From Kribbella pratensis (GTDB lineage: Bacteria; Actinomycetota; Actinomycetes; Propionibacteriales; Kribbellaceae): a stretch of 64,000 nt of DNA. This document shows, in pieces, positions 1 to 64,000 of this stretch. How positions within the stretch are numbered: position 1 is the stretch's first letter; each line of letters begins with the position of its first letter. The notes beneath the pieces are model-generated. The model did not search any database, was not told the DNA's origin, and was given only the letters and a program-made list of their open reading frames with translations. A program made the position numbers and the translations under genes. The stretch lies in the NCBI RefSeq assembly GCF_004366075.1, contig NZ_SODU01000001.1:558001-622000 (forward strand), written 5' to 3'.

Positions 1-823
1 TGAAGTGCCCCGTCCCGGCCAGCCGGATGACCTCGGTCACCTTCTGGTCCGTCGCCAGGAACTCGCAGAACTCGCTGATCCCGCCGTCGTGCTTGAAGGT
101 CTCCTCGGTGACCTCGTCGCCGCGCTCGTCGCGGATCACCAGCTCGAGCCCCGGCACCAGGAACGACGTCTGCCGCGCCCGGGTGACCAGCTCGTCGTAG
201 TTGAAGGTCGCGTCCTTGGTGAAGATCTGCCGGTCCGCCCAGTACCGGATCCGGGTGCCGGTGACGCCCTTCTTCGCCCGGCCGGCCTTGCGCAGCCCCT
301 TCGCCGGGGTGAAGCCGGCCCCGGCGCCCTCGCCGTCGAACTCACCCGCGACACCGCGCCGGAACGACGTCGTCCAGATCACGCCGCCACGGTCGACCTC
401 GACGTCCAGCCGCGCCGACAGTGCGTTCACCACCGACGCGCCGACGCCGTGCAGACCGCCGGACGCGTTGTACGACCCGCCGCCGAACTTGCCGCCGGCG
501 TGCAGCTTGGTGAACACGACCTCGACACCGCTGAGCTTCGTCTTCGGCTCGATGTCGACCGGGATCCCGCGCGCTCGGTCGACGACCTCGACCGAGCCGT
601 CCTTGTAGAGCACGACGTCGATCCGGTCGCCGTGCCCGGCCAGGGCCTCGTCGACGGCGTTGTCGATGATCTCCCACAGGCAGTGCATCAGGCCGCGGCT
701 GTCAGTGGACCCGATGTACATACCGGGCCGCTTCCGGACCGCCTCGAGACCTTCGAGGACGAGCAGATGGCGGGCGTTGTACGCCGGGTCGATCTCGGTA
801 CTGCGAGGCGTCGGGGCGGCCAC
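1..823 (-). CDS. parE: DNA topoisomerase IV/gyrase subunit B, ParE-like (C-terminus cut by window edge)
   Basis: This is the ATPase subunit of a type II topoisomerase, which uses ATP to pass one DNA duplex through another. Only the first 274 residues lie in the window. They cover the GHKL ATPase domain: RKRPGMYIG at about 30-38, the metal-ligand helix EIIDNAVDEA at 51-60, and the ATP lid GGLHGVGAS at 122-130. The start is GTG at 821-823, with GAAGGAG four to five bases upstream. The motif normally read as D-x-G-x-G is Asp-Arg-Ala-Arg-Gly here (residues 82-86), so one conserved glycine is alanine. A location near a principal sigma gene and a DUF7455 gene is familiar for the second type II topoisomerase of actinobacteria, so I favour ParE over the replication-origin GyrB. 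Without the C-terminus this is an inference. Confidence 0.88.
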   Translation of the reverse strand, partial: MAAPTPRSTEIDPAYNARHLLVLEGLEAVRKRPGMYIGSTDSRGLMHCLWEIIDNAVDEALAGHGDRIDVVLYKDGSVEVVDRARGIPVDIEPKTKLSGVEVVFTKLHAGGKFGGGSYNASGGLHGVGASVVNALSARLDVEVDRGGVIWTTSFRRGVAGEFDGEGAGAGFTPAKGLRKAGRAKKGVTGTRIRYWADRQIFTKDATFNYDELVTRARQTSFLVPGLELVIRDERGDEVTEETFKHDGGISEFCEFLATDQKVTEVIRLAGTGHF

Positions 824-1215
824 AGGGCTCCTTCACTGGATTGCCACACTTACACACCGCAGCTTATGCGGCCGCACCCCCAAAACGTGGCAGGCGGGGC
901 CCGTGACGACTGGCGGGTGGGTACCGGAGATGCGTGTCGCGACAGGTATCGATCCGGACTCGATTAAGAGTGGCGTACGACACTCCGAATCCGAGCAGAC
1001 GGTGACGGCTCCATGGCGCACAGTGAGAGAAGAAGCACCCCGCCTCCGTGTATCACCAGAAATCGCCCGAAGACGAAACGATTCCGCGTCAGCAAGCGTC
1101 ATACGAGGACAGGTGGTTCGTCTCACATACGGACACGTTGTCCCCACCGGGAAGCGATCCGCATGTCAGGATGTTGCAATCTGGTGAGTACGGAACTAGA
1201 TGAGATGAGGCCTCA
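824..1215. promoter_or_regulatory. Divergent intergenic region between parE-like and DUF7455 genes
   Basis: These 392 bases hold no convincing gene and are visibly less GC-rich than the coding DNA around them. They must carry the promoter of the leftward parE-like gene and probably that of the rightward small zinc protein. For the rightward gene the best candidate is TTGCAA (1174-1179), a 17-nt spacer and TAGATG (1197-1202), which would leave a very short leader before the ATG at 1216. GAGTG and CACTC arms flank the segment near 970-990. These assignments are by eye only. Confidence 0.35.
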
Positions 1216-1446
1216 ATGACTACAGCACTCGCCCCGAGTTCGGCGCTGTCTGCCGCGGATCGTTGTGACCGCTGCGGTGCGCAGGCCTACGTCCGAGTCA
1301 CCCTGACCAGCGGTGGGGAGCTACTTTTCTGCGCCCACCACGGCCGCGAGCACTCGGAGAAGCTGCGCGACATCGCGATCACCATCCACGACGAGACCGG
1401 TCGGCTCGAAGCCACCCCCACGGTCACCGTAGACGACGAGCGGTGA
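1216..1446 (+). CDS. DUF7455-type small zinc-binding protein
   Basis: A 76-residue acidic protein. It has a CDRCG knuckle at about residues 17-21 and a second metal-binding half, FCAHHGREH, at about 37-45, so it should bind one zinc ion through two Cys pairs or Cys/His ligands. A short variable Ala/Ser-rich leader precedes the first Cys, and the tail ends DDER. I recognise it as the conserved actinobacterial small protein often found beside principal sigma factor and parE genes (DUF7455). No enzymatic role is known to me. ATG 1216 has only a weak ribosome site. A strong terminator follows the gene. Confidence 0.75.
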   Translation: MTTALAPSSALSAADRCDRCGAQAYVRVTLTSGGELLFCAHHGREHSEKLRDIAITIHDETGRLEATPTVTVDDER

Positions 1447-1500
1447 CCCACACGCTGTTCTAAACGCGCCAGCGCCGGCGCCAAAGTCATCACAGGCTTC

Positions 1501-1541
1501 GATGGCGGTTCACCCGAGCGGTGAACCGCCATCCCTCTTTT
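1501..1541 (+). terminator. Rho-independent terminator after DUF7455 gene
   Basis: A perfect 14-bp inverted repeat (arms 1501-1514 and 1520-1533, 5-nt loop) is followed by a CTCTTTT run at 1535-1541. It lies between the rightward DUF7455 gene and the 3' end of the leftward MocR gene, so it could serve both strands. Confidence 0.85.
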
Positions 1542-1553
1542 CACCGAAATGGC

Positions 1554-3029
1554 TTACACGACAGGTACGCCGGGACCGGGTCCGTGCCGCCGTAGCTCCT
1601 GCCAGGCCCGCGAAAGCCGCGCGACCGCATCATCAAGCACTTGCTCGGAGTAGGCGAACGGCACCCGTAAGTAGTCGTTGTGCGCACCCGACGGATCCAT
1701 GGCCTGCCCGGCCACCACCTCGACGCCGTGCCGCAAGGCCACCTGCGCGAACACGCGAGCATCAGTGTCCGGCAACCGGACCCACAACGCCGATCCACCG
1801 ACCGGCGGCGACCATTCCCAGTCCGGTAGTCGTTCGGTCAGCAACTCCCCCATCAGCTTCTTCCGTATGGTCGCCAGCCGCGCCCGGACCGACGTCAGCT
1901 CGGTGAGCCGCGGCAGCAGCCGGGCAGTCAGCGCCTGGTCGATGACCGGACTCCCCAGGTCGGCCAGCGCCTTGTGCCGCGCCAGCCGCTCGGCGAGCGG
2001 CCGCGACGCCCGGATCCACCCGATCCGCAGGCCGCCTCACACGGCCTTCGACACCGACCCGATGGTCAGCACCTCGGCGTCGTCCGGCGCATACGCCGCC
2101 AGCGGCGGCGGGATCTCCGGACCGGCCGGATCCCACGCCGAGTACGCGTTGTCCTCGACCACGACGACTCCGTGCCGCGCCGCCAGTTCCGCGACCTGCC
2201 GGCGGCGGTTCGCCGACATCAGCCGGCCGGTCGGGTTGTGGAACGTCGGCATCACGAACAGCATCGCCGGCTGATGCTCAGCGAACGCGGCCTCGAGCAG
2301 GTCCGGCCGGATCCCGGCGTCGTCCAGCGGTACGCCGACCACTCGTCCGCCGGCCGCGCCGAACAGGTCGAAGCATCCCGGCCAGCTCGGCTGCTCGATG
2401 GCGACCGTGGCGCCGTTGCGCAGGTACATCTGCGTCGCCAGCGCGATCGCCTGGTGCGCGCCGGTCGTCACCACGATCTCGTCGGGCGACGTCGGCAACC
2501 CGCCCTCGGCGAAGTGTTCCGCGATCCGCTCCCGCAGTATCGGCAGGCCGCGCGGGTGGTACCCGACGTCGCCGAGCAGTGCGGGCAGCTCGTCGGAGGC
2601 CAGCGCGATGAGCTCCGACGACAGTTCGGGCAGCCCAGGATCCACGGCGTAAGTGAGCGAGATGACCTCGCCCGGTCCGACAGTGATCCGGTGGAACAGC
2701 GACTCGCCGTACCCGGCGGGCATCTGCTTGTCCGATCGTGAACGACCGCGTCCGGCCGTCCGCGCGACCGTCGTACCGCTGCCGCGCCGGCTTTCGACCA
2801 GGCCGCGGGCGCGGAGCTCGTCGTACGCCGCGACGACCGTCGAGCGGCTGATCGCCAACGAGTCGGCCAGCCGCCGCTCGGCCGGAAGGCGGGCACCGAC
2901 CGGGAGCTCCGCGGAGCCGATCAGCGCGGCGATCTCGTCGGCCAGCCGCCGGTACAGGCCGCCGCTGCGGGTGCTCAGCCGGTGCCCGATCAGGTCGGCC
3001 AGCGCCGACGGGTCTCCAGAACGGTCCAC
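1554..3029 (-). pseudogene. MocR/PdxR-type GntR-aminotransferase regulator interrupted by in-frame TGA
   Basis: Regulators of this family join an N-terminal GntR winged helix to a fold-type I aminotransferase-like domain that binds pyridoxal phosphate. The winged helix is at about residues 20-90 (LPAERRLADSLAISRSTV). The aminotransferase part includes FHNPTGR and the PLP-lysine motif SVSK near residue 328. The reading frame stops at TGA (+ strand 2037-2039) three residues after that lysine, where relatives have Trp (KAVWGGLRIGW). The same frame then continues without another stop for about 160 codons to 1554, with normal family sequence (GGLRIGWIRAS, later GGSALWVRLP). The intact product would be about 491 residues. 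It looks like a single TGG-to-TGA change, meaning a recent nonsense mutation or a base-call error. The start is GTG 3029, but its GGAG site is very close, so a start further in is possible. The divergent LysE exporter is the likely target. Confidence 0.8.
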
Positions 3030-3119
3030 TTCTCCTCATATTGGCTCGGGTGGACTGCTTCTCGCGCCGCCAGGCTAGTACCGGAAGGCAGTCCAGTTCG
3101 AGAGCAGGAGTGAGCAGAC

Positions 3120-3746
3120 ATGATGATCGGTCAGCTGCTGGGGTTCACCGGCGCGACGGTGGTGCTGGTCGGGATGCCGGGGCCGAACAACTTGTACATC
3201 TCGCTCCGCAGCCTCACCCAGGGCCGTCGTGCGGGCGTCGTCTCGGCACTGGCCATCGAGACCGGGACGCTCGTCTACATCGTCGTGACCGCGCTCGGTC
3301 TCGCCACCCTCGTGCAGACGTCGCCCACGCTCTTCACCGCCATCACCGTCGCCGGGGCGCTCTACCTCGCGTACCTCGGTCTCAAGCTGCTCAAGGCTCC
3401 CGCGGGCGACCACGCGGCCGATATCCAGGCCGCGCCGCTCGGCCGCGTGTTCCGCGACGGTGTCGTGGTGAACCTGCTCAACCCGAAGGCCGCGCTGTTC
3501 TTCCTCGCCTTCCTGCCGCAGTTCGCGACCCGCGGCGCGGATCCCGCTCAGCTCCGCACGGAACTCCTCGTGCTCGGCGTCGGCGCCTTGCTGATCGGCC
3601 TCACCCTCGACCTCTGCTACGCGATCGGCGCCGACGCCGTCGGCCGCCGCTTCCGCTCGGTCCGTACGACGAGCCGCCGGCGCAACCTGATCGTCGCGGC
3701 GATCTACCTCGGACTGTCCGCGTTCGCGCTGATCACGGCACTCTGA
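3120..3746 (+). CDS. LysE/RhtB family amino-acid exporter
   Basis: A 208-residue membrane protein with about six hydrophobic segments and the LysE/RhtB N-terminal signature GMPGPNNLYI at about 18-27. NLLNPKAALFFLAFLPQF at about 115-132 is also typical. Members export amino acids or their analogues across the cytoplasmic membrane. The substrate cannot be told from sequence. AGGAG precedes the double ATG at 3120/3123. The gene is divergent from the MocR regulator, an arrangement often seen for MocR-controlled transporters. Its 3' end overlaps the convergent debranching-enzyme gene by 43 bp. Confidence 0.87.
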   Translation: MMIGQLLGFTGATVVLVGMPGPNNLYISLRSLTQGRRAGVVSALAIETGTLVYIVVTALGLATLVQTSPTLFTAITVAGALYLAYLGLKLLKAPAGDHAADIQAAPLGRVFRDGVVVNLLNPKAALFFLAFLPQFATRGADPAQLRTELLVLGVGALLIGLTLDLCYAIGADAVGRRFRSVRTTSRRRNLIVAAIYLGLSAFALITAL

Positions 3747-5716
3747 GGACCTTCGACAACCACCACTGAGCCGTTCTCGAACCGCAGCGACAACGTCTCG
3801 CCGCCGACCCGCAACCCGCCGAGTTCGAGCACCTGCCAGGGCAGCGAGTCAGCGGGATTGATCGCCAGCGTTCCACCGGGTACGTCGGGCTCGATGCCGA
3901 ACGCGGCGACCAGAACGGCGACCGCCGAGGCCGCCGCCCACGCCTGCGGACGGCACGAGAGCGGGTACGGCGTCGGCGTACTCTCCACGCTCTTCCCGCG
4001 TCCGCCGTACAACTCCGGCAGGCGGTAGTCGAACGCCTCTGCCGCACGCACCAGACCCTCGACGTACGACGACGCCACGTCGGCCTGACCGCTCGCGAAC
4101 AGGCCTTGGACCGTCATGGCGGTGTCGTGCGGCCACACGCTGCCGGTGTGGTAGCCGAGTGGGTTGAAGCGGGTCATTGCGGTGGACAACGTTCGCAGCC
4201 CGAAGCCACTGTTCAGGTCCTCACCGGCCAGTACGTCGGCGACCGTTTGCTCCTCGTCCGCGTCGAGCAGCCCGGTGCCGAGCAGGTGGCCCATGTTCGA
4301 GGCACGGCCGGCGACCGGGTTCTTCGCGCCGTCGAGCGCGATCGCCGGGTAGCCGTCGATCCAGAACTCCTCGCGGAAGCGTTCCTGCAGCGCGGTCGCC
4401 CAGGTCCGCCACTCGTCGCCGGACTCGCCGTGCGCGTCGAGCAGTTCGGCGCCCTTGACGGCAGCGGCGTACGCGTATCCCTGCACCTCGCACAGCGCGA
4501 TCGGCGCCGTCGCCAACGTCCCGTCGGGCCACTGCACCGCGTCGTTGGAGTCCTTCCAGCCCTGGTTCGCGAGCCCGTGTCCCGACTCGTCGACGTACTC
4601 GAGGAAGCCGTCGTCGTCCGGGTCGGCGTACTCCTTCATCCAGGTGAGGGCGCGCTTCAGGTTCGGCAGCAGGTCACGGACCTCGTCGGCGGGCATGCCC
4701 CACCGCCATGCCTTGTGCAGCGTCATGATCCACAGCTGGGTCGCGTCGTGGGTGCCGTAGTACACGGCCGGGAGGACCAGTCCGCCGCCGTGGTCGGCGA
4801 CCTCGGCGCGGAGCTCGTGCGGGATCTTGCCCGGCTGTTCGGCGGATCCGGCGTCGACCTTGGTGCCTTGCCGCGCGGCCAGTGCGCGCAGCGTGCCGGC
4901 GGCCAGCGTCGGGTCGACAGGGATCAGCATGCCCGACGAGATGAGCGAGTCGCGGCCGAAGAGCGTGAGGTACCAGGGCGGACCGGCGCCGAGGTAGCGG
5001 TCGTCGTCGGCGGCGAGTTGGAGCGCGCGGACGTCCTCCAGCGAACGGTCCAGCCAGCGTTCGACGCGCTTGTCGTCACAGCGGACAGTGACGTCGTACG
5101 GCGTGCGCTCGGCCGGCGGCTCGATCGAGAAGCCGGTGTTCGACTTCGGGAAGTCGGCCGTGACGCGCACGGTGATGGTGAACTCCTCCCCCGGCTCGAT
5201 GCGCGGCGTGGCCGAAACGCCGGGGTCGGCGGTGACCACGACGCGGGTGTCGTCGCTCTCCCAGCGCGTGCGGCCGGGGCCGTCCGGGAGCGGTGCAAGT
5301 TGCGGCAGGCTGGTGGCGGCGCCGCTGCGGACCGCGGCCGTGCCGGCGAGATCGGTGCCGAGGGCAACATCCAGCCGGCCCGCGATCGCCGACCGGGAAC
5401 GGTTCACGAGGGTGATGCGCTCGGTGAGACCTTCGGAGTCGACCGTCCGGGTCCGGTACAGCATCACGGTCGGGTCGTGCCGGGTGTCGCCCAGTCCCTC
5501 GACCATCGCGACGTACTGATGGGTCGCCGCATCCCGCTCGTCGACGTGCACCGGGATCGGCGCGCGACCGTCGACCGTCACGCTGAGGTGGGACAGGATC
5601 CGGCGGTCCCGGGCGTACACGCCCTCGGCGCCGGCTCCGGTCAGCTGACCGGAGCGGGGCGACAGGACCACCCACGGGGCAGCGAGCGCGGTGACCAGTT
5701 CGTGCAAAGGGGACAT
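3704..5716 (-). CDS. Amylo-alpha-1,6-glucosidase/glycogen-debranching N-terminal domain protein
   Basis: A 670-residue protein with two parts. Residues about 10-210 form the beta-rich glycogen-debranching N-terminal domain (GVYARDRRILSHLSV). Residues about 215-640 form an (alpha/alpha)6-barrel glycoside hydrolase of the amylo-1,6-glucosidase/GH63-like group, with ERWLDRSLEDVRAL, WYLTLFGRDSLI and YHTGSVWPHDTA. The Asp of GRDS and acidic residues around DPDDDGFLEYVDESGHGL are candidate catalytic positions. The likely role is hydrolysis of alpha-glucosidic linkages in glycogen- or trehalose-related sugars. The name debranching enzyme is by family only. It has no signal peptide, so it is cytoplasmic. 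The ATG is at 5714-5716. It is divergent from the DUF456 gene, 41 bp away. Confidence 0.82.
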   Translation of the reverse strand: MSPLHELVTALAAPWVVLSPRSGQLTGAGAEGVYARDRRILSHLSVTVDGRAPIPVHVDERDAATHQYVAMVEGLGDTRHDPTVMLYRTRTVDSEGLTERITLVNRSRSAIAGRLDVALGTDLAGTAAVRSGAATSLPQLAPLPDGPGRTRWESDDTRVVVTADPGVSATPRIEPGEEFTITVRVTADFPKSNTGFSIEPPAERTPYDVTVRCDDKRVERWLDRSLEDVRALQLAADDDRYLGAGPPWYLTLFGRDSLISSGMLIPVDPTLAAGTLRALAARQGTKVDAGSAEQPGKIPHELRAEVADHGGGLVLPAVYYGTHDATQLWIMTLHKAWRWGMPADEVRDLLPNLKRALTWMKEYADPDDDGFLEYVDESGHGLANQGWKDSNDAVQWPDGTLATAPIALCEVQGYAYAAAVKGAELLDAHGESGDEWRTWATALQERFREEFWIDGYPAIALDGAKNPVAGRASNMGHLLGTGLLDADEEQTVADVLAGEDLNSGFGLRTLSTAMTRFNPLGYHTGSVWPHDTAMTVQGLFASGQADVASSYVEGLVRAAEAFDYRLPELYGGRGKSVESTPTPYPLSCRPQAWAAASAVAVLVAAFGIEPDVPGGTLAINPADSLPWQVLELGGLRVGGETLSLRFENGSVVVVEGPQSAVISANADSPR

Positions 5717-5757
5717 GTCTCCACCCTAAAGGCCGGTCGGTGCGAGAGAGTGTGGGT

Positions 5758-6243
5758 ATGGAGACAGGGGTGACCGTACTGGTCGGGATCGCGATCTTCG
5801 TCGGGATCGTGGGCATCGTCGTACCGATCCTGCCCGGAGCGATCCTCAGTCTGGCCGCGATCCTGGTCTGGGCGATCGTCGAGCACAGCGCGATCGGGTG
5901 GGTCGTGTTCGCGATCGCCGCGGTCCTGATCGGTGCGAGTCAGGTGGTGAAGTACGTCGTACCGGAGCGGCGGCTCCGTGAGGCCGGCGTACCGCGGCGG
6001 TCGATGGTCGTCGGGATCCTGCTCGGCATCGTCGGGTTCTTCGTCATCCCGGTGGTCGGCATGTTCGTCGGCTTCCCGATCGGCGTCTACCTGTCCGAGC
6101 TGCAGCGCCGGCGCGACCACGCCGCGGCCTGGACCTCGACCAAGCACGTGCTTCGGCAGACCGGCGTCTCCATCCTCATCGAACTGGTCGGCACGTCACT
6201 CGCCGCAGCCGTCTGGCTCGTCGCGGTGCTTTTCGTCGTCTGA
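5758..6243 (+). CDS. DUF456 family membrane protein
   Basis: A 161-residue integral membrane protein with four to five hydrophobic segments. The Gly/Val/Ile-rich first hairpin has the family motif GIVVPILPGAIL at about residues 19-30. A cytoplasmic Arg-rich loop (VPERRLREAGVPRR) separates the halves. DUF456 proteins have no established function. I chose ATG 5758 because the protein then opens directly into the first membrane helix; an upstream in-frame start at 5740 adds only six residues. It appears to be a single-gene unit. Confidence 0.75.
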   Translation: METGVTVLVGIAIFVGIVGIVVPILPGAILSLAAILVWAIVEHSAIGWVVFAIAAVLIGASQVVKYVVPERRLREAGVPRRSMVVGILLGIVGFFVIPVVGMFVGFPIGVYLSELQRRRDHAAAWTSTKHVLRQTGVSILIELVGTSLAAAVWLVAVLFVV

Positions 6244-6260
6244 GCGACACCGTTCTTAGC

Positions 6261-6290
6261 TGATTGCCAGGTTCCTCTTATCCGCGGCGG
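6261..6290 (+). promoter_or_regulatory. Putative OmpR-type regulator site upstream of DUF5666 gene
   Basis: TGATTGCCAGG at 6261-6271 is repeated exactly at 6945-6955, upstream of the response regulator gene. It is followed by a pyrimidine-rich TTCCTCTTA. Its presence before both the secreted protein gene and the two-component operon suggests a shared operator. No binding data are available. Confidence 0.45.
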
Positions 6291-6374
6291 AGGTTCGTCC
6301 AAGCCTGACGCGTCATCCTGGGAGGGACGAGTGCCGGGTGACGTCCCGGTACGCAGTACGGAAGGCGCAACAGG

Positions 6375-6911
6375 ATGAAGCTCTCTCAGAAGCGATGGCG
6401 GCTGCTCGGCACGGTGGCCGCCGTGGCCGTGACGACTACGGCCGGCGGGGTCGCTTGGGCTGCCAGCAACGCGGACCCGACGCCGTCGCCGTCGGCCTCC
6501 CCCTCCAGCCCGTCGACGCCCGGACAGCAACAGAAGCCGGACAGACCGGGCAAGGGCGGATTCGGGTCGCGCGGCGAGTTCGGGCTCGGCGGGGCGCTGC
6601 ACGGCGAGTTCGTCGTACCGAAGGACGGCGGCGGGTACCAGACCGTCGCGACCCAGCGCGGAGAGGTCACCGCGGTCAGCAAGGACTCGATCACCGTGAA
6701 GAGCGCGGACGGGTACAGCCGGACCTACACGCTCACCGAGGACACCATGGTCAACGCGGCCCGCGACGGCATCGACGACGTCAAGACCGGGAACACCGTG
6801 ACCGTGATGGCTGTGGTCACCGACGGCAAGGCGACCGCCAGCTCGGTGAACGACGGGACCGTTCGCGACGCGGCCGGCCAGAAGTGGGGTTTCAAGCACG
6901 GTCCCCGCTGA
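6375..6911 (+). CDS. Secreted DUF5666-domain protein
   Basis: A 178-residue exported protein. Its N-terminus is a classic signal peptide: MKLSQKRWRLL, a hydrophobic core, and a probable cleavage after AWAAS near residue 29-30. A Pro/Ser-rich linker (about 33-60) and a Gly/Phe-rich stretch follow. A DUF5666-like OB/beta-barrel domain then covers about 90-165 (RGEVTAVSKDSITVKSADG, NTVTVMAVV). The function is unknown; such domains lie outside the membrane. The gene directly precedes an OmpR-type two-component system, and both promoters carry TGATTGCCAGG, so it is a likely target of that system. GGAAGG lies a suitable distance upstream of the ATG. Confidence 0.75.
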   Translation: MKLSQKRWRLLGTVAAVAVTTTAGGVAWAASNADPTPSPSASPSSPSTPGQQQKPDRPGKGGFGSRGEFGLGGALHGEFVVPKDGGGYQTVATQRGEVTAVSKDSITVKSADGYSRTYTLTEDTMVNAARDGIDDVKTGNTVTVMAVVTDGKATASSVNDGTVRDAAGQKWGFKHGPR

Positions 6912-6944
6912 ATTCGCTCTCGGTAGGCGCGGACGACTCACAGG

Positions 6945-6981
6945 TGATTGCCAGGAACCTTCCAGGGTTCACGGGGGAACC
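6945..6981 (+). promoter_or_regulatory. Putative autoregulatory site upstream of response regulator
   Basis: The second copy of TGATTGCCAGG (6945-6955) is followed by an inverted pair, GGTTC at 6966-6970 and GAACC at 6977-6981, just before the ATG at 6999. This fits autoregulation of the two-component operon together with the DUF5666 gene. Confidence 0.4.
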
Positions 6982-6998
6982 ACCGGCACACTGAGACC

Positions 6999-7700
6999 AT
7001 GAGTCCGCATCTGCTGGTTGTCGACGACGAGCCGAACATCGTCGAGCTCCTGTCCGCGAGCCTGCGGTTCGCCGGGTACGACGTGACCACGGCGACCCAC
7101 GGCGCCGAGGCGCTGCGCAAGGCGCGGGACGTGGAGCCGGACCTGGTCGTGCTCGACGTGATGATGCCCGGGCTGGACGGCTTCGAGGTCGTACGCCGGT
7201 TGCGCGGTGAGGATCGGCACGTGCCGGTGCTGTTCCTCACCGCCCGGGACGCGGTCGAGGACAAGGTGCTCGGCCTGCAGACCGGCGGCGACGACTACGT
7301 CACGAAGCCGTTCAGCCTGGACGAGCTCGTAGCCCGTGTGCGTGCGCTGCTCCGCCGGTCCGGTCACCGCGAGCAGACCACGACCGAGGCCGCCGTACTG
7401 CGCTATGCGGACCTGGAACTGAACGAGGACAGCTACGAGGTCTTCAAGTCCGGTCAGGCCGTGCAGCTGTCGCTGACCGAGTTCAAGCTGCTGCGGTGCC
7501 TGCTGGAGAACGCCGAGCGGGTGATGTCGAAGGGGCAGATCCTGTCCGCGGTCTGGAACTACGACTTCGCCGGGGACGCCGGCGTGGTCGAGTCGTACAT
7601 GTCCTACCTGCGCCGTAAGGTCGACACCGGCGATCAGAAGCTGCTCCACACCGTCCGCGGGGTCGGCTATGTCCTGCGTACTCCGCGAGGCCCCAACTGA
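6999..7700 (+). CDS. OmpR/PhoB-family response regulator
   Basis: A 233-residue DNA-binding response regulator. The receiver domain covers residues 1-120: acidic pair DDE at 9-11, phospho-acceptor Asp53 in VVLDVMMPG, Thr of FLTARD, and Lys in YVTKPF. An OmpR-type winged helix covers about 135-230 (LSLTEFKLLRCLLENAERVMSK, YLRRKVD, VRGVGYVLR). I chose ATG 6999 because the product then begins MSPHLLVVDDE, as the family does. The stop codon overlaps the start of the histidine kinase gene (TGATG), indicating translational coupling. Together they form a complete two-component system that resembles actinobacterial TcrA/MprA-like regulators. The signal is unknown. Confidence 0.93.
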   Translation: MSPHLLVVDDEPNIVELLSASLRFAGYDVTTATHGAEALRKARDVEPDLVVLDVMMPGLDGFEVVRRLRGEDRHVPVLFLTARDAVEDKVLGLQTGGDDYVTKPFSLDELVARVRALLRRSGHREQTTTEAAVLRYADLELNEDSYEVFKSGQAVQLSLTEFKLLRCLLENAERVMSKGQILSAVWNYDFAGDAGVVESYMSYLRRKVDTGDQKLLHTVRGVGYVLRTPRGPN

Positions 7701-9199
7701 TGCCACTGAACCACCGGCGGTTCACAGACCGGTACCCGCTGCGGGTCACCATCGTCGTGGTCCTGCTGGCGCTGGTCGCGCTCGCGCTGGCCGCGTCCGG
7801 TGTGCTGGCGACCACGATCATGCGCGGCTACCTGACCGACCGCGTCGACGAGCAACTGCAGCAGACCGCCATGCCGCTGTCGCACGCCCCGACGGATCGG
7901 CGTCCGTTGCCTCCCGGCGTCGGTGGTGCGCTGCGTCGGCAGTTGCCGAGCGAGTTCGTGGTGCAGTTCAACGACTCCGAAGGCACGAGCGACAAGGGGC
8001 CGGTCGGGTCGCCGCTCGCCGAGACGGAGCCGCTGCCGAACCTGCCGACGCTCGACCTGAACCAGGTGCGGAACCTCGCCGGGAAGCCGTTCCAGGTCGA
8101 CGCGCAGTCCGGCGGAGCGACGTGGCGGGTGCTCGCGGTGCCTACGGACGACGGGAAGGGCTCCGTCCTCGTGGCGCTGAGCCTGAAGGAGATGGACCAC
8201 ACGATCCAGCGGCTGGTGGGGATCCAGGCCGCGGCCGGGGTGATCCTGCTGGTGTTGCTGGCCGGCGTCGGGACTTACGTCGTACGGCGAAGTCTGCGCG
8301 GGCTCGAGGACGTGGAGCACACCGCGGTCGCGATCGCCGGCGGGGATCTGAGCCGGCGGGTGCCGCAGCGGGACCCGCGGACGGAGGTCGGGCGGTTGTC
8401 CCTTGCGCTGAACCAGATGCTCGGGCAGATCGAGACCGCGTTCGCCCAGCGCACTGCGTCGGAGTTCGCGGCGCGGCGGAGTGAGGACGCGGCAAGGCAG
8501 TCGGAGGAGGCCGCTCGGCAGTCCGAGGAGCGGATGCGGCGCTTCGTGGCGGACGCGTCGCACGAGTTGCGTACGCCGTTGACGTCGATCCGGGGATTCG
8601 CCGAACTGGCTCGGCACCGGGGTGACGTGACAGACGCCGACACGATGCGCCGGATCGAGGACGAGGCCAAGCGGATGGGGCTGCTCGTCGACGACCTGTT
8701 GCTGCTCGCGCGACTGGATCAGCAGCGCCCGTTGCGTTCGGAGTCCGTCGACCTGCTCCCGATCGCGGCCGACGCCCTGCACAACGCGCAGGCTGTGCAG
8801 CCCGAGCGCCACATCTCGCTGACGATCCTGCCCGACTCGGAAGCGCCGGTCGTCTCCGGTGACGAGGCACGTCTGCGGCAGGTCCTCGGCAACCTGGTCA
8901 GCAACGCCCTGAACTACACCCCCGTCGACGCACCCATCACCGTCTCCGTCGGCACCCGCGGCTCCGAAGCCATCCTCGAAGTCAGCGACACCGGCCCCGG
9001 CCTGACCGACGAACAGAAGACCCGCATCTTCGAACGCTTCTACCGAGTAGACACCGCCCGAACCCGCTCCACCGGCGGCTCCGGCCTAGGCCTGTCCATA
9101 GTCGCCGCTCTGGTAGCCGCCCACCACGGTCACGTCACCACCACCGACACCCACCCCCACGGCGCCACCTTCACCGTCCACCTCCCCCTCAGCACGTAA
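7700..9199 (+). CDS. Sensor histidine kinase (HisKA/HATPase, EnvZ-like)
   Basis: A 499-residue membrane sensor. The first membrane helix is at about 15-37, followed by an extracellular sensor region of about 130 residues and a second helix at about 171-196. A HAMP linker follows at 197-250. A short amphipathic stretch with repeated SEDAARQSEEAARQSEE (about 261-277) leads into the HisKA domain with phospho-acceptor His288 in DASHELRTP. The ATPase domain carries NLVSNALNYTP (N box), DTGPGL (G1) and GGSGLGLSIV (G2). It phosphorylates the upstream response regulator. Start and stop codons of the pair overlap by one base. Confidence 0.93.
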   Translation: MPLNHRRFTDRYPLRVTIVVVLLALVALALAASGVLATTIMRGYLTDRVDEQLQQTAMPLSHAPTDRRPLPPGVGGALRRQLPSEFVVQFNDSEGTSDKGPVGSPLAETEPLPNLPTLDLNQVRNLAGKPFQVDAQSGGATWRVLAVPTDDGKGSVLVALSLKEMDHTIQRLVGIQAAAGVILLVLLAGVGTYVVRRSLRGLEDVEHTAVAIAGGDLSRRVPQRDPRTEVGRLSLALNQMLGQIETAFAQRTASEFAARRSEDAARQSEEAARQSEERMRRFVADASHELRTPLTSIRGFAELARHRGDVTDADTMRRIEDEAKRMGLLVDDLLLLARLDQQRPLRSESVDLLPIAADALHNAQAVQPERHISLTILPDSEAPVVSGDEARLRQVLGNLVSNALNYTPVDAPITVSVGTRGSEAILEVSDTGPGLTDEQKTRIFERFYRVDTARTRSTGGSGLGLSIVAALVAAHHGHVTTTDTHPHGATFTVHLPLST

Positions 9200-9253
9200 G
9201 CCGCCGCGCGACCTACCGCCACGAACCGCTTGATCGTCCAAGGGGAGCAAGGG

Positions 9254-9880
9254 TCAGTGGCGGCGGAGCTTGACTGTGCAGTCGCGGCGGTTGATCGGTA
9301 CGCCGTCGCGCAGTACCTGTGCCCGGTCGTGCACACGGCTGACCAGCGTCTCCCACTCGCCGTCCGGAAGAGCCAGGCTCTCGATCACCTCGTCGGGCTC
9401 CGGGAAGTGGATGTCGGGGTGCGGATTGTGTTCGCCGGGCGGGAATCCCAGGTGGCCCTCGATCAGCAGTACGCCGCCTGGCGCGACAGCCGCCGCTGCC
9501 CTACGCAGGATTGCGTCGCGGGCCAGTTCGGTCTTGGAGTGCAGGAACTGCGCGGACACCAGGTCGAACTCCCCGTCCGGGAACGACTTGCCCAACTCGT
9601 GCTGCTGCCAGTCGATCCGATCGCCGACACCGGCGGCCTTCGCATGCGCGACGGCGCGACCCAACGCGACCGTCGAAATATCAACAGCAGTCACCGTCCA
9701 GCCCCGCTCAGCGAGCCAGATCGCGTCGGCGCCTTCGCCGCAGCCGAGGTCGAGCACCCGGCCCGGCGTCAGGCCGGACACCTCGTCGACGAAGGCGACG
9801 TTCGGCTTGCCGCTCCAGATCTGCTCGTGCTCGGTGTAGAACGCGTTCCAGTGCTCGTCAGGGAGCTGTTCGGTCGTCAT
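9254..9880 (-). CDS. Class I SAM-dependent methyltransferase
   Basis: A 208-residue Rossmann-type methyltransferase. Motif I is VLDLGCGEGADAIWLAERGW, with the acidic end of strand beta-2 in VTAVDIS. Motif IV is FDLVSAQFLHS and post-I/VI is GGVLLIEGH. Its closest feel is the tellurite-resistance/TPMT-like group. The methyl acceptor is unknown. I chose ATG 9880 (MTTEQLPDEHW); an upstream in-frame start would add 19 residues of poor quality. No clear Shine-Dalgarno sequence is present, so it may be leaderless. It stands alone, downstream of and on the same strand as the MFS gene. Confidence 0.83.
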   Translation of the reverse strand: MTTEQLPDEHWNAFYTEHEQIWSGKPNVAFVDEVSGLTPGRVLDLGCGEGADAIWLAERGWTVTAVDISTVALGRAVAHAKAAGVGDRIDWQQHELGKSFPDGEFDLVSAQFLHSKTELARDAILRRAAAAVAPGGVLLIEGHLGFPPGEHNPHPDIHFPEPDEVIESLALPDGEWETLVSRVHDRAQVLRDGVPINRRDCTVKLRRH

Positions 9881-9921
9881 GGACCGATGGTGCGCGGACC
9901 CACCGACATACGGCAAACAAT

Positions 9922-9938
9922 GTTGCCAGGTTGGCAAC
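9922..9938. repeat. Perfect 7-bp inverted repeat between MFS and methyltransferase genes
   Basis: GTTGCCA (9922-9928), three bases and TGGCAAC (9932-9938) lie at the stop codon of the MFS gene and about 40 nt upstream of the methyltransferase start. It could be a short terminator for the permease or an operator for the methyltransferase. There is no U-tract, so I favour an operator. Confidence 0.4.
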
Positions 9939-11255
9939 CTAGCTGTCGCGGACAGGCAGTGGCTCGGCCTTCCCGACCACGAAGGCGTACGTCAGCGCGC
10001 CGACCACGGCCACCACCCCCGCGACGGCGAACGACGGCAGGTACGACCCGTGGTAGACGTCGAGCAGCAGACCGAAGACGTACGGGCTGATGATCCCCGC
10101 GATGTTCGACGCGAAGTTCTGGATGCCGCCGATCGACGCCACATGCCGCGACGACGGCGCCACGTCACCCGGCAAGGACCAGATCCCCGTCGCCGCGATC
10201 GCCAGGCTCGCGTAGGAGATCGCCAGGAACAGCAACGCGACGTACACCGACTTCGCCGGCGCCGCGAACACGATCGCCGCACCACCGAGCAGCCCGCCGA
10301 CCATCACGGTCTTCCGCACCCGCGTCACGTCCGCTCCGGCCCGGATCCGCCGGTCGGCGACGATGCCCGCGATCCATCCACCGGCGATCGCCGTGATGCC
10401 GGGCAGGGTCCCGAGCGTCCCGAGCTCCTTCAGGTCGAGTCCGCGGGCGTCCTTCAGGTACGACGGGAACCAGGTGAGGAAGAAGTAGATGACGAAGTTC
10501 AGGCAGAAGAAGCCGAGCATCATCCCGCGGATCGTCCGGTAGCGGAACAGGTCCCGCCAGCGCACCTGCGCCGCCGCCTCGGTGTCGTTCTCGTCGATCC
10601 GCGCACCGTTCGACGCGATGTAGGAACGCTCCTCGGCGTTCGCGTGCCGGTGCTCCATCGGGTCGCGGTAGTACCAGTACCAGACCGCCGCGAGCATGAT
10701 CCCGAGGACGCCGAGGACGACGAACGAGAAGTGCCAGCTCACCAACGCGATCAGTCCGGTCACGACCGGCAGCGACAGCACCGTCCCGACCCGCGAACCC
10801 GAGTCGATCACCGCGCTCGCGAACGCCCGCTCGTGCGCCGGGAACCACCGCGACGCCGCCTTGGTCGCACTCGGGTACGCCGGCGCCTCCCCCGCGCCGA
10901 GCGCGAACCGGAACGCGAACAACGACCAGAACCCGCGCGCCAGCGGCGTCAGCGCGGTGACGATGCTCCACCACAACGCCGCGAACGTGAACGCCTTCCG
11001 CGAGCCCACCTTGTCGGCGAACCAGCCCGCCGCGAGCATCGCCCCGTCGTACGCCCAGAAGAACGCGCCGAGGATCAGGCCCTTCTCGGCGTTGCTGAGG
11101 TCGAGGTGCAGATCGTCCTCGATGAACGGCAGCGCGACGCTGAGGTTCGCGCGATCCAGATAATTCAGTGAGAGCCCGACGAACGCGAGCCCTAGGATCA
11201 GGTACCTCGTACGGCTGGCTCCGGGCGGAGCCTTCACGACAGTGGTGGCGGTCAC
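9939..11255 (-). CDS. MFS transporter, anion:cation symporter (sugar-acid) type
   Basis: A 438-residue permease with twelve predicted membrane helices. It has the family motif NYLDRANLSVALPFI near residues 27-41 and the loop 2-3 signature GWFADKVGSRKA. These, and FRFALGAGEAPAYPSATKA, place it in the anion:cation symporter family (hexuronate, galactonate and related sugar acids). The start is GTG 11255, with GGAGG six bases upstream. The palindrome TTTGTGTAGACAAA at 11309-11322 resembles a GntR operator, and hexuronate-type permeases are often GntR-controlled. Neighbouring Gfo/Idh and TIM-barrel sugar enzymes fit a sugar-acid substrate, though they form a separate transcript. Confidence 0.85.
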   Translation of the reverse strand: MTATTVVKAPPGASRTRYLILGLAFVGLSLNYLDRANLSVALPFIEDDLHLDLSNAEKGLILGAFFWAYDGAMLAAGWFADKVGSRKAFTFAALWWSIVTALTPLARGFWSLFAFRFALGAGEAPAYPSATKAASRWFPAHERAFASAVIDSGSRVGTVLSLPVVTGLIALVSWHFSFVVLGVLGIMLAAVWYWYYRDPMEHRHANAEERSYIASNGARIDENDTEAAAQVRWRDLFRYRTIRGMMLGFFCLNFVIYFFLTWFPSYLKDARGLDLKELGTLGTLPGITAIAGGWIAGIVADRRIRAGADVTRVRKTVMVGGLLGGAAIVFAAPAKSVYVALLFLAISYASLAIAATGIWSLPGDVAPSSRHVASIGGIQNFASNIAGIISPYVFGLLLDVYHGSYLPSFAVAGVVAVVGALTYAFVVGKAEPLPVRDS

Positions 11256-11308
11256 TCTGTGCCTCCGATCGACAGCGGATCGTCGGCACGCTACCTCGAC
11301 CGGTTCCT

Positions 11309-11322
11309 TTGTGTAGACAAAC
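11309..11322. promoter_or_regulatory. GntR-like operator palindrome
   Basis: TTTGT, four bases and ACAAA form a perfect palindrome about 55 nt upstream of the MFS start (11255) and 27 nt upstream of the divergent phosphotransferase start (11349). This symmetry is typical of GntR/FadR-type operators. No gntR gene is adjacent. Confidence 0.4.
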
Positions 11323-11348
11323 GTTTCATAGAGTGGAATGAGGTTCGA

Positions 11349-12158
11349 GTGATCGAGGACGGCGAGGAGATCCCGCTGCTCGGCGGCGACGTGACCGAGG
11401 GCCTGGTGCGCGTCGGCGACACGGTACGGCGACCGCCCGGCGAGCGCGCCGAACTTGTCCAGGACGTCCTGCTGCACCTGGAGAAGGTCGGGTTCGAGGG
11501 CGCACCGCGCTTCCTCGGCATCGACTCGGCCGGCCGCCAGGCGCTCACGTACGTCGAGGGCGAGGTCGCGGGCCGCCCGCGGCCACCGTGGATCGCGGAC
11601 GAGGAGCGGATGATCTCGGTCGCCCGGCTGCTGCGCGCGTACGACGACGCGGTCGAGGGATTCGGCATCCCGGAGAACCTGCCCGCGCCGATCGAGCCGC
11701 CCGGCCTGCCGGAGCTGAACGATCCGCCGGAGCTGGTCGGCCACCAGGACGTGACGCCGGAGAACGTGGTCTTCCGGGAAGGCCGCGCGTACGCCCTGAT
11801 CGATTTCGATCTCGCCCGCCCGGTGAGCCGGGCCCGTGAGTTCGTGAACCTGATGCTGTGGTGGGCACCACTCGGCGCCGACGAGGATCTCGACCTCGAA
11901 CTCCGCGGCCTCGACCGTCCCCGCCGCTGCCGCCTCCTCGCCGACGCCTACGGTCTCTCCCCCGCCGACCGCGCCCGCGCAGTGGAGCTCACGATCGGAT
12001 TGAACGTGCGCGCCTGGCACACCATGAAATACCGCGCGGAAACCCTGGGCGGCGGCTGGCAGCGCATGTGGAGCGAGGGAGTCGGCGACAAGATCCGAGC
12101 CCGCCAAACCTGGCTCGAAGACAACGCCGACTCCCTCACCACAGCACTACTCGGCTGA
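11349..12158 (+). CDS. Aminoglycoside phosphotransferase/choline-kinase-fold protein
   Basis: A 269-residue protein-kinase-fold enzyme of the APH family. It has the catalytic loop GHQDVTPENVVF (in place of HGDLxxxN) and the metal-binding YALIDFDLARP. The N-lobe includes VRVGDTVRRP and LEKVGFEGAPRFLG. These enzymes phosphorylate small molecules such as antibiotics, sugars or choline. The substrate is not predictable. I chose GTG 11349 (VIEDGEEIPLL) because the 30 residues upstream in frame do not look like the family and overlap the promoter region. The gene converges on the Gfo/Idh gene through a shared terminator. Confidence 0.75.
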   Translation: MIEDGEEIPLLGGDVTEGLVRVGDTVRRPPGERAELVQDVLLHLEKVGFEGAPRFLGIDSAGRQALTYVEGEVAGRPRPPWIADEERMISVARLLRAYDDAVEGFGIPENLPAPIEPPGLPELNDPPELVGHQDVTPENVVFREGRAYALIDFDLARPVSRAREFVNLMLWWAPLGADEDLDLELRGLDRPRRCRLLADAYGLSPADRARAVELTIGLNVRAWHTMKYRAETLGGGWQRMWSEGVGDKIRARQTWLEDNADSLTTALLG

Positions 12159-12170
12159 CCCGCCCAGGAG

Positions 12171-12197
12171 CTGCCCGAGGCTGGTCGCCTCGGGCAG
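12171..12197. terminator. Bidirectional terminator
   Basis: A perfect 11-bp inverted repeat (12171-12181 and 12187-12197, 5-nt loop) lies between two convergent genes, the phosphotransferase and the Gfo/Idh oxidoreductase. It probably ends transcription from both sides. Confidence 0.8.
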
Positions 12198-12205
12198 CCG
12201 GGCGG

Positions 12206-13261
12206 TCAGTGCGTGATTGCGACCTCGGTGCCTGACTTCGCGGACTCGTAGATCGCCGACAGCATCTTGGCCATCTCCAGGCCCTGTTCCGCGGTGGCGT
12301 CGGCGGGGATCTCGCCGCGGCAGATGCGCAGGAAGTGGTCGATCTGGTTCGCGAACCCGACCCGGAAGTCGAACCCGAGCGAGTCGATCTGCGGCTGGAC
12401 GTGCAGCAGCGTGTCGTGCCGCTCGGTGATCATCAGCAGCTCGGGCTCGATCTCGGCGCCGCCCTTGTCACCGTGGATCCGGACGCTGATCTCGTTGCGC
12501 GCGTGCAGCGAGTACGACGTGGCCACGTCGAGGACCGCCCCGCCCTCGAACCGGATCTGCGCGGTCGCGAAGTCCTCGACCGTGTTCGGCCGCGCCGCCG
12601 ACGCGGCCTTGTACCGGGTCAGGTTCTGGATGTTGTCGCGGGCACCCAGCAGCGTGAACGTCGCACCGGACGCCGACACCGCCTTCGGCATCCCCATCAG
12701 GTACCAGCACAGGTCGATGATGTGGACGCCGAGGTCGATCAGCGGACCGCCGCCGGACAGCTCCACGTCACCGAACCAGCCGCCGGGGTTGCCGGCCGTC
12801 CGCAGCAGCGTGGCCCGGGCCGCGTAGATGTCACCGAACTCGCCGGCGTCCAGGAACCGCTTGGTCACGAGCGCGTTCGGCGCATACCGCCGTACGTATC
12901 CGATCTGCAGCGCCTTCCCGGTCTCCTCGACCGCCTTCACCAGTGCCTCGGCCTCCGGCACCGTCACGGTCATGGGCTTCTCGACCAGGACGTCCTTGCC
13001 GGCCCGCAGTGCCGCCTCGGCGATCGGGGCGTGCAGGGTGTTCGGTACGCACACGCTCACCGCGTCGATGCCCGGGTCCGCGAAGATCTCCGCGGCGTCG
13101 CCGGTCACCCGCTCCACACCGAACTGCTCACCGCGGGCCTTCGCCCGCTCGAGGTCCACGTCGCACACGGCGACGAGCTCGGACTGGGGGTTCGCCTGGT
13201 ACGCCTTCAGGTGCTCGACGGCGATCGAGCCGAGCCCGATCACGGCAATCCGCGTCGTCAT
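12206..13261 (-). CDS. Gfo/Idh/MocA family oxidoreductase
   Basis: A 351-residue NAD(P)-dependent dehydrogenase of the glucose-fructose oxidoreductase/inositol dehydrogenase family. The N-terminal Rossmann motif is IAVIGLGSIAVEHL. The catalytic motif is VEKPMTVTV (EKP at about 97-99). The C-terminal domain includes SGGGPLIDLGVHIIDLCWYLMG with the conserved His. It probably oxidises an inositol or hexose derivative. The ATG at 13261 almost touches the upstream TIM-barrel stop codon, so the two are co-translated in the ROK-led operon. The TIM-barrel partner suggests a scyllo- or keto-inositol or related sugar pathway, but the substrate remains open. Confidence 0.88.
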   Translation of the reverse strand: MTTRIAVIGLGSIAVEHLKAYQANPQSELVAVCDVDLERAKARGEQFGVERVTGDAAEIFADPGIDAVSVCVPNTLHAPIAEAALRAGKDVLVEKPMTVTVPEAEALVKAVEETGKALQIGYVRRYAPNALVTKRFLDAGEFGDIYAARATLLRTAGNPGGWFGDVELSGGGPLIDLGVHIIDLCWYLMGMPKAVSASGATFTLLGARDNIQNLTRYKAASAARPNTVEDFATAQIRFEGGAVLDVATSYSLHARNEISVRIHGDKGGAEIEPELLMITERHDTLLHVQPQIDSLGFDFRVGFANQIDHFLRICRGEIPADATAEQGLEMAKMLSAIYESAKSGTEVAITH

Positions 13262-13262
13262 G

Positions 13263-14108
13263 TCACGCCACGCTTTCAGTCAGTCGGATGATGTTCGCGA
13301 GCGAGCGCTCGATGGCCGGAAGCGGTGCTTCCATGCCCTCGAACTCCAGGCTCACCGGTACGTCGGGCTTGGTCGCGACCAGTGCGAGCAGGCCCGGGAG
13401 GTCCACGTCGCCGTGACCCGACACCGTGCCGAGCAGGTAGTCGCCGGCCAGCGTCTTGAGCCAGCCGTCGCCCGCCGAACGGCGGATGTGGAAGTCCTTG
13501 ACGCCGATGGACGCCGCGACGTCGATCAGGCCGGCGGCGGTCTTGCCGGGCACCTCGCCGACGCACAGGCCGTTGCCGAGGTCGAGGGTGACCCGGAAGT
13601 TCGGGCGGTCCACGGCGTGCACGAGCCGGGCCAGCCGGTCGCTGCCGTTCATGAAGAAGCCGTGGTTCTCGATCGTCGACACGACGCCCAGGTCCGCGGC
13701 GTGGTCGGCGACCGCGCGGCAGCCCTCGACCACCTTTGCGAACGTCGTCTCGAATTCGCCCGGGTCCTGCTCACGCCACGCCCACGGCGCCACGTCGTGC
13801 CGGAAGATGCGGGCGCCGAACCGGTGCGCGACGTCCAGCTGCCGGCGGAGACGGTCGATCTCCTCGCCGTCGGCGGTCCGCAGATCGCCGCTGACCAGAT
13901 AGTTCACGATCGGTACGCCGATCTCCTCGGCGTGCTTGGCCGTGTCGCGGACGACGTTCTCGTTCTCCAGGTAGTACTCGCCGTCCATCGCGGCGACCTC
14001 GATGTGCCCGGCCGACGAGGCCGCGACCCAGTCCAGGACCGCGATCAGGTCCATCTCGCCGCTCGTCATGAGCTGGCGGAAGCAATACGAGCTGACTCCT
14101 AGCTTCAC
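13263..14108 (-). CDS. Sugar phosphate isomerase/epimerase family TIM-barrel protein
   Basis: A 281-residue AP-endonuclease-2-fold TIM barrel (xylose-isomerase-like). It has conserved metal-ligand regions STIENHGFFMNG, LDLGNGLCVGEV, VKDFHIRRS and VSLEFEGME, with Glu, Asp, His and Glu on barrel strands. Members isomerise or epimerise sugars or act as inosose dehydratases. It opens VKLGVSSYCFRQL. The start is GTG 14108, overlapping the ROK stop codon in a GTGA junction, which signals translational coupling. It is the middle gene of a ROK regulator/TIM-barrel/Gfo-Idh sugar operon. Confidence 0.85.
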   Translation of the reverse strand: MKLGVSSYCFRQLMTSGEMDLIAVLDWVAASSAGHIEVAAMDGEYYLENENVVRDTAKHAEEIGVPIVNYLVSGDLRTADGEEIDRLRRQLDVAHRFGARIFRHDVAPWAWREQDPGEFETTFAKVVEGCRAVADHAADLGVVSTIENHGFFMNGSDRLARLVHAVDRPNFRVTLDLGNGLCVGEVPGKTAAGLIDVAASIGVKDFHIRRSAGDGWLKTLAGDYLLGTVSGHGDVDLPGLLALVATKPDVPVSLEFEGMEAPLPAIERSLANIIRLTESVA

Positions 14109-15286
14109 TGCGTGGTCCTCTCGAGTTCGTGAGTGATGTGGGCCCACGGACTGGGGTAGTCGTGGACACCGTAGATACCTGAGCTGCACCGGTCGAACGC
14201 GTTGCCGACCGCCCCGAGCACCACCGCCTCGCGCCCCAGCGCCGAGGCGACGAAAGGCGGACGCTCGGGGAAGACCAATTCCTGCTCGACCGCTGCCGTG
14301 AGCGGACGAAGCAGCGCGCCGCTGTCCTGCAAGGCCCCGCCGCGCACGACCACGACCTCGGGATCGACGACCAGCAACACGGTCGCGATCCGCCCGGCGA
14401 TCTGCGCGCAGAAGTCCTCGACCTCGGCCTGCGCGTCGGCGTCACCGGCGGCTGCCGCACTCAGCACCTCCGCGCTGGTCGGCCGCACAGACCAGACAAG
14501 CTGCCCGCGCTGCGCGTTGCGCGTCCATCGCATGCCGCGCTGCGCGCCGAGCTCGCCCGCGAGGCGATGGCGGCCCTGCCGGATGACGCCGTTCAGGACG
14601 ATCGAAACGGAGAGCCGATGGCCGATCTGGAGATAGACGACATCGGAGTACCCACGGCCAGCGCCGCCGCGTTGCTCCGCCAGCGCCGCCAGCTTGATGT
14701 CGTTGTCGACGACGATCGGTTGTTCGAGCTCCTTCGCCAGCAACTCCGCGACGGGCAGGCCGACCAGGTCCGGCATCGCCAGACTGGCGCGCAGGCGACC
14801 GTCTGCCTCGACCACGCCAGGCAGGCCTACACCGACCGCGCGGAGACGTCCCAGCTCGATCAACCGGCCCGCACGCCCAGGGTCGGTCGAGTCGGCTGCG
14901 GCCTCGAGTGCACGTGGGATCAGTGAGAGATCCGCCTTCCGCTCGGGCGCCAGTTCGGCGTACCCGAGCCGGCGGCCGGACAGGTCGCAGATGATCGCGC
15001 GTGCGCCGCGGGGACCGAGGTCGACGCCGGCGACCAGCCCGGTCTCGCGGGCGAACCGGAACGCGCGAGCAGGTCGGCCCGGGCCGGCCGTCGCCGGGCT
15101 GCCCGCCTCGACCAGCCCGGTCTCGAGAAGATCGTCCAGGACGGCATGCACCGTCGGCCGCGACAGGCCGGTGCCCTCGCTGATCGCCCCGACCGTGCGC
15201 GCCTCGTCGGCGTCGGCGAGGAAGCGCAGACACGCGACCTGGTTCGCAGATCGCTCCGCCTGGGCGGCGCCGCGTGCAGTGTCCAT
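14105..15286 (-). CDS. ROK family transcriptional repressor
   Basis: A 393-residue regulator. An N-terminal MarR-like winged helix covers about 10-70 (GAISEGTGLSRPTVHAVLDDLLETGLVE). A ROK sugar-kinase fold follows, with GVDLGPRGARAIICDL (phosphate-1) and VDNDIKLAALAE (Asp of the substrate site). The ROK zinc-finger motif (CxxGCxE) is missing: LGAQRGMRWTRNAQRG stands in that place, so it is unlikely to be an active sugar kinase. I chose ATG 15286; a TTG three codons upstream is possible. It probably senses the sugar handled by the two downstream enzymes and represses its own operon through the CTTTAATAAAG palindrome. Confidence 0.87.
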   Translation of the reverse strand: MDTARGAAQAERSANQVACLRFLADADEARTVGAISEGTGLSRPTVHAVLDDLLETGLVEAGSPATAGPGRPARAFRFARETGLVAGVDLGPRGARAIICDLSGRRLGYAELAPERKADLSLIPRALEAAADSTDPGRAGRLIELGRLRAVGVGLPGVVEADGRLRASLAMPDLVGLPVAELLAKELEQPIVVDNDIKLAALAEQRGGAGRGYSDVVYLQIGHRLSVSIVLNGVIRQGRHRLAGELGAQRGMRWTRNAQRGQLVWSVRPTSAEVLSAAAAGDADAQAEVEDFCAQIAGRIATVLLVVDPEVVVVRGGALQDSGALLRPLTAAVEQELVFPERPPFVASALGREAVVLGAVGNAFDRCSSGIYGVHDYPSPWAHITHELERTTQ

Positions 15287-15298
15287 CGACCCCAACCC

Positions 15299-15327
15299 AT
15301 TATGGAACCGGCTTTAATAAAGACGGT
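15299..15327 (-). promoter_or_regulatory. Putative promoter/operator of the ROK operon
   Basis: CTTTAATAAAG (15312-15322) is a perfect palindrome with a central A, in an AT-rich patch just upstream of the ROK start. Read leftward, TTACCG, 19 nt and CATAAT (15299-15304) could be the -35 and -10 boxes, placing the palindrome in the spacer. That fits autorepression by the ROK protein. Confidence 0.5.
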
Positions 15328-15337
15328 AACAGAATGG

Positions 15338-15353
15338 GTTGCCGGAAGGCAAC
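15338..15353 (-). terminator. Short hairpin downstream of YidC-like gene
   Basis: GTTGCC, GGAA and GGCAAC form a 6-bp hairpin 18 nt past the YidC-like stop codon, before the ROK operator. It is a possible weak terminator of the sigA-DUF6412-YidC strand; there is no strong U-tract. Confidence 0.4.
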
Positions 15354-15371
15354 GGTTATTACCAGCGGCGA

Positions 15372-16049
15372 CTAGCGTTGGAGGATCGTGCGCTCGGCGA
15401 GGGTCCAGGTGGTGGTTGTGAGGAGGTAGAGGCCGGCGGCCAGCGGTACGAAGGCGGCGGTCAGGAGCGTGCCGAACGGCACCAGTTGAGCGAGCCGTCG
15501 TGACAACGTGGTCGCCGACGGATCGAGCTGCCGTAGCTGGAGTCGCGCCGAGAACCATGCGACCACAGCGAGTAGGACCGCGATCACGACGTACGCCGGG
15601 GTGCCGGTGAGGATCGGCCAGTGGACGCCGAGCGGGGCGCCGAGCAGGTTGCCGCTGATGAGCTGGTTCGACTCCCCCGCCACCATGGTTCGGGAGAACA
15701 GCGTGTACATCAGCCAGAAGAACGGCAGCTGCGCGAGGGTCGGCAGGAAGCCGGCGAACAACGACGTACCGGACTCCGTCTGCAGCTTCGCGACCTCACG
15801 CTGCAGGCGATCCGGGTTGTCGCGATGCCGCTCGGTCAACTGCTTCAGCTGCGGCATCAACTCCGCGCGGGCCTTCAGCCCGCGGTGCGCCCGCACGCTC
15901 AACGGGACGAGGGACAGCCGTACGGCGAGGGTGCACATCACGATCGCGATGACCGCGGCGTACGCGCCGGCGAACGGTTCGAGAGTGGCGACGAGGGACG
16001 TGAGCAAGTGATAGGCACCGGCGACCGGTGCCTCCAGGAAAGAAGGCAC
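15372..16049 (-). CDS. YidC/Oxa1 family membrane insertase (accessory paralogue)
   Basis: A 225-residue polytopic protein with the YidC/Oxa1 core. The first helix leads to the cationic coiled coil RAHRGLKARAELMPQLKQLTERH, then FLPTLAQLPFFWLMYTLFSR and further membrane segments. The core fold carries a conserved Arg in the membrane groove (CTLAVRLSLVPLSVRAHR). It has no large periplasmic domain and only a short C-terminus. The housekeeping actinobacterial YidC sits in the rnpA-jag-gidB cluster at the origin, so this copy beside sigA is probably an accessory insertase. The start is GTG 16049. A DUF6412 membrane protein gene lies immediately upstream. Confidence 0.83.
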   Translation of the reverse strand: MPSFLEAPVAGAYHLLTSLVATLEPFAGAYAAVIAIVMCTLAVRLSLVPLSVRAHRGLKARAELMPQLKQLTERHRDNPDRLQREVAKLQTESGTSLFAGFLPTLAQLPFFWLMYTLFSRTMVAGESNQLISGNLLGAPLGVHWPILTGTPAYVVIAVLLAVVAWFSARLQLRQLDPSATTLSRRLAQLVPFGTLLTAAFVPLAAGLYLLTTTTWTLAERTILQR

Positions 16050-16094
16050 AGCAAAACTCCACGAGTGTGTAGGAACAGGTAGCGAGGTGGAGCG

Positions 16095-16361
16095 CTACTG
16101 TCCCGGTGCTCGTGGGCGTGGGCGGCCGGCCGCGTCGGGATCGCGGAGCCGGAGGAACACGGTCTGCTCGGCGCGGTCCCGGACCGAGGTGGCGCGGGCG
16201 AGCAGCGGCGCGGCGGTGTGCACCGACCAACGCGCGGACGTCCGCGCGACCACGACCAGCGCCAACAGCAAAGCCGCCGCCGTGAGCACGGCGGCGGCCA
16301 AGGAAGCCGTGTCGAACACAGGGATCACCGACGCGAGCACGCCGGCGATCCACTGCGTCAT
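16095..16361 (-). CDS. DUF6412-type small membrane protein
   Basis: An 88-residue protein with two hydrophobic helices (about residues 5-20 and 23-45) and a basic Pro/Arg-rich C-terminal tail (FLRLRDPDAAGRPRPRAPG). I recognise the arrangement: a DUF6412 protein beside a YidC paralogue in actinobacteria, so the small protein may be a partner or client of that insertase. The ATG is at 16361, only 4 nt past the sigA stop codon, so it is probably transcribed with sigA by read-through. The function is unknown. Confidence 0.65.
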   Translation of the reverse strand: MTQWIAGVLASVIPVFDTASLAAAVLTAAALLLALVVVARTSARWSVHTAAPLLARATSVRDRAEQTVFLRLRDPDAAGRPRPRAPGQ

Positions 16362-16365
16362 GACA

Positions 16366-17682
16366 TCAGTCCAGGTAATCCCGGAGGACCTGCGAGCGCG
16401 ACGGGTGGCGCAGCTTCGACATGGTCTTGGACTCGATCTGGCGGATCCGCTCGCGGGTCACGCCGTACACCTTGCCGATCTCGTCGAGCGTCTTCGGCTG
16501 ACCGTCGGTGAGTCCGAAGCGCATCGAGACCACGCCGGCCTCGCGCTCGGACAGCGTGTCGAGGACCGCGTGCAACTGCTCCTGGAGCAGCGTGAACGAG
16601 ACCGCCTCGGCCGGCACGATCGCCTCGGAGTCCTCGATCAGGTCGCCGAACTCGGAGTCGCCGTCCTCACCGAGCGGCGTGTGCAGCGAGATCGGCTCGC
16701 GACCGTACTTCTGCACCTCGATGACCTTCTCCGGGGTCATGTCGAGCTCCTTGGCGAGCTCCTCCGGAGTGGGTTCGCGGCCGAGGTCCTGCAGCATCTG
16801 CCGCTGGACGCGGGCCAGCTTGTTGATGACCTCGACCATGTGCACCGGGATCCGGATGGTGCGGGCCTGGTCGGCCATCGCGCGGGTGATCGCCTGCCGG
16901 ATCCACCAGGTCGCGTACGTCGAGAACTTGTAGCCCTTGGTGTAGTCGAATTTCTCCACCGCGCGGATCAGACCGAGGTTGCCCTCCTGGATCAGGTCCA
17001 GGAACAGCATGCCGCGGCCGGTGTAGCGCTTGGCCAACGACACCACCAGGCGCAGGTTGGCCTCGAGCAGGTGGTTCTTGGCGCGGCGGCCGTCCTCGGA
17101 GATCCACTCGTACTCGTCGCGGACCTTCTCCTTGAGCTTGGCGGCCTCGTCGGCGATCTGCTCCTCCGCGAACAGGCCGGCCTCGATCCGCTTCGCGAGC
17201 TCGACCTCCTGCTCGGCGTTCAGCAGCGGGACCTTGCCGATCTGCTTCAGGTAGTCCTTGACCGGGTCCGCGGTGGCACCGGCGACCATCACCTGCTGCT
17301 CGGGCTCGTCGGTCTCGTCGGCCTCGGAGACGATGAAGCCCTGGTCCTCGGTGAGCTCCTTCTCCAGGCCCTTCACCGCTTCCGGCTGGAAGTCGGACTC
17401 GTCCACCTCGTCGAGCGCGCGCGGCTTCCCGGTCTTCGGGTCGATCGACAGACCCGCCTCGGACACTGCCTTCTTCGCCGGAGCCTTCTTGGCAGCGGCC
17501 TTCTTCGCGGGGATACCGTCCTCCTTGGTGCCGGCGGCCTTCACCGCCGCCTTCTTCGCGGCCGCCTTCTTGGCAGCGGGGTCGGTCACTCGGGCGCTGG
17601 TCCTCGGAGCCGTGCTACGGGCCGTGGCGGCCACGGTCCGGGCCGGCTCGGCGGGAAGATTCTCGGACGAGCTGGACGACAC
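16366..17682 (-). CDS. sigA: Principal RNA polymerase sigma factor SigA/HrdB
   Basis: A 438-residue primary sigma-70 factor that directs RNA polymerase to housekeeping promoters. A disordered Lys/Ala-rich N-terminus (repeats of AAKKAA, about 35-72) is typical of actinobacterial HrdB/SigA. Region 1.2 is [21 protein letters not shown]. Region 2 contains [27 protein letters not shown] and [14 protein letters not shown]. Region 3 contains [11 protein letters not shown]. Region 4 contains [20 protein letters not shown], followed by [11 protein letters not shown] at the C-terminus. The GTG start (17682) has AGAGG upstream. The leader is about 120 nt if the TACAAT at 17805-17810 is used. Confidence 0.97.
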
Positions 17683-17804
17683 GAATTACCTCTCGTCTGA
17701 CGCAGGGTTTGTACGACGGTACGACTGATGACGCTGTGGGTGCTGCTGAGTCTGTGGGTACTGCTGTTCGCGGCTGCTCGCTGGTCAAGCGGCGGCAACA
17801 GTCC

Positions 17805-17810
17805 ATTGTA
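17805..17810 (-). promoter_or_regulatory. Possible -10 element for sigA
   Basis: Read leftward, TACAAT is a good housekeeping -10 sequence about 120 nt upstream of the sigA GTG start. No convincing -35 is seen at 17 nt. A second candidate -35, TTGACC at 17783-17788, has a poor -10. Confidence 0.3.
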
Positions 17811-17837
17811 ATCCGCGAACCAAGCCCAGGCGTCGCG

Positions 17838-17870
17838 CGGCCCCCCGCTGACGTCATTTCCGGGGGGCCG
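17838..17870 (-). terminator. Terminator after HhH-GPD gene
   Basis: A perfect 10-bp GC stem (17838-17847 and 17861-17870) with a 13-nt loop containing TGACGTCA lies just past the stop codon of the leftward HhH-GPD gene. It separates the stress/repair operon from the sigA promoter. Confidence 0.7.
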
Positions 17871-17885
17871 CCGCCGTCGATCGTC

Positions 17886-18506
17886 TCACCCGTTGCGGGT
17901 CTGCCGCAGTGGACGCGCCACCACCCGCTGCCGAACCATTTGCTGCTCCTGCTTGAACTGCCGGACCTTGACCAGCGACGCGACGTCGATGACGTCCGCG
18001 ACCGACTTGAACGCGCCGTCCTCGCCGTACGGCTCGGACGCCTCGCGCCAGCCGCGCGGCCGGACCTTCAACTGCTTGCCGAGCAGCGCGACGAAGATCT
18101 TCGCCTTCTGCGCGCCGAACCCCGGCAGTGCCGACAGCCTCGCCAGCAGGTCGTCCCCGGACTTCACGTCGGACCACAGGCCCGACGCGTTCCCCGCGTA
18201 GTGGTCATCCAAGTGCTTGGCCAGCGTCTGGATCCGGGCCGCCATCGCGGTCGGGAACCGGTGCACGGCCGGCGGACCGGCCACCACCTCGACGAACGCG
18301 TCCGGGTCGTAGTGCGCGACCGTGGCCGGGTCGAAGGGACCGATCATCCGCTTCGCGATCGCGACCGGGCCGGCGAACGCCCGCTCCATCGGGATCTGCT
18401 GGTCGAGCAGCATGCCGACCAGCAGGGCGAACGGATCTCTGCTCAACATCTCGTCGGCGTCGGGCTGCTGCGCAAGGCACAGCTTCCTGCTGCGTGTGGA
18501 AGTCAC
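17886..18506 (-). CDS. HhH-GPD-type base-excision DNA repair protein
   Basis: A 206-residue protein of the helix-hairpin-helix GPD glycosylase superfamily. DPFALLVGMLLDQQIPMERAF forms the early helices. The hairpin is LPGFGAQKAKIFVALLGKQL (about 145-164), which would contact the DNA backbone. There is no FeS cluster Cys set, and the usual catalytic Asp about 20 residues after the hairpin is not obvious. It belongs to a short actinobacterial HhH-GPD group whose substrate I do not know. The start overlaps the upstream universal stress protein stop codon, so the two are co-expressed. Confidence 0.8.
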   Translation of the reverse strand: MTSTRSRKLCLAQQPDADEMLSRDPFALLVGMLLDQQIPMERAFAGPVAIAKRMIGPFDPATVAHYDPDAFVEVVAGPPAVHRFPTAMAARIQTLAKHLDDHYAGNASGLWSDVKSGDDLLARLSALPGFGAQKAKIFVALLGKQLKVRPRGWREASEPYGEDGAFKSVADVIDVASLVKVRQFKQEQQMVRQRVVARPLRQTRNG

Positions 18507-18507
18507 C

Positions 18508-18921
18508 TCAGTCCTCCCCTTCCTCGGCCTTCACGGCCAGCACCGGACACGGCGCATCGAGCAGCACCCGCTGCGCGTTGCTGCCGAGGATGAGCTTGCC
18601 GACCGGGGAACGGCGTCGCAGGCCGATCACGATGAACTCCGCATGCACCTGCTCGGCGACGGCCACCAGGTCCTCCGCCGGATCCAGGCCACGCACCAGC
18701 TGCCGCACCTCGTACGGCACACCGGTCGAGTCGAGCTGCTCCCGTACCTCCGTCAATGCGGCGTCACTCGCCGCAGCCTCGTCGCTGTCGAAGCTGCGCC
18801 CACCTCGGTGCGAGTTCACCACCACCAGCTTGGCGTCCCGCAGCGTTGCCTCCTCCGCTGCGCGCCGAAGGGCCGCACGGCCTTCCGCCTTCGGCACATA
18901 ACCCACGACGATGGTCGTCAT
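18508..18921 (-). CDS. Universal stress protein (UspA family)
   Basis: A 137-residue single-domain Usp fold. It begins MTTIVVGYVPKAEGRAALRRA and ends with the ATP-binding signature GLRRRSPVGKLILGSNAQRVLLDAPCPVLAV, which matches the G-2x-G-9x-G-S/T pattern. It is cytoplasmic, probably ATP-binding, and typically induced by stasis or oxidative stress. GGAGG lies upstream of ATG 18921. Its stop codon abuts the repair gene start, giving a two-gene stress/repair operon. Confidence 0.88.
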   Translation of the reverse strand: MTTIVVGYVPKAEGRAALRRAAEEATLRDAKLVVVNSHRGGRSFDSDEAAASDAALTEVREQLDSTGVPYEVRQLVRGLDPAEDLVAVAEQVHAEFIVIGLRRRSPVGKLILGSNAQRVLLDAPCPVLAVKAEEGED

Positions 18922-19273
18922 CGCCCTGCCTCACCTCCGGGTGTGTGTCGACCCGTCTCGAACGATACTGCTCCCGACCGCTGTCGGCATCCGCTGCATT
19001 TGCACCTGTTGTGTCGCACCGGTGACGGAGGGCTGCCGGTGCCCGGGTCCTACCCGCGGCGGGCCCGCCTAACCTTCCGGTGGCCACACCTTTGCAGGGC
19101 TGTCACCAAATGCGCCACCCCTGTAGTCCGGGTCGTTATCGAACTCGTGCGGAAACCGTCGATCCCGTTGCCTTGGGCAAGATCGAACGGGTTCCGCCTG
19201 AAGGACCGGGGTTCCGCCGCCGCTGTCCTACGTTGTCCTGCGAACGACGGCGTACGAACCGGTTCAGTTCCGT
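18922..19273. other. Intergenic region upstream of the universal stress operon
   Basis: About 350 bases contain no convincing coding sequence; open frames here lack family resemblance and ribosome sites. The part next to 18921 carries GGAGGTGAGG, the ribosome site of the stress protein. GGCGGGCCCGCC-type GC palindromic sequence lies near 19055-19075. I see no recognisable promoter boxes or RNA gene. Confidence 0.5.
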
Positions 19274-20752
19274 TCAGTCCACCGGCCACTCGTGCACCGG
19301 CGTGTTGTCGTGCATGTGGTCGCGGTACCGGCTGAGCATCCCGCGCAACGCGTCCTTGCGTCCGTGCGATCCCTTTGTATACAGGCGGTGGAACTCGTCG
19401 GCCTGCCACGACGCGCCGTTCCGGCCGGTCAAACAGCGTTGCTCGATGATCCCGAGCAGCCGGTCCCGTACGGCGACGTCCACGCCCCACGCGTCGAGGC
19501 CGCGAACCGCCAACGGCAGAAGGCGTCTGAGCACGAGCTCCGTCGCACGCGCCGTACCGACGCCGGGCCAGAACACCTCCGCCTCGATGCCGTTGCGGGC
19601 CGCGGCGTGGAAGTTCTCCTCGGCGGCGCTGAACGACATCTGCGACCAGATCGGCCGTTCGTCGTCGGCCAGCGCACGCACCAGCCCGAAGTAGAACGCG
19701 CCGTTGGCAATCGTGTCGACCACGGTCGGCCCGGCGGGCAGGACGCGATTCTCCACGCGCAGATGCGGCTTGTCCCGGACAACGTCGTACACGGGCCGGT
19801 TCCAGCGATAGATCGTCCCGTTGTGCAGCCGCAACTCCGAAAGGGCCGGCGTGTCACCGCGGTCCAGAACCGCGATCGGATCCTCGTCGGAAGTGACCGG
19901 CAGCAGGGCCGGGTAGTACCGCGAGTTCTCCTCGAAGAGATCGAAGATCGAGGTGATCCACCGTTCGCCGAACCATACCCGCGGCCGGACGCCCTGCGTC
20001 TTCAGCTCGTGCGTCCGCGTGTCGGCGGCCTGTTCGAACAACGCGATCCGCGTCTCGCGGAGCAGCTCCTTGCCGAACAGGAACGGCGAGTTGGCGCCGA
20101 CCGCGAGTTGTACGCCGGAGATCGCCTGCGCCGCGTTCCAGTACCGCGGGAACGCCTCCGGTGTCACCTGGAGATGGAACTGCGTCGACGTACAGGCGGC
20201 CTCCGGGAGGATGCTGTCCGCGGTGACCTGCAGCCGTTCGACGCCGTCGATGGCGATCTGCACGTCCTCGCCGCGGGCGGCGAAGATCTGGTCGTTGAGC
20301 AGCGCGTACCGCGGGTTGGTGCTGAGCGCCTCGCGGTGGATGTGTTCGGTGAGCAGCGTGGGCAGGATCCCGATGGTCACCATCGACGAACCGGTCCGCG
20401 CCGCCTTGTCCTCGGCGGCGTTCAGGCTCTCCCGGATGCTCGACTCCATGGTGTCCAGACCGAGTCCGTCGATCTGGCCGGGCGGGACGTTGATCTCGAT
20501 GTTGAACTGGCCGAGCTCGGTCTGGAACGCGTCGTCCTCGATCGCGCTCAGCACCTCGGAGTTCTTGAACGCCGGGTCGCACTTCTCGTCGACCAGGTTC
20601 AGCTCGATCTCGATCCCGGTCATCGGCCGCTCGGGGGCGAACCGGTCCTCGCGCAGCATCCGCGCGAAGGCGTCCAGATTGCGGTGCACCTGTTCGCGGA
20701 ACGCGGTCCGGTCCGCCCGGGTGAACTCGACCCGGTCGACTTCCTCACCCAT
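19274..20752 (-). CDS. Glutamate-cysteine ligase family protein (GCS2 type)
   Basis: A 492-residue ATP-dependent carboxylate-amine ligase of the GCS2 group. GIEIELNLVDEKCDPAF near residues 46-62 is the conserved Glu-rich strand. FNIEINVPPG, STQFHLQVTPEAF and LRVENRVLPAGP carry further conserved active-site residues. The family joins glutamate to cysteine (gamma-glutamylcysteine) or a similar amine. In actinobacteria it occurs both in ergothioneine biosynthesis and as paralogues of unknown substrate. No other egt genes are adjacent, so I do not assign EgtA. The ATG at 20752 gives MGEEVDRVEF. Confidence 0.82.
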   Translation of the reverse strand: MGEEVDRVEFTRADRTAFREQVHRNLDAFARMLREDRFAPERPMTGIEIELNLVDEKCDPAFKNSEVLSAIEDDAFQTELGQFNIEINVPPGQIDGLGLDTMESSIRESLNAAEDKAARTGSSMVTIGILPTLLTEHIHREALSTNPRYALLNDQIFAARGEDVQIAIDGVERLQVTADSILPEAACTSTQFHLQVTPEAFPRYWNAAQAISGVQLAVGANSPFLFGKELLRETRIALFEQAADTRTHELKTQGVRPRVWFGERWITSIFDLFEENSRYYPALLPVTSDEDPIAVLDRGDTPALSELRLHNGTIYRWNRPVYDVVRDKPHLRVENRVLPAGPTVVDTIANGAFYFGLVRALADDERPIWSQMSFSAAEENFHAAARNGIEAEVFWPGVGTARATELVLRRLLPLAVRGLDAWGVDVAVRDRLLGIIEQRCLTGRNGASWQADEFHRLYTKGSHGRKDALRGMLSRYRDHMHDNTPVHEWPVD

Positions 20753-20855
20753 CAGCGACTCCCCTGGTGTGGCTCCCCCGGCATGACACGGCTATGACAT
20801 GGCCTCAGTGTGCACGAAGGTTCCCCTCGATGGGCGATTCATTCGCGTCGTGGAC

Positions 20856-21617
20856 TCAGACCGGGAACACGATGAAGTCGTCGCGCTCGATCCGCACCGG
20901 CTCGTCGCCGGCGGCGGCCAGGGCATCAACGAGCTCGGTCAGTACGCCGGGACGCAACTCGAGCACGTGCTCGTCCGGGTGTTTGTCGGCTCCCATCTCG
21001 TAGTCCCGGCCGGGTCGAGTCGTCAGTTCGATGTGTGCACCCAGTACCCATTCCACCGGATTGCCCGCGGCAACGAACTCGCCCAGCCGCGCGACGCTCG
21101 CCCGGAACGCCGGCCAGTCGACGACGTACAGCCGCCCCGGGTAGAGCGAGTCGCCGCTGAGGAGCAGTCGTGTGGCGCGGTCGTAGACCGCGATGTGCGA
21201 GGCATGGTGGCCAGGGATCGCCAAGACGTCGAGCACCCGCCCGCCGAGATCGAGTTGCACCACACCGTGCGGCCAGTCGGCGAACCCGAAGTACGCCGCA
21301 ACCTCCTCGGCGGACCGACCGACGGGCTTGTCGAACTCGCCGTCGCCGCCGACGTGGTCGCCGTGGCCGTGGGTGTGCGCGACAACCAGTTCCCGCTCCC
21401 CCGCCAGCTCCTCGATCAGCGGACGCAGCGGCACATGTCCGGTGCCGGTGTCGAGCAGCAAGGCGCGTTCGTCACCGAGCAACAGGTACAGGAACGGTCC
21501 CTCGAAGTTGGTCCGGAGCGACTGGCGGATGATCACCGTACGTTCGTCGTACCGATGGACCTGATGGTCGGGAGCAAACGGATCGGTGCCGTCGTCCCAG
21601 CGGTTCGGGAAGGTCAT
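20856..21617 (-). CDS. MBL-fold metallo-hydrolase
   Basis: A 253-residue metallo-beta-lactamase-fold enzyme. The zinc motif is AHTHGHGDHVGG (HxHxDH-like, about 95-106). Later ligands are the His of IPGHHASHIAVYD, the Asp of LLLSGDSLYPG, and the His of VLGAHIEL. These proteins hydrolyse thioesters, lactones or similar bonds. The substrate is unknown. The start chosen is ATG 21617 (MTFPNRWDDGTD); the upstream in-frame extension would cross the divergent polymerase IV start. The divergent intergenic space is 36 bp. Confidence 0.83.
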   Translation of the reverse strand: MTFPNRWDDGTDPFAPDHQVHRYDERTVIIRQSLRTNFEGPFLYLLLGDERALLLDTGTGHVPLRPLIEELAGERELVVAHTHGHGDHVGGDGEFDKPVGRSAEEVAAYFGFADWPHGVVQLDLGGRVLDVLAIPGHHASHIAVYDRATRLLLSGDSLYPGRLYVVDWPAFRASVARLGEFVAAGNPVEWVLGAHIELTTRPGRDYEMGADKHPDEHVLELRPGVLTELVDALAAAGDEPVRIERDDFIVFPV

Positions 21618-21653
21618 CACGTCATTGTCGGTGGTGGCAGGGACACTGGACAG

Positions 21654-23009
21654 GTGCGAGACGATCCGTCGGTGCTGCACGTGGACCTGGACGCGTTCTT
21701 CGCGGCGGTCGAGCAGCGGGACAAGCCGTCACTGCGGGGCAAGCCCGTGGTGGTCGGCGGTGTCGGCGTGCGCGGAGTCGTGTCCACCGCGTCGTACGAG
21801 GCACGCAAGTACGGCGTACGGTCGGCGATGTCGACCGCCGAGGCGCGATCCCGTTGCCCGCACGCGGCGTACCTGAGTCCGCGCTTCGAGGTGTACCGGA
21901 AGAGCAGCCAGGCCGTGATGGCGGAGATGCGGGCGCTGTCGCCGCTGGTCGAGCCGCTGTCGCTGGACGAGGCGTTCATCGATCTGGCGGCGAGCGGGCT
22001 GACCGGGCTGACGGTCGAGGACGTGCAGGCGATCGCCGACGACCTGAAGGCGGCCATCTACAAGGTGTCCGGCGGGCTGACAGCGTCCGTCGGTGCGGGT
22101 ACGTCGAAGTTGATCGCGAAGATCGCCAGCGACCTCGACAAGCCGGACGGGGTGGTCGTCGTACCAGCCGGCACCGAGGCCGAGTTCCTCGCGCCGATGC
22201 AGGTCACCGTCATCCCGGGAGTCGGTCCGGCGACCGCTCAACGGTTGAGCATGGCCGGCGTGCGCACCGTCGCGGACCTGCAGCAGCTCGACGAGGACGA
22301 GTTGATCCGCCAGGTCGGATCCGCGCACGGCACCAGCCTGCACCGGCTCGCCGTGGCGGCCGACGACCGTCCCGTCGTGAGCGATCGGGAGACCAAGTCG
22401 GTCAGCGTCGAGGACACGTTCGAGACCGACATCATCGACCGCGCGCTGCTGACCGCGATCAGCGACCGGATGGCGCACCGCGTCGCCGAGCGCCTGCAGA
22501 AGGCGCAACTGTCCGGCCGCACCGTGACGGTCAAGACGCGGATGCACGACTTCACCACGCACACCCGCTCGTCGACACTGGCCGGCCCGACCGACGACGC
22601 GCGGGTGGTCGCGCGGGTCGCGCGCCGGCTGCTCGAGGAGAGCGACATCGGCGGCGGTATCCGATTGCTCGGTGTAGGCGTCTCGTCACTCGCCGACTGG
22701 ATCCAGGACGACCTGTTCACCGAAGGCGAGCACGCCGAGAACCCGGTCGAGGTGGTCGAGCTGCCGGCCAGGCCACGCGACCAGCTCGGATTCCATCCCG
22801 GCCAGGACGTCGAGCACCCGGACTACGGCCGCGGCTGGGTCTGGGGCTCCGGGCGGGGCCGCGTCACGGTCCGGTTCGAGACCGCGGACACCCCGCCGGG
22901 CCCGGTCCGGACGTTCTCCGTCGACGATCCGGCCCTGACAAAAGTGCAGCACATCGGTGCGGATGCGGACGACGAACCCCGAACTGACCAGAATGTCCCG
23001 GGTGAATGA
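21654..23009 (+). CDS. dinB: DNA polymerase IV (Y family)
   Basis: A 451-residue translesion DNA polymerase. Palm motifs are VLHVDLDAFFAAVEQRD (catalytic Asp) and SLDEAFIDLA (catalytic Asp-Glu). The fingers include PVVVGG and TASYEARKYGVRSAMSTAEA. The helix-hairpin-helix thumb is VIPGVGPATAQRL, and a little-finger domain follows (SVSVEDTFETDI, RTVTVKTRMHDF). After about residue 390 a C-terminal extension carries HPDYGRGWVWGSGRGRVTVRFE, common in actinobacterial DinB. The start is GTG 21654, immediately before DDPSVLHVDLD. No LexA-type box is visible upstream. Confidence 0.93.
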   Translation: MRDDPSVLHVDLDAFFAAVEQRDKPSLRGKPVVVGGVGVRGVVSTASYEARKYGVRSAMSTAEARSRCPHAAYLSPRFEVYRKSSQAVMAEMRALSPLVEPLSLDEAFIDLAASGLTGLTVEDVQAIADDLKAAIYKVSGGLTASVGAGTSKLIAKIASDLDKPDGVVVVPAGTEAEFLAPMQVTVIPGVGPATAQRLSMAGVRTVADLQQLDEDELIRQVGSAHGTSLHRLAVAADDRPVVSDRETKSVSVEDTFETDIIDRALLTAISDRMAHRVAERLQKAQLSGRTVTVKTRMHDFTTHTRSSTLAGPTDDARVVARVARRLLEESDIGGGIRLLGVGVSSLADWIQDDLFTEGEHAENPVEVVELPARPRDQLGFHPGQDVEHPDYGRGWVWGSGRGRVTVRFETADTPPGPVRTFSVDDPALTKVQHIGADADDEPRTDQNVPGE

Positions 23010-23934
23010 GGAACGACGGGGGGTGTACCCGTTCTGTGGGCCGTGCACGGCGGGTTCGGAGGCGTGGCGTGCCGCCGAGACGGCCGGGCCGATGGGCAGC
23101 AGGTTCTACGGGCATCGGAACGTGTGCGAGAACTGCGGGTCGTCCGTGCGGACGCTGTACAACACGGTGCTGTGGGTCCCGGTGTCGAAGGTCGGACGGT
23201 TCCGGATCATCCCGACCGGCGGGCGCATGTACGTCGGCCGCAAGGTGGTCGATCAGCCCGTGCCGGCCGTCGTACGGCGGGAGCCCGCGTCGGCGATCGT
23301 GAATCATCCCGAACTGGACGGCGCCCCGGCGTACAAGCAGGCCGAGGCGTACTGGGAGGAGAGCGAGCCCGGGCAGGCGTTGCCGTTCTACCAGTCGGCG
23401 CTGGCCGAGCGGGAGAAGGTGCTGGCAGCCGACGACCCGGCGACGTTGCGGGTCCGGTTGCGGGTGGCGCAGGGCCTGCTGGCGACTGCGAACTACGGGC
23501 GGGCGATCGCCTGGTTCGAGCTGGTGACGCCGCAGCTGGTCGAGGTGTTCGGGCCCCATCACGAGCTGACGCGGGCGGCGACCGAGGCGATGACCGGTGC
23601 GCGGTTGATGGTCGGCGGTCCGCGGTCGGAGGCTCAGTTGCTCGCGGACATCGTTGCGGCCGACGAGTTCGTGGACGACGATGCGCAGTTGTTGCGCGAT
23701 CGGGCAGCACTTGGGAAGGCGTTGCTCGCGTGCGGCGACATCGCGGAGGCGGTCGAGGCGCTGACCCAGGTCGTCCGCGACGCCCCGCCTGGTCATCCGG
23801 ACACGGCGATCTACCGCAAGGCGCTCGTGGAGGCGTGCGGACTCGTCGAGGCACGGGGGAAGAAGCGCGACGTACAGCTCGCCGAAACCGCGCGAGGGTT
23901 GCTCAGCGGCGTAGACGCACCGACAAGCACGTGA
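22993..23934 (+). CDS. Tetratricopeptide-type protein with zinc-ribbon-like N-terminus
   Basis: A 313-residue protein I do not recognise as a named family. Near the N-terminus two Cys pairs (YPFCGPC and NVCENCGS, about 12 to 43) look like a zinc ribbon. Residues about 110-300 are helical repeats of TPR type (QALPFYQSALAEREKVLAADDPATLRVR, AIAWFELVTPQLVEVFG, AVEALTQVVRDAPPGHPDTA). The start is ATG 22993 inside the end of dinB, so it is probably co-transcribed and translationally coupled. The 3' end overlaps the convergent dimethylargininase gene by 32 bp. Confidence 0.65.
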   Translation: MSRVNEERRGVYPFCGPCTAGSEAWRAAETAGPMGSRFYGHRNVCENCGSSVRTLYNTVLWVPVSKVGRFRIIPTGGRMYVGRKVVDQPVPAVVRREPASAIVNHPELDGAPAYKQAEAYWEESEPGQALPFYQSALAEREKVLAADDPATLRVRLRVAQGLLATANYGRAIAWFELVTPQLVEVFGPHHELTRAATEAMTGARLMVGGPRSEAQLLADIVAADEFVDDDAQLLRDRAALGKALLACGDIAEAVEALTQVVRDAPPGHPDTAIYRKALVEACGLVEARGKKRDVQLAETARGLLSGVDAPTST

Positions 23935-24724
23935 CACAGCCCTCGAGCTTCTCGAACTCGCTGATGTCGACCACGATCGGCCGATAGCCAAGGCCCTCGA
24001 ACAGCTGCGCCGACTTCGGCGCCGACGCTGCCATCAGCAGCCGGTCGTCGTTCAGCAGTACGACGTGCGCGCCGGCTTCCTCGGGCACCGCACGGAACAC
24101 GTCAAACGCGGCCGGGTCGTCGACGAGTGGTTCGTAGCCGACGACCGTTCCGTCGGGTAGTGCGGTCACGGCCGACTTGAGGTGGAGGACTTTCTGCACC
24201 GGGACCGCGCGCACCTCCGCACCGAGCGGTGCGAACGCGTCGCGAAGTTGCTGGATCCCGGCGGCGTTCGTCCGGCCGCCCTGCCCGACGTAGATGGTCG
24301 AGCCGATCTTCAGTACGTCGCCGCCGTCGAGTGTCCCGGGCTCCTTGATCTTCGCGATCCGGTACCCCTGCGCCGCGACGGTCTCCTCGGCCGCGGCCGC
24401 CTCCGCGCGTCGTTCGTGCGCGCCGGCGCGGGCGATCACCGCGAGGTCGCCGTACACGACCATCGTGTCCTCGATGAACACGCTGTCCGGGCACTCGTCG
24501 ATCGGCGGTACTTCGACTGTCTGCCAGCCGGTGTCGTGCAGCGCGTCGACGTACCGCTGCCACTGCTCGAACGCGAGGTCGAGGTCCACCGGCCGGCGCT
24601 CGATGTGCGTGACGAGCCCTTCGGCGAGTCGCGTGCTCGGGCGGCGGACCAGGGCTGTCAGCGGGCTTGGCGGCGGGGTCGGCGGCGGGGTCGGCGGCGG
24701 GGTCGGCGGCGGGGTCGGCGGCAT
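23903..24724 (-). CDS. Dimethylargininase (DDAH) with Pro-Thr repeat leader
   Basis: A 273-residue amidinotransferase-fold hydrolase that converts N-dimethyl-arginine (or arginine-like guanidines) to citrulline and an amine. Family marks are ALVRRPSTRLAEGLVTH, DSVFIEDTMVVYGD (Asp/Glu), GTLDGGDVLKIG, VLHLKSAVTALPDG (catalytic His) and the C-terminal GCVTCLSVRL with the nucleophilic Cys266. It starts at ATG 24724 with an odd leader, four PPPT-type units encoded by 12-bp DNA repeats, before the usual family N-terminus near residue 23. The natural start might lie inside or after the repeat, but no better ATG is seen. Confidence 0.87.
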   Translation of the reverse strand: MPPTPPPTPPPTPPPTPPPSPLTALVRRPSTRLAEGLVTHIERRPVDLDLAFEQWQRYVDALHDTGWQTVEVPPIDECPDSVFIEDTMVVYGDLAVIARAGAHERRAEAAAAEETVAAQGYRIAKIKEPGTLDGGDVLKIGSTIYVGQGGRTNAAGIQQLRDAFAPLGAEVRAVPVQKVLHLKSAVTALPDGTVVGYEPLVDDPAAFDVFRAVPEEAGAHVVLLNDDRLLMAASAPKSAQLFEGLGYRPIVVDISEFEKLEGCVTCLSVRLRR

Positions 24725-24728
24725 GGTC
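24669..24728. repeat. 12-bp tandem repeat at the 5' end of the dimethylargininase gene
   Basis: Four identical copies of GGCGGCGGGGTC (24669-24716) are followed by a fifth, degenerate copy (24717-24728) that contains the start codon. Because 12 is a multiple of 3, copy-number change would lengthen or shorten the Pro-rich leader without a frameshift. Confidence 0.95.
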
Positions 24729-24774
24729 GCAGGGTATCCGGGTACCGGCAGGCATCCGAGAAAGGAGACGACGG

Positions 24775-25293
24775 ATGCCGAAGATCCTTCCGGCAGCGGG
24801 TGGTGACGTGGTCGAGATCATCCTCGCCGACCACAGGTGGTTCGAGGAGGCGCTGCGCGAACTGCGTGACGTGCGCAGCGATCGTCCGGCGGTGCTCGCC
24901 GACCTCGCCACCGTTCTGATCGCGCACGCCGAGGCCGAGGAGTCCAAGGTTTACCCGGCGCTGCGGCGCAAGGACGCGATCGACGCCGACGAGGTCGAGC
25001 ACTCCGAACACGAGCATGCCGAGGGCAACGACGCGCTGCTCGCCCTGATGGAGGTCGACGACACCGGCAGCGAGGAGTTCAGCGAGAAGCTGCACGAGCT
25101 GTCCGAGGCGCTCACACACCACCTCGACGAGGAGGAGCGAGACGTCCTGAACCCGGCGCGGACGGACGTCGACGAAGGTGTCCGCCGCAGGCTCGGGGAC
25201 TCGTTCGCCGAAGAGCGCGCCCGGCTGATCGAGTCCGGCTGCGGCGACATCGCCAACGTACGGAAGGTCGTCGCGGCCGAACAGCAGAACTAG
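24775..25293 (+). CDS. Hemerythrin HHE-domain protein
   Basis: A 172-residue four-helix-bundle protein. Diiron-type ligands are the His of ILADHRWFEEAL, HAEAEESKVYPAL, SEHEHAEGNDALLAL and THHLDEEERDVLNPAR. HHE-domain proteins bind two irons and sense or carry oxygen, NO or reactive species. The actinobacterial versions of unknown role are often stress-linked. ATG 24775 has a strong AAAGGAG seven bases upstream. It is divergent from the dimethylargininase gene, and the promoter region between them is only 50 bp. The SRPBCC gene follows after 9 bp. Confidence 0.85.
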   Translation: MPKILPAAGGDVVEIILADHRWFEEALRELRDVRSDRPAVLADLATVLIAHAEAEESKVYPALRRKDAIDADEVEHSEHEHAEGNDALLALMEVDDTGSEEFSEKLHELSEALTHHLDEEERDVLNPARTDVDEGVRRRLGDSFAEERARLIESGCGDIANVRKVVAAEQQN

Positions 25294-25302
25294 GCTGCGC
25301 CC

Positions 25303-25746
25303 GTGCGCGAACTCACCGCCGTGGCGAACCTGACGGTCCCACCCGAGGCGGCCTTCGAGATCTTCACCGACGAGTTCGGTCGATGGTGGCCGCCGGAGTT
25401 CTCCTGGTCGGGTGCCGACCTGCTGACCGACATGGGCCTCCTCGACGGAGTCTTGTACGAGCTCGGTCCGCACGGCCTGCAATGGGACTGGGGCCGCGTG
25501 CTGAGGTGGGAACCGGGTCGCCGGCTCGTGTTCAGCTGGCAGATCGGTCCGGACAGGGTGCCGGTCCCTCGTGCCGAGGACGCGACGGAGGTGGAGGTCA
25601 CCTTCGACGGGTCGACAGTGACCGTCGCCCATCGCGGCTGGGAGCGGCACGGCGAGGCCGGCGCCGAGTACCGGAAGAACTTCGAGCAGGTGTGGCCGTA
25701 CGCGCTCGGCCGGTTCGCCGAGTACGCCGCCAACCGTCCTCGCTAG
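25303..25746 (+). CDS. SRPBCC/START-like (AHSA1-type) protein
   Basis: A 147-residue hydrophobic-cavity fold. VANLTVPPEAAFEIFTDEFGRWWP is the first strand and helix, LRWEPGRRLVFSWQI lies mid-domain, and GWERHGEAGAEYRKNFEQVWPYALGRFAEYA is the long C-terminal helix of AHSA1-like proteins. The ligand is unknown. The start is GTG 25303, 9 bp after the hemerythrin stop codon, so they form a pair. The end overlaps the convergent MBL gene by 4 bp. Confidence 0.8.
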   Translation: MRELTAVANLTVPPEAAFEIFTDEFGRWWPPEFSWSGADLLTDMGLLDGVLYELGPHGLQWDWGRVLRWEPGRRLVFSWQIGPDRVPVPRAEDATEVEVTFDGSTVTVAHRGWERHGEAGAEYRKNFEQVWPYALGRFAEYAANRPR

Positions 25747-26474
25747 AGCTGGACGGTCAGGCCTTCCTCGGCCGCGATCACTTCGCCCGCGAAGACTCGC
25801 TTGGCCTCTGCCACGGACACTGATCGATCCGAGCCCGGCCAGAAGTGCGTCAGCAACAGCCTCGATGCTCCTCGAGCGCCCTCGGCCGCTTCGGTAGCCG
25901 TCATCACGTAACGGGGCTGGGTCTGCGGTGACGGGCCTTGAAGCGTCGCATCCGAGATGAAGAGATCGGTTCCCTCGGCCAATCGCGCCAGGTCGGGCGA
26001 TGGGCCGCTGTCCCCCGTATACGCGACCGACACCCCTGGCGCGGTGAGCCGTACGCCGAGATTCGTCTTGTAATGCGGGAGTTCCACCGTCAGCACCTCG
26101 AACGGCCCGATCCGCGTCGTCCACGCCAGGTCGTGGACGGCGAAGACGTCGGCCGGGTCCGGGTGCGGCTCGAGCGCTCGCAGCACGTCGAGAACGCCGG
26201 GCGCGCAGTGCAGCGGGACCGGTGGTGCGTCAGGCGCCTCGTAGTACCGCACCCGGGCCAGGCCGCTCACGTCGACACAGTGGTCCGGGTGCTGGTGCGT
26301 CACGACGATCGCGTCGACCTCGCCCTTCGGACAATGTTCGAGCAGCCGCGGCAGGGCGGCGTACCCGAGATCGAGGACGACCCGGAAACCGTCGTACTCC
26401 AGCAGGAATCCCGCGCAGGCCCTGCCCGCCTCCGGCCAGGCGCCGCAGGAACCCAGGACGGTCAGCGACCTCAC
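25743..26474 (-). CDS. MBL-fold hydrolase, RNase Z/CpdA-like type
   Basis: A 243-residue metallo-beta-lactamase-fold protein of the RNase Z/cyclic-phosphodiesterase-like group. VVTHQHPDHCVDVSGL is the HxHxDH motif. YTGDSGPSPDLARLA carries the bridging Asp, and RLLLTHFWPG the last His. These hydrolyse phosphodiester or related bonds; this subgroup is uncharacterised. The start is GTG 26474, overlapping the upstream yccF stop codon as GTGA, so the two are translationally coupled. Confidence 0.83.
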   Translation of the reverse strand: MRSLTVLGSCGAWPEAGRACAGFLLEYDGFRVVLDLGYAALPRLLEHCPKGEVDAIVVTHQHPDHCVDVSGLARVRYYEAPDAPPVPLHCAPGVLDVLRALEPHPDPADVFAVHDLAWTTRIGPFEVLTVELPHYKTNLGVRLTAPGVSVAYTGDSGPSPDLARLAEGTDLFISDATLQGPSPQTQPRYVMTATEAAEGARGASRLLLTHFWPGSDRSVSVAEAKRVFAGEVIAAEEGLTVQL

Positions 26475-26857
26475 GCGAACGGCTGGTTCGTCGGCACGAT
26501 GTGCTTGCCGAGCGGCACCAGCGAGACCGGGATCAGCTTGAAGTTCGCGACCCCGAGCGGGATGCCGACAACCGTCAGGCACAACGCGATACCGGTGGTC
26601 AGGTGGCCGAGCGCCAGCCACCAGCCCGCGACGACGATCCAGATCAGGTTGCCGAGCAGCGCGCCCGCCCCGGCGCTGCGCTTGTCCACGATGGTCCGCC
26701 CGAACGGCCACAGCGTGTACGCCGCGATCCGGAACGACGCGATCCCGAACGGGATCGTGACGATCAGCACGCAACAGATGATCCCGGCGATCGCGTAGCC
26801 GACCGCCAGCCAGAACCCGGCCAGAACCAGCCAGATCAGGTTGAGGAGCGTCTTCAT
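26471..26857 (-). CDS. yccF: YccF family inner-membrane protein
   Basis: A 128-residue membrane protein with two copies of the YccF motif. One is LNLIWLVLAGFWLAVGYAIAG near residues 4-24; the other is LGNLIWIVVAGWWLALGHLTTG near residues 68-89. Each is followed by a Gly/Phe-rich hairpin (IPFGIASFRIAAYTLWPFG, IPLGVANFKLIPVSLVPLG). The function is unknown. ATG 26857 overlaps the stop codon of the upstream hydrolase remnant (ATGA). Confidence 0.87.
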   Translation of the reverse strand: MKTLLNLIWLVLAGFWLAVGYAIAGIICCVLIVTIPFGIASFRIAAYTLWPFGRTIVDKRSAGAGALLGNLIWIVVAGWWLALGHLTTGIALCLTVVGIPLGVANFKLIPVSLVPLGKHIVPTNQPFA

Positions 26858-27315
26858 GTCCCCCAGCGTGCCACCTGGCCGGTGTGATCCAGCACCAACT
26901 GGACGACAAGTCCGGGATCGTTCCGGGGCATCCAGTGGCCACCCCTGATCACCTTGACCGTGAGGTTCGGGGCCCAGCGCGCGATGTCGGTCTGCAGCGG
27001 AGTGGTGACGAACGGGTCGGCATCGGGTGACACGCAAGCACGGGCACGTCGGTACGCCGTTGTGCCGGCCGGAGGAGCCGTGGGACGACGTTCGCGCGGT
27101 ACAGCTTCATGCCGTTCAGGTAGTCGCCGAGAGCGGTTGTCGTCGGGCTGTTGCTTCTCGAGGCGATTGAACGCGCGGTGCGCCCAGCCCTTGCGCCAAC
27201 CGAGCTCCGGGAGCCATGGGAGGTGAAGGAGGCGATGTGGGGTTGCAGGTCCGGGGCGGTGACGAAGTGTAGACGGCTAGGGTGGTGCCGTCTCGGCTAG
27301 TAGCTGTCGACTTCG
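26854..27315 (-). pseudogene. Decayed alpha/beta hydrolase gene
   Basis: Read leftward, this stretch holds pieces of an alpha/beta hydrolase in different frames. An N-terminal piece with SRDGTTLAVYTS is followed by a piece resembling PELGWRKGWAHRAFNRLEKQQ. GDYLNGMKLYRANVVPRLLRP comes next, then DADPFVTTPLQTD and the catalytic-His tail IRGGHWMPRNDP, which reads to a TGA overlapping yccF. At least two frameshifts are needed to join them, and the catalytic-Ser elbow region is missing, so most of the middle has been deleted. No intact product is possible. It looks like an old gene that once headed the yccF-MBL operon. Confidence 0.7.
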
Positions 27316-28457
27316 AGGGTGGCAAAGGTCATCCCCGCTTTCGCCAGGCGCTCGCGCAGAGCGGGTCCCATGGCCGCGGCCGTCGTAGTCTGGCCGGCGG
27401 TCTCCGGCAGATCGTCGAGCGCCAGACACAGAGCGCTCTCCCCGAGCATCTTCGCGGTCTCGTCGTACCCCGGGTCCCGGCCCGCGACCTCGGTGATCAC
27501 CTGCTTGCCGCCGCCGCGGCCGACGAACCGGACGTTGAACCACGACCGCGCCCGGCGTTCCGCACTCGGTCCGTCACCGGGCTGCAGCCGCTTCAGGAGC
27601 GCGTTCCGGACCGGCGGGACCTGGGCGCCCGCGATCAGCAGACCGACCGCACCGATGCCTGCGGCAACAGTCGGGAGATGCTTCACCGCGGCGTAGTGCG
27701 AGTACCGGAAGTCCGGCCCGTAGCGGTCGAGCAACCGGCCCGAGTACCCGACGATCTGCGGATCGATCGTCGGCAACGGAACCGCCCAGAACCCTTGCTG
27801 GCGGTGGAGCTTCCCGGCCACCGCTCGCGCCCTCCGGTCCGTCGGCATGGGCTCGGCAGCGCGCCGCTGGCGATGCGCGTCCAGGTGCTGTTTCGCCCGC
27901 GAGAACGCGGTGATCGCGGTGTGGAACGTCCCACCGGACGGCCGGCCACCGGCGCGCAGCAGCCCGTCCACCTGGATGGGCACATTCTGCGGCAGTTGCT
28001 CGACGGTGTACTGCACACCGAGGTCGTAGGGGATCGAGTCGAAGCCGCACGCGTGGATGATGCGCGCGCCGGTCTGCGTCGCGCGCTCGTGGTAGCGCAC
28101 GTACATCCGGTCCATGAACTCCTGCTCACCGGTCAGATCGAGGTACCCGGTCCCCGCCTCGGCGCAGGCGGCGACGAGCGCCTCGCCGTACCGGACGTAC
28201 GGGCCGACCGTGGTGGCGACGACCTTGGTGGACTCGGCGAGCTCGCGCAAGGAGTTCGGGTCGGTGACGTCCGCGACCACGATGTCCCTGCCGAACCGCT
28301 CGAGCTTCTGTTTGTTGCGTCCGGCAACGGCCCAGCGCAGGCCGTCCGGCGCGTTCTTCTCCAGGTACTCCGCGGTGAGCGCTCCCGTGAACCCGCTCGC
28401 ACCCAGCAGGACGAGGTCGTACTCGCGACCCGTTTCTGCGCTCATTTCTGCGCTCAT
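27297..28457 (-). CDS. Saccharopine dehydrogenase-like (trans-acting enoyl reductase type) oxidoreductase
   Basis: A 386-residue NAD(P)-binding protein. The Rossmann loop is LVLLGASGFTGALTAEYL, followed by WAVAGRNKQKLERFG and VVATTVGPYVRYGEALVAACAEAGTGYLDLTGE. It resembles the mycobacterial trans-acting enoyl reductase (Rv2449c/Rv2953-like) family rather than true saccharopine reductase. The likely substrate is an acyl chain. A hydrophobic segment sits near residues 255-275. ATG 28457 overlaps the SDR stop codon (ATGA); an identical MSAE unit four codons later offers a second start. It forms an operon with the SDR gene, under the divergent TetR regulator. Confidence 0.8.
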   Translation of the reverse strand: MSAEMSAETGREYDLVLLGASGFTGALTAEYLEKNAPDGLRWAVAGRNKQKLERFGRDIVVADVTDPNSLRELAESTKVVATTVGPYVRYGEALVAACAEAGTGYLDLTGEQEFMDRMYVRYHERATQTGARIIHACGFDSIPYDLGVQYTVEQLPQNVPIQVDGLLRAGGRPSGGTFHTAITAFSRAKQHLDAHRQRRAAEPMPTDRRARAVAGKLHRQQGFWAVPLPTIDPQIVGYSGRLLDRYGPDFRYSHYAAVKHLPTVAAGIGAVGLLIAGAQVPPVRNALLKRLQPGDGPSAERRARSWFNVRFVGRGGGKQVITEVAGRDPGYDETAKMLGESALCLALDDLPETAGQTTTAAAMGPALRERLAKAGMTFATLEVDSY

Positions 28458-28460
28458 TTC
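28443..28460. repeat. Duplicated 12-bp start-codon unit (MSAE-MSAE)
   Basis: ATGAGCGCAGAA occurs twice in tandem at the start of the saccharopine-dehydrogenase-like gene, duplicating the start codon in frame. Either ATG could initiate. The upstream ATG overlaps the SDR stop codon. Confidence 0.85.
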
Positions 28461-29347
28461 TGGGCCGCTTTCTCGGCGTCCGCGAGCCCGCCGGCGCCCG
28501 TCGGCCGCGAGGACGCTTCGGCGCCGCGCGCCTGGACATCGGCCAGCGCCGCCGCGTCGGCCTTCGGCACGCTGAACCGCGAACCGGCCTCGACGACATG
28601 CGGGATCACCCAGCGGAACACCTTCAGCGCGCCGATCCAGCCCGGGACGTGAACGGTGCGGGAGCGCTTTCTGATGCCCTCGACGAACTTGCCCACCGCG
28701 AACTCCAGCGAGTACGTCTTGCCCACTCCCGGGATCCCGGTCCGGGCCTTGCCGAACACCGGGTGCGCGTCGACCCCGCGCACCATGTCGGTGTCGACGA
28801 ACGTCATGTGCGCGACGCCGACCCGTACGCCGAGATGCTTCAGCTCGGCCCGCAGCGTGTCGCCCATCGCCTCGACCCCGGCCTTGGACACGTTGTACGA
28901 CGCCAGCCCCGGGATATGGACGATCGCGGCGAGGGACGAGACGAGCAGCAGGTAGCCCTTGCTCTCCAGCAGATACGGCAGCGTCAGGTGGACAGTGCGC
29001 CAGACGCCGAGCAGGTCGACGTCCAGTACGCGCTCCCAGACCTTCGGGTCCATGCTCCGGCTGAAGCCCGGCGCGGCGATCCCGGCGTTCGCCATCACGA
29101 CGTCGATCCGGCCGTAGCACTCGGCGATCGCCTCGACCGCGGTCCGCAGCGAATCGGTGTCGGTGACGTCCGCCTCCCACCAGCCGGCCTCCGGGCCGCA
29201 GTCCTCCGCGACCTTCTTCAGCTCGTCCGGCTCCAGGCCGACCAGCGCGAGCTTCACGCCGTCCTGCGCCAGCTTCCGGGCGACCGCGGCGCCGATCCCC
29301 CGGGAGGCGCCGGTGATGAGCACGACTTGACCGGCCAACGGACGCAT
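28454..29347 (-). CDS. Short-chain dehydrogenase/reductase
   Basis: A 297-residue classical SDR. The cofactor loop is VVLITGASRGIGAAVA (TGxxxGxG) and the NAG motif is VVMANAGIAAPG. The catalytic Ser is in LLVSSLAAIVHIPG and the catalytic YNVSK in LASYNVSKAG. A C-terminal extension of about 50 residues is Ala-rich and probably disordered. A hydrophobic patch (GWIGALKVFRWVIPHV) suggests a lipid or steroid-like substrate, as do the enoyl-reductase-like partner and the TetR control. ATG 29347 has GGAGG upstream. Confidence 0.85.
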   Translation of the reverse strand: MRPLAGQVVLITGASRGIGAAVARKLAQDGVKLALVGLEPDELKKVAEDCGPEAGWWEADVTDTDSLRTAVEAIAECYGRIDVVMANAGIAAPGFSRSMDPKVWERVLDVDLLGVWRTVHLTLPYLLESKGYLLLVSSLAAIVHIPGLASYNVSKAGVEAMGDTLRAELKHLGVRVGVAHMTFVDTDMVRGVDAHPVFGKARTGIPGVGKTYSLEFAVGKFVEGIRKRSRTVHVPGWIGALKVFRWVIPHVVEAGSRFSVPKADAAALADVQARGAEASSRPTGAGGLADAEKAAQK

Positions 29348-29364
29348 CTGGGACCTCCAGCTTG

Positions 29365-29409
29365 TTGAGTGGATACTCAACAGTAAGTGCTTGTTGACCG
29401 ATTACTCAA
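29365..29409. promoter_or_regulatory. Two TetR operators between SDR and tetR genes
   Basis: Two 16-bp sites occur 29 bp apart. TTGAGT-N4-ACTCAA (29365-29380) is a perfect palindrome, and TTGACC-N4-ACTCAA with one altered half lies at 29394-29409. They occupy the divergent promoter region of the SDR operon and the tetR gene, consistent with repression of both by the TetR protein. Confidence 0.75.
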
Positions 29410-29421
29410 TAGACTGTCCCC

Positions 29422-30033
29422 GTGAGCCAGACCTCTTCCTCCGGTGCCCGGTTGCGGCCCGACGAGCGGCGTGCGCAGATCCTCGCGGCCGCGCGCCGGG
29501 TGCTGCTCGCGGACCCGCACCGCGAGCTCACGGTCGAGCTCGTCGCCGCCGAGGCCGGCGTCTCCCCCGCTCTCCTGTTCCACTACTTCGGCTCGAAGAA
29601 GAAGTTCCAGTACGCCGTCATCGAGGAAGCTGCGGCCGAGGTCATGCTGCGCACCGCCCCGGATCCGTCGCTGCCGCCCGACGAGCAGCTGCGTGCCGGG
29701 ATCCGCGCGTTCGTCCGCGCCGTACTCGAAGCTCCTCAGCTGTACCGGGCAACGCTGCTGATGTCGGCCGCCGGGGACCCCGACGTCAGGGCGCTGCACT
29801 CCGACCTGCGCCGGGTCTTCAGCCAGTGGGTGATCAGCGCCGTCGCCGAGCGTGGCATGGAGATCACCCCCGTCGTCGAGCTCGCGTGTCACGGCTGGCA
29901 GGGTTACGTCGAACAGACCCTGCTGGTGTGGATCGACGACCCGACCGTCTCGCCGGAAGCCCTCGAGCATCTGTGCGCGCAGTCCCTGGACGCCCTCCTG
30001 TCGACAACCAGCCTCACGACGACCTCCGAGTGA
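29422..30033 (+). CDS. TetR family transcriptional regulator
   Basis: A 203-residue regulator. The N-terminal helix-turn-helix covers about 15-62: RRAQILAAARRVLLADPHRELTVELVAAEAGVSPALLFHYFGSKKKFQYAVI, the usual TetR pattern with a HYFGSKK recognition end. An all-helical ligand-binding domain follows. The start is GTG 29422. It is divergent from the SDR/enoyl-reductase operon over two 16-bp palindromic operators and is probably an autorepressor that senses an acyl or lipid ligand (inferred from context only). Confidence 0.88.
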   Translation: MSQTSSSGARLRPDERRAQILAAARRVLLADPHRELTVELVAAEAGVSPALLFHYFGSKKKFQYAVIEEAAAEVMLRTAPDPSLPPDEQLRAGIRAFVRAVLEAPQLYRATLLMSAAGDPDVRALHSDLRRVFSQWVISAVAERGMEITPVVELACHGWQGYVEQTLLVWIDDPTVSPEALEHLCAQSLDALLSTTSLTTTSE

Positions 30034-30039
30034 GTGTGA

Positions 30040-30504
30040 ATGACCAAGTTCTTCCTGACGGTTCATGTTCTTGCCGCGATCCTCTGCGTCGGTCCGGTCA
30101 CCGTCGCGGCCAGCATGTTCCCGCCGATCGCGCGGCGCATGCTCGGCGCCGAAACTCCGGACGCGGGCGGTCTCCAGGTACTGCACCGGATCACGCGGGT
30201 GTACGCGTGGGCGGGCCTCGCCGTACCGGTCTTCGGGTTCGCGGTCGCCGGTGGCATGCAGGTGATGGACGAGGCGTGGCTGATCGTCTCGATCGTCCTG
30301 ACGCTGGCCGCCGCACTCGTCCTCGCGTTCCTGGTCGTGCCGGCGCAGTCCGCCGTACTCGCGGTCGCCGACCAGCCGGCCGAGGTGCGGAGCGGGCTGC
30401 TTTCGAAGGCGAAGTTGCTGTCGATGACGAGCGGGATCTTCGGACTGCTCTGGCTGATCGTCCTGGTGTTGATGGTGGTCAAGCCGGGGCACACCAAGGG
30501 GTAG
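30040..30504 (+). CDS. DUF2269-like four-helix membrane protein
   Basis: A 154-residue protein with four hydrophobic helices (about 4-24, 48-70, 78-101 and 127-148). It resembles DUF2269-type integral membrane proteins: FFLTVHVLAAILCVGPVTVAASMF opens like the family with a conserved His. The function is unknown. The ATG is 6 bp after the tetR stop codon, so the two are co-transcribed. Confidence 0.6.
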   Translation: MTKFFLTVHVLAAILCVGPVTVAASMFPPIARRMLGAETPDAGGLQVLHRITRVYAWAGLAVPVFGFAVAGGMQVMDEAWLIVSIVLTLAAALVLAFLVVPAQSAVLAVADQPAEVRSGLLSKAKLLSMTSGIFGLLWLIVLVLMVVKPGHTKG

Positions 30505-30514
30505 GGTTTCCGCC

Positions 30515-31318
30515 GTGCTGACGGTTGCCACGGTGAATGTGAACGGGATCAGGGCCGCCTTCCGGCGCGGGATGGCGCCGTGGCTGGAGAGCACGGACCC
30601 GGACCTGTTGCTGATGCAGGAAGTTCGCGCGTCGGACGACGTACTGCGGGAGCTCCTCGGAGGCGACTGGAACATCGCGCACGCCGAGCCGGCGATCGAC
30701 GGGCACAAGGGACGCGCAGGTGTCGCGGTCGCGAGCCGGCGGCCGATCAAGGACGAGCGTGGCGAGATCGGTCCCGAGCGGTTCGCCGGGACGGGGCGCT
30801 GGGTCGAGGCGGACGTGGTGCTGGACGACGGTACGACGTTGACCGCGGTCAGCACGTACGTGTTCACCGGCGAGTTCGAGACCCCGCCGCGGCAGAAGGA
30901 GAAGTACGCGTTCCTGGACGCGATCACCGCCCGGCTGGCCGAACTGCGGGCGGACGGGCGGCACGTGCTGATGTGCGGCGACCTCAACATCGCACACCGC
31001 GAGGAAGACCTGAAGGCCTGGAAGGCGAACCGCAAGAAGAGCGGCTTCCTGCCCGAGGAACGCGCGTGGATGGACCGTCTCTTCGAGGCCGGCTGGGTAG
31101 ATCTGGGCCGCCGCTTCGGCGGTGACGGCCCCGGCCCCTACTCGTGGTGGTCCTGGCGCGGCAAGGCCTTCGACAACGACGCCGGCTGGCGCATCGACTA
31201 CCAGATCGCCTCCCCCGACCTCGCCGCCTCCGCCACCACCTGCGTCATCCACCGAGCCCCCACCTACGCCGAACGCTGGAGCGACCACGCCCCGGTCGTC
31301 GCGACGTACAACCTCTGA
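30515..31318 (+). CDS. xth: Exodeoxyribonuclease III (AP endonuclease family)
   Basis: A 267-residue metal-dependent nuclease that nicks abasic sites and trims 3' ends. Motifs: TVNVNGIRAAFRRG (Asn), LLMQEVRA (metal Glu), GRAGVAVASR, MCGDLNIAH (Asp and Asn), WRIDYQIAS and WSDHAPVVA (catalytic Asp-His). Length and order match the ExoIII/APE1 family. The start is GTG 30515, 10 bp after the membrane protein gene. It is cytoplasmic and acts in base excision repair. Confidence 0.92.
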   Translation: MLTVATVNVNGIRAAFRRGMAPWLESTDPDLLLMQEVRASDDVLRELLGGDWNIAHAEPAIDGHKGRAGVAVASRRPIKDERGEIGPERFAGTGRWVEADVVLDDGTTLTAVSTYVFTGEFETPPRQKEKYAFLDAITARLAELRADGRHVLMCGDLNIAHREEDLKAWKANRKKSGFLPEERAWMDRLFEAGWVDLGRRFGGDGPGPYSWWSWRGKAFDNDAGWRIDYQIASPDLAASATTCVIHRAPTYAERWSDHAPVVATYNL

Positions 31319-31354
31319 GTGACCGCTGTCCGACGTCGCAGGTAGTCTCGCGGC

Positions 31355-33496
31355 ATGTCCGAGAATTCTTCTTCTGTCACATCTTCTGGCACATCTTCTG
31401 GCACATCTTCTGGCACATCTTTTGGCACACCGCCGGTTGCTGCCCGGAAGCCGGTTGAGCGGGTGCATCACGGTGATGTGTTCGTCGACGAGTACGAGTG
31501 GTTGCGGGACAAGAGCGACGACGAGGTGCTGGGGTACCTGCGGGCCGAGAACGCGTACACCGAGGCGCGGACCGCGCACCTGGAATCGTTGCGTGAGGCA
31601 ATCTTCAAGGAGATCTCGGACCGGACGCTGCAGACCGACCTGAGCGTTCCGGCCCGGCGCGGCGGGTACTGGTACTACTCGCGCACGATCGAGGGCCGGC
31701 AGTACTCGCTGCACTGCCGGGTCAAGGTGGACGGCGACCAGCCGCCGGCCACCGACGGCGAGATCGCCGGCGAAGAGGTCATGCTGGACGGCAACGAGGT
31801 GGCCGGCGACTCCGAGTTCTTCTCACTCGGCACCGTCGACGTGTCCCCCGACGGCCGCCTGCTGGCGTACTCCGTCGACCTCAAGGGCGACGAGCGGTTC
31901 ACGCTGCGGATCAAGGACCTCGACACCGGTGAGCTCCTGCCGGACGAGCTGCCCGAGGTGCACTACGGCTCGGCCTGGTCCGCCGACGGCTCGACGATCT
32001 TCTACACCAAGGTCGACGACGCCTGGCGCCCGTACCAGGTCTGGCGGCACACGCTCGGTGAGACCGACGACGTGTTGGTCATGGAGGAGCCCGACGAGCG
32101 GTTCTGGGTCGGAGTCGACCTGACCCGCAATGAGCAGGCCATCATGATCGCTCTCGGCAGCAAGCTCACCAGCGAGGTCTGGCTGCTCGACGCCCAGAAC
32201 CCGACGGGTGACCCGGTCGTGGTCGCGGCCCGCCGCGAGGGCGTCGAGTACGACGTCGAGCACGCCGGCGACCAACTGCTGATCACGCACAACGCCGACG
32301 CCGCCAACTTCTCGCTGGCCTCCGCGCCGCTCGACTCTCCCGGCGACTGGACGACGCTGATCGAGGGCGACGAGACCAGCCGTCTGCTCGGCGCGGACGC
32401 GTTCGCCGACCACGTCATCCTGTACCGGCGCCGCAACGCGCTCACCGAGCTCGCGATCATGCGGCGTAGCCAAGACGGTACTGACGGGTTCGGCGATCCC
32501 GAAGTACTGGAGTTCGACGAGCCGATCTACACCGTGTCCCCCGGCCGCAACGACGAGTGGCACGACACCCGGTACCGCTTCGGCTACACGTCCCTCGTCA
32601 CCCCCGGTTCGACGTACGACGTGGACGTGGCGACCGGTGAGCGGCGCCTGCTCAAGCAGCAGCCCGTGCTCGGAGGCGTCGACCTGAGCGACTACACGCA
32701 GTACCGCGAGTGGGCGACGGCGCCCGACGGCACGAAGGTGCCGATCTCGATGGTCGCGCGCAAGGACGTCGCGCAGGACGGGAACGCTCCGGTCGTGCTG
32801 TACGGGTACGGCTCGTACGAGTCCTCGATGGACCCGTGGTTCTCGATCCCGCGGCTGTCGCTGCTCGACCGCGGCGTGGTGTTCGCGATCGCGCACGTCC
32901 GCGGCGGCGGCGAGCTCGGCCGGCACTGGTACGACGACGGGAAGATGCTCACCAAGCGGAACACGTTCACCGACTTCATCGCCGCCGCCGAACATCTGGT
33001 GCAGGCCGGCTGGACCAGGCCGGAACGGATCGTCGCCCAGGGCGGCAGTGCCGGCGGCCTGCTGATGGGCGCCGTCGCGAACCTGGCCCCGCAGGCGTTC
33101 GGCGGAATCGTCGCGGAAGTCCCGTTCGTCGACGCGCTGACGACGATTCTGGACCCGTCGCTGCCGCTCACCGTGATCGAGTGGGAGGAATGGGGCAATC
33201 CGCTCGAGGACGCGGAAGTCTACGAGTACATGAAGTCCTACTCGCCGTACGAAAACGTCACCGCCCAGCACTATCCGCGCATCCTGGCGATCACCAGCCT
33301 GAACGACACCCGGGTGTTCTTCGTGGAGCCGGCGAAGTGGGTGGCGAAACTCCGGGCGACCGCGACCGGCGACACCGACGTACTGCTCAAGACCGAGATG
33401 GAGGCCGGGCACGGCGGCCGCAGCGGGCGGTACGACGCCTGGCGCGAGGTCGCGTTCTCGCTCGCCTGGGAGCTGGACACCCTCGGATTGAGCTGA
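31355..33496 (+). CDS. ptrB: S9A oligopeptidase B (prolyl-oligopeptidase family)
   Basis: A 713-residue serine peptidase that cleaves short peptides, usually after basic residues. A seven-bladed propeller (about 75-430) precedes the alpha/beta hydrolase domain with the nucleophile Ser565 in [33 protein letters not shown] and the catalytic His in [12 protein letters not shown] are further family marks. The first 25 residues are a Ser/Thr/Gly repeat (SSGT units) encoded by 12-bp DNA repeats; there is no hydrophobic signal. The ATG is at 31355, with the family core beginning at [22 protein letters not shown] hairpin follows the stop codon. Confidence 0.9.
31370..31429. repeat. 12-bp tandem repeat at the 5' end of ptrB
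   Basis: Five 12-bp units occupy 31370-31429. The middle three are identical TCTTCTGGCACA and the outer two differ by one base each. They encode Ser-Ser-Gly-Thr units. Base composition is far lower in GC than the rest of the gene. The copy number could vary by slippage while keeping the frame. Confidence 0.95.
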
Positions 33497-33515
33497 GGGG
33501 GCCGGGAATTTCTGG

Positions 33516-33547
33516 CCCCGGACGTGTGTTGTGCAACACATCCGGGG
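33516..33547 (+). terminator. Hairpin terminator after ptrB
   Basis: CCCCGGA (33516-33522) pairs with TCCGGGG (33541-33547). Inside, TGTGTTG and CAACACA form a second 7-bp stem around TG, with a two-base bulge. The hairpin begins 20 nt past the stop codon. There is no long U-tract, but the stem is very stable. Confidence 0.65.
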
Positions 33548-33699
33548 CACCGGAACACCGGATTTCTGTACGGATTCTCAGGTTGTGTCCCGGAGTGTTG
33601 GGCCGAACAGGCCACGAACGCCCCGGGACACCGGTTTCCATGGCGAATTCGCTGCCGGGAACTCTCAGGGAACCTTCAGGGTGTTTACACACTGGTACC
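33548..33699. other. Non-coding stretch between ptrB terminator and sigma promoter
   Basis: This part of the 259-bp ptrB-to-sigma gap has no convincing gene. It is rich in short CCGGAACACCGG-like and CCCCGGGAC-like sequences and ends with TTCAGGGTGTTTACA just ahead of the SigR-type promoter. A second promoter could lie here, but I cannot define it. Confidence 0.4.
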
Positions 33700-33725
33700 G
33701 GAATCTTGAACCCTACTCGAGCGTT
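33700..33725 (+). promoter_or_regulatory. SigR-type promoter (GGAAT-N18-GTT)
   Basis: GGAAT at 33700-33704, exactly 18 bases and GTT at 33723-33725 match the disulfide-stress sigma factor SigR consensus of Streptomyces (GGAAT, 18-19 nt, GTT). It lies 30 bp upstream of the GTG start of the HrdD-like sigma gene, whose Streptomyces relative is known to have an ECF-dependent promoter. Confidence 0.65.
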
Positions 33726-33755
33726 GCTCTCCATGTAACGACGAAGGGAGTTTCG

Positions 33756-34715
33756 GTGGCTCGCATGGCTCGTGTCCGGTCCACGGACGACGGTATCGAC
33801 GGCAAGGACAGCGTCGGTCTCTACCTCGAGGAGATCGCTCGCACTCCTTTGCTGACGGCTGAGGAAGAAGTCGAGCTCGCTGAGACGGTCGAGGCAGGAC
33901 TCCTGGCGGAGCAACTGCTGGCCGAAGGGCGGGTTGGACGTAAGAAGGGCGGAGCGCCCAAATATGCCACGGAGGAGGAGCTGGAGTGGCTGGCCGAAGA
34001 GGGCCGGCGCGCGCAGCAGCGGTTCGTGACCGCCAACCTCCGGCTCGTGGTGTCGATCGCCCGCCGCTACGGGCGGTCCCAGATGCCGCTCCTGGACCTG
34101 GTCCAGGAAGGCAACACGGGACTGATCCGCGCGGTGGAGAAGTTCGACTACCGGAAGGGTTTCAAGTTCTCGACGTACGCGACCTGGTGGGTGCGGCAGG
34201 CCATCACCCGCGGTATCGCGCAGCAGGCCCGGGTGGTCCGGCTGCCGGTGCACGTGGTGGAGCAGCTGAACCAGATCGGGTCCGCACGGCGCACGCTGGA
34301 GCGCAAGCTCGGGCGGGAGCCTGAGATGGACGAGATCGCAGCCGAGCTGAACCTGGACGAGGAGCGGGTCACCGAACTGATCCGTATCGGCCGGGACCAC
34401 ATCAGCCTGAACAGCCCGGTCGACGACGAGGGTGAGACCTCGCTGGGTGACCTGATCGCGGCCGAGACCGCGCCGGGTCCGGACCAGCTGGTCGCCGACG
34501 CGTCGGACCGTTCGGGACTGTTCAGTCTGGTCGACCAGCTCGACCCGCGGTCCGCGGACGTGATCCGGCGCCGCTACGGTCTGCACGACGGCCGCCAGGC
34601 CAAGCTGGCCGACATCGGCGCGGTACACGGCATCTCGGCCGAGCGGGTCCGCCAGATCGAGCGCGAGGCACTGGGCCGCCTCCGCCTGATGGCAGACCCG
34701 ACGCTGGCCGCGTAA
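33756..34715 (+). CDS. HrdD/SigB-like group 2 sigma-70 factor
   Basis: A 319-residue sigma factor without the long N-terminus of SigA. It has region 1.2 ([22 protein letters not shown]) and region 2 ([41 protein letters not shown]). Region 3 is [25 protein letters not shown], and region 4 is [28 protein letters not shown]. An inserted segment ([22 protein letters not shown]) sits between 1.2 and 2.1. It should recognise promoters much like SigA does, under stress or at certain growth stages. The start is GTG 33756 with AAGGGAG six bases upstream. A SigR-type promoter precedes it. Confidence 0.93.
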
Positions 34716-34735
34716 CACCCACCCCGAAACCCCTC

Positions 34736-34775
34736 AGGACCCCCGAGCCACGATCTGGCTCGGGGGTCCTTTCGG
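34736..34775 (+). terminator. Terminator after the HrdD-like sigma gene
   Basis: A perfect 15-bp stem (34736-34750 and 34756-34770, 5-nt loop) is followed by TTCGGTTCT. The HAD gene converges from the right, so it may act both ways. Confidence 0.88.
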
Positions 34776-34822
34776 TTCTCAGCCCAGAGTGGCCGGTCGC
34801 TAGTCGTAGCGCGTCGCGCACG

Positions 34823-35539
34823 TTAAGCAGCTGCTTCGTTCCAGGAGTCGATCAGCAGGGGCAGCTCGGAGAGGCGCTGGACGGTCGCGTCCGGCGTACC
34901 TTCCGTGTGGCCGATCTGCTCGATCGGGATCGCGCTGTGCGGCAGGTGCGCCGCGCGCATCCCGACGTTCTGCGCGCCCCAGACGTCGTCGAACAGCCGG
35001 TCGCCGACGAACAAGCACCGGGAAGGCTCGTCCACCCCGACCGCCCGCATCGCGGCCAGGAACGCCTCCGGGTGCGGCTTGGTGTGCGCGATCTCGCTGG
35101 TGTAGACCGCTCCGTCGAGCAGGTCGAGTACGCCGTCGCGCGCGAACACCTCCTCGTGCCGCCGACGCGGCCAGATCGTGTTCGACAGCACACCGACCTT
35201 GAGACCGCGGTCCCGGAGCGCCTGCAGCGTGTCAATCGCGTCCGGCTCCAGCTCGGTGTGCGGGTCCCACTGGCGCTCGTACTCCGCCAGCGCCGCGGGT
35301 GTCATCACCACCTCGGCGAGCGCGCACACCTCCTCCAGGGTGCTGCTGCGGTGCTCGTCGCGCGACCGCAGCCAGACAGAGCTCTCGGCCGCCACCAGGC
35401 GGGCCGTCAGCTCGTCTGCGTTGTCCTCATCGAGCAGCACGGACACGGCCCTCCACATCTCGTGGAGAGAGATGTCGTGCCAGGTTGCCAGCGTGCCGCC
35501 CCAGTCGAACAGGACGGCTTCGATCTTCGCGTTCGTCAC
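34823..35539 (-). CDS. HAD superfamily hydrolase
   Basis: A 238-residue haloacid dehalogenase-fold phosphatase. Motif I is AVLFDWGGTLATW (nucleophile Asp with a Trp-Gly where many have Asp). Motif II is GVLSNTIWP, motif III the Lys of AHTKPHPEAF, and motif IV CLFVGDRLFDDVWGAQNVGM. With motif I DWGGT rather than DxDGT the general acid Asp is replaced by Gly, which is common in HAD subgroups with altered activity. The substrate is unknown. The start is GTG 35539. It has its own unit, separated by 44 bp from the protease gene. Confidence 0.85.
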   Translation of the reverse strand: MTNAKIEAVLFDWGGTLATWHDISLHEMWRAVSVLLDEDNADELTARLVAAESSVWLRSRDEHRSSTLEEVCALAEVVMTPAALAEYERQWDPHTELEPDAIDTLQALRDRGLKVGVLSNTIWPRRRHEEVFARDGVLDLLDGAVYTSEIAHTKPHPEAFLAAMRAVGVDEPSRCLFVGDRLFDDVWGAQNVGMRAAHLPHSAIPIEQIGHTEGTPDATVQRLSELPLLIDSWNEAAA

Positions 35540-35583
35540 CCGTCAAAGCCTGCCAGAACCGACCGACAGTTCTCGCCTGCTTT

Positions 35584-36705
35584 TCAGCTCAGGCGGCGGA
35601 TCTCCTGCCGGCGGGCCAGCCAGGTGACGGCGATCAGGTAGAACGCCAGGCAAGGAATGTCCGCGACGAGCAGCGTCCACGGGCCGCTGCCCTGCACGTC
35701 CCACTGATCCCCGCGGCCAGTTGCCGCCGGCAACAGGAAGGCGATCAGGTTGTTCAGCACGTGCAGAGCGATCGCGGCCTCCAGTCCCCCGGTCCGGACG
35801 GTCAGCCAGCCGACCACCACCGCGAACAGGAGGATGTCGGCCATCGCCCAACCCAGGTACCCGTGGGCAGACGCGAAGGCCGCAGCGCCGACGACGATCC
35901 CGGGCCACGGCGACCGGAACAGCGTCCGCAACCAGCGCGCCCGCCCGTTCGGGTCGTCCGGCCCGTACGCGCCGACCGCCTGGATCAGCCAGCCGCGGAA
36001 CACGAACTCCTCGGCCGCCGACTGGAAGGGCACCAGGAGCAGGATCACGAGCGCCGGTACGACGAACGCACCGAAGCCGATCCAGTCTCCGCCGGCCGTC
36101 CCGATCGAGTCCTCGGCCGGGAACACCGCGTCGACCAGCACGCCCATCGCGAACGAGAGCGCGATGTACCCGAACGCCGGCAGGCAGCACCACAGCAGCC
36201 AGCGCCAGCGGATCCGGTTCAGCACCGAGGCGACGCTCCAGAACGGCCGGCGTTGGACCATCCACGCGACGAGGCCGACGAGCGGCGTCAGGATGCCGAG
36301 CAGCACCAGGGTCATGGCGAGGTTCTCGGTGTCGCTCGGGAAGATGTCCGTACCGCTGGGCGTGGGGAACGGTCCGGCCAGCGCCCGGTGCGCGATCACC
36401 CAGATCACCACGACGGCTGAGGTCAGGACGAACCCGAAGAGGCCGAGCAGGATGGTTCCGGCGAAGGGCCGCCACCAGGCGTGTTTCGGCGTACGGGCGA
36501 GCCGGTGGTACGGCGTACCTTCCGGCGCCGGGACTGTTCGCGGCTCGTGGTTCACGTACGGCGACGGATAAGCGCCGTACGGATGTTGATACGGCGGTGG
36601 GTATTGCTCGGGATATGGACCAGAGTGGGGCGGCGGTGGTGGGGGCTGCCCCGGCTGGGAGTATGGGCCCGGTTGCGGAGACGGTCCGGGCTGTTGCGGG
36701 TCCAT
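35584..36705 (-). CDS. CPBP intramembrane metalloprotease
   Basis: A 373-residue membrane protein. A cytoplasmic Pro/Tyr/Gln-rich leader (about 1-60) precedes about eight hydrophobic helices with the CPBP (Abi/CAAX protease-like) motifs. Motif 1 is AAEEFVFRGWLIQ (EExxxR near 233-238), motif 2 the His of AFASAHGYLGW, and motif 3 LHVLNNLIAF. Members are glutamate-type membrane proteases used in prenyl-protein processing, signalling or bacteriocin immunity. The target here is unknown. ATG 36705 is divergent from the DyP gene with 46 bp between. Confidence 0.87.
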   Translation of the reverse strand: MDPQQPGPSPQPGPYSQPGQPPPPPPHSGPYPEQYPPPYQHPYGAYPSPYVNHEPRTVPAPEGTPYHRLARTPKHAWWRPFAGTILLGLFGFVLTSAVVVIWVIAHRALAGPFPTPSGTDIFPSDTENLAMTLVLLGILTPLVGLVAWMVQRRPFWSVASVLNRIRWRWLLWCCLPAFGYIALSFAMGVLVDAVFPAEDSIGTAGGDWIGFGAFVVPALVILLLVPFQSAAEEFVFRGWLIQAVGAYGPDDPNGRARWLRTLFRSPWPGIVVGAAAFASAHGYLGWAMADILLFAVVVGWLTVRTGGLEAAIALHVLNNLIAFLLPAATGRGDQWDVQGSGPWTLLVADIPCLAFYLIAVTWLARRQEIRRLS

Positions 36706-36751
36706 AACTGGACTCTAGAAGATCGGGCCAACTGGACGGAGGGAGAACAAG

Positions 36752-37720
36752 GTGGTTACTGAACCGACGCTCGGGGTGAACCGGCAGACGGACGCGTTGC
36801 CGCAGTCCGTGCTGATGCCGTTGAGCGGTTCGGCCATCTTCCTGGTGGTCCAGGTGCAGCAGGGCGGCGAGGACCGGACCCGGGACCTGCTGGAGCGACT
36901 GAGCGGTCTCGTGCGTTCGGTCGGGTTCCGCGTGCCGGCCGGCAACCTGTCGTGTGTCACCAGCATCGGCTCGGACGTCTGGGACCGTTTGTTCAGCGGT
37001 CCGCGCCCGGCCGAGTTGCATCCGTTCGTCGAGCTCAAGGGCGCCACCCACCACGCGCCGTCGACGCCGGGTGATCTGCTCTTCCACATCCGGGCCGCGC
37101 ACCAGGACCAGTGCTTCGAGCTGGCCAGCCAGATCATGACCGTGCTCGACGGCGCCGCGACGGTCGTCGACGAGGTGCACGGCTTCAAGTACTTCGAGAT
37201 GCGCGACCTGCTCGGCTTCGTCGACGGCACCGAGAACCCTACCGGCGGCGAGGCGCACGCCGCCGTACTGATCGGCGACGAGGACCCGGACTTCCGCGGC
37301 GGCAGCTACGTGATCGTGCAGAAGTACCTGCACGACCTGAAGGCGTGGAACGCGCTGACCGTCGAGCAGCAGGAGCTCGCCGTCGGGCGGACCAAGCTCG
37401 ACGACATCGAGCTCGACGACGCCAAGAAGCCCGGCAACGCGCACATCGTGCTCAACGTGATCGAGGACGACGACGGCAACGAACTGCAGATCCTGCGCGA
37501 CAACATGCCGTTCGGCACCGTCGGCACGCAGGAGTTCGGCACCTACTTCATCGGGTACGCCAAGACGCCGGCGGTGACCGAGCTGATGCTCCGGCGGATG
37601 TTCATCGGGGTTCCCGAGGGCAACCACGACCGGCTCCTCGACTTCTCCACCGCGGTCACCGGCTGTCTGTTCTTCACACCCCCCGCCGACTTCCTGGACG
37701 ACCTGCCCCCGGCGCCCTGA
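36752..37720 (+). CDS. Dye-decolorizing (DyP-type) heme peroxidase
   Basis: A 322-residue heme peroxidase with the ferredoxin-like DyP fold and catalytic GXXDG motif in LLGFVDGTENP (155-162). Other conserved blocks are SVLMPLSGSAIFLVVQV, GGSYVIVQKYLHDLKAWNAL, the heme-side NAHIVLNV and GTYFIGYAKTP. It has no Tat signal, so it is cytoplasmic or loaded into encapsulin. I see no encapsulin gene next to it, and no clear encapsulin-targeting tail beyond the Pro/Asp-rich FLDDLPPAP. The start is GTG 36752 with GGGAG upstream. Confidence 0.92.
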   Translation: MVTEPTLGVNRQTDALPQSVLMPLSGSAIFLVVQVQQGGEDRTRDLLERLSGLVRSVGFRVPAGNLSCVTSIGSDVWDRLFSGPRPAELHPFVELKGATHHAPSTPGDLLFHIRAAHQDQCFELASQIMTVLDGAATVVDEVHGFKYFEMRDLLGFVDGTENPTGGEAHAAVLIGDEDPDFRGGSYVIVQKYLHDLKAWNALTVEQQELAVGRTKLDDIELDDAKKPGNAHIVLNVIEDDDGNELQILRDNMPFGTVGTQEFGTYFIGYAKTPAVTELMLRRMFIGVPEGNHDRLLDFSTAVTGCLFFTPPADFLDDLPPAP

Positions 37721-37819
37721 AACCGACCCGCCGGCGTCTGTACGACGGCACGGGCCGGATCCCGGGGTGGCGAGTGAGGGGTCAGGACGAGTGTCGGCGG
37801 GTTGAGTGACACTGGGAAC

Positions 37820-39373
37820 ATGTTGCTCACCGAGGTGGTCGAGACGTCGGCGGCGCTGGCCGGGACCCGGTCGCGGCTGAAGAAGGCCGAGTTCATCGCG
37901 GCGTTGTTGTCCAAGGCCACCGAACCGGCCGAGATCGAGATCGTCGTGACCTACCTGTCGGGCGAGCTGCGGCAGCGGCGCACCGGGGTCGGCTGGCGGA
38001 CCTTGATGGACGCGCCGGAGCCGGCTGCCGAGCCGACGGTCACGGTCGAGGAGGTCGACGCGACGTTCGCGGAGCTGGCGGAGATGTCGGGCACCGGCGT
38101 ACAGGCCCGCCGACGGGCTGCGGTGGACGGGTTGTTCGCGCGGGCGACAGCGGACGAGCAGCGCTTCCTGCGGCTGCTCGTCGGGGGTGAGCTACGGCAG
38201 GGTGCGCTCGACGGTGTGATGGCGGATGCGGTCGCGCGAGCGACGGGCATTCCGCTGAACAAGATCCGGGCCGCGGCGATGTTGCGTGGGGCGGCTGCTC
38301 CCGTTGCGGTCGCCGTACTGACCGAGGGCGAGGCGGGGCTCGCGCAGTTCGGGCTCGAAGTCGGCCGCGGGGTGCAGCCGATGCTCGCGCAGTCCGCGAC
38401 GAGTGTGGCGGAGGCGTTGGAGAAGACGGGTACGCCGGCGGCACTCGAGTGGAAGCTGGACGGGATCCGGATCCAGGCGCACCGGGACGGCGAGAAGGTC
38501 GTCGTCTACACGCGGACGCTGGACGACATCACCACGCGGGTGCCGGAGGTGGCGACCGCCGTACTCACGCTTGATGCACAGCAGGTCGTGCTTGACGGCG
38601 AGCTCATCGCGTTGCGGGCCGACGGGCGACCGGAGCCGTTCCAGGTGACGGGTTCGCGGACGGCGACCCGGGCTGCGACGGGACCGGAGTCGGTACCGCT
38701 GACGCCGTACTTCTTCGACATCCTGCATCAGGACGGCGAGGACCTGCTCGGGCTCGACGGTGCCACGCGACACGAGTGGCTGGCGAAGCTCGTGCCTGAG
38801 GAGCGACGGGTGCCGCGACTCGTGACCGATGACACGGAGGCCGGTCAGGCGTTCTTCGCAGACGCCGTACGCCGCGGGCACGAAGGCGTGATGGTGAAGT
38901 CGTTGACAGTGCCGTACGAGGCGGGCCGGCGCGGTTCGGGATGGGTCAAGGTCAAGCAGACGCACACGCTCGACCTGCTCGTGCTGGCGGCCGAGTGGGG
39001 TCACGGGCGGCGGACGGGCTGGTTGTCGAACCTGCACCTGGGCGCGCGGGACGAGGAGACCGGCGAGTTCGTGATGCTCGGGAAGACGTTCAAAGGGCTC
39101 ACGGACGAGCTGCTGCGGTGGCAGACGGAGCGGTTCCAGGAGCTCGCCGTACGGCGGGACGACTGGGCCGTCTATCTCCGGCCGGAGGTGGTGGTGGAGA
39201 TCGCGTTCGACGGCGTACAGACCTCGCCGCGGTACCCGGCCGGGATGGCGCTGCGGTTCGCCCGGGTGATCCGGTATCGCGAGGACAAGCGGCCTGCCGA
39301 CGTTGATACCGTGCAGACGGTGCGCGAGATTCACCTCGGACCCGGTGCGGAAGAGAGTGTGGGCGATGAGTGA
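37820..39373 (+). CDS. ATP-dependent DNA ligase (LigB/LigI type)
   Basis: A 517-residue ATP-dependent ligase. The N-terminal DNA-binding domain covers about 1-200 (LVGGELRQGALDGVMADAVA). The nucleotidyltransferase domain has the adenylated Lys212 in LEWKLDGIRIQAHR, TLDDITTRVPEV, VLDGELIALR, LTPYFFDILH, and HEGVMVKSL. The OB domain has GWVKVKQTHTLDLLVLAAEWG. It closes nicks, likely as a backup to the NAD-dependent LigA. The start chosen is ATG 37820 (MLLTEVVETS), the usual family opening; TTG 37802 is an alternative. It overlaps the next gene. Confidence 0.9.
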   Translation: MLLTEVVETSAALAGTRSRLKKAEFIAALLSKATEPAEIEIVVTYLSGELRQRRTGVGWRTLMDAPEPAAEPTVTVEEVDATFAELAEMSGTGVQARRRAAVDGLFARATADEQRFLRLLVGGELRQGALDGVMADAVARATGIPLNKIRAAAMLRGAAAPVAVAVLTEGEAGLAQFGLEVGRGVQPMLAQSATSVAEALEKTGTPAALEWKLDGIRIQAHRDGEKVVVYTRTLDDITTRVPEVATAVLTLDAQQVVLDGELIALRADGRPEPFQVTGSRTATRAATGPESVPLTPYFFDILHQDGEDLLGLDGATRHEWLAKLVPEERRVPRLVTDDTEAGQAFFADAVRRGHEGVMVKSLTVPYEAGRRGSGWVKVKQTHTLDLLVLAAEWGHGRRTGWLSNLHLGARDEETGEFVMLGKTFKGLTDELLRWQTERFQELAVRRDDWAVYLRPEVVVEIAFDGVQTSPRYPAGMALRFARVIRYREDKRPADVDTVQTVREIHLGPGAEESVGDE

Positions 39374-40040
39374 GGACCCGGATGTCGTGTCGCGCCGGAT
39401 CGCGCGCGAGTCGCTCGACCGGGACGACCCGACCGGCTGGTTCGAGAACCTGTACGCCGCGGCCGCCGAGGGTTCCGCGGTCGTCCCGTGGGATCGCGGT
39501 ACGGCGCACCAGTTGCTGATCGAATGGGTCGAGGAGTCCGCGCCGGACGGTGCGGGCAAGACAGCGCTGATCGTCGGGGCGGGCACCGGGTGGGACGCCG
39601 AGCTGATCGCCGACCGCGGGTACGACACGACCGCGTTCGACATCTCCCCCACCGCGATCGAGACCGCGGTCCGCAATCACCCGGACTCGAAAGTGCACTA
39701 TCGCGTCGCTGATCTGCTCGCGCCACCGCCCGACTGGCCGCACGCGTTCGACCTCGTGGTGGAGATCTACACCGTGCAGGCACTCCCGATCGCCCTGCAG
39801 CCCGAGGCCGTCAAGCACGTCGGCGAGTTCGTAGCACCCGGCGGCACGCTGCTGGTCATCGCGGCCGCCCGCCCGGACGACCAGCCCGACGACGCCATCG
39901 AAGGCCCACCCTGGCCCCTCACGCGCGCAACCATCCAGTCGTTCGCCGGCGCGGATCTCCGCCTCATCCAACTCATCCAGTCCCCCAGCCCAGTCGACGC
40001 AACCGTCCTCCGCTGGCGAGCCGAATACCTACGCGACTGA
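39366..40040 (+). CDS. Class I SAM-dependent methyltransferase
   Basis: A 224-residue methyltransferase of the TPMT/methyltransferase-25-like group. Motif I is ALIVGAGTGWDAELIADRGY with the Asp of TTAFDISPTAIETA. Motif IV is FDLVVEIYTVQALP and the later strand GGTLLVIAAARPD. The substrate is unknown. ATG 39366 lies inside the end of the ligase gene (8-bp overlap), so the two are coupled. Another methyltransferase gene follows after 5 bp. Confidence 0.82.
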   Translation: MSEDPDVVSRRIARESLDRDDPTGWFENLYAAAAEGSAVVPWDRGTAHQLLIEWVEESAPDGAGKTALIVGAGTGWDAELIADRGYDTTAFDISPTAIETAVRNHPDSKVHYRVADLLAPPPDWPHAFDLVVEIYTVQALPIALQPEAVKHVGEFVAPGGTLLVIAAARPDDQPDDAIEGPPWPLTRATIQSFAGADLRLIQLIQSPSPVDATVLRWRAEYLRD

Positions 40041-40045
40041 ACTCC

Positions 40046-40630
40046 ATGTCCGACCTGCCTCCGCTCGTTCAGCGAGCCCTGGACGCGGCCAGTGAAGTCG
40101 GCATGCCGCTGCGGCGGGAAGGAACCGGTCCGTCTTGTTGCCTGCCGGACGTAGGCCGATTTCTGGCCGTGCTGGCGGCCGGGTGTATTGGCGGTTCGAT
40201 CGGCGAGGCGGGAACCGGTGTCGGCTTCGGGGCGGCGTGGATGGCGTCGGCGATGCCGGTCGATTGCCGTCTGGTGACGGTGGAACTGGACGAGACCCGT
40301 GTGGCTGCGGCTCGGCGGGTGTTCGCGTACGAGCCGCGGGTTGAGGTGGTGCACGGGGATTCGTTCGACGAGTTGGAGCGGCGGGCGCCGTTCGATCTGC
40401 TCTTCGCGGACGGCGGGCGGCAGCCCGGCGGGATCGTGGAGCTGCTGCGGATCGGCGGGCGGCTGGTGAACGACGACGTCACGCCGGTGGACGTGCTGCC
40501 GGCTGATTCGCCGTACCGCGAACACGATCCGAAGCGGGAGTTCTTCTTCGGCGATCCGCGGCTCGTGGCGGCCGAGGTGGTGTTGCCGGACCTGCGGAAT
40601 TCGCTGCTGGTGGGGACCCGAGTGGGTTGA
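40046..40630 (+). CDS. O-methyltransferase-like SAM-binding protein
   Basis: A 194-residue Rossmann protein of the catechol/caffeoyl-CoA O-methyltransferase type. SIGEAGTGVGFGAAWMASAM is motif I, VTVELDETRVAAARRVF the second strand, and FDLLFADGGRQPGGIVELLRIGGRLVNDDV the motif IV region. It lacks the N-terminal oligomerisation helices of the longer enzymes. The substrate is unknown. It is the last gene of a ligase/methyltransferase/methyltransferase run. Confidence 0.78.
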   Translation: MSDLPPLVQRALDAASEVGMPLRREGTGPSCCLPDVGRFLAVLAAGCIGGSIGEAGTGVGFGAAWMASAMPVDCRLVTVELDETRVAAARRVFAYEPRVEVVHGDSFDELERRAPFDLLFADGGRQPGGIVELLRIGGRLVNDDVTPVDVLPADSPYREHDPKREFFFGDPRLVAAEVVLPDLRNSLLVGTRVG

Positions 40631-40640
40631 GATTGCATGG

Positions 40641-40652
40641 GAACATTTGTTC
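40641..40652. promoter_or_regulatory. LexA-box-like palindrome upstream of XRE-DUF5753 gene
   Basis: GAAC-ATTT-GTTC followed by GA resembles the actinobacterial SOS box (TCGAAC-N4-GTTCGA), with the left outer bases differing. It lies 22 nt upstream of the ATG at 40675, beside a GATAAT. It may instead be the regulator's own operator. Confidence 0.4.
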
Positions 40653-40674
40653 GATAATCATGTAGACTCGGGTT

Positions 40675-41544
40675 ATGGCGGGGCGAGGTGTGGTGGGGCC
40701 GACGGCGTTGCGGATGATGCTCGGGAGTCATCTGCGGGAGCTGCGTGAGCGCGCCGGCGTCAGCCGCACCGATGCCGGCTGGGCGATCCGCTCCTCGGAG
40801 TCGAAGATCAGCCGCCTCGAGCTCGGCCGGGTCGGGTTCAAGGAACGTGACGTCTCCGACCTGCTGACGTTGTACGGCGTGCAGGACGCCCGCGAGCGCG
40901 ATCGGCTGCTGGGGCTGGCCCGCGAGGCCAACGACCCGGGCTGGTGGCATCGGTACGAGGACGTCACGCCTGAGTGGTTCGACTCGTATCTCGGGCTCGA
41001 AGCGACCGCCGAGCTGATCCGGACGTACGAGATCCAGTTCGTGCCCGGCCTCCTGCAGACCGCCGACTACGCGCGCGCCGTCGCGCAGCTCACGCCTGGC
41101 GGGGCTCGTACCGACAACGAGATCGAGCGGGTCGTCGCCTTGCGCACCCGCCGGCAACGGGTGCTCGACCGTGAGCCGCCGCTCAAGCTCTGGGCTGTCA
41201 TCGAGGAGTCCGTGCTGCACCGGCCGATCGGCGGCACCGACGTACTGCGGAGCCAGCTCGACGCGCTCCGTGAAGCCGTCGCCCGCCCGAACGTGACCGT
41301 GCAGATCGTTCCCCTCGAAAGCCCCGGCCACGCCGCCACCGGAGGCGCGTTCAGCCTGCTCCGCTTCCCGCAACGCGACCTGCCCGACATCGTCTACCTG
41401 GAGCACCTGACCAGCGCGCTCTACCTGGACAAACGCGACGACGTAGAGGCCTACACCCAAGCACTGGACCTCCTGGCCTCCACCAGCCCGTCACCCCACC
41501 ACACCCAACAACAACTAACCCGCCTCCTCGCGCGCCTGCCGTAG
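40675..41544 (+). CDS. XRE-type regulator with DUF5753 domain
   Basis: A 289-residue protein. The helix-turn-helix covers about 15-70 (LGSHLRELRERAGVSRTDAGWAIRSSESKISRLELGR). The DUF5753 ligand/partner domain covers about 95-275 (YLGLEATAELIRTYEIQFVPGLLQTADYARAV, LWAVIEESVLHRPIGG, IVYLEHLTSALYLD). Such regulators are very common in Streptomyces and Kribbella relatives and usually sit beside a small DUF397 gene, as BldB/WhiJ-type pairs. No DUF397 gene is found here in the 260 bp downstream or upstream, so it is an orphan. Confidence 0.88.
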   Translation: MAGRGVVGPTALRMMLGSHLRELRERAGVSRTDAGWAIRSSESKISRLELGRVGFKERDVSDLLTLYGVQDARERDRLLGLAREANDPGWWHRYEDVTPEWFDSYLGLEATAELIRTYEIQFVPGLLQTADYARAVAQLTPGGARTDNEIERVVALRTRRQRVLDREPPLKLWAVIEESVLHRPIGGTDVLRSQLDALREAVARPNVTVQIVPLESPGHAATGGAFSLLRFPQRDLPDIVYLEHLTSALYLDKRDDVEAYTQALDLLASTSPSPHHTQQQLTRLLARLP

Positions 41545-41804
41545 ACCGCTCGCGCCCGACGGTCGTCGCTTGTGACTGATCCGTGGTGGTGGTTTGCGGA
41601 ACAAACTGCCAGCCGGTGACGAAAATGTTCCGGGAAGGCGTGCGTCCGGGGTCCGAGCGGGTGGCGGTGGGTTGGGGAGGATTTTGTCCCGATGTGGGCA
41701 GGAGATCCTCCCCAGATTCGGCTCCCGGGAGGCGTGGCCGGCGGGCGGTGGCTCGGCAGCGGTGAATCCTGCTCGCCGCGCGGTGGAGCAGCTTGGTGCG
41801 GGGG
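41545..41804. other. Non-coding region between XRE gene and ctaD
   Basis: These 260 bases hold no convincing gene. They contain an inverted repeat: GGGGAGGAT at 41674-41682 pairs with ATCCTCCCC at 41705-41713 around a 22-nt loop, which could terminate the convergent transcripts. I looked for a DUF397-type partner of the XRE regulator and saw none. Confidence 0.5.
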
Positions 41805-43490
41805 TCAGACCTCGAGTTCTTCGCCGTGGGCGTTGATGGCGAGGTCGGGGTGGTGGAGGTCGAAGGCTGGGGACTCGGAGCGGATTCGGGGCAGCTTCTC
41901 GAAGTTGTGGCGAGGTGGTGGGCAGCTCGTTGCCCACTCCAGCGAGCGGCCCCAGCCCCATGGGTCGTCAACCTCCACCCGTGGGGTGCGGCGCGACTTG
42001 TAGATGTTGTACAGGAACGGCAACGTCGAGACTCCGAGGACGAACGCGCCGACCGTCGACACTTGGTGCAGCACGGTGAAGCCCTCGCCCGCGCGGTAGT
42101 CGGCGTACCGCCGCGGCATCCCCTCGACGCCCAGCCAGTGCTGCACCAGGAACGTCGTGTGGAAGCCGACGAACAGCAACCAGAAGTGCAACTTGCCCAG
42201 CCGCTCGTCGAGCATCCGCCCCGTCAGCTTGGGCCACCAGAAGTAGAACCCCGCGAACATCGCGAACACCACAGTGCCGAACACGACGTAGTGGAAGTGC
42301 GCGACCACGAAGTACGAGTCGTTCAACTGATAGTCCAGCGCCGGCGACGCGAGGATGATCCCGGTCAGACCGCCGAACAGGAACGTGACGAGGAACCCCA
42401 CCGACCAGAGCATCGGCGTGTCCAGCGAGACCGACCCGCCCCAGATCGTGCCGATCCAGTTGAAGAACTTCACCCCGGTCGGCACGGCGATCAGGAACGT
42501 CATGAACGAGAAGAACGGCAGGTTCACGCCGCCCGTCACGAACATGTGGTGCGCCCAGACCGCGATCGACAACGCCCCGATCGCGAGCGTCGCCGCGACG
42601 AGGCCGTAGTACCCGAAGATCGGCTTGCGGCTGAACACCGGGAGGATCTCGGTGATGATGCCGAAGAACGGCAGCGCGATGATGTACACCTCGGGATGCC
42701 CGAAGAACCAGAACAGATGCTGCCACAGCAGGGCACCGCCGTTCGCGGCATCGAACACGTGCGCGCCCAGCGTGCGGTCCGCCTCCAGCACCAGCAGGGC
42801 CGCTGCCAGGATCGGGAACGCGATCAGCACCAGGATCGACGTGATGAGGATGTTCCAGCAGAAGATCGGCATCCGGAACATCGTCATTCCCGGAGCGCGC
42901 ATGGTGATGATCGTGGTGATGAAGTTGACGCCACCCAGGATCGTGCCGAGACCGGCCATCCACAGTCCCATGATCCACAGGTCTCCCCCGATCCCCGGTG
43001 ATCGTATCCCTCCGTTCAACGGCGCGTACGCCGTCCAGCCGAAGTCGGCCGCCCCGCCCGGGCTCAGGAACGCGCCGAGGGTGATCAACCCGCCGAACAG
43101 GAACAACCAGTAGCTGAACATGTTCAGTCGCGGGAACGCCACGTCCGGCGACCCGATCTGCACCGGCATGATGACGTTGGCGAACCCGACGAACAGCGGC
43201 GTCGCGAACAGCAGCAGCATGATCGTGCCGTGCATCGTGAAGAGCTGGTTGTACACCTCTTCGTTCACGATCTGTAGTCGCGGCTCGGCCAGCTCGGCGC
43301 GGATGACCAGCGCCATCACGCCGGCGATCAGGAAGAACGCGAAGGACGTGACGAGGTACAACTGGCCGATCACCTTGTGGTCGGTCGTCGACAACAGCCG
43401 GCCGATCACCTGCCCCAGTGGCCGCCGCCCCACCTCGGCAGCGGTCGAGGTGCGCTCGGTGACTCCGGCATGCCCGCTGACAGTGGCCAT
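41805..43490 (-). CDS. ctaD: Cytochrome c oxidase subunit I
   Basis: A 561-residue, twelve-helix catalytic subunit of the aa3-type terminal oxidase, which reduces oxygen to water and pumps protons. Heme and copper ligands are visible: [13 protein letters not shown] (heme a His), [14 protein letters not shown] (CuB His and the cross-linked Tyr), [10 protein letters not shown] (CuB His pair) and [10 protein letters not shown] (heme a3 and a His). The ATG at 43490 gives [10 protein letters not shown]. The other oxidase genes (ctaC, ctaE, qcr) are not adjacent, which is usual for an additional or dispersed ctaD in actinobacteria. Confidence 0.97.
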
Positions 43491-43545
43491 GCGCTCCTCC
43501 GTATTGCCGCTTCCCTTCGATTAGACACCTATGGATCGTGATCAG

Positions 43546-44346
43546 CTAGCTTTGGGGCCCGGCAGCGATCATCGCGCGTACGTCGGCCAGTCGCAGCGTC
43601 GCGGGGTCGACGTCCATCAGGCACCACGTCGCCCCTGCCTCGGCGTACGGGCGCGGATCGACCGACGGCTCCAGGGCCACCGCGATGTCGTAGTCGTCCA
43701 GATCGCCCCGAAGTTCACGCAGTACGGCGGCAGGCTCGGCCACCTGATCCGGTGACGTGAGGTTCACCGGGAAGAATCCGTCGTACCGCGCCGCCCGCCG
43801 GACCGGCTTCGCATTGCCCGGGAACCCGGCGAGCCACACCGGCACCTTGCCGGCCACCGGGCGCGGCAGGAACTGCACGTCGTCGACGAGGTAGTGCTTG
43901 CCGTGGTGGTTCACCGGCTCCCCCGACCACCCTGCGGTGAGGATGTCCAGCGTCTCGTCCATCCGCTCGGCTCGCCTCCGGTCGTCCACTTCCTCGCCGG
44001 TCCTGGAGTACTCCTGCGCGAACCGGTCGCTGCCCAGCCCGACGCCGAGGATCAACCGGCCGCCCGAGAGCCGGTCCAGGGTTGTTGTCTCACGCAACAA
44101 CTTGGTCGGTCGGCGGCGCGCGATGGGTGAAACCATCGGCCCGAGCCGCAGTTGTTCCGTCGCGGTCGCCATCGCGCTCATCGTGATCCACGGGTCCGAC
44201 ACCTCGCGGATCGGTTCCCGCCACCACAACTGGTCCCAGAGGAAGAACCCGTCCCACCCGGCCTCCTCGGCCGCCGCCGCGAGCCGCGCGACCTCCCTCG
44301 GATCGGACAACTCGTCGAACAGCGGCAGCCAGATCGCGAACTTCAT
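43546..44346 (-). CDS. LLM class (F420-type) oxidoreductase
   Basis: A 266-residue luciferase-like TIM barrel. It has MKFAIWLPLFDELSDPREVARLAAAAEEAGWDG, RLGPMVSPIARRRPTKLLRETTTLDRLSGGRLILGVGLG and PVWLAGFPGNAKPVRRAARYDGFFPV. This pattern is typical of actinobacterial flavin- or F420-dependent enzymes. The substrate is unknown. ATG 44346 overlaps the alpha/beta hydrolase stop codon (ATGA), so the two are coupled in one operon under the divergent LysR. Confidence 0.87.
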   Translation of the reverse strand: MKFAIWLPLFDELSDPREVARLAAAAEEAGWDGFFLWDQLWWREPIREVSDPWITMSAMATATEQLRLGPMVSPIARRRPTKLLRETTTLDRLSGGRLILGVGLGSDRFAQEYSRTGEEVDDRRRAERMDETLDILTAGWSGEPVNHHGKHYLVDDVQFLPRPVAGKVPVWLAGFPGNAKPVRRAARYDGFFPVNLTSPDQVAEPAAVLRELRGDLDDYDIAVALEPSVDPRPYAEAGATWCLMDVDPATLRLADVRAMIAAGPQS

Positions 44347-45173
44347 CAGCGCTCCTCAGTGTGGGCGACGAGCTCGTCGACAAAGGTCTTCCAGTACGGC
44401 GCCGACAGTCCGTGTCCCATGCCCGCCAGCACTGCTAGCCGAGCGTCTGGCACCGCATCACGGATCGATTCACCATGCGGCAGCGGGAGCAGCGGATCCG
44501 CATCGCCGTGCAGCACGAGGACCGGCATCGTCAGGTCCCCGAAGCCACCGTTCCGCGGGCCGTCGAAGGTCATCGCGAAGTGGTTCGTCAGCGAGGCCTC
44601 GTAGTTCCGCGCTCGCGCCATGTCCTCCCGCACCAGCGCGCGGGCCTCGCTCTCGTCGAAGTGACCGGCCGCCTCGGCTTCGATCGACCGTACGACGTAT
44701 TCCTCGACCGCAGCGGCGTCGGCGAAGTCCGGCGTACCCAACCGTGGCATGTCAGCCGATGGCGGCGGGAGCCCGTCGTCGCCGGTGCTCGTCGACACGA
44801 ACGTCAGCGAAGCGACTCGCGACGCGTGGTCGACGCCGAGCATGAGCGCCGTACCGCCGGACATCGACTGCGCCACCACGTGCGCCCGCTCGACACCGAG
44901 CGCATCGAGCAGACCGACGGCGTCCGCCGCCAGGTCGCTCATCGCGTAGCCCGGTTCGCCGGTCGGGAACGACGTCGAGCGGCCGGTGTCGCGCTGGTCG
45001 TAGCGGATCACGAAGCGTCCGCGCGCCGCCAGTTCGGTGCACAGCCGGGCGTCCCACCAGAGCATGGACGCTCCAGCGCCATGGATCAGCAGGACCGCGG
45101 GATCAGCCGGGTCGCCGTACGTCTCCGCGCTGAGTTCGACGTTGTTGACTGCGTAAGTTGCGGAAGTTGTCAT
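44346..45173 (-). CDS. Alpha/beta hydrolase
   Basis: A 275-residue alpha/beta hydrolase. The oxyanion region is VLLIHGAGASMLWWD, the nucleophile elbow AQSMSGGTALMLG (Ser) and the acid VLHGDADPLLPLPHGE. The His is in LAGMGHGLSAPYW. It resembles the actinobacterial RdmC/aclacinomycin methylesterase-like group. I chose ATG 45173 (MTTSATYAVNNVELSAE); the nine-residue upstream extension lies in the LysR operator region. It probably hydrolyses an ester and is controlled by the divergent LysR. Confidence 0.87.
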   Translation of the reverse strand: MTTSATYAVNNVELSAETYGDPADPAVLLIHGAGASMLWWDARLCTELAARGRFVIRYDQRDTGRSTSFPTGEPGYAMSDLAADAVGLLDALGVERAHVVAQSMSGGTALMLGVDHASRVASLTFVSTSTGDDGLPPPSADMPRLGTPDFADAAAVEEYVVRSIEAEAAGHFDESEARALVREDMARARNYEASLTNHFAMTFDGPRNGGFGDLTMPVLVLHGDADPLLPLPHGESIRDAVPDARLAVLAGMGHGLSAPYWKTFVDELVAHTEER

Positions 45174-45212
45174 GCTTCGACCGTAGAAGCGGACGATCAT
45201 CGTGAAAAGCGA

Positions 45213-45226
45213 TTGATTCTTATCAA
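45213..45226. promoter_or_regulatory. LysR-type operator
   Basis: TTGAT-TCTT-ATCAA is a perfect inverted repeat of the T-N11-A kind, between the hydrolase start (45173) and the lysR start (45257). It probably binds the LysR regulator to control both directions. Confidence 0.65.
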
Positions 45227-45256
45227 AGCGATCGCCATCGGCAATAGAGTGTCGGC

Positions 45257-46126
45257 ATGTACGAGTTACGTCATCTGGCGACGCTGGCCGCTGTCGCCGA
45301 CGAGGGATCGTTCGGCCGCGCCGCGAGCAGGCTCGGGTACACGCAGTCGAGCGTCAGCCAGCAGATCGCGGTCCTGGAGAAGACAGCCGGCGGTCCGCTG
45401 TTCGACCGGCCCGGTGGGCCGAAGCCGGTCCGGATCACCCCGCTGGGCACCGTCGTCCTGCAGCACGGACGTGAGTTGCTGCGTCGCGCCGACGAGATGC
45501 GCGACGGGATCGAGCGATTCCGGGCCGGCGACAGCCGAATCGACATCGGCACGTTCCAAACCGTGTCGAACACGCTGCTGCCGCAGGTGATCCGCGGACT
45601 CCGCGACGCGCATCCCGGGTGTGACATCCGGCTGTTCGAGGAGGAGACCGATGATCCCGACCTCGCCGGGCTCGACCTGATGTTCTTCGACGGCCGGGGC
45701 GGCGACGGCATCGAGAACCTCAAGCTCCTGGACGACCCGTACTTCCTCGTCGCGAGGCCCGGCGACTTCCCGGCCGGGCCGGTCGCACTCGAGAGGCTCG
45801 ACGGACTGTCGCTGGTCGCGCATCCCGCGATCTGCCACCAGGCCGTCATCGAAGACTTCCTGAACGCCCGCGGCATCCGCCCGCAGGTCGTGTTCCGCAC
45901 CGAGGGCAACGAGGCACTACTCGCGATGGTCCGTGCGGGCCTCGGGGCGGCATTGATGCCGCGTCTCGCCGTACTCCGCGACGACGAGAGTCTGGCGCTG
46001 CATCAACTCACGCCAGAACTCCCGCCGCGGGAGATCGTCTTGCTGTGGCAGGCCGGCCGCACGCACTCACCGCTTGCGGCGCACGCGATCGAGCTCGCGC
46101 AGAGTGCGGCGGCCGCCCTGATCTAG
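45257..46126 (+). CDS. LysR family transcriptional regulator
   Basis: A 289-residue LysR regulator. The winged helix-turn-helix covers about 1-60 (RHLATLAAVADEGSFGRAASRLGYTQSSVSQQIAVLEKTAG). A periplasmic-binding-protein-like effector domain follows (IDIGTFQTVSNTLLPQVIRGLRDAHPGC, HPAICHQAVIEDFLNARGIRPQVVFRTEGNEALLAMVRAGLGAALMP). It is divergent from the alpha/beta hydrolase/LLM operon over a TTGAT-N4-ATCAA operator, so it probably activates that operon. Codon 4 is TTA, a rare leucine codon in this GC-rich DNA, which hints at bldA-like tRNA-dependent translation. Confidence 0.9.
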   Translation: MYELRHLATLAAVADEGSFGRAASRLGYTQSSVSQQIAVLEKTAGGPLFDRPGGPKPVRITPLGTVVLQHGRELLRRADEMRDGIERFRAGDSRIDIGTFQTVSNTLLPQVIRGLRDAHPGCDIRLFEEETDDPDLAGLDLMFFDGRGGDGIENLKLLDDPYFLVARPGDFPAGPVALERLDGLSLVAHPAICHQAVIEDFLNARGIRPQVVFRTEGNEALLAMVRAGLGAALMPRLAVLRDDESLALHQLTPELPPREIVLLWQAGRTHSPLAAHAIELAQSAAAALI

Positions 46127-46131
46127 CTGGC

Positions 46132-48159
46132 CTAACTGACGGTCAGGACCTTCGAGGCCGTCTGCGTGCCCTGGTGGTCAGCGTCCGCCAGCCACACCAC
46201 GCGGTACGTGTACGTGCCGCGTGCGGTCGGCTTGATCGAGAACGCGTACTTCCCGTTCGTCGTCAGCTTCCCGGTCGTCACGGCAACCCACGACGTACCG
46301 GAGCGACGCTGCAGGTACGCCGTCGTACCCGCATGGGGCGGATTCAAATAGCCGTACAGCAAGGTCGATCCGCCGAGCCTGATCGCCGCCGGAGTCAGGT
46401 ACGCCGACATCGCCGGATGGACCTGCACGAGCGCCGCCGCGCTCCGCGTCCCGAGCACGCCGGTGGCTCCGTTGTAGCCCCACATGTAGTACGTCGACAC
46501 CGCCGGCTTCTGCGTCGCCTTCGCCACACCGTTGGCGTCGGAGGTGAACGTGCCGACCGTCGACCACTTGCTGGCGTTCTTCGCCTTCGAGTACAGCACC
46601 ACCGGTACGCCGGCCAGCTTGGCGCCGTCCAGCCGGGTCACGGCCGTCGAGAGCGTCACCGCGCCGGTGTACATGATGGAGGCCGCGCTCGCCCCGATCG
46701 TCGCCTTCGAACCGACCAGCCGTACGTCGACGCCCGGGCCGATCTTGCCCTTGCTGTCCTTGACCCACACGCGGTACGCGTAGCTGGCCGAGTTCGCCAG
46801 CCCGGTGTGGGTGAACATGCTCGCGGTGCCGTTGTAGATCGGCGTACCCGCCGTCGGCAGCTGCGGCGGCGTCGAGCCCGATGCGGCGCGCACCATGATC
46901 TGCCCGAGCGTCGTGCTGGCAGGCTTCGTCCACCGCAGCGTGGCAGCCGCGACCCCACCCGACACGCTGAAGCTACTCACCGGAGGTGGCGGAGCGGTCA
47001 GGTTCAGGTAGTTCTTGTCGATGTTCAGCGTCACGCCACCGTTGGTCTCAGTCAGGTTGGCGTACTGGTGGACCCGCTGGTGGTTGTTCCAGTAGGTATC
47101 CGGGATGTACCGAGTCGACCCGACGGGCGTGTAGCCCCAGTGCGCGAACCAGATGTTGTCCGGTCGCGTGTAGGCCGTGCTCGTGTAGGCGCTGGCCAGA
47201 TCCGCGCCGCCCGACGAAGCACTCACGTACGCGCCGCCGAGGTAGCCACGCGAGTTCAGCTCTTGCGTCCAGCCGCTCAGGTACGAAAGCACGGACGCCT
47301 TGCACACGGCAGTCGACGGGTAGCCCTCGATGTCGCTGTAGATCGCGCTCCGCGGCGCGAACCCGAGCGCCTGCGCCGCGGCCACGGCGTTGATCGCTGC
47401 GTTCCGGCCCTGGGTGACTGCCGTCGACAGGATGGGCGAGATGCGGCTCGCGGCCGGGAACCTCGTCGTGCACGGCGCCTGCAGACCCACGTCGAGGAGC
47501 AGGAACTGCCAGCCCTTCGCGGCGTTCGTCGCGACCCAGTCCGAGGTCAGGTTCGGCTGCGTGGCGCACGTACGCACTCCGCCACTGATGTAGACGCCGA
47601 TACCCTGATAGTTCGGCCGCCACGCGTCCATGGTGGACTGCGGCGGCGCGTCGCAGGCGTCGAAACCCTGGCCCGCGAAGTTGCCTGTTGCAACGATCGT
47701 GGGAGTCACGGCTGCCTGCTCGGCCACTCGTACCGACGACGTCTTCGTCACCACCCGGCCGGTCGCGAGCAGGTCGCTCGCCGCACGCTCCGACCCCGGC
47801 GCGTAGTACGCCGTCGCGAGCACGCCCGCGTCGGTGACCGCGCGACGGAGCAGTCCGTCGCTGGACGGCTGCGACGTGGTCAGCGGTTCCAGGATCAGGC
47901 CGGAGCTCCGACCGACGAGGTGCGCGGGGCAGTTGGACTGCGCCGTACTGCGGCCCAGGTACACGGCCGGCTGGTCGAGTCGGACACAGGTGGTTGGGTT
48001 GGCGGCTACGTCGACGATCGGCCAGCTGGCCGGGACGGTCACTTGGTAGCCGCGGTACGAGACGGTTTTGGTGTCTTCAGCGGTGGCCGGCCCGCTCAAA
48101 GCGATTCCGGCGACCAGGCCAAGGGCAAGAGCGAGCCCCCCAGGTCTGAACAACCTCAC
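46132..48159 (-). CDS. Secreted DUF1906 glycoside-hydrolase-like protein
   Basis: A 675-residue secreted protein. The signal peptide is at about 1-27 (VRLFRPGGLALALGLVAGIALSGPATA, shown here only as its span and family-typical AxA end). After a domain of about 130 residues comes the DUF1906 TIM-barrel-like domain at about 160-390 (GQGFDACDAPPQSTMDAW, IGVYISGG, WQFLLLDVGLQAP, AIYSDIEGYPS, GGAYVSA, IWFAHWGY, HQYA). It resembles GH25-like lysozymes and keeps an acidic DIEG pair. The C-terminal half is Ig/FnIII-like beta domains. It may act on cell wall or polysaccharide. The start is GTG 48159 with GGGGAG upstream. Confidence 0.8.
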   Translation of the reverse strand: MRLFRPGGLALALGLVAGIALSGPATAEDTKTVSYRGYQVTVPASWPIVDVAANPTTCVRLDQPAVYLGRSTAQSNCPAHLVGRSSGLILEPLTTSQPSSDGLLRRAVTDAGVLATAYYAPGSERAASDLLATGRVVTKTSSVRVAEQAAVTPTIVATGNFAGQGFDACDAPPQSTMDAWRPNYQGIGVYISGGVRTCATQPNLTSDWVATNAAKGWQFLLLDVGLQAPCTTRFPAASRISPILSTAVTQGRNAAINAVAAAQALGFAPRSAIYSDIEGYPSTAVCKASVLSYLSGWTQELNSRGYLGGAYVSASSGGADLASAYTSTAYTRPDNIWFAHWGYTPVGSTRYIPDTYWNNHQRVHQYANLTETNGGVTLNIDKNYLNLTAPPPPVSSFSVSGGVAAATLRWTKPASTTLGQIMVRAASGSTPPQLPTAGTPIYNGTASMFTHTGLANSASYAYRVWVKDSKGKIGPGVDVRLVGSKATIGASAASIMYTGAVTLSTAVTRLDGAKLAGVPVVLYSKAKNASKWSTVGTFTSDANGVAKATQKPAVSTYYMWGYNGATGVLGTRSAAALVQVHPAMSAYLTPAAIRLGGSTLLYGYLNPPHAGTTAYLQRRSGTSWVAVTTGKLTTNGKYAFSIKPTARGTYTYRVVWLADADHQGTQTASKVLTVS

Positions 48160-48293
48160 ATTGCTCCCCAGTTCATCGTTGGACGGTGCCCCCAAGTGAA
48201 GGCGAGCGCCTGCGCTCCTGTCGAAGAGCATCCGGCACTCGCCTCGATGCCCAGATGCTATCGGCGCAGCAAGTTCAGCCGTCGGGCGGTCTA

Positions 48294-48317
48294 TTTTGGA
48301 TCGATCGGTCCATAACA
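48294..48317. promoter_or_regulatory. TetR operator upstream of tetR2
   Basis: ATTTTG-GATCGATCGGTC-CATAA (48294-48315) resembles ATTTTG-AACCGACCGATC-TAATA at 48941-48963, upstream of the MFS gene. Both carry ACCGAYCGATC in opposite or same-strand form. Their placement before the tetR gene and before its probable target suggests one repressor binding both. Confidence 0.5.
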
Positions 48318-48333
48318 TGCTAGGCTCGGCGGC

Positions 48334-48909
48334 ATGCCGAGACCGAGGACCTTCGACGAGGATCGTGCCGTGGATGCCGCGATGCGGGTGTTCTGGACGT
48401 CGGGCTACGAGGCCACCTCGACCCAGGACCTCTGCGCGGCGACCGGGCTCGGCCGGAGCAGCATCTACAACACCTTCACCAGCAAGCGCGATCTGTTCGA
48501 CCGTGCTCTGCGGCGGTACGTCGATCGCTTCACCGCCGCCCAGCTCGAGGTCATCGAGGACGCGACACTGCCGATCCGCGAGCGGGTCCGGCAGATCCTG
48601 TGGACCGCGGTGGAGCCGGATCCCGACGAGCCGGCCGGCTGCTTCGTGATCAACACGATCGTGGAGCTCGGCCCGAAGGACGCCGAGGTCGCCGATCTCC
48701 TCGATCGCGACCACGAGGCGAAACTCGCTGCGCTGACGACCGCCATCCAGGCGGCGCAGTCCGCCGGTGAGCTCGACCCGGAGCAGGACGCGGCCGGGCT
48801 CGCGACATACGTCTTCACCGTTCTCGGCGGCCTGCGCGTGGCCGCCCGCCGTGGCGCGACACCCGAGAGTCAGCGGATCGTCGTCGAGGCGACGCTGCGC
48901 AGTTTCTGA
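48334..48909 (+). CDS. TetR family transcriptional regulator
   Basis: A 191-residue TetR regulator. The helix-turn-helix opens PRPRTFDEDRAVDAAMRVFWTSGYEATSTQDLCAATGL and ends with GRSSIYNTFTSKRDLF. The C-terminal domain resembles the TetR_C subgroup near AcrR/QacR-like repressors (GCFVINTIVELGPKDAEVADLL). It precedes an MFS efflux gene on the same strand by 67 bp, with a related operator before each. It is likely a repressor of the efflux pump and of itself, released by the exported drug. Confidence 0.88.
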   Translation: MPRPRTFDEDRAVDAAMRVFWTSGYEATSTQDLCAATGLGRSSIYNTFTSKRDLFDRALRRYVDRFTAAQLEVIEDATLPIRERVRQILWTAVEPDPDEPAGCFVINTIVELGPKDAEVADLLDRDHEAKLAALTTAIQAAQSAGELDPEQDAAGLATYVFTVLGGLRVAARRGATPESQRIVVEATLRSF

Positions 48910-48940
48910 TTCCTGCCGGCTCTCGGTTCAGCACGCCGAG

Positions 48941-48965
48941 ATTTTGAACCGACCGATCTAATATT
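48941..48965. promoter_or_regulatory. TetR operator/promoter upstream of MFS efflux gene
   Basis: This AT-rich segment carries TTGAAC, ACCGACCGATC and TAATAT just ahead of the MFS start at 48977. The central 11-mer matches the operator upstream of tetR2. TAATAT could be the -10 box, giving a very short leader. Confidence 0.45.
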
Positions 48966-48976
48966 GAGAGGCTCCG

Positions 48977-50164
48977 ATGCCCCGCGCTGTCTACCTGCTC
49001 GGCCTGGCGATCTTCGCCCAGGGCACGTCCGAGCTGATGCTCGCCGGTCTGCTCCCCGAGATCGCGACCGATCTGAACGTCTCCATCCCCGCGGCCGGGT
49101 TGCTGATCTCCGCGTTCGCCGTCGGCATGCTCGTCGGTGCACCGATCCTGGCCGTCACAACGCTGCGCTGGTCCCGGCGCGCGGCGATGCTCGTCTTCCT
49201 CACGATCTTCGCGCTGACCCATGTGGCCGGTGCCCTCACCTCGTCGTACGGCGTGCTGCTCGCGACCCGGGTCGCGGGCGCCTTCGTGTACGCCGGATTC
49301 TGGGCGGTCGCCTCGGTGACCGCGATCGAACTGGCCGGACCGGAAGCACGTGCGAAGGCGGTGAGCGTCCTGGCGAGCGGTCTCACTGTGGCCACGATCG
49401 TCGGGCTGCCTGCCGGGACGTTGCTCGGCCAGTACCTCGGCTGGCGGTCGGCGTTCTGGGCGGTCGCCCTGTTGTCGGTCCTCGCGATTGGCGGTGTCGC
49501 CGCGACCATCCCGCGGGGACGCGGACAGAGCGCTCCCCGGCTGCGTCTCGAGCTGCGCAGCATGGCGAATCCGCAGCTCTGGCTCGCGTACGGGACGACA
49601 GCACTGTCGACCGGCGCGATCCTGGTGATCTTCAGCTACCTCGCTCCCCTGCTCACCGAGACCACCGGGCTGTCCGCGGCCTGGGTGCCGGTGATCCTGG
49701 CGCTGTACGGCGTCGGCGCGCTGGTCGGGATCACGATCAGCGGACGCACCGCGGATCGGCGACCTTTCAGCACGCTCGTCATCAGCCTGACCGGAGTGGT
49801 CGCCGCGGCGATCCTGCTCGCGCTCGCGACCGGCACACCGTGGCTCGCCATTCCCGCGATCATCGGTGTCGGGACGTTCGGCTTCGCCACGAACCCGGCG
49901 GTGAACTCGCGGGTGTTCGGCGTCGCCGGATCCGCGCCGACGCTCGCCGCCGCCTTCAACATCTCGGCCTTCAACGTCGGCATCACGGTCGGGCCCTGGC
50001 TCGGCGGCCTGGCGCTCGACGCGGGCGCGGGCTATTCCGCGGTCGGCTGGATCGGCGCGGGTCTCGGAGTGCTTGCCTTCGGCACCATTCCGCTCGCCGT
50101 CCGGGCCGCGGGCCGGAGTACTCAGCCGGCGTACGAGAGCGCGAGCTCGACGACCGGCGCGTAG
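48977..50164 (+). CDS. MFS drug efflux transporter (Cmx/CmrA-like, DHA1 family)
   Basis: A 395-residue permease with twelve helices. AIFAQGTSELMLAGLLPEIATDLNVSIPAAGLLISAFAVGM is the N-terminal signature of chloramphenicol-type DHA1 exporters (CmlR/Cmx), and RVAGAFVYAGFWAVA and GLPAGTLLGQYLGWRSAFWAVA are also family-like. It probably exports chloramphenicol-like or other hydrophobic drugs; the substrate range is inferred from family only. ATG 48977 follows GAGAGG. It is controlled by the upstream TetR. The 3' end overlaps the convergent phosphotransferase gene by 43 bp. Confidence 0.85.
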   Translation: MPRAVYLLGLAIFAQGTSELMLAGLLPEIATDLNVSIPAAGLLISAFAVGMLVGAPILAVTTLRWSRRAAMLVFLTIFALTHVAGALTSSYGVLLATRVAGAFVYAGFWAVASVTAIELAGPEARAKAVSVLASGLTVATIVGLPAGTLLGQYLGWRSAFWAVALLSVLAIGGVAATIPRGRGQSAPRLRLELRSMANPQLWLAYGTTALSTGAILVIFSYLAPLLTETTGLSAAWVPVILALYGVGALVGITISGRTADRRPFSTLVISLTGVVAAAILLALATGTPWLAIPAIIGVGTFGFATNPAVNSRVFGVAGSAPTLAAAFNISAFNVGITVGPWLGGLALDAGAGYSAVGWIGAGLGVLAFGTIPLAVRAAGRSTQPAYESASSTTGA

Positions 50165-50919
50165 GCCGCGCGTCGGTCGTCCGTCCAGGTCGCGGCACCG
50201 CCGGCGAGGTCGTCGGTCGTCATGCGGTAGATCAGCGCGCGCACCAGCATCTGGCCCCACTCCGGCAGGTGCGCCCATCGTGCAGCCAGCTCCGGTTCGG
50301 CGGCGTACCAGCACAGTGCGTCGGCGACCGCGACTGCCGCCGCCCAGGACGGCGGTCGCCAGTAGACCGGCCAGTCGATGATCGCCGGCGGGAGACCGTC
50401 GGCGAACATCACGTTTCCCGGCAGATCACCGTGCACCACCTGCGCCGCCAGGTCCACCGGCCGCCACGCGGCAACGAGCGGCCCGACCAGGTCGACGTAC
50501 GCCGGACTTCCGTCGACCGACTGTTCTCGCCAGGCGACGCGGTCGCCGTCCGCCCACGGATCGTGGCGGCTGTCGATGAACTCCGGCCGCGGCAGCCCGG
50601 CAACGGCCTCATGAAATGCGGTCGCGGCGGTAAGGATCTCGTCCTGCCGCCGCACATCCGTCGCACCGACCAGCAGCTCGCTGGCTTCCCATCCGGACGC
50701 GACCCACGCACCGTCCCGGGCCCGCACCGGCCGCGGTACCCGGAAGTCTCCGGACTCCGGCAAGCTGTTCAGCACCTCGGCGCGCCATCCGGACTCCGCG
50801 TCGGCGCGCTTGAGTACGACCGCTCCGGAACGCCAGGTCTCCCCCTGTCCCCCGGCCAACCGAACGGGCGGCTCTGCCAGGCCGAAGGCGTCCAGCACCA
50901 ATCGCGACGGTCCCTGCAT
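50122..50919 (-). CDS. Phosphotransferase (aminoglycoside phosphotransferase-like fold)
   Basis: A 265-residue kinase-fold protein. GAVVLKRADAE carries the ATP Lys. QVVHGDLPGNVMFADG is the catalytic loop HGDLxxxN, and PAIIDWPVYWRPPSWAAAVAVADAL the metal-binding Asp segment. This set is typical of the actinobacterial TIGR02569-type family of unknown substrate. ATG 50919 is divergent from the AfsR-like gene with 47 bp between. Antibiotic phosphorylation is possible but not shown. Confidence 0.8.
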   Translation of the reverse strand: MQGPSRLVLDAFGLAEPPVRLAGGQGETWRSGAVVLKRADAESGWRAEVLNSLPESGDFRVPRPVRARDGAWVASGWEASELLVGATDVRRQDEILTAATAFHEAVAGLPRPEFIDSRHDPWADGDRVAWREQSVDGSPAYVDLVGPLVAAWRPVDLAAQVVHGDLPGNVMFADGLPPAIIDWPVYWRPPSWAAAVAVADALCWYAAEPELAARWAHLPEWGQMLVRALIYRMTTDDLAGGAATWTDDRRAAYAPVVELALSYAG

Positions 50920-50966
50920 GACTGCACTCTTTCATCGCTAGGGTTGACGCGGCGGTGGGAGGCTGA

Positions 50967-53753
50967 ATGGGTGGCGGTGCGAGGCAGGTCGAGGTCAGGC
51001 TCCTCGGTCCGTTCGGAGTCTTCGTGGACGGGACCGAGGCCCGCGTCTCGGCGCCGCGGTTGCGGGATCTGCTCGGGGTGCTCGCGCTGTCGACAGGTGA
51101 ACCAGTGCCGATCGAGGCGATCGGACACCGGGTCTGGAGCGAGCAGCCGCCGGACCGTCTGCGCCCGACCGTACAGACCTGCGTCTCCCGGCTTCGCACC
51201 CTGCTCGGCCCCGAGGTCATCCGCGCGCATCCCGAGGCCTACGCGCTCACGCTCCCCCGCGAGAACATCGACGTACTCCGCTTCACCGACGAACTCGAGC
51301 GCGCACACCGACTCCCCGTGCCGGCCGATGAACGCAAGGCGACCGCGGCGGCGCTCGATCTGTGGACCGGCACGCCGTTCTCCGACCTGACGGCCGACTG
51401 GTTCACCACGGCCGCCCTTCCCGGTCTGGTAGAGCGCTATCTCGCGGCCCGGGAGCGGCGGATCGACCTGGACATCGCCGGCGGGGTCCTCGAGCCGCTG
51501 CTCGTCGAGGTCCACGACCTCACCGCGCAGTACCCGTTCCGCGAACCGTTGTGGGAGCGCCTGATCCGGCTGCTCGACCTCACCGGCCGCCACGCGGAGG
51601 CGCTCGCCTGCTACGACGACGTACGCCGTCTGATCGCCGACGAACTCGGAGTCGATCCGGGTGCCGAGCTCCGCGCTCTGTACGCCGAACTGCTCGCCGC
51701 GGACGCCCAACCCGACTCAACACCGGACTCCGGACCCTCCACCGACCCGCCCGTCGTCGTACCCCGGCAGCTCCCGGCCGAGAACAGCAGGGTCACCGGC
51801 CGCGAGGACGAGCTGAAGGAGCTCAACGAACTGCTGCCTGCGCCCGACGAGAAGGATCCGGCGACCGTGATCGCGGCGATCTGCGGCATCGGCGGCGCGG
51901 GGAAGACGAGTCTTGCCATCAGGTGGGCGCACCGGGTGCGGCACCTGTTCCCTGACGGCGACCTGTACCTCAACCTTCGAGGATTCGGTCCGGGCGACGC
52001 TATGCCGACGACCGCGGCGCTCCGGCTGCTGCTCGGCGGTCTCGGCCTGCGTGCCGAACGGATCCCGAGCGACGAAGCAGCCCAGTCCGCGTTGCTCCGC
52101 AGCACCCTGCACGGCCGGCGCATGCTCCTCCTGCTGGACAACGCGCGCGATGCCGAGCAGATCCGCCCACTGCTGCCCGCCCGAGGCTGCCTGGTGATCG
52201 CCACCAGCCGGGACCGGCTGCGCAGCCTCGTCGTCCGCGATGGCGCCCATCGCATCACACTCGGCGAGCTCCCACCCGTCGAGTCCGAGCGGCTGATCCG
52301 ATCGATCGCGCCCGACACGCAGACGGACCATGTCAGCGAACTCGCCCGGAGCTGCCGGCACCTGCCGCTCGCACTCGCGATCATCGCGGAGCACGCCGCC
52401 GGACGGACGTCGCAACAGGTCGCCGAACTGCTCGCGCAGCTGCACACGGAACAGTCGGTGCTCGACACGTTCGACGGTGGTGACGAGGCAACCGATCTGC
52501 GCGCGATCTTCTCGTGGTCGCACCGGGCGTTGCAGGGCGCCACGGCGCGGTTGTACGAGCACCTCGGTCTGCTCCCCGTCAGCGACTTCGCCGTACCGGC
52601 CGTCGCTGCGTTGCTTGGGGCAACAGTTACGGACACCTGCCGCCTGCTCGCCCGGCTCGCCGACCTGCACCTGGTGGAGGATCTCGGCAACGGTCGCTTC
52701 GAGATGCATGACCTGGTCCGCGCACACGCCGCCGAAATGGGTCGACTGCGTCCGGACCGCGCCGAGGCGCTGGAGCGGCTGTTCAGCTGGTACACGCACA
52801 CCGGCTACAACGCACGGTTGCTGCGCGACGACCGTGGATCCGACCGCAAGCTCCCTCCACCAGCAGCCGGCATCACTCCGCAGCAGTTCCCGGACGCCGC
52901 GGCGGTCGTCCAGTGGTACGACGACGAGCGGCAGACGCTCGCCGCGGTGATCCGGCTCGCCCATGCCACCGGCCACGACCGGCACACCTACGAACTCGTC
53001 GAGTCGTGCGAAGGCGATCTCAGCGGCCGCGACCTGGACCTGCTCACCGAACTCCTCCTGCTCGCCCAGGACAGCTGCACCCGGCTCGACGATCCCTTGC
53101 CCGAGGCCTTCATCAACAACACGCTCGGGCTGCGCTACATGGATCAGCGCGACGACTGCGAACGCGCGATCGTCCACTTCGAACGGTCGGTGGAGATCTT
53201 CCGCGCAGCGGGCCTCGACCTCCAGGCATCCCGGGGCCTGGGCAACCTGTCGGTGTCGCACGACATGCTCGGCCGGACGCACCAGGCGATCGACCTCGCG
53301 CACCAGGCGCTCGCGATCAAGCGGCGGCTCGGAGACGAACGCGGACAGGCGAACACGCTCGGGAACATGGCCGCGATGTACCACGCAGCCGGCCGCCTCG
53401 ACGAAGCGGCCGAGGCCGCCGGGGAGGCGATCCGCTACTACCGCACCATCCAGAGCCACCGAGGCGAGGGCTCCGTCCTCGACACGCTCGCCGGCATCGA
53501 GCGCTCCCGCGGCCGGTACGACGAAGCGCTCAGCTGCCACCTGGAGTCCGTGCGCCTGCACCGCGACCTCGGGTTCCCCTGGGGCGAGGCCGTCGTACTG
53601 ACGAATCTCGGGCACACGTACCACGCGGTCGGCCGGATCGCCGAGGCCAAGGCCGCGTGGCAAGAGGCGCTGATCATCTGCGACCGCATCCACGCCCCAC
53701 GATCCGAGGACCTCGACCGTGAGCAGCTCGTCGCCCTCCTGAGTCAGGACTGA
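50967..53753 (+). CDS. AfsR/SARP-type regulator: BTAD, NB-ARC and TPR domains
   Basis: A 928-residue multidomain regulator. Residues about 8-95 form an OmpR-like winged helix (VEVRLLGPFGVFVDGTE, GHRVWSEQPPDRLRPTVQTCVSRLRTLLG). A bacterial transcriptional activation domain follows at about 100-245 (FREPLWERLIRLLDLTGRHAEALACYDDVRRLIADELGVDPGAEL). The NB-ARC ATPase covers about 275-560, with Walker A GIGGAGKTS near residue 310. TPR repeats fill about 690-925 (ALAIKRRLGDERGQANTLGNMAAMYHAAG). AfsR-like proteins couple ATP binding to activation of secondary-metabolite genes. No biosynthetic cluster is adjacent, so its target is open. Confidence 0.9.
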   Translation: MGGGARQVEVRLLGPFGVFVDGTEARVSAPRLRDLLGVLALSTGEPVPIEAIGHRVWSEQPPDRLRPTVQTCVSRLRTLLGPEVIRAHPEAYALTLPRENIDVLRFTDELERAHRLPVPADERKATAAALDLWTGTPFSDLTADWFTTAALPGLVERYLAARERRIDLDIAGGVLEPLLVEVHDLTAQYPFREPLWERLIRLLDLTGRHAEALACYDDVRRLIADELGVDPGAELRALYAELLAADAQPDSTPDSGPSTDPPVVVPRQLPAENSRVTGREDELKELNELLPAPDEKDPATVIAAICGIGGAGKTSLAIRWAHRVRHLFPDGDLYLNLRGFGPGDAMPTTAALRLLLGGLGLRAERIPSDEAAQSALLRSTLHGRRMLLLLDNARDAEQIRPLLPARGCLVIATSRDRLRSLVVRDGAHRITLGELPPVESERLIRSIAPDTQTDHVSELARSCRHLPLALAIIAEHAAGRTSQQVAELLAQLHTEQSVLDTFDGGDEATDLRAIFSWSHRALQGATARLYEHLGLLPVSDFAVPAVAALLGATVTDTCRLLARLADLHLVEDLGNGRFEMHDLVRAHAAEMGRLRPDRAEALERLFSWYTHTGYNARLLRDDRGSDRKLPPPAAGITPQQFPDAAAVVQWYDDERQTLAAVIRLAHATGHDRHTYELVESCEGDLSGRDLDLLTELLLLAQDSCTRLDDPLPEAFINNTLGLRYMDQRDDCERAIVHFERSVEIFRAAGLDLQASRGLGNLSVSHDMLGRTHQAIDLAHQALAIKRRLGDERGQANTLGNMAAMYHAAGRLDEAAEAAGEAIRYYRTIQSHRGEGSVLDTLAGIERSRGRYDEALSCHLESVRLHRDLGFPWGEAVVLTNLGHTYHAVGRIAEAKAAWQEALIICDRIHAPRSEDLDREQLVALLSQD

Positions 53754-53865
53754 CGGGCGCGCACAGCGATTCGATCGCACGCTTCCTCTTCGGGTGATGG
53801 ACCGACGCACGGCTCCTCGCGAGTCGGAGTGCGCTGGCCGGGCGGGGGCGATCTAAACTTCCGCG

Positions 53866-54519
53866 GTGACTGATCTCGACCTGTTCGGCGACCTCGACAC
53901 CGGGGCGCTTCCGGAGCGGCAGCAACGGATTCTGGTGGTGATCCGGGACTGGGTGACGCGGCACGGGTATGCGCCGAGCAGCCGGCAGATCGGCGACGCG
54001 GTCGGGTTGCGTTCCTCGTCGTCGGTGTCCAAGCACCTGGCCAGCCTCGAGGAGAAGGGGTTCCTCCGCCGGAGCCCGTCGGTCTCGCGGCCGATCGACG
54101 TCCGGATGTTCCTCCAGGAGCCGGCTGCCGGGGCGACGAGCGACGACAACGTGCCGGTGCCGGTGGTCGGCGACATCGCGGCCGGTACGCCGATCTCCGC
54201 GATCGAGCACGTGGACGACGTACTCCAACTCCCCCGCGGACTGACCGGCCGCGGCACCGTGTTCGGCCTGCGCGTCCGCGGCGAGTCGATGATCGACGCC
54301 GCGATCTGCGACGGCGACATCGTCGTCGTCCGCCAGCAGTCCGAAGCCCACTCCGGCCAGATCGTCGCCGCGATGCTCGACGACGAGGCAACGGTCAAGG
54401 TCTACCGCCGCCGCAACAACCACGTCTACCTGGAACCCCGCAACCCCGCCTACGAAGTCATCGACGGCGACAACGCCACCATCCTCGGCGTAGTCGTCTC
54501 GGTCCTCCGCAGCGTCTAA
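53866..54519 (+). CDS. LexA-type repressor (S24 family)
   Basis: A 217-residue two-domain SOS-type repressor. The winged helix covers about 17-75 (LPERQQRILVVIRDWVTRHGYAPSSRQIGDAVGLRSSSSVSKHLASLEEKGFL). The S24 self-cleavage domain has the Ala106-Gly107 scissile bond in GDIAAGTP, Ser141 in RGESMIDA, and Lys178 in ATVKVYRR. All catalytic parts are present. The start is GTG 53866. I see no SOS box upstream, and the sequence around SSSSVSKHL differs from the standard actinobacterial LexA, so it may be a second LexA paralogue. The 3' end overlaps the convergent acyltransferase gene by 4 bp. Confidence 0.88.
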   Translation: MTDLDLFGDLDTGALPERQQRILVVIRDWVTRHGYAPSSRQIGDAVGLRSSSSVSKHLASLEEKGFLRRSPSVSRPIDVRMFLQEPAAGATSDDNVPVPVVGDIAAGTPISAIEHVDDVLQLPRGLTGRGTVFGLRVRGESMIDAAICDGDIVVVRQQSEAHSGQIVAAMLDDEATVKVYRRRNNHVYLEPRNPAYEVIDGDNATILGVVVSVLRSV

Positions 54520-55643
54520 CGCTTCACGCCGAACAACTGGTTGATCACGGGGGTGGATGACAGAAGCCAGGCTAGGAGGGCGGAGATGGCGAAGGTCGTG
54601 GGTAGGAGTACGGCGTACTTGAGCCAGAGGTTGGTGTGCCAGGTGACGATGAAGTAGGCGATTGCGAGGATCACCGGCTGGTGGATGATGAAGTAGGGCA
54701 TGGCGGCTCGGGCCAGGCGCGGGGGTAGCGGCCGTTGGAGGGCGGGGGCGCGGAGGCCGAGACCTAGGACGGCGACCAGCCATCCCCAGACGGCGAGGGT
54801 GATGAGCGACGAGTACCAGGCGTACGGCCAGGAGTAGCCCGGGTTCGGCCACCAGCCGTCGAGGAAGTCGATGATGCCGGTGACGACACCGAGCACGAAC
54901 GCACCGATGCCGAGAATCAGCCCTGGTACGGCGTCCCGTCGTACTGCGGCCAGGAGTCTCTCGTCCGACATCACCAGATACCCGACGACGAAGAAGTCGA
55001 AGAAGAACACGAACTCGCCCCACCCATGCTCCGGACCGGGCGCAGCGAGCAGCACCAGGTGAATCGGCACGAGTGGTACGGCGAGGAGCAGGACCGACCC
55101 GCGCCGCTGACACCGTCGCGCAATCCAGTCGGTCTTACCGCGCAGCAACAGGAACACCGGCAGTCCGAGTACGGCGAACTGGATCAGATAGATCAGGAAC
55201 CACAGGTGGTAGGTGTCGCGTAACCACAGCGGCGCATCGCCGGCCAGATCGCTGAAGAACGTCCCCGCATCGCCGAGGAACGAGGACGTCGACCGGCCCT
55301 TGTGATGCTCCTCGATGAAGTACTGCAGCGGTGAGAGCAGCACGTACGAGACGACGAACGGGACGAGCAACCGCAAAGAGCGCTCTCGGAGGAACTCGAG
55401 CGCGCTCCGCCACCGCAGCGCCAGCCACGCGGCGGAGCCGGAGATCATGAAGAAGAACGCCAGCCCCCACAACCCCAGGAACGCGATCGCGACCGAGATC
55501 CCCTCGCTCGTCTGCGCGTTCTTCACATGCCAGTCGCCGTCGTCGAACGGCCGCAGGGTGTGGAACACGAAAACCCCGAACACCGCGATCACACGCAACC
55601 AGTCGAGAAACCACAACCGTTCGCCCCGCCCCTCCGCACCCAT
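54516..55643 (-). CDS. Acyltransferase family 3 membrane protein
   Basis: A 375-residue integral membrane protein with about ten helices and the acyltransferase-3 pattern. It begins RLWFLDWLRVIAVFGVFVFHTLRPF with the catalytic-type His in FVFHTLRP. SLRLLVPFVVSYVLLSPLQYFIEEHHKG follows, and MPYFIIHQPVILAIAYF comes near the end. Family members O-acylate sugars or lipids at the cell surface, or act as succinyl/acetyl transferases. The substrate is unknown. ATG 55643 has no obvious operon partner. Confidence 0.83.
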   Translation of the reverse strand: MGAEGRGERLWFLDWLRVIAVFGVFVFHTLRPFDDGDWHVKNAQTSEGISVAIAFLGLWGLAFFFMISGSAAWLALRWRSALEFLRERSLRLLVPFVVSYVLLSPLQYFIEEHHKGRSTSSFLGDAGTFFSDLAGDAPLWLRDTYHLWFLIYLIQFAVLGLPVFLLLRGKTDWIARRCQRRGSVLLLAVPLVPIHLVLLAAPGPEHGWGEFVFFFDFFVVGYLVMSDERLLAAVRRDAVPGLILGIGAFVLGVVTGIIDFLDGWWPNPGYSWPYAWYSSLITLAVWGWLVAVLGLGLRAPALQRPLPPRLARAAMPYFIIHQPVILAIAYFIVTWHTNLWLKYAVLLPTTFAISALLAWLLSSTPVINQLFGVKR

Positions 55644-55660
55644 GGAGCAAGGATGGTGGC

Positions 55661-56851
55661 TCAGCGGGCCAGGCGCTCCTTGAGCAACCCGAGCTGTGCC
55701 GGATTGGCGGTCAACTCGGCGGCACGCTCGTCGGCGTCATGGGCCTCGGCAGTGCGGCCGAGGTCGCGGAGGAGCTGTGCGCGAGTTGCGTGGAACAGGG
55801 AGTACTGCTGGAGGCCGGCGGTCATTCCGTCGAGCTCTGCGAGGGCGGCTGCAGGTCCGCGAACGTAGGACAGCGCGATGGCTCGATGCAGACCGGCGAC
55901 GGGTGTCGGCTGCAGCGTCAGGAGCATGTCGTAGAGGACGAGGATCTGCGGCCAGTCCGTCTCGGCCCAGGTGGGTGCCTCGCTGTGACAGGCGGCGATC
56001 GCGGCCTGCAGCTGGTACGGGCCGGGTGCGCGGTGCCTGCGGGCGGTGCGCATGAGGAGAGCGGTTGCGTCGGCGATCGCCGCGTGGTCCCACGACGTAC
56101 GGTCCTGGTCCTCGAGGAGGATGAGGTCGCCGGCCGGCGTGAAGCGGGCCGCCGTACGGGCTCGATGCAGTCTGATCAGGGCGAGCAGGCCGGCTACCTC
56201 GGGTTCGTTCGGCAGGAGGCCGTGGAGCAGCGCGGTCAGCCATTCGGCGTCGTCGACGAGATCGCGCGAGTGAGAGCGTTCCGCCGTACTCGACAGGTAG
56301 CCCTCGTTGAAGAGCAGGTAGATGACCGTCAGTACTTCGTTGAGACGGTCGGGGAGCTCGTCGTCGCGCGGGATCCGGTACGGGATGCCGGCGTCGGTGA
56401 TCTTGCGCTTCGCCCGCGTGATCCGCTGCGCGACGGCGGACTCGGATGCCAGGAACGCGGCCGCGATCTGGGCGGTCGTCAGACCACACACCACCCGGAG
56501 CGTCAGCGCCACCTGAGCCTCGCGTGCCAACGCCGGGTGGCAGCAGGTGAAGATCAAGCGCAGCCGGTCATCCGCCGGCGGCTGCTCCAACGGTTGCAGG
56601 AGCGCGAGTTTCGCGCGGTAGTTCTGCTGCCGACGCAGTACGTCGAGACCGCGGCGCTTCGCGACCGTGAACAGCCACGCGTCCGGTCGCTCCGGAATAC
56701 CTTCGACCGGCCAGCGCTTCAGCGCGATCTCGACGGCGTCCTGGACCAGGTCCTCGGCGGCGGAGAAGTCCCCGAGCAGCGACACCAACGCCCCGGCCAA
56801 CCGCCCCGCGTGGTCACGCACCACGCGGGCCAATTCGTCTTCGGTACTCAC
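55661..56851 (-). CDS. ECF42-type RNA polymerase sigma factor
   Basis: A 396-residue sigma factor with region 2 (LGDFSAAEDLVQDAVEIALKRWP), region 4 (CGLTTAQIAAAFLASESAVAQRITRAKRKI) and a long C-terminal TPR-like domain (about 180-390). LLFNEGYLSSTAERSHSRDLVDDAEWL and LTLQPTPVAGLHRAIALSYVRGPAAALAELD mark that extension, which defines group ECF42. ECF42 genes pair with a DGPF protein gene, as here. The C-terminal domain is thought to control activity in place of an anti-sigma factor. The start is GTG 56851, overlapping the DGPF stop codon. Confidence 0.88.
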   Translation of the reverse strand: MSTEDELARVVRDHAGRLAGALVSLLGDFSAAEDLVQDAVEIALKRWPVEGIPERPDAWLFTVAKRRGLDVLRRQQNYRAKLALLQPLEQPPADDRLRLIFTCCHPALAREAQVALTLRVVCGLTTAQIAAAFLASESAVAQRITRAKRKITDAGIPYRIPRDDELPDRLNEVLTVIYLLFNEGYLSSTAERSHSRDLVDDAEWLTALLHGLLPNEPEVAGLLALIRLHRARTAARFTPAGDLILLEDQDRTSWDHAAIADATALLMRTARRHRAPGPYQLQAAIAACHSEAPTWAETDWPQILVLYDMLLTLQPTPVAGLHRAIALSYVRGPAAALAELDGMTAGLQQYSLFHATRAQLLRDLGRTAEAHDADERAAELTANPAQLGLLKERLAR

Positions 56852-57192
56852 ATCTCGGCGACCGGCCGGATCTCGATCACCGGGCAGGCCGGCCAGGTCT
56901 TCACCATCCGCAGCGCCTCGTCGAGATCCTCGACGTCGATCTCGGTGAACCCGGACACGACCTCCTTGCCCTCGATGAACGGCCCGTCGGTGGTCAGCTG
57001 CCCGCTGTCCAGCCGGACCGTCGTCGCGGTCTCCCGGCCTTGCAGCTTGCTCCCCCGGTTGGTGATCTTGTCCGCGTGGTCGTCGAACCACTGGTACACC
57101 CGCCGGTACGCCTCCTCCTTCTCGGCCGGCGCCAGGGCCGCGAACTCGGTCGCGAACTCTTCGGTCTCGATGAACATCAGCACGTACTTCAC
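56848..57192 (-). CDS. YCII/DGPF domain protein
   Basis: A 114-residue dimeric alpha+beta barrel. [17 protein letters not shown] opens it, and [17 protein letters not shown] holds the DGPF signature. It ends with [27 protein letters not shown] proteins are the partners of ECF42 sigma factors and may be their targets or modulators; the enzymatic role is unknown. The start is GTG 57192 with a strong AGGAGGT upstream. It is translationally coupled to the sigma gene that follows. Confidence 0.88.
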
Positions 57193-57226
57193 CCGTATAC
57201 CTCCTTGAGGACAGTCTCGCTCAGGA

Positions 57227-57254
57227 GACGATCGGCCGGGGCCGCGATCCGACA
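57227..57254 (-). promoter_or_regulatory. ECF42-like promoter upstream of the DGPF gene
   Basis: Read leftward, TGTCGG (57249-57254) and CGTC (57227-57230) are separated by 18 nt; a CGATC lies nearer. This is close to the described ECF42 pattern (TGTCGA at -35, CGA/TC at -10), so the operon is probably autoregulated. Confidence 0.5.
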
Positions 57255-57272
57255 ATCTGCGATGGTGGGTGC

Positions 57273-57896
57273 ATGAGACGTCCGTTGTTCGCCCGGATCT
57301 ACACGCGGGTTCGGCCCGCCATGGACGAGCAGGGCGCGGCCGATCATCGGCGCCGGCTGCTCGCCGGAGCGCAAGGCCGGGTGGTCGAGGTGGGTGCGGG
57401 TGACGGCGGCAACTTCGCCCACTACCCCGCCGATGTGGTCAGCGTCCTCGCCGTCGAGCCTGAGCCCTATCTCCGAGCCCAGGCCACGCGTCAGGCCGCG
57501 ACGGCACCTGTTCCGGTCGAGGTCGTCGACGGTATTGCGGACCACGTGCCCGCTGCAGACGCATCGGCAGATGTCGTCGTCATGTCGCTCGTTCTCTGCT
57601 CGGTCCCGGATCAGCAGACCGCACTCGCCGAAGCACGGCGGGTCCTGCGGCCGGGCGGCGAACTCAGGTTCTACGAGCATGTGGCCGCGGACGGCGGGCG
57701 ACTGGAGACGGTTCAGCGGGTCGCGGACGCGACTCTGTGGCCGCTGTTCGTGGGTGGTTGTCACGTGCACCGGGACACCGCGGAGGCGATCACCGCGGCC
57801 GGCTTCGTGATCGAGGAAGTCGACCAGTTCGCGTTCCCACCCGGCCAGGTAACCCCGGCCAGCCCACACATCCTCGGCACCGCCCGCCGGCCCTGA
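57273..57896 (+). CDS. Methyltransferase type 11 (SAM-dependent)
   Basis: A 207-residue class I methyltransferase. It has [37 protein letters not shown] (motif I and the second-strand Glu), [37 protein letters not shown], and [14 protein letters not shown]. It resembles UbiE/MenG-like and thiol or arsenite methyltransferase-like proteins (methyltransferase-11). The substrate is unknown. ATG 57273 is divergent from the DGPF/ECF42 operon, and the ECF-type promoter lies between them. Confidence 0.85.
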
Positions 57897-57908
57897 AGAC
57901 ACCTGAAG

Positions 57909-58361
57909 TCAGTGGTGGTTGGGGCCGTCGTCCGAGGACTTTCCGGAGCCGTGCTTACCGGACGTCGACCCGCTGGTAGTGCTGGACTTGCCCGACCCGG
58001 TGCGGTCGCCGCCCTTGTCGTCACCGGGCTCCGTGGTGGCGGTTGGGCTCGGCGTGCGGGTGCGGTCGCCGCCGTGGTCGTCGGGGGTCGGGGTGACCTG
58101 CTCGCTCTGCGGCGTGATCGTCTCCGGCGGTGGGAACCACAGCGGCGCCGGAGACCGGCCCGGTGTCCCAGGGTCGAACGCGGACCACACCGCCGTACCA
58201 CCGGCCACCAGGCCTCCCGCCGCAACCACTCCGAGCAGTCCGGTGCCCGCCCACGCGAGGTAGCGCCGGGTACGACGGGGCGCCGTCGCCTCGGACTGAC
58301 CGGCGTGCAGGACCACAGGCCGTCGGCGTACGTCGTCGGCGTCTTCCGGGTGGCCGTTCAT
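57909..58361 (-). CDS. Small single-pass membrane protein with Ser/Gly/Lys-rich tail
   Basis: A 150-residue protein I do not recognise. A basic cytoplasmic N-terminus (about 1-32, with APRRTRRYLAW) leads into one membrane helix at about 33-53 (AGTGLLGVVAAGGLVAGGTAVW). The outer part is low-complexity and disordered: a Pro/Thr linker, then DDHGGDRT and DDKGGDRT repeats, and a GSGKSSTTSGSTSGKHGSGKS tail. The ATG is at 58361. CTAGTACCAAGGT lies 39 nt upstream in the same orientation as the copy 41 nt upstream of the ABC exporter gene, so it is probably co-regulated with the RS-peptide operon. Its Ser/Thr-rich tail could be a kinase substrate, but this is a guess. Confidence 0.6.
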   Translation of the reverse strand: MNGHPEDADDVRRRPVVLHAGQSEATAPRRTRRYLAWAGTGLLGVVAAGGLVAGGTAVWSAFDPGTPGRSPAPLWFPPPETITPQSEQVTPTPDDHGGDRTRTPSPTATTEPGDDKGGDRTGSGKSSTTSGSTSGKHGSGKSSDDGPNHH

Positions 58362-58400
58362 GACTCGATCGTGTCGCAACCGGCGTCCCGGCACCATCGG

Positions 58401-58417
58401 ACCTTGGTACTAGTACC
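58401..58417 (-). promoter_or_regulatory. Shared operator (copy 1) upstream of the small membrane protein
   Basis: Read leftward, CTAGTACCAAGGT ends 39 nt before the ATG at 58361. It overlaps the palindrome GGTACTAGTACC (58406-58417) and the last codon region of the response regulator gene. The identical 13-mer precedes the ABC exporter. Confidence 0.65.
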
Positions 58418-59043
58418 TAGTCGTCGTCGCGGCGTTGACGCTGGGCCCACAGGGCAGCCTGCGTGCGGTCCGTGACGCCCAGGCGCTGGTACACGTTCGT
58501 GAGGTGCGCCTTGACGGTCCGCTCGCTGATCCCCAGCCGACGGGCGATCGTCTTGTTCGGCAGGCCCGCGCCGACCATGGCGAGCACTTCCTGTTCCCGG
58601 TCGGTCAGCTTCGTCTCAGGCCCGGGCGAGCGCCGGTTCGTCAGCAGCACCCGGGCCGCCTTCGGATCCAGCGGCGAGCCACCGGACACGATCTCCCGGA
58701 TCCCGGCCAGGATCACTTCGGGTTCGCTGTGCTTCAGCAGGTACCCCTCGGCCCCGGCCTGCAGCGCGTCCAGGATCCGCGTCTGATCGCTGAACGACGT
58801 CAACACCAGCACATGCACCTCAGGAGCCGCCGCGACGATCCGCTCGGTCGCCGCGATCCCGTCGGTCCCCGGCATCGACAGATCCATCAGTACGACGTCC
58901 GGCCGCAACTCGGCCGCCATCGTCGCCGCCTCGGCACCGTCCCCGGCGGCCCCGACCAGCTCGATGTCGTCCGCCGTACCCAGCAACTGGGACAAGCCGG
59001 TCCGGACGATCGCATGGTCGTCGGCAATCAACACCCGGATCAT
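58417..59043 (-). CDS. NarL/LuxR-family response regulator
   Basis: A 208-residue response regulator. The receiver domain has acidic DDH near residues 8-10, phospho-acceptor Asp54 in VVLMDLSMPG, VLTSFSD, and YLLKHSEPE. The LuxR helix-turn-helix covers about 140-200 (LTDREQEVLAMVGAGLPNKTIARRLGISERTVKAHLTNVYQRLGVTDRTQA). I chose ATG 59043, with GGGGGAG six bases upstream, over GTG 59061. Its gene follows the histidine kinase directly. It probably binds CTAGTACCAAGGT sites at both ends of this two-gene unit. Confidence 0.93.
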   Translation of the reverse strand: MIRVLIADDHAIVRTGLSQLLGTADDIELVGAAGDGAEAATMAAELRPDVVLMDLSMPGTDGIAATERIVAAAPEVHVLVLTSFSDQTRILDALQAGAEGYLLKHSEPEVILAGIREIVSGGSPLDPKAARVLLTNRRSPGPETKLTDREQEVLAMVGAGLPNKTIARRLGISERTVKAHLTNVYQRLGVTDRTQAALWAQRQRRDDD

Positions 59044-59057
59044 CCGCTCTCCCCCTG

Positions 59058-60401
59058 TCACACCGGCACCTCGGCTTCCACCCGTGTCCCCTGGCCGGGC
59101 GCGGCCCGGACGGTCAGTGTGCCGCCCGACTCGGCCAGCAGGTCGCCGATCGAGCGTAGCCCGAGGTGCCCGTCGCTACTGCGCTCTCCGAGCCGCGACT
59201 CGTCGAATCCGCGCCCGTCGTCGTCGACGATCAGCACCGCACGCCCGTCGACGCGACCGGCCTTGATGAGCACCTCGGCGGCTCCGCTGTGCGCAGCGAC
59301 GTTCCGCACCACTTCCTGCGCGGTCCGGAACAACAGCGCCGCAACAGCCGGTGGCAGCTCCTCCGCGCCGTCGGTCTCGAGCCGAACCTCGACCCCTGCC
59401 CGCTCCAGTCCGGCTGCCAGCTCGGCCAGCGCCGACGCCAGCCCCTCCTCGGCGAGGTTCGGCGGATAGATGTCGACCAGCAACGACCGCAGCGATCCGA
59501 TACTCGCCCGCAGCCGCCCGGCGCCGTCCGCGATCAACTCCGCCCGCTGGTCGTCGGTCGGGTGACCGAGCCGCATCGCATCGAACGCATAGTTCAACCC
59601 GGTCAGCTCCTGCACGACGCCGTCGTGCAACTCCCCCGCGATGCGCCGGCGCTCGGCGTCCGAGGCGTCGACGGCGTGCTGGAGCAATCGCTCCCGGTCC
59701 TGCTGCTGCCGCTGCACCCTCCGGGCCAGCGACCACGCGAACGGAATCTGCACCAACTCCAGCACCAGCAACGCCCCCAACGACGGCGGCGCGAACCGCT
59801 TCCACGCGGCCTGTCCCGCCGCGGTGACCGCCTGATACTCGAAGTACGCCTCGAACAGCATCGGCTCACCATTGGTCCCCCGCACCCCGACGTACACCTC
59901 GAGCAACTTCTCGTACGGGATCTCGAACTGGTTCTCCGGCCGGCTCAGGTCACTCACTTCGGACTCACTGCTGCCCTGCCGCCGCAGCGCTTCCTGCTCC
60001 TCGGGTCCGAGAGGGAACTGCCGACCGATCAGCCGCGGCTCGTCCGAGTACACGATCCGGCCGTCGGCGTTCCACAACTTCACCCGGACCAGGGACCCTT
60101 GCAACACGTACTTCCGCATCGCCGCGTCGAACGATCGCAGCGCTGCGGGCTCCCCGGCCACCACCGCAGCGTCCAGTCGCGGTTCAACAACACCCCGCGC
60201 TGTCACGTAGGTGACCTGCCGGGCCGACTCGGTCGCTTGCTCGACGCCGGCCTGCCGCGCCACGAAGGCGATCAGCGCGGCCAGCGAGAGCAGCACGATC
60301 ACACCGGCTGCTGTGAAGCGCACCAGCAACCCGACCGTGGAGCCGTGCTGTCTGGTGCGCTCGGTCAGCTGGCCGCGGTCCGCGCGCCGAAGTCTCCCCA
60401 T
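59058..60401 (-). CDS. NarL-type sensor histidine kinase (HisKA_3)
   Basis: A 447-residue sensor. The first membrane helix is at about 24-48, followed by an extracellular domain at about 50-200 (LVRVKLWNADGRIVYSDEPRLIGRQFP, double-PAS/Cache-like) and a second helix at about 205-227. The HisKA_3 dimerisation domain has phospho-acceptor His259 in RIAGELHDGVVQEL. The ATPase domain has EVVRNVAAHSGA (N box), DDDGRGFD, GHLGLRSIGDLL and GGTLTVRAAPGQGTRVEA. It starts at ATG 60401. It is divergent from the ABC exporter operon by 105 bp, a common arrangement for envelope-stress or peptide-sensing systems. Confidence 0.93.
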   Translation of the reverse strand: MGRLRRADRGQLTERTRQHGSTVGLLVRFTAAGVIVLLSLAALIAFVARQAGVEQATESARQVTYVTARGVVEPRLDAAVVAGEPAALRSFDAAMRKYVLQGSLVRVKLWNADGRIVYSDEPRLIGRQFPLGPEEQEALRRQGSSESEVSDLSRPENQFEIPYEKLLEVYVGVRGTNGEPMLFEAYFEYQAVTAAGQAAWKRFAPPSLGALLVLELVQIPFAWSLARRVQRQQQDRERLLQHAVDASDAERRRIAGELHDGVVQELTGLNYAFDAMRLGHPTDDQRAELIADGAGRLRASIGSLRSLLVDIYPPNLAEEGLASALAELAAGLERAGVEVRLETDGAEELPPAVAALLFRTAQEVVRNVAAHSGAAEVLIKAGRVDGRAVLIVDDDGRGFDESRLGERSSDGHLGLRSIGDLLAESGGTLTVRAAPGQGTRVEAEVPV

Positions 60402-60451
60402 GTCAGGGATCGTAGGGTGCGCCCACCGCCGCACGGCAGCCCGACAACGGT

Positions 60452-60473
60452 CCTAGTACCAAGGTGCACTACC
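60452..60473 (+). promoter_or_regulatory. Shared operator (copy 2) upstream of the ABC exporter/RS-peptide operon
   Basis: CTAGTACCAAGGT (60453-60465) sits 41 nt before the exporter ATG at 60507, within an imperfect palindrome TAGT-N10-ACTA (60454-60471). An identical 13-mer in the same relative orientation lies 39 nt before the small membrane protein gene on the other side of the two-component genes. Confidence 0.65.
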
Positions 60474-60506
60474 GAAGCCGACCAGCCTGCGGAGAGCGTG
60501 GTCGGC

Positions 60507-62183
<1,677 letters not shown>

Positions 62184-62188
62184 ATCCG

Positions 62189-62281
62189 ATGCGTGTCAAG
62201 CCTGTCATGCACCACGGACGGTCCCGTAGCCGGTCCCGTTCGCGCAGCCGCAGCCGTTCCCGCAGCCGCTCGCGCGGCTGA
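62189..62281 (+). CDS. 30-residue RS-repeat peptide
   Basis: A 93-bp gene encodes a 30-residue peptide: MRVKPVMHHG, then nine Arg-Ser dipeptides, then Arg-Gly. It has 11 Arg, 1 Lys and 9 Ser, a side-chain charge near +12. AAGGAGGTGA (62174-62183) is a near-perfect Shine-Dalgarno sequence eight bases from the ATG and contains the exporter stop codon. Serines use TCC, TCG and AGC, and arginines use CGG, CGT and CGC, in no repeating order. The DNA is therefore not a simple repeat and the amino-acid pattern itself appears selected. A strong hairpin follows, then a kinase gene. I know of no named family. Possible roles are an exported cationic peptide, a phosphorylated peptide, or a nucleic-acid-binding protamine-like peptide. 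Expression is very likely, and the function is unknown. Confidence 0.8.
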   Translation: MRVKPVMHHGRSRSRSRSRSRSRSRSRSRG

Positions 62282-62288
62282 CCCACCA

Positions 62289-62320
62289 GCCTGCCGCCGG
62301 GCGGCCTCCCGGCGGCAGGC
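62289..62320 (+). terminator. Intra-operon hairpin between RS-peptide and kinase genes
   Basis: A perfect 13-bp GC-rich stem (62289-62301 with 62308-62320, 6-nt loop) begins 8 nt after the peptide stop codon and ends 22 nt before the kinase GTG. It has no long U-tract. It may act as an attenuator or as a 3' RNA stabiliser, so that the peptide is made in excess over the kinase, as is usual for peptide precursor genes. Confidence 0.8.
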
Positions 62321-62342
62321 TCCGATCTTGCTGGAGAGAATC

Positions 62343-63119
62343 GTGTTAGCCGACATAGAGACAGACACCGAGGACGGACTGCCCGTCTGGGACTGGGCCG
62401 AGCGCTGCGAACTGCCTGGCGGAACGTTCGCCGTCGAACGCCTCGGCGTCGGCCATCGTTGCGAGACCTGGCTGGTCTGGTCGGTCGCACTCTGGGCACC
62501 GGCCGTCCTCAAGGCCGCTCGCCCTCACCAGATCCAGCACCCCCGCGCGGTCAAGTCCCTGCGCCGTGAGACCGCCGCGCTGTCCGGCAACATTCACCCG
62601 GCCGTCCCGAGGCTGCTGGGCGACGGCACGGACGCCGCGATCCCCTATGTTCTCGTCGAGTACGTCGACGGCCCGACGCTGGGCGACGAACTGGAGGAGA
62701 ACGGCGTTCTGAGTGTCGAGGAGACCGCTCTCCTGGGATCTCAGCTGCTCCCAGCTCTGATGGCACTGCACCGGCGTGGTCTCGCTCATCTCGACGTGAA
62801 ACCGGACAACATCGTCCTGCGCGACGGTCGACCAGTCCTGATCGACTACGGCAGTGCCAGGGCCATCGGGAGCGCACAGCCGGCTGGTCACCCGGTCGGT
62901 ACGCTCGGCTACGCGTCACCGGCGCAAGAGGCCTGCGAGCCGGTGTCCGCCGCGATGGACCTCTACAGCCTCGGCCAGACGCTGGCCGAAGCCTGCGGTG
63001 AGCTGCCTGACAGCCTGCGGTTCCTGCTCATGCCTAATCCCACCGTTGAGCAGGCGTTGACCGCGCTGGCGGAGGCGGCCGGCGAGCTGCGCCCGTGGCC
63101 GGCCTGGCTCAGGGCATGA
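62343..63119 (+). CDS. Minimal Hanks-type Ser/Thr kinase
   Basis: A 258-residue soluble kinase with no membrane, PASTA or sensor domain. Catalytic parts are complete: a degenerate Gly loop LGVGHRCETW, Lys57 in PAVLKAAR, Glu76 in LRRETAAL, catalytic loop HLDVKPDN (149-156, Asp151 and Asn156), DYG (168-170) in place of DFG, GTLGYASPAQE (186-196) in place of the APE segment, and DLYSLGQTL. HLD rather than HRD indicates a non-RD, constitutively active kinase. I chose GTG 62343 with GGAGAG upstream; ATG 62193 in the same frame lies inside the peptide gene. Codon 2 is TTA, rare in this DNA. The likely substrate is the RS peptide (inference from adjacency). The 3' end overlaps the SnoaL gene by 11 bp. 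Confidence 0.88.
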   Translation: MLADIETDTEDGLPVWDWAERCELPGGTFAVERLGVGHRCETWLVWSVALWAPAVLKAARPHQIQHPRAVKSLRRETAALSGNIHPAVPRLLGDGTDAAIPYVLVEYVDGPTLGDELEENGVLSVEETALLGSQLLPALMALHRRGLAHLDVKPDNIVLRDGRPVLIDYGSARAIGSAQPAGHPVGTLGYASPAQEACEPVSAAMDLYSLGQTLAEACGELPDSLRFLLMPNPTVEQALTALAEAAGELRPWPAWLRA

Positions 63120-63549
63120 GATCCATCGCCGCGGTGCGGTCCTGGAAGTTCGTGGGGACGGAGACCTGATCGTGGACGATGAGCCACTGCCCGTCGATCT
63201 TCTGCCAGGCGGCCGTCCAGCGCAGCCAGTAGTCGATCTTGCCTGCGCCGCGCAGTGCGGCGTTCATGTGGTTGACGGCGTAGACGACGGCGAGCTCTCC
63301 GTCGACGAGAACGGTCAGGTCGCGGACCTCGTACTCGAGCGGCAACTCGAAGACTTCGAAGACGCGCTCCCAGTTCGCCCACTTCTTCTCGGCGCCGAGG
63401 TGCCGCAGCGGGGGCTCGATGTCGAAGGAGACGAGGCCCGGAGCGAAAATGGTCCGGACCGCGTCCAGGTCGCCGCTGCGGATCGCCGCCAGCAGGACGT
63501 CGACACGTTCGCGGATCTCGACTTCGGATACAGCGTTCTGTGTAGTCAT
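63109..63549 (-). CDS. SnoaL-like/nuclear transport factor 2 fold protein
   Basis: A 146-residue cone-like barrel. VDVLLAAIRSGDLDAVRTIFAPGLVSFDIEPPLRHLG is the helix-strand opening, LRWTAAWQKIDGQWLIVHDQVSVP the final sheet. It resembles SnoaL_3/DUF4440-type proteins (ketosteroid isomerase fold). The ligand or reaction is unknown. The start chosen is ATG 63549. It is divergent from an ECF41-type sigma factor, a group that itself carries a SnoaL domain, so the gene may be a target or partner of that sigma factor. Confidence 0.82.
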   Translation of the reverse strand: MTTQNAVSEVEIRERVDVLLAAIRSGDLDAVRTIFAPGLVSFDIEPPLRHLGAEKKWANWERVFEVFELPLEYEVRDLTVLVDGELAVVYAVNHMNAALRGAGKIDYWLRWTAAWQKIDGQWLIVHDQVSVPTNFQDRTAAMDLMP

Positions 63550-63585
63550 GACCGGTACGACGAGATGCCGCCGTGAACTGTCAGA

Positions 63586-63612
63586 CCTCACAGTTCGCCG
63601 GGCTGTTCCGTC
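63586..63612 (+). promoter_or_regulatory. ECF41-like promoter upstream of the sigma gene
   Basis: CCTCACA (63586-63592), exactly 16 nt and CGTC (63609-63612) resemble the ECF41 promoter consensus TGTCACA-N16-CGTC, with two mismatches at the start of the -35. It lies 30 nt before the sigma ATG at 63643 and suggests autoregulation. Confidence 0.5.
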
Positions 63613-63642
63613 GTACCAGGTATGAACGAGGAGAGGACCGAC

Positions 63643-64000
63643 ATGAGTGACCCGGGCCTGAGCGCGATCATGAGCGAGCGGCGGCAGCTGATCAATCTCG
63701 CGTACCGCCTGCTGGGGTCGCTGGCCGACGCCGAGGACGTGGTCCAGGAGACGTACGCGCGCTGGTACGCGATGACCCCGGACGAGCAGCAGGCGATCGA
63801 CAACCCGGCTGCGTGGCTGACCAAGGTCGCGAGCCGGATCTGCCTCGACCTGCTGCGGTCCGCCCGCGCCCGGCGGGAGCGGTACGTCGGCGAATGGATC
63901 CCCGAGCCGCTGCCCGAAACCACCGAGTGGAACACCGGATCCGCCGACCCCGCGGACCGGGTGACGCTGGACGAGTCGGTGAACATGGCGTTCCTCGTCG
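63643..64000 (+). CDS. ECF41/SigJ-type RNA polymerase sigma factor (runs off the window)
   Basis: About 119 residues of an ECF sigma factor before the window ends. Region 2 is LINLAYRLLGSLADAEDVVQETYARWYAM (residues about 16-44), followed by NPAAWLTKVASRICLDLLRSARARRERYVGEWIPEPLPE, the block typical of group ECF41 (SigJ in Mycobacterium). ECF41 factors end in a SnoaL-like regulatory domain, not visible here. The start is ATG 63643 with GAGGAG nine bases upstream; ATG 63622 is an in-frame alternative. Confidence 0.88.
   Translation, partial: MSDPGLSAIMSERRQLINLAYRLLGSLADAEDVVQETYARWYAMTPDEQQAIDNPAAWLTKVASRICLDLLRSARARRERYVGEWIPEPLPETTEWNTGSADPADRVTLDESVNMAFLV

What the first reader, a model, noticed from the sequence alone, without database searches (positions are those of the whole stretch)
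62189..62281. A bacterial RS-repeat peptide gene: nine consecutive Arg-Ser dipeptides
The sequence shows a 30-codon gene with the strong Shine-Dalgarno sequence AAGGAGGTGA eight bases before its ATG. It encodes MRVKPVMHHG, nine Arg-Ser dipeptides and Arg-Gly. Serine codons come from both unlinked families (TCN and AGC) and arginine codons vary, so the repeat is not a DNA slippage product; selection for the alternating residues is the simplest explanation. It lies between an ABC exporter gene and a kinase gene. Pure RS dipeptide tracts are the hallmark of eukaryotic SR proteins. I know of no described bacterial peptide of this kind.
Basis: partly seen in the sequence, partly recalled or inferred. 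Interest (0 to 1): 0.95.

Follow-up and report, generated by a model that had tools for sequence, protein, structure and literature searches.

The report
Exported bacterial Arg-Ser repeat peptide
A tiny gene in Kribbella and some other actinobacteria encodes a peptide of alternating arginine and serine (or threonine), set between an exporter gene and a protein-kinase gene in every such locus read here; the kinase is predicted to phosphorylate the repeats, and the peptide would then likely be exported, which would be a bacterial counterpart of the Arg-Ser tracts of eukaryotic splicing proteins.

Summary
Window 62189-62281 encodes MRVKPVMHHG(RS)9RG; its Shine-Dalgarno overlaps the stop of an ABC exporter gene and a Hanks-type kinase gene follows. 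It is neither chance nor slippage. Among 38 Kribbellaceae genomes, exporter and kinase occur in the same 9, and all 9 have the peptide. The same exporter-peptide-kinase order was read at 10 loci outside Kribbella. There the core is RS, RT or mixed; between the first and last full dipeptide the hydroxyl positions are Ser/Thr in 114 of 114 and the others Arg in 105 of 114 (untrimmed tracts show no such contrast). A GC-rich hairpin follows the peptide gene in 22 of 22 loci, and a two-component system stands beside 14 of 17. Best explanation: a RiPP-like cassette whose kinase phosphorylates the Ser/Thr and whose ABC protein exports the peptide. Phosphorylation, export and purpose are inferred, not shown. 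No Pfam or NCBIfam family describes the peptides, and seven literature searches aimed at them found no report. Unexplained: synonymous sites of the RS core are nearly frozen in six Kribbella species.

The parts
62189..62281 (+). RS-repeat peptide gene, MRVKPVMHHG(RS)9RG: N-terminal part 1-10, Arg-Ser core 11-28, RG end
   Evidence: present in 9 of 9 Kribbellaceae genomes that have the exporter and kinase
62174..62183 (+). Shine-Dalgarno AAGGAGGTGA; its TGA is the exporter stop
   Evidence: exporter stop 5 bases before the peptide ATG in all 9 Kribbella loci
60507..62183 (+). ABC exporter (ABC_membrane + ABC_tran, 558 aa, no C39 peptidase domain found)
   Evidence: found in the same 9 of 38 genomes as the kinase
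62288..62321 (+). GC-rich RNA hairpin (14-bp stem, 6-nt loop) just after the peptide stop
   Evidence: (z of the 75-nt segment -3.0 here; 22 of 22 loci have a hairpin, z -1.8 to -6.5)
62343..63119 (+). Hanks-type Ser/Thr protein kinase, 258 aa, GTG start, catalytic motifs intact (VLK, HLDVKPDN, DYG)
   Evidence: AlphaFold2 mean pLDDT 90.8; best-ranked solved fold PknB
59058..60434 (-). Sensor histidine kinase, divergent from the exporter
   Evidence: sensor and regulator beside the cassette in 14 of 17 loci, window included
58417..59061 (-). Response regulator with a LuxR-type (GerE) DNA-binding domain
57909..58397 (-). Small protein with one hydrophobic stretch and a Ser/Thr/His/Asp/Lys-rich tail, downstream of the regulator
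   Evidence: no Pfam family; homologues in 5 of 6 named Kribbella loci; clusters with a protein in L046 and L047

Best explanation
The gene at 62189-62281 encodes a short peptide of nine Arg-Ser repeats that belongs to a family of small actinobacterial peptides encoded between an ABC exporter and a Hanks-type kinase; the kinase is predicted to phosphorylate the Ser/Thr of the repeats and the exporter would likely carry the peptide out of the cell. Likely order of events (all inferred): the strong Shine-Dalgarno coupled to the exporter stop, and the hairpin after the peptide stop, give much peptide and less kinase. The kinase reads the N-terminal part (R-[IV]-x-x, then a His/Gly/Lys-rich spacer) and phosphorylates alternate residues of the core, turning a strongly cationic chain into an alternating Arg(+)/phospho-Ser(-) chain. 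The exporter then secretes it whole (no leader peptidase seen in the cassette). The divergent two-component system controls the cassette, probably by sensing the exported product or the envelope state it causes. Shown: gene order, conservation, Ser/Thr exchange, hairpin, co-occurrence. Inferred: phosphorylation, export, regulation. The biological role (signal, antimicrobial or metal/polyanion binder) is not decided by these data; a secreted signal or antimicrobial is my first guess.
For: Exporter and kinase are in the same 9 of 38 Kribbellaceae genomes and the peptide is in all 9. G030 keeps the small protein, regulator and sensor in synteny but lacks exporter, peptide and kinase together. Ten loci outside Kribbella have the same order, one with two tandem peptide genes (G230). 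The core is RS, RT (L046, mostly L053) or mixed (L048, L051). Between the first and last full dipeptide the hydroxyl positions are Ser/Thr in 114 of 114 and the alternate positions Arg in 105 of 114; Fisher P 0.003, 16 distinct peptides that are not independent by descent. Three more distant loci with related kinase and exporter have a short peptide in the same slot with a Ser/Thr-containing tail without RS repeats (L052, L054, L055); L052 and L054 share RVRGxHxVF with the RT peptide of L053. The kinase keeps its catalytic motifs and has Asp/Glu in KP[DE]N in 19 of 22 homologues, the position of PKA Glu170, an Arg-binding residue (recalled).
Against: No direct evidence of translation, phosphorylation or export. 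The kinase could act on the exporter or another protein. No leader peptidase or other maturation enzyme was seen in the cassette. Two of 17 loci (L048, L053) show no homologue of the two-component system and L050 (a 5.1-kb contig) only a distant regulator. The contrast between Ser/Thr and Arg positions depends on trimming: in the untrimmed tracts Ser/Thr is 123 of 146 and Arg 128 of 146, because N-terminal units (RG, RD) and last residues (G, D, C, Y) then count. The near-freezing of synonymous sites in the RS core of six Kribbella species points to a nucleic-acid constraint that the peptide model does not explain.
Confidence: 0.57

Rival explanations
1. The kinase phosphorylates the repeats only as a step to dehydration (Dha/Dhb), so this is an unrecognised lanthipeptide-like RiPP.
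For: In class III/IV lanthipeptide synthetases a Ser/Thr-kinase-like domain phosphorylates peptide Ser/Thr before elimination (PMC10604976, abstract and passages). The kinase shows weak similarity to LanL (69.6 bits against a cut-off of 650).
Against: The kinase is a lone 258-aa domain; no HopA1-type lyase in the window's genome (0 matches; OspF/SpvC-type lyases and LanC cyclases were not searched); no further gene family shared across genera other than the two-component system and a small protein beside it was noticed in the flanks clustered (home-made gene calls, 16 loci); 12 of 16 distinct peptides lack Cys.
Confidence: 0.12
2. The RS ORF is a regulatory leader: its translation, together with the following hairpin, sets expression of the kinase (attenuation or coupling), and the peptide itself has no function.
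For: Hairpin after the stop in 22 of 22 loci; synonymous sites of the RS core nearly invariant in six Kribbella; Arg is kept in both RS and RT cores.
Against: RS changes to RT while R-[IV]-x-x near the N-terminus is kept in 13 of 16 peptides (read); G230 has two peptide genes; in G018/G006 synonymous change is free (pS 0.48) while residues are kept (pN 0.073); the hairpin lacks a T run in the window.
Confidence: 0.14
3. The peptide acts inside the cell as a pseudosubstrate or scaffold that controls the kinase, or as a protamine-like nucleic-acid binder controlled by phosphorylation; the exporter carries something else.
For: Peptide and kinase are adjacent at every locus read; eukaryotic RS domains bind RNA and protein and are controlled by phosphorylation (recalled).
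Against: The exporter is in the same 9 genomes as peptide and kinase, its stop codon lies in the peptide's Shine-Dalgarno in Kribbella, and an ABC exporter gene precedes the peptide at the loci outside Kribbella.
Confidence: 0.1
4. Chance or slippage-made RS tract without function.
For: Such tracts exist: G011 has a perfect CGCAGT run.
Against: Mixed codons from both serine families, presence in 9 of 9 and in other genera, conserved ribosome-binding site and position.
Confidence: 0.01

Closest known systems
Eukaryotic SR proteins and their kinases SRPK/CLK
   Same: Arg-Ser dipeptide tract with a Ser/Thr kinase as likely partner
   Different: 25-44-aa stand-alone peptide, no RNA-binding domain, ABC exporter partner, kinase nearest to bacterial PknB by sequence and fold; Thr can replace Ser throughout
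Phosphorylated lasso peptides (BsfK, ThcoK, SyanK)
   Same: Short ribosomal peptide, kinase that phosphorylates it and ABC transporter in one cluster (PMC10368454, abstract and passages)
   Different: BsfK has weak similarity to HPr kinases; lasso cyclase and leader peptidase are present there; here a Hanks kinase and 5-9 candidate sites in one tract
Class III/IV/V lanthipeptide synthetase kinases (LanKC, LanL, LanK)
   Same: Kinase phosphorylating Ser/Thr of a precursor peptide (PMC10604976, passages)
   Different: No lyase or cyclase domain on this kinase; no HopA1 lyase in the genome
MsbA/Sav1866-type ABC exporters
   Same: ABC_membrane + ABC_tran half transporter
   Different: Linked to this cassette by co-occurrence; below the cut-off of each of the 25 NCBIfam families shown of 190

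Membership tests
RiPP cassette (broad sense) | Short ribosomal precursor peptide next to a possible modifying enzyme and an exporter | tested here: met
   19 of 19 RS/RT loci read
RiPP cassette (broad sense) | Post-translational modification of the core shown | not testable with these tools
   needs mass spectrometry
Lanthipeptide, class III/IV/V | Phospho-Ser/Thr lyase and LanC-like cyclase with the kinase | tested here: not met
   kinase is one domain only; HopA1 lyase 0 matches in the window's genome; LanC and OspF/SpvC-type families not searched
Lasso peptide | B protease and C cyclase genes in the cluster | tested here: inconclusive
   no such gene noticed in the clustering, but B and C models were not run
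Eukaryotic SR protein | RNA-binding domain plus RS domain, homology | tested here: not met
   peptides are 25-44 aa; Pfam and NCBIfam hits are weak composition matches, best E 0.033 and 0.071
SRPK/CLK kinases | Closest relatives among SRPK/CLK | tested here: not met
   best-ranked solved sequences and folds are bacterial kinases such as PknB, StkP, PknG and PknA
Hanks-type Ser/Thr kinase | Pkinase domain with catalytic Lys, HxD and D[FY]G motifs | tested here: met
   PF00069 85.2 bits, cut-off 31.7; K57, H149, D151, N156, D168, G170 invariant in 22 aligned homologues
Attenuator leader peptide | Codons sense one amino acid; terminator after the leader | tested here: inconclusive
   Ser is replaced by Thr in a whole tract but Arg is kept; hairpin present in 22 of 22, without a T run in the window

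The most novel reading that the evidence does not exclude
A new class of bacterial secreted phosphopeptide: actinobacteria make, multiply phosphorylate with a dedicated Hanks kinase, and export Arg-(phospho-Ser/Thr) repeat peptides, a convergent bacterial RS-domain chemistry used outside the cell and wired to a two-component system.
Probability: 0.43. Interest if true: 0.93.

Novelty: new variant of a known kind. Interest (0 to 1): 0.82.

Why it matters
RS dipeptide tracts with their own kinases are known as a feature of eukaryotic RNA splicing (recalled). A bacterial operon that pairs a nearly pure RS or RT peptide with a kinase and an exporter would show the same chemistry arising on its own for a different, probably extracellular, use. 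It would add a peptide class that is easily overlooked because the precursor is about 30 residues and of low complexity. The system is directly testable with a handful of genes in soil actinobacteria.

Tried and rejected
Slippage origin: rejected (mixed codons; G011 microsatellite as contrast). Selection against identical neighbouring RS units: tested, no effect (14 of 119 identical, 13.9 expected by shuffling). A known RNA family in the region: none of 4 matches at its gathering score. A strong RNA fold over the whole peptide gene: not convincing (z -1.54, 13 of 200 shuffles as good). A +2 frame running into the kinase (ORF 62193-63119): in G032 and G026 its open stretch ahead of the kinase is only some 60-70 bases, so not taken as a gene. 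Plasmids: the kinase search gave 2 Pseudonocardia records, 42% identical over 56% of the query, taken as other kinases without reading their context. Wider searches: 2 of 394 genomes of the class (window's own included) have the kinase and 3 of 197 in the family of G230, so the cassette is rare and patchy. Of the 80 loci I read the region upstream of the kinase in L046-L055 and in L057, L059, L062 (the last three: other kinases, no such peptide); L040-L045 are Kribbella species already read under their G handles; the other 61 were not read. Counts and dropped rows: the first phase count anchors tracts on Ser/Thr and so favours that phase by design (verified set: 159 of 159 Ser/Thr, 127 of 139 Arg; 28 database peptides: 184 of 191 and 129 of 163). 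Of the 85 hits I fetched 39 and left out 11 that looked eukaryotic or unrelated before that count. The symmetric count uses 16 distinct peptides read beside exporter and kinase; trimmed 114 of 114 against 105 of 114, untrimmed 123 of 146 against 128 of 146. The exporter-stop position printed for G230 was not used, since a first peptide copy lies between.

Full report
The observation. Window 62189-62281 (+) encodes MRVKPVMHHGRSRSRSRSRSRSRSRSRSRG. The Shine-Dalgarno AAGGAGGTGA (62174-62183) contains the stop codon of the upstream ABC exporter frame (60507-62183). The kinase gene starts at GTG 62343 and ends at 63119. The RS tract uses TCN and AGC serine codons and three arginine codons.

Is it real? 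The 30-residue peptide was sought in all 38 Kribbellaceae genomes that the search drew. Seven have it at E 9.5e-7 or better. The kinase is found in 9 of 38 at E 1e-40 and the exporter in 9 of 38 at E 1e-130: the same nine genomes. The two not found with the peptide query have divergent peptides in the same place, MPRIAPTMYHKRHKRHNKHSRSHSRSCSRSRSRSRSRC and MPRIAPTMYHKRHRRHRKHSRSWSRSCSRSRSRSRSRC. So 9 of 9 loci with exporter and kinase have the peptide. The best unrelated hit is a perfect CGCAGT microsatellite in G011. A tenth genome, G030, has the neighbouring sensor, regulator and small protein in synteny (77% identical DNA over 2348 columns), but no exporter, peptide or kinase, neither in a 17-kb stretch there nor at the thresholds used genome-wide: the three genes come and go together.

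Outside Kribbella. A scan of named genomes with a kinase alignment kept 80 loci, and an order-wide search found the kinase in 13 of 391 genomes, 4 of them outside Kribbellaceae. Reading the closest loci gave, each between exporter and kinase: Actinoplanes sp. NBRC 103695 MAGRRIQSPLQHRGGRKQTRTRTRTRTRTRTRG; A. solisilvae MAGRIQTPLEYRKRHHKKRRHSRSRSRSKSRSRSRCH; Actinoplanes sp. TBRC 11911 MAGRIQTPLEYWKKHHGKHDHSRSDSRSKSRSKSRCD; Nocardioides mangrovicus (L048; G091 has the same sequence) MVKKAIRKHRTRTRSRSRSRSRSHG; Jatrophihabitans MAG MTTSTRVQGPITHHGRGRDRDRDRSRSRSRSRSRD; Pseudonocardia endophytica MMIKSAVLAATSVRSHGRRRTRTRSRTRSRG; an actinobacterial MAG (L053) ending in KSRTRTRTRTRTRG; G067 (Microlunatus flavus by its identical record and contig length) MIIIRIKGLVADRKHGRSRSRSRSRSYSRSRSRY; G116 MKAFHLGIKGLLSKRSHSRSRSRSRSRSRSRSRG; and G230 with two tandem genes ending in KHG(RS)8. 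With the nine Kribbella that makes 19 RS/RT loci. In several (L046, L047, L049, G116) the exporter frame runs 50-83 bases into the peptide gene instead of ending at its Shine-Dalgarno. Three more distant loci with related kinase and exporter (L052, L054, L055) have short peptides whose tails hold Ser/Thr but no RS repeat.

A profile search of 5.8 billion proteins with the family gave 85 hits at E up to 10. Only three have E below 1e-3, and two of these are the Microlunatus and Pseudonocardia peptides already known from their loci (annotated 'hypothetical protein'). Of the 39 sequences fetched many share the plan by eye, such as MSTSRIAGGILAPVQAPRKHGRTRTRTRTRSHS (E 0.025) and MITILTPIKGPVDQHGRSRTRSRSRSRSRD (E 5e-4); their genomic context is unknown, and others in the list are eukaryotic or unrelated.

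What is conserved. In 16 distinct context-verified peptides, tracts trimmed to their first and last full dipeptide have Ser/Thr at 114 of 114 hydroxyl positions and Arg at 105 of 114 alternate positions, the rest being His, Cys, Lys, Trp, Asp, Tyr (Fisher P 0.003, the peptides are related by descent). Without trimming the contrast is gone (Ser/Thr 123 of 146, Arg 128 of 146), since leading RG/RD units and end residues then count. The stronger point is that Thr replaces Ser in single places and in a whole tract (L046). The simplest reading is that the hydroxyl is what matters, which points to the neighbouring kinase. In the N-terminal part, R-[IV]-x-x is present in 13 of the 16 (read), followed by a His/Gly/Lys-rich stretch in most.

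Selection. For the K. rubisoli/K. capetownensis pair pS is 0.48 and pN 0.073 over the whole peptide: synonymous change is free, residues are kept. Four other pairs have pN/pS from 0.35 to 0.54; the window/G016 comparison (0.83) was aligned from the C-terminus across an indel and is not informative. In six close Kribbella the RS core is different: pN 0 and pS only 0.037, against 0.308 in the exporter and 0.452 in the kinase, and none of 571 exporter and 256 kinase windows of 20 codons is as low. This extra nucleotide-level constraint is unexplained.

Neighbouring elements. A GC-rich hairpin stands just after the peptide stop in 22 of 22 loci (19 RS/RT and 3 distant), with different sequences; z-scores of the 75-nt segments run from -1.8 to -6.5, 20 of 22 at -2.0 or below. 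In the window it has no T run; I take it as a stabiliser or partial terminator that gives more peptide than kinase (inference). Homologues of the divergent histidine kinase and of the regulator stand at the cassette in 14 of 17 loci (window, L040-L051, L053, L133-L135); none was found in L048 and L053, and L050, a 5.1-kb contig, shows only a distant regulator.

The kinase. PF00069; AlphaFold2 mean pLDDT 90.8; the best-ranked solved sequences and folds are bacterial kinases led by PknB, so it is not an SRPK relative. Its catalytic motifs are intact and 19 of 22 aligned homologues have Asp/Glu in KP[DE]N, the place of an Arg-binding Glu in PKA (recalled). It has no lyase or cyclase domain, and the genome has no HopA1-type lyase (other lyase types not searched), so phosphorylation rather than dehydration is the more likely end state.

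Mechanism. I commit to a RiPP-like cassette: peptide made in excess, its Ser/Thr phosphorylated by the dedicated kinase, exported by the ABC protein, under the control of the adjoining two-component system. Gene order, co-occurrence, conservation and Ser/Thr exchange are shown; the enzymatic step, export and purpose are inferred.

Known systems. Phosphorylated lasso peptides show that a cluster kinase can phosphorylate a precursor (PMC10368454, abstract and passages), and lanthipeptide synthetases use Ser/Thr-kinase-like domains on precursors (PMC10604976, abstract and passages). In what I saw of them neither has RS repeats or this gene set. Seven literature searches aimed at such peptides (listings only) showed no report of a bacterial peptide of this kind; three more looked for comparison systems. 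Most subscription papers are not in that library. No Pfam or NCBIfam model describes the 16 peptides scanned.

Noticed in passing
window 62219-62278 and L001-L006: Synonymous sites of the RS core are almost invariant among six Kribbella species (pS 0.037 against 0.31-0.45 in the flanking genes); the last 20 codons of the exporter are also among its lowest windows. Cause unknown.
   Followed up: partly
P0247 (Parafilimonas MAG) and P0267: Short proteins with RT/RS tails but other N-termini: one with a Gly-Gly-type leader-like stretch in a Bacteroidota MAG, one with a signal-like hydrophobic N-terminus; possible independent exported RT/RS peptides.
   Followed up: no
L052, L054, L055: Distant cassettes with related kinase and exporter and a short peptide whose tail holds Ser/Thr without Arg alternation; L052 and L054 share RVRGxHxVF with the RT peptide of L053, L055 has RVKGxxxVF.
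   Followed up: partly
L008 (G011): A perfect CGCAGT tandem repeat encodes an RS tract in a 150-aa frame; unrelated, slippage-type.
   Followed up: yes
L132/L135 (G230): Two tandem RS peptide genes in one cassette.
   Followed up: yes
window 57909-58397 (-): Small protein with one hydrophobic stretch and a charged, Ser/His-rich tail, no Pfam match, kept beside the two-component system in 5 of 6 named Kribbella loci and in G030.
   Followed up: partly
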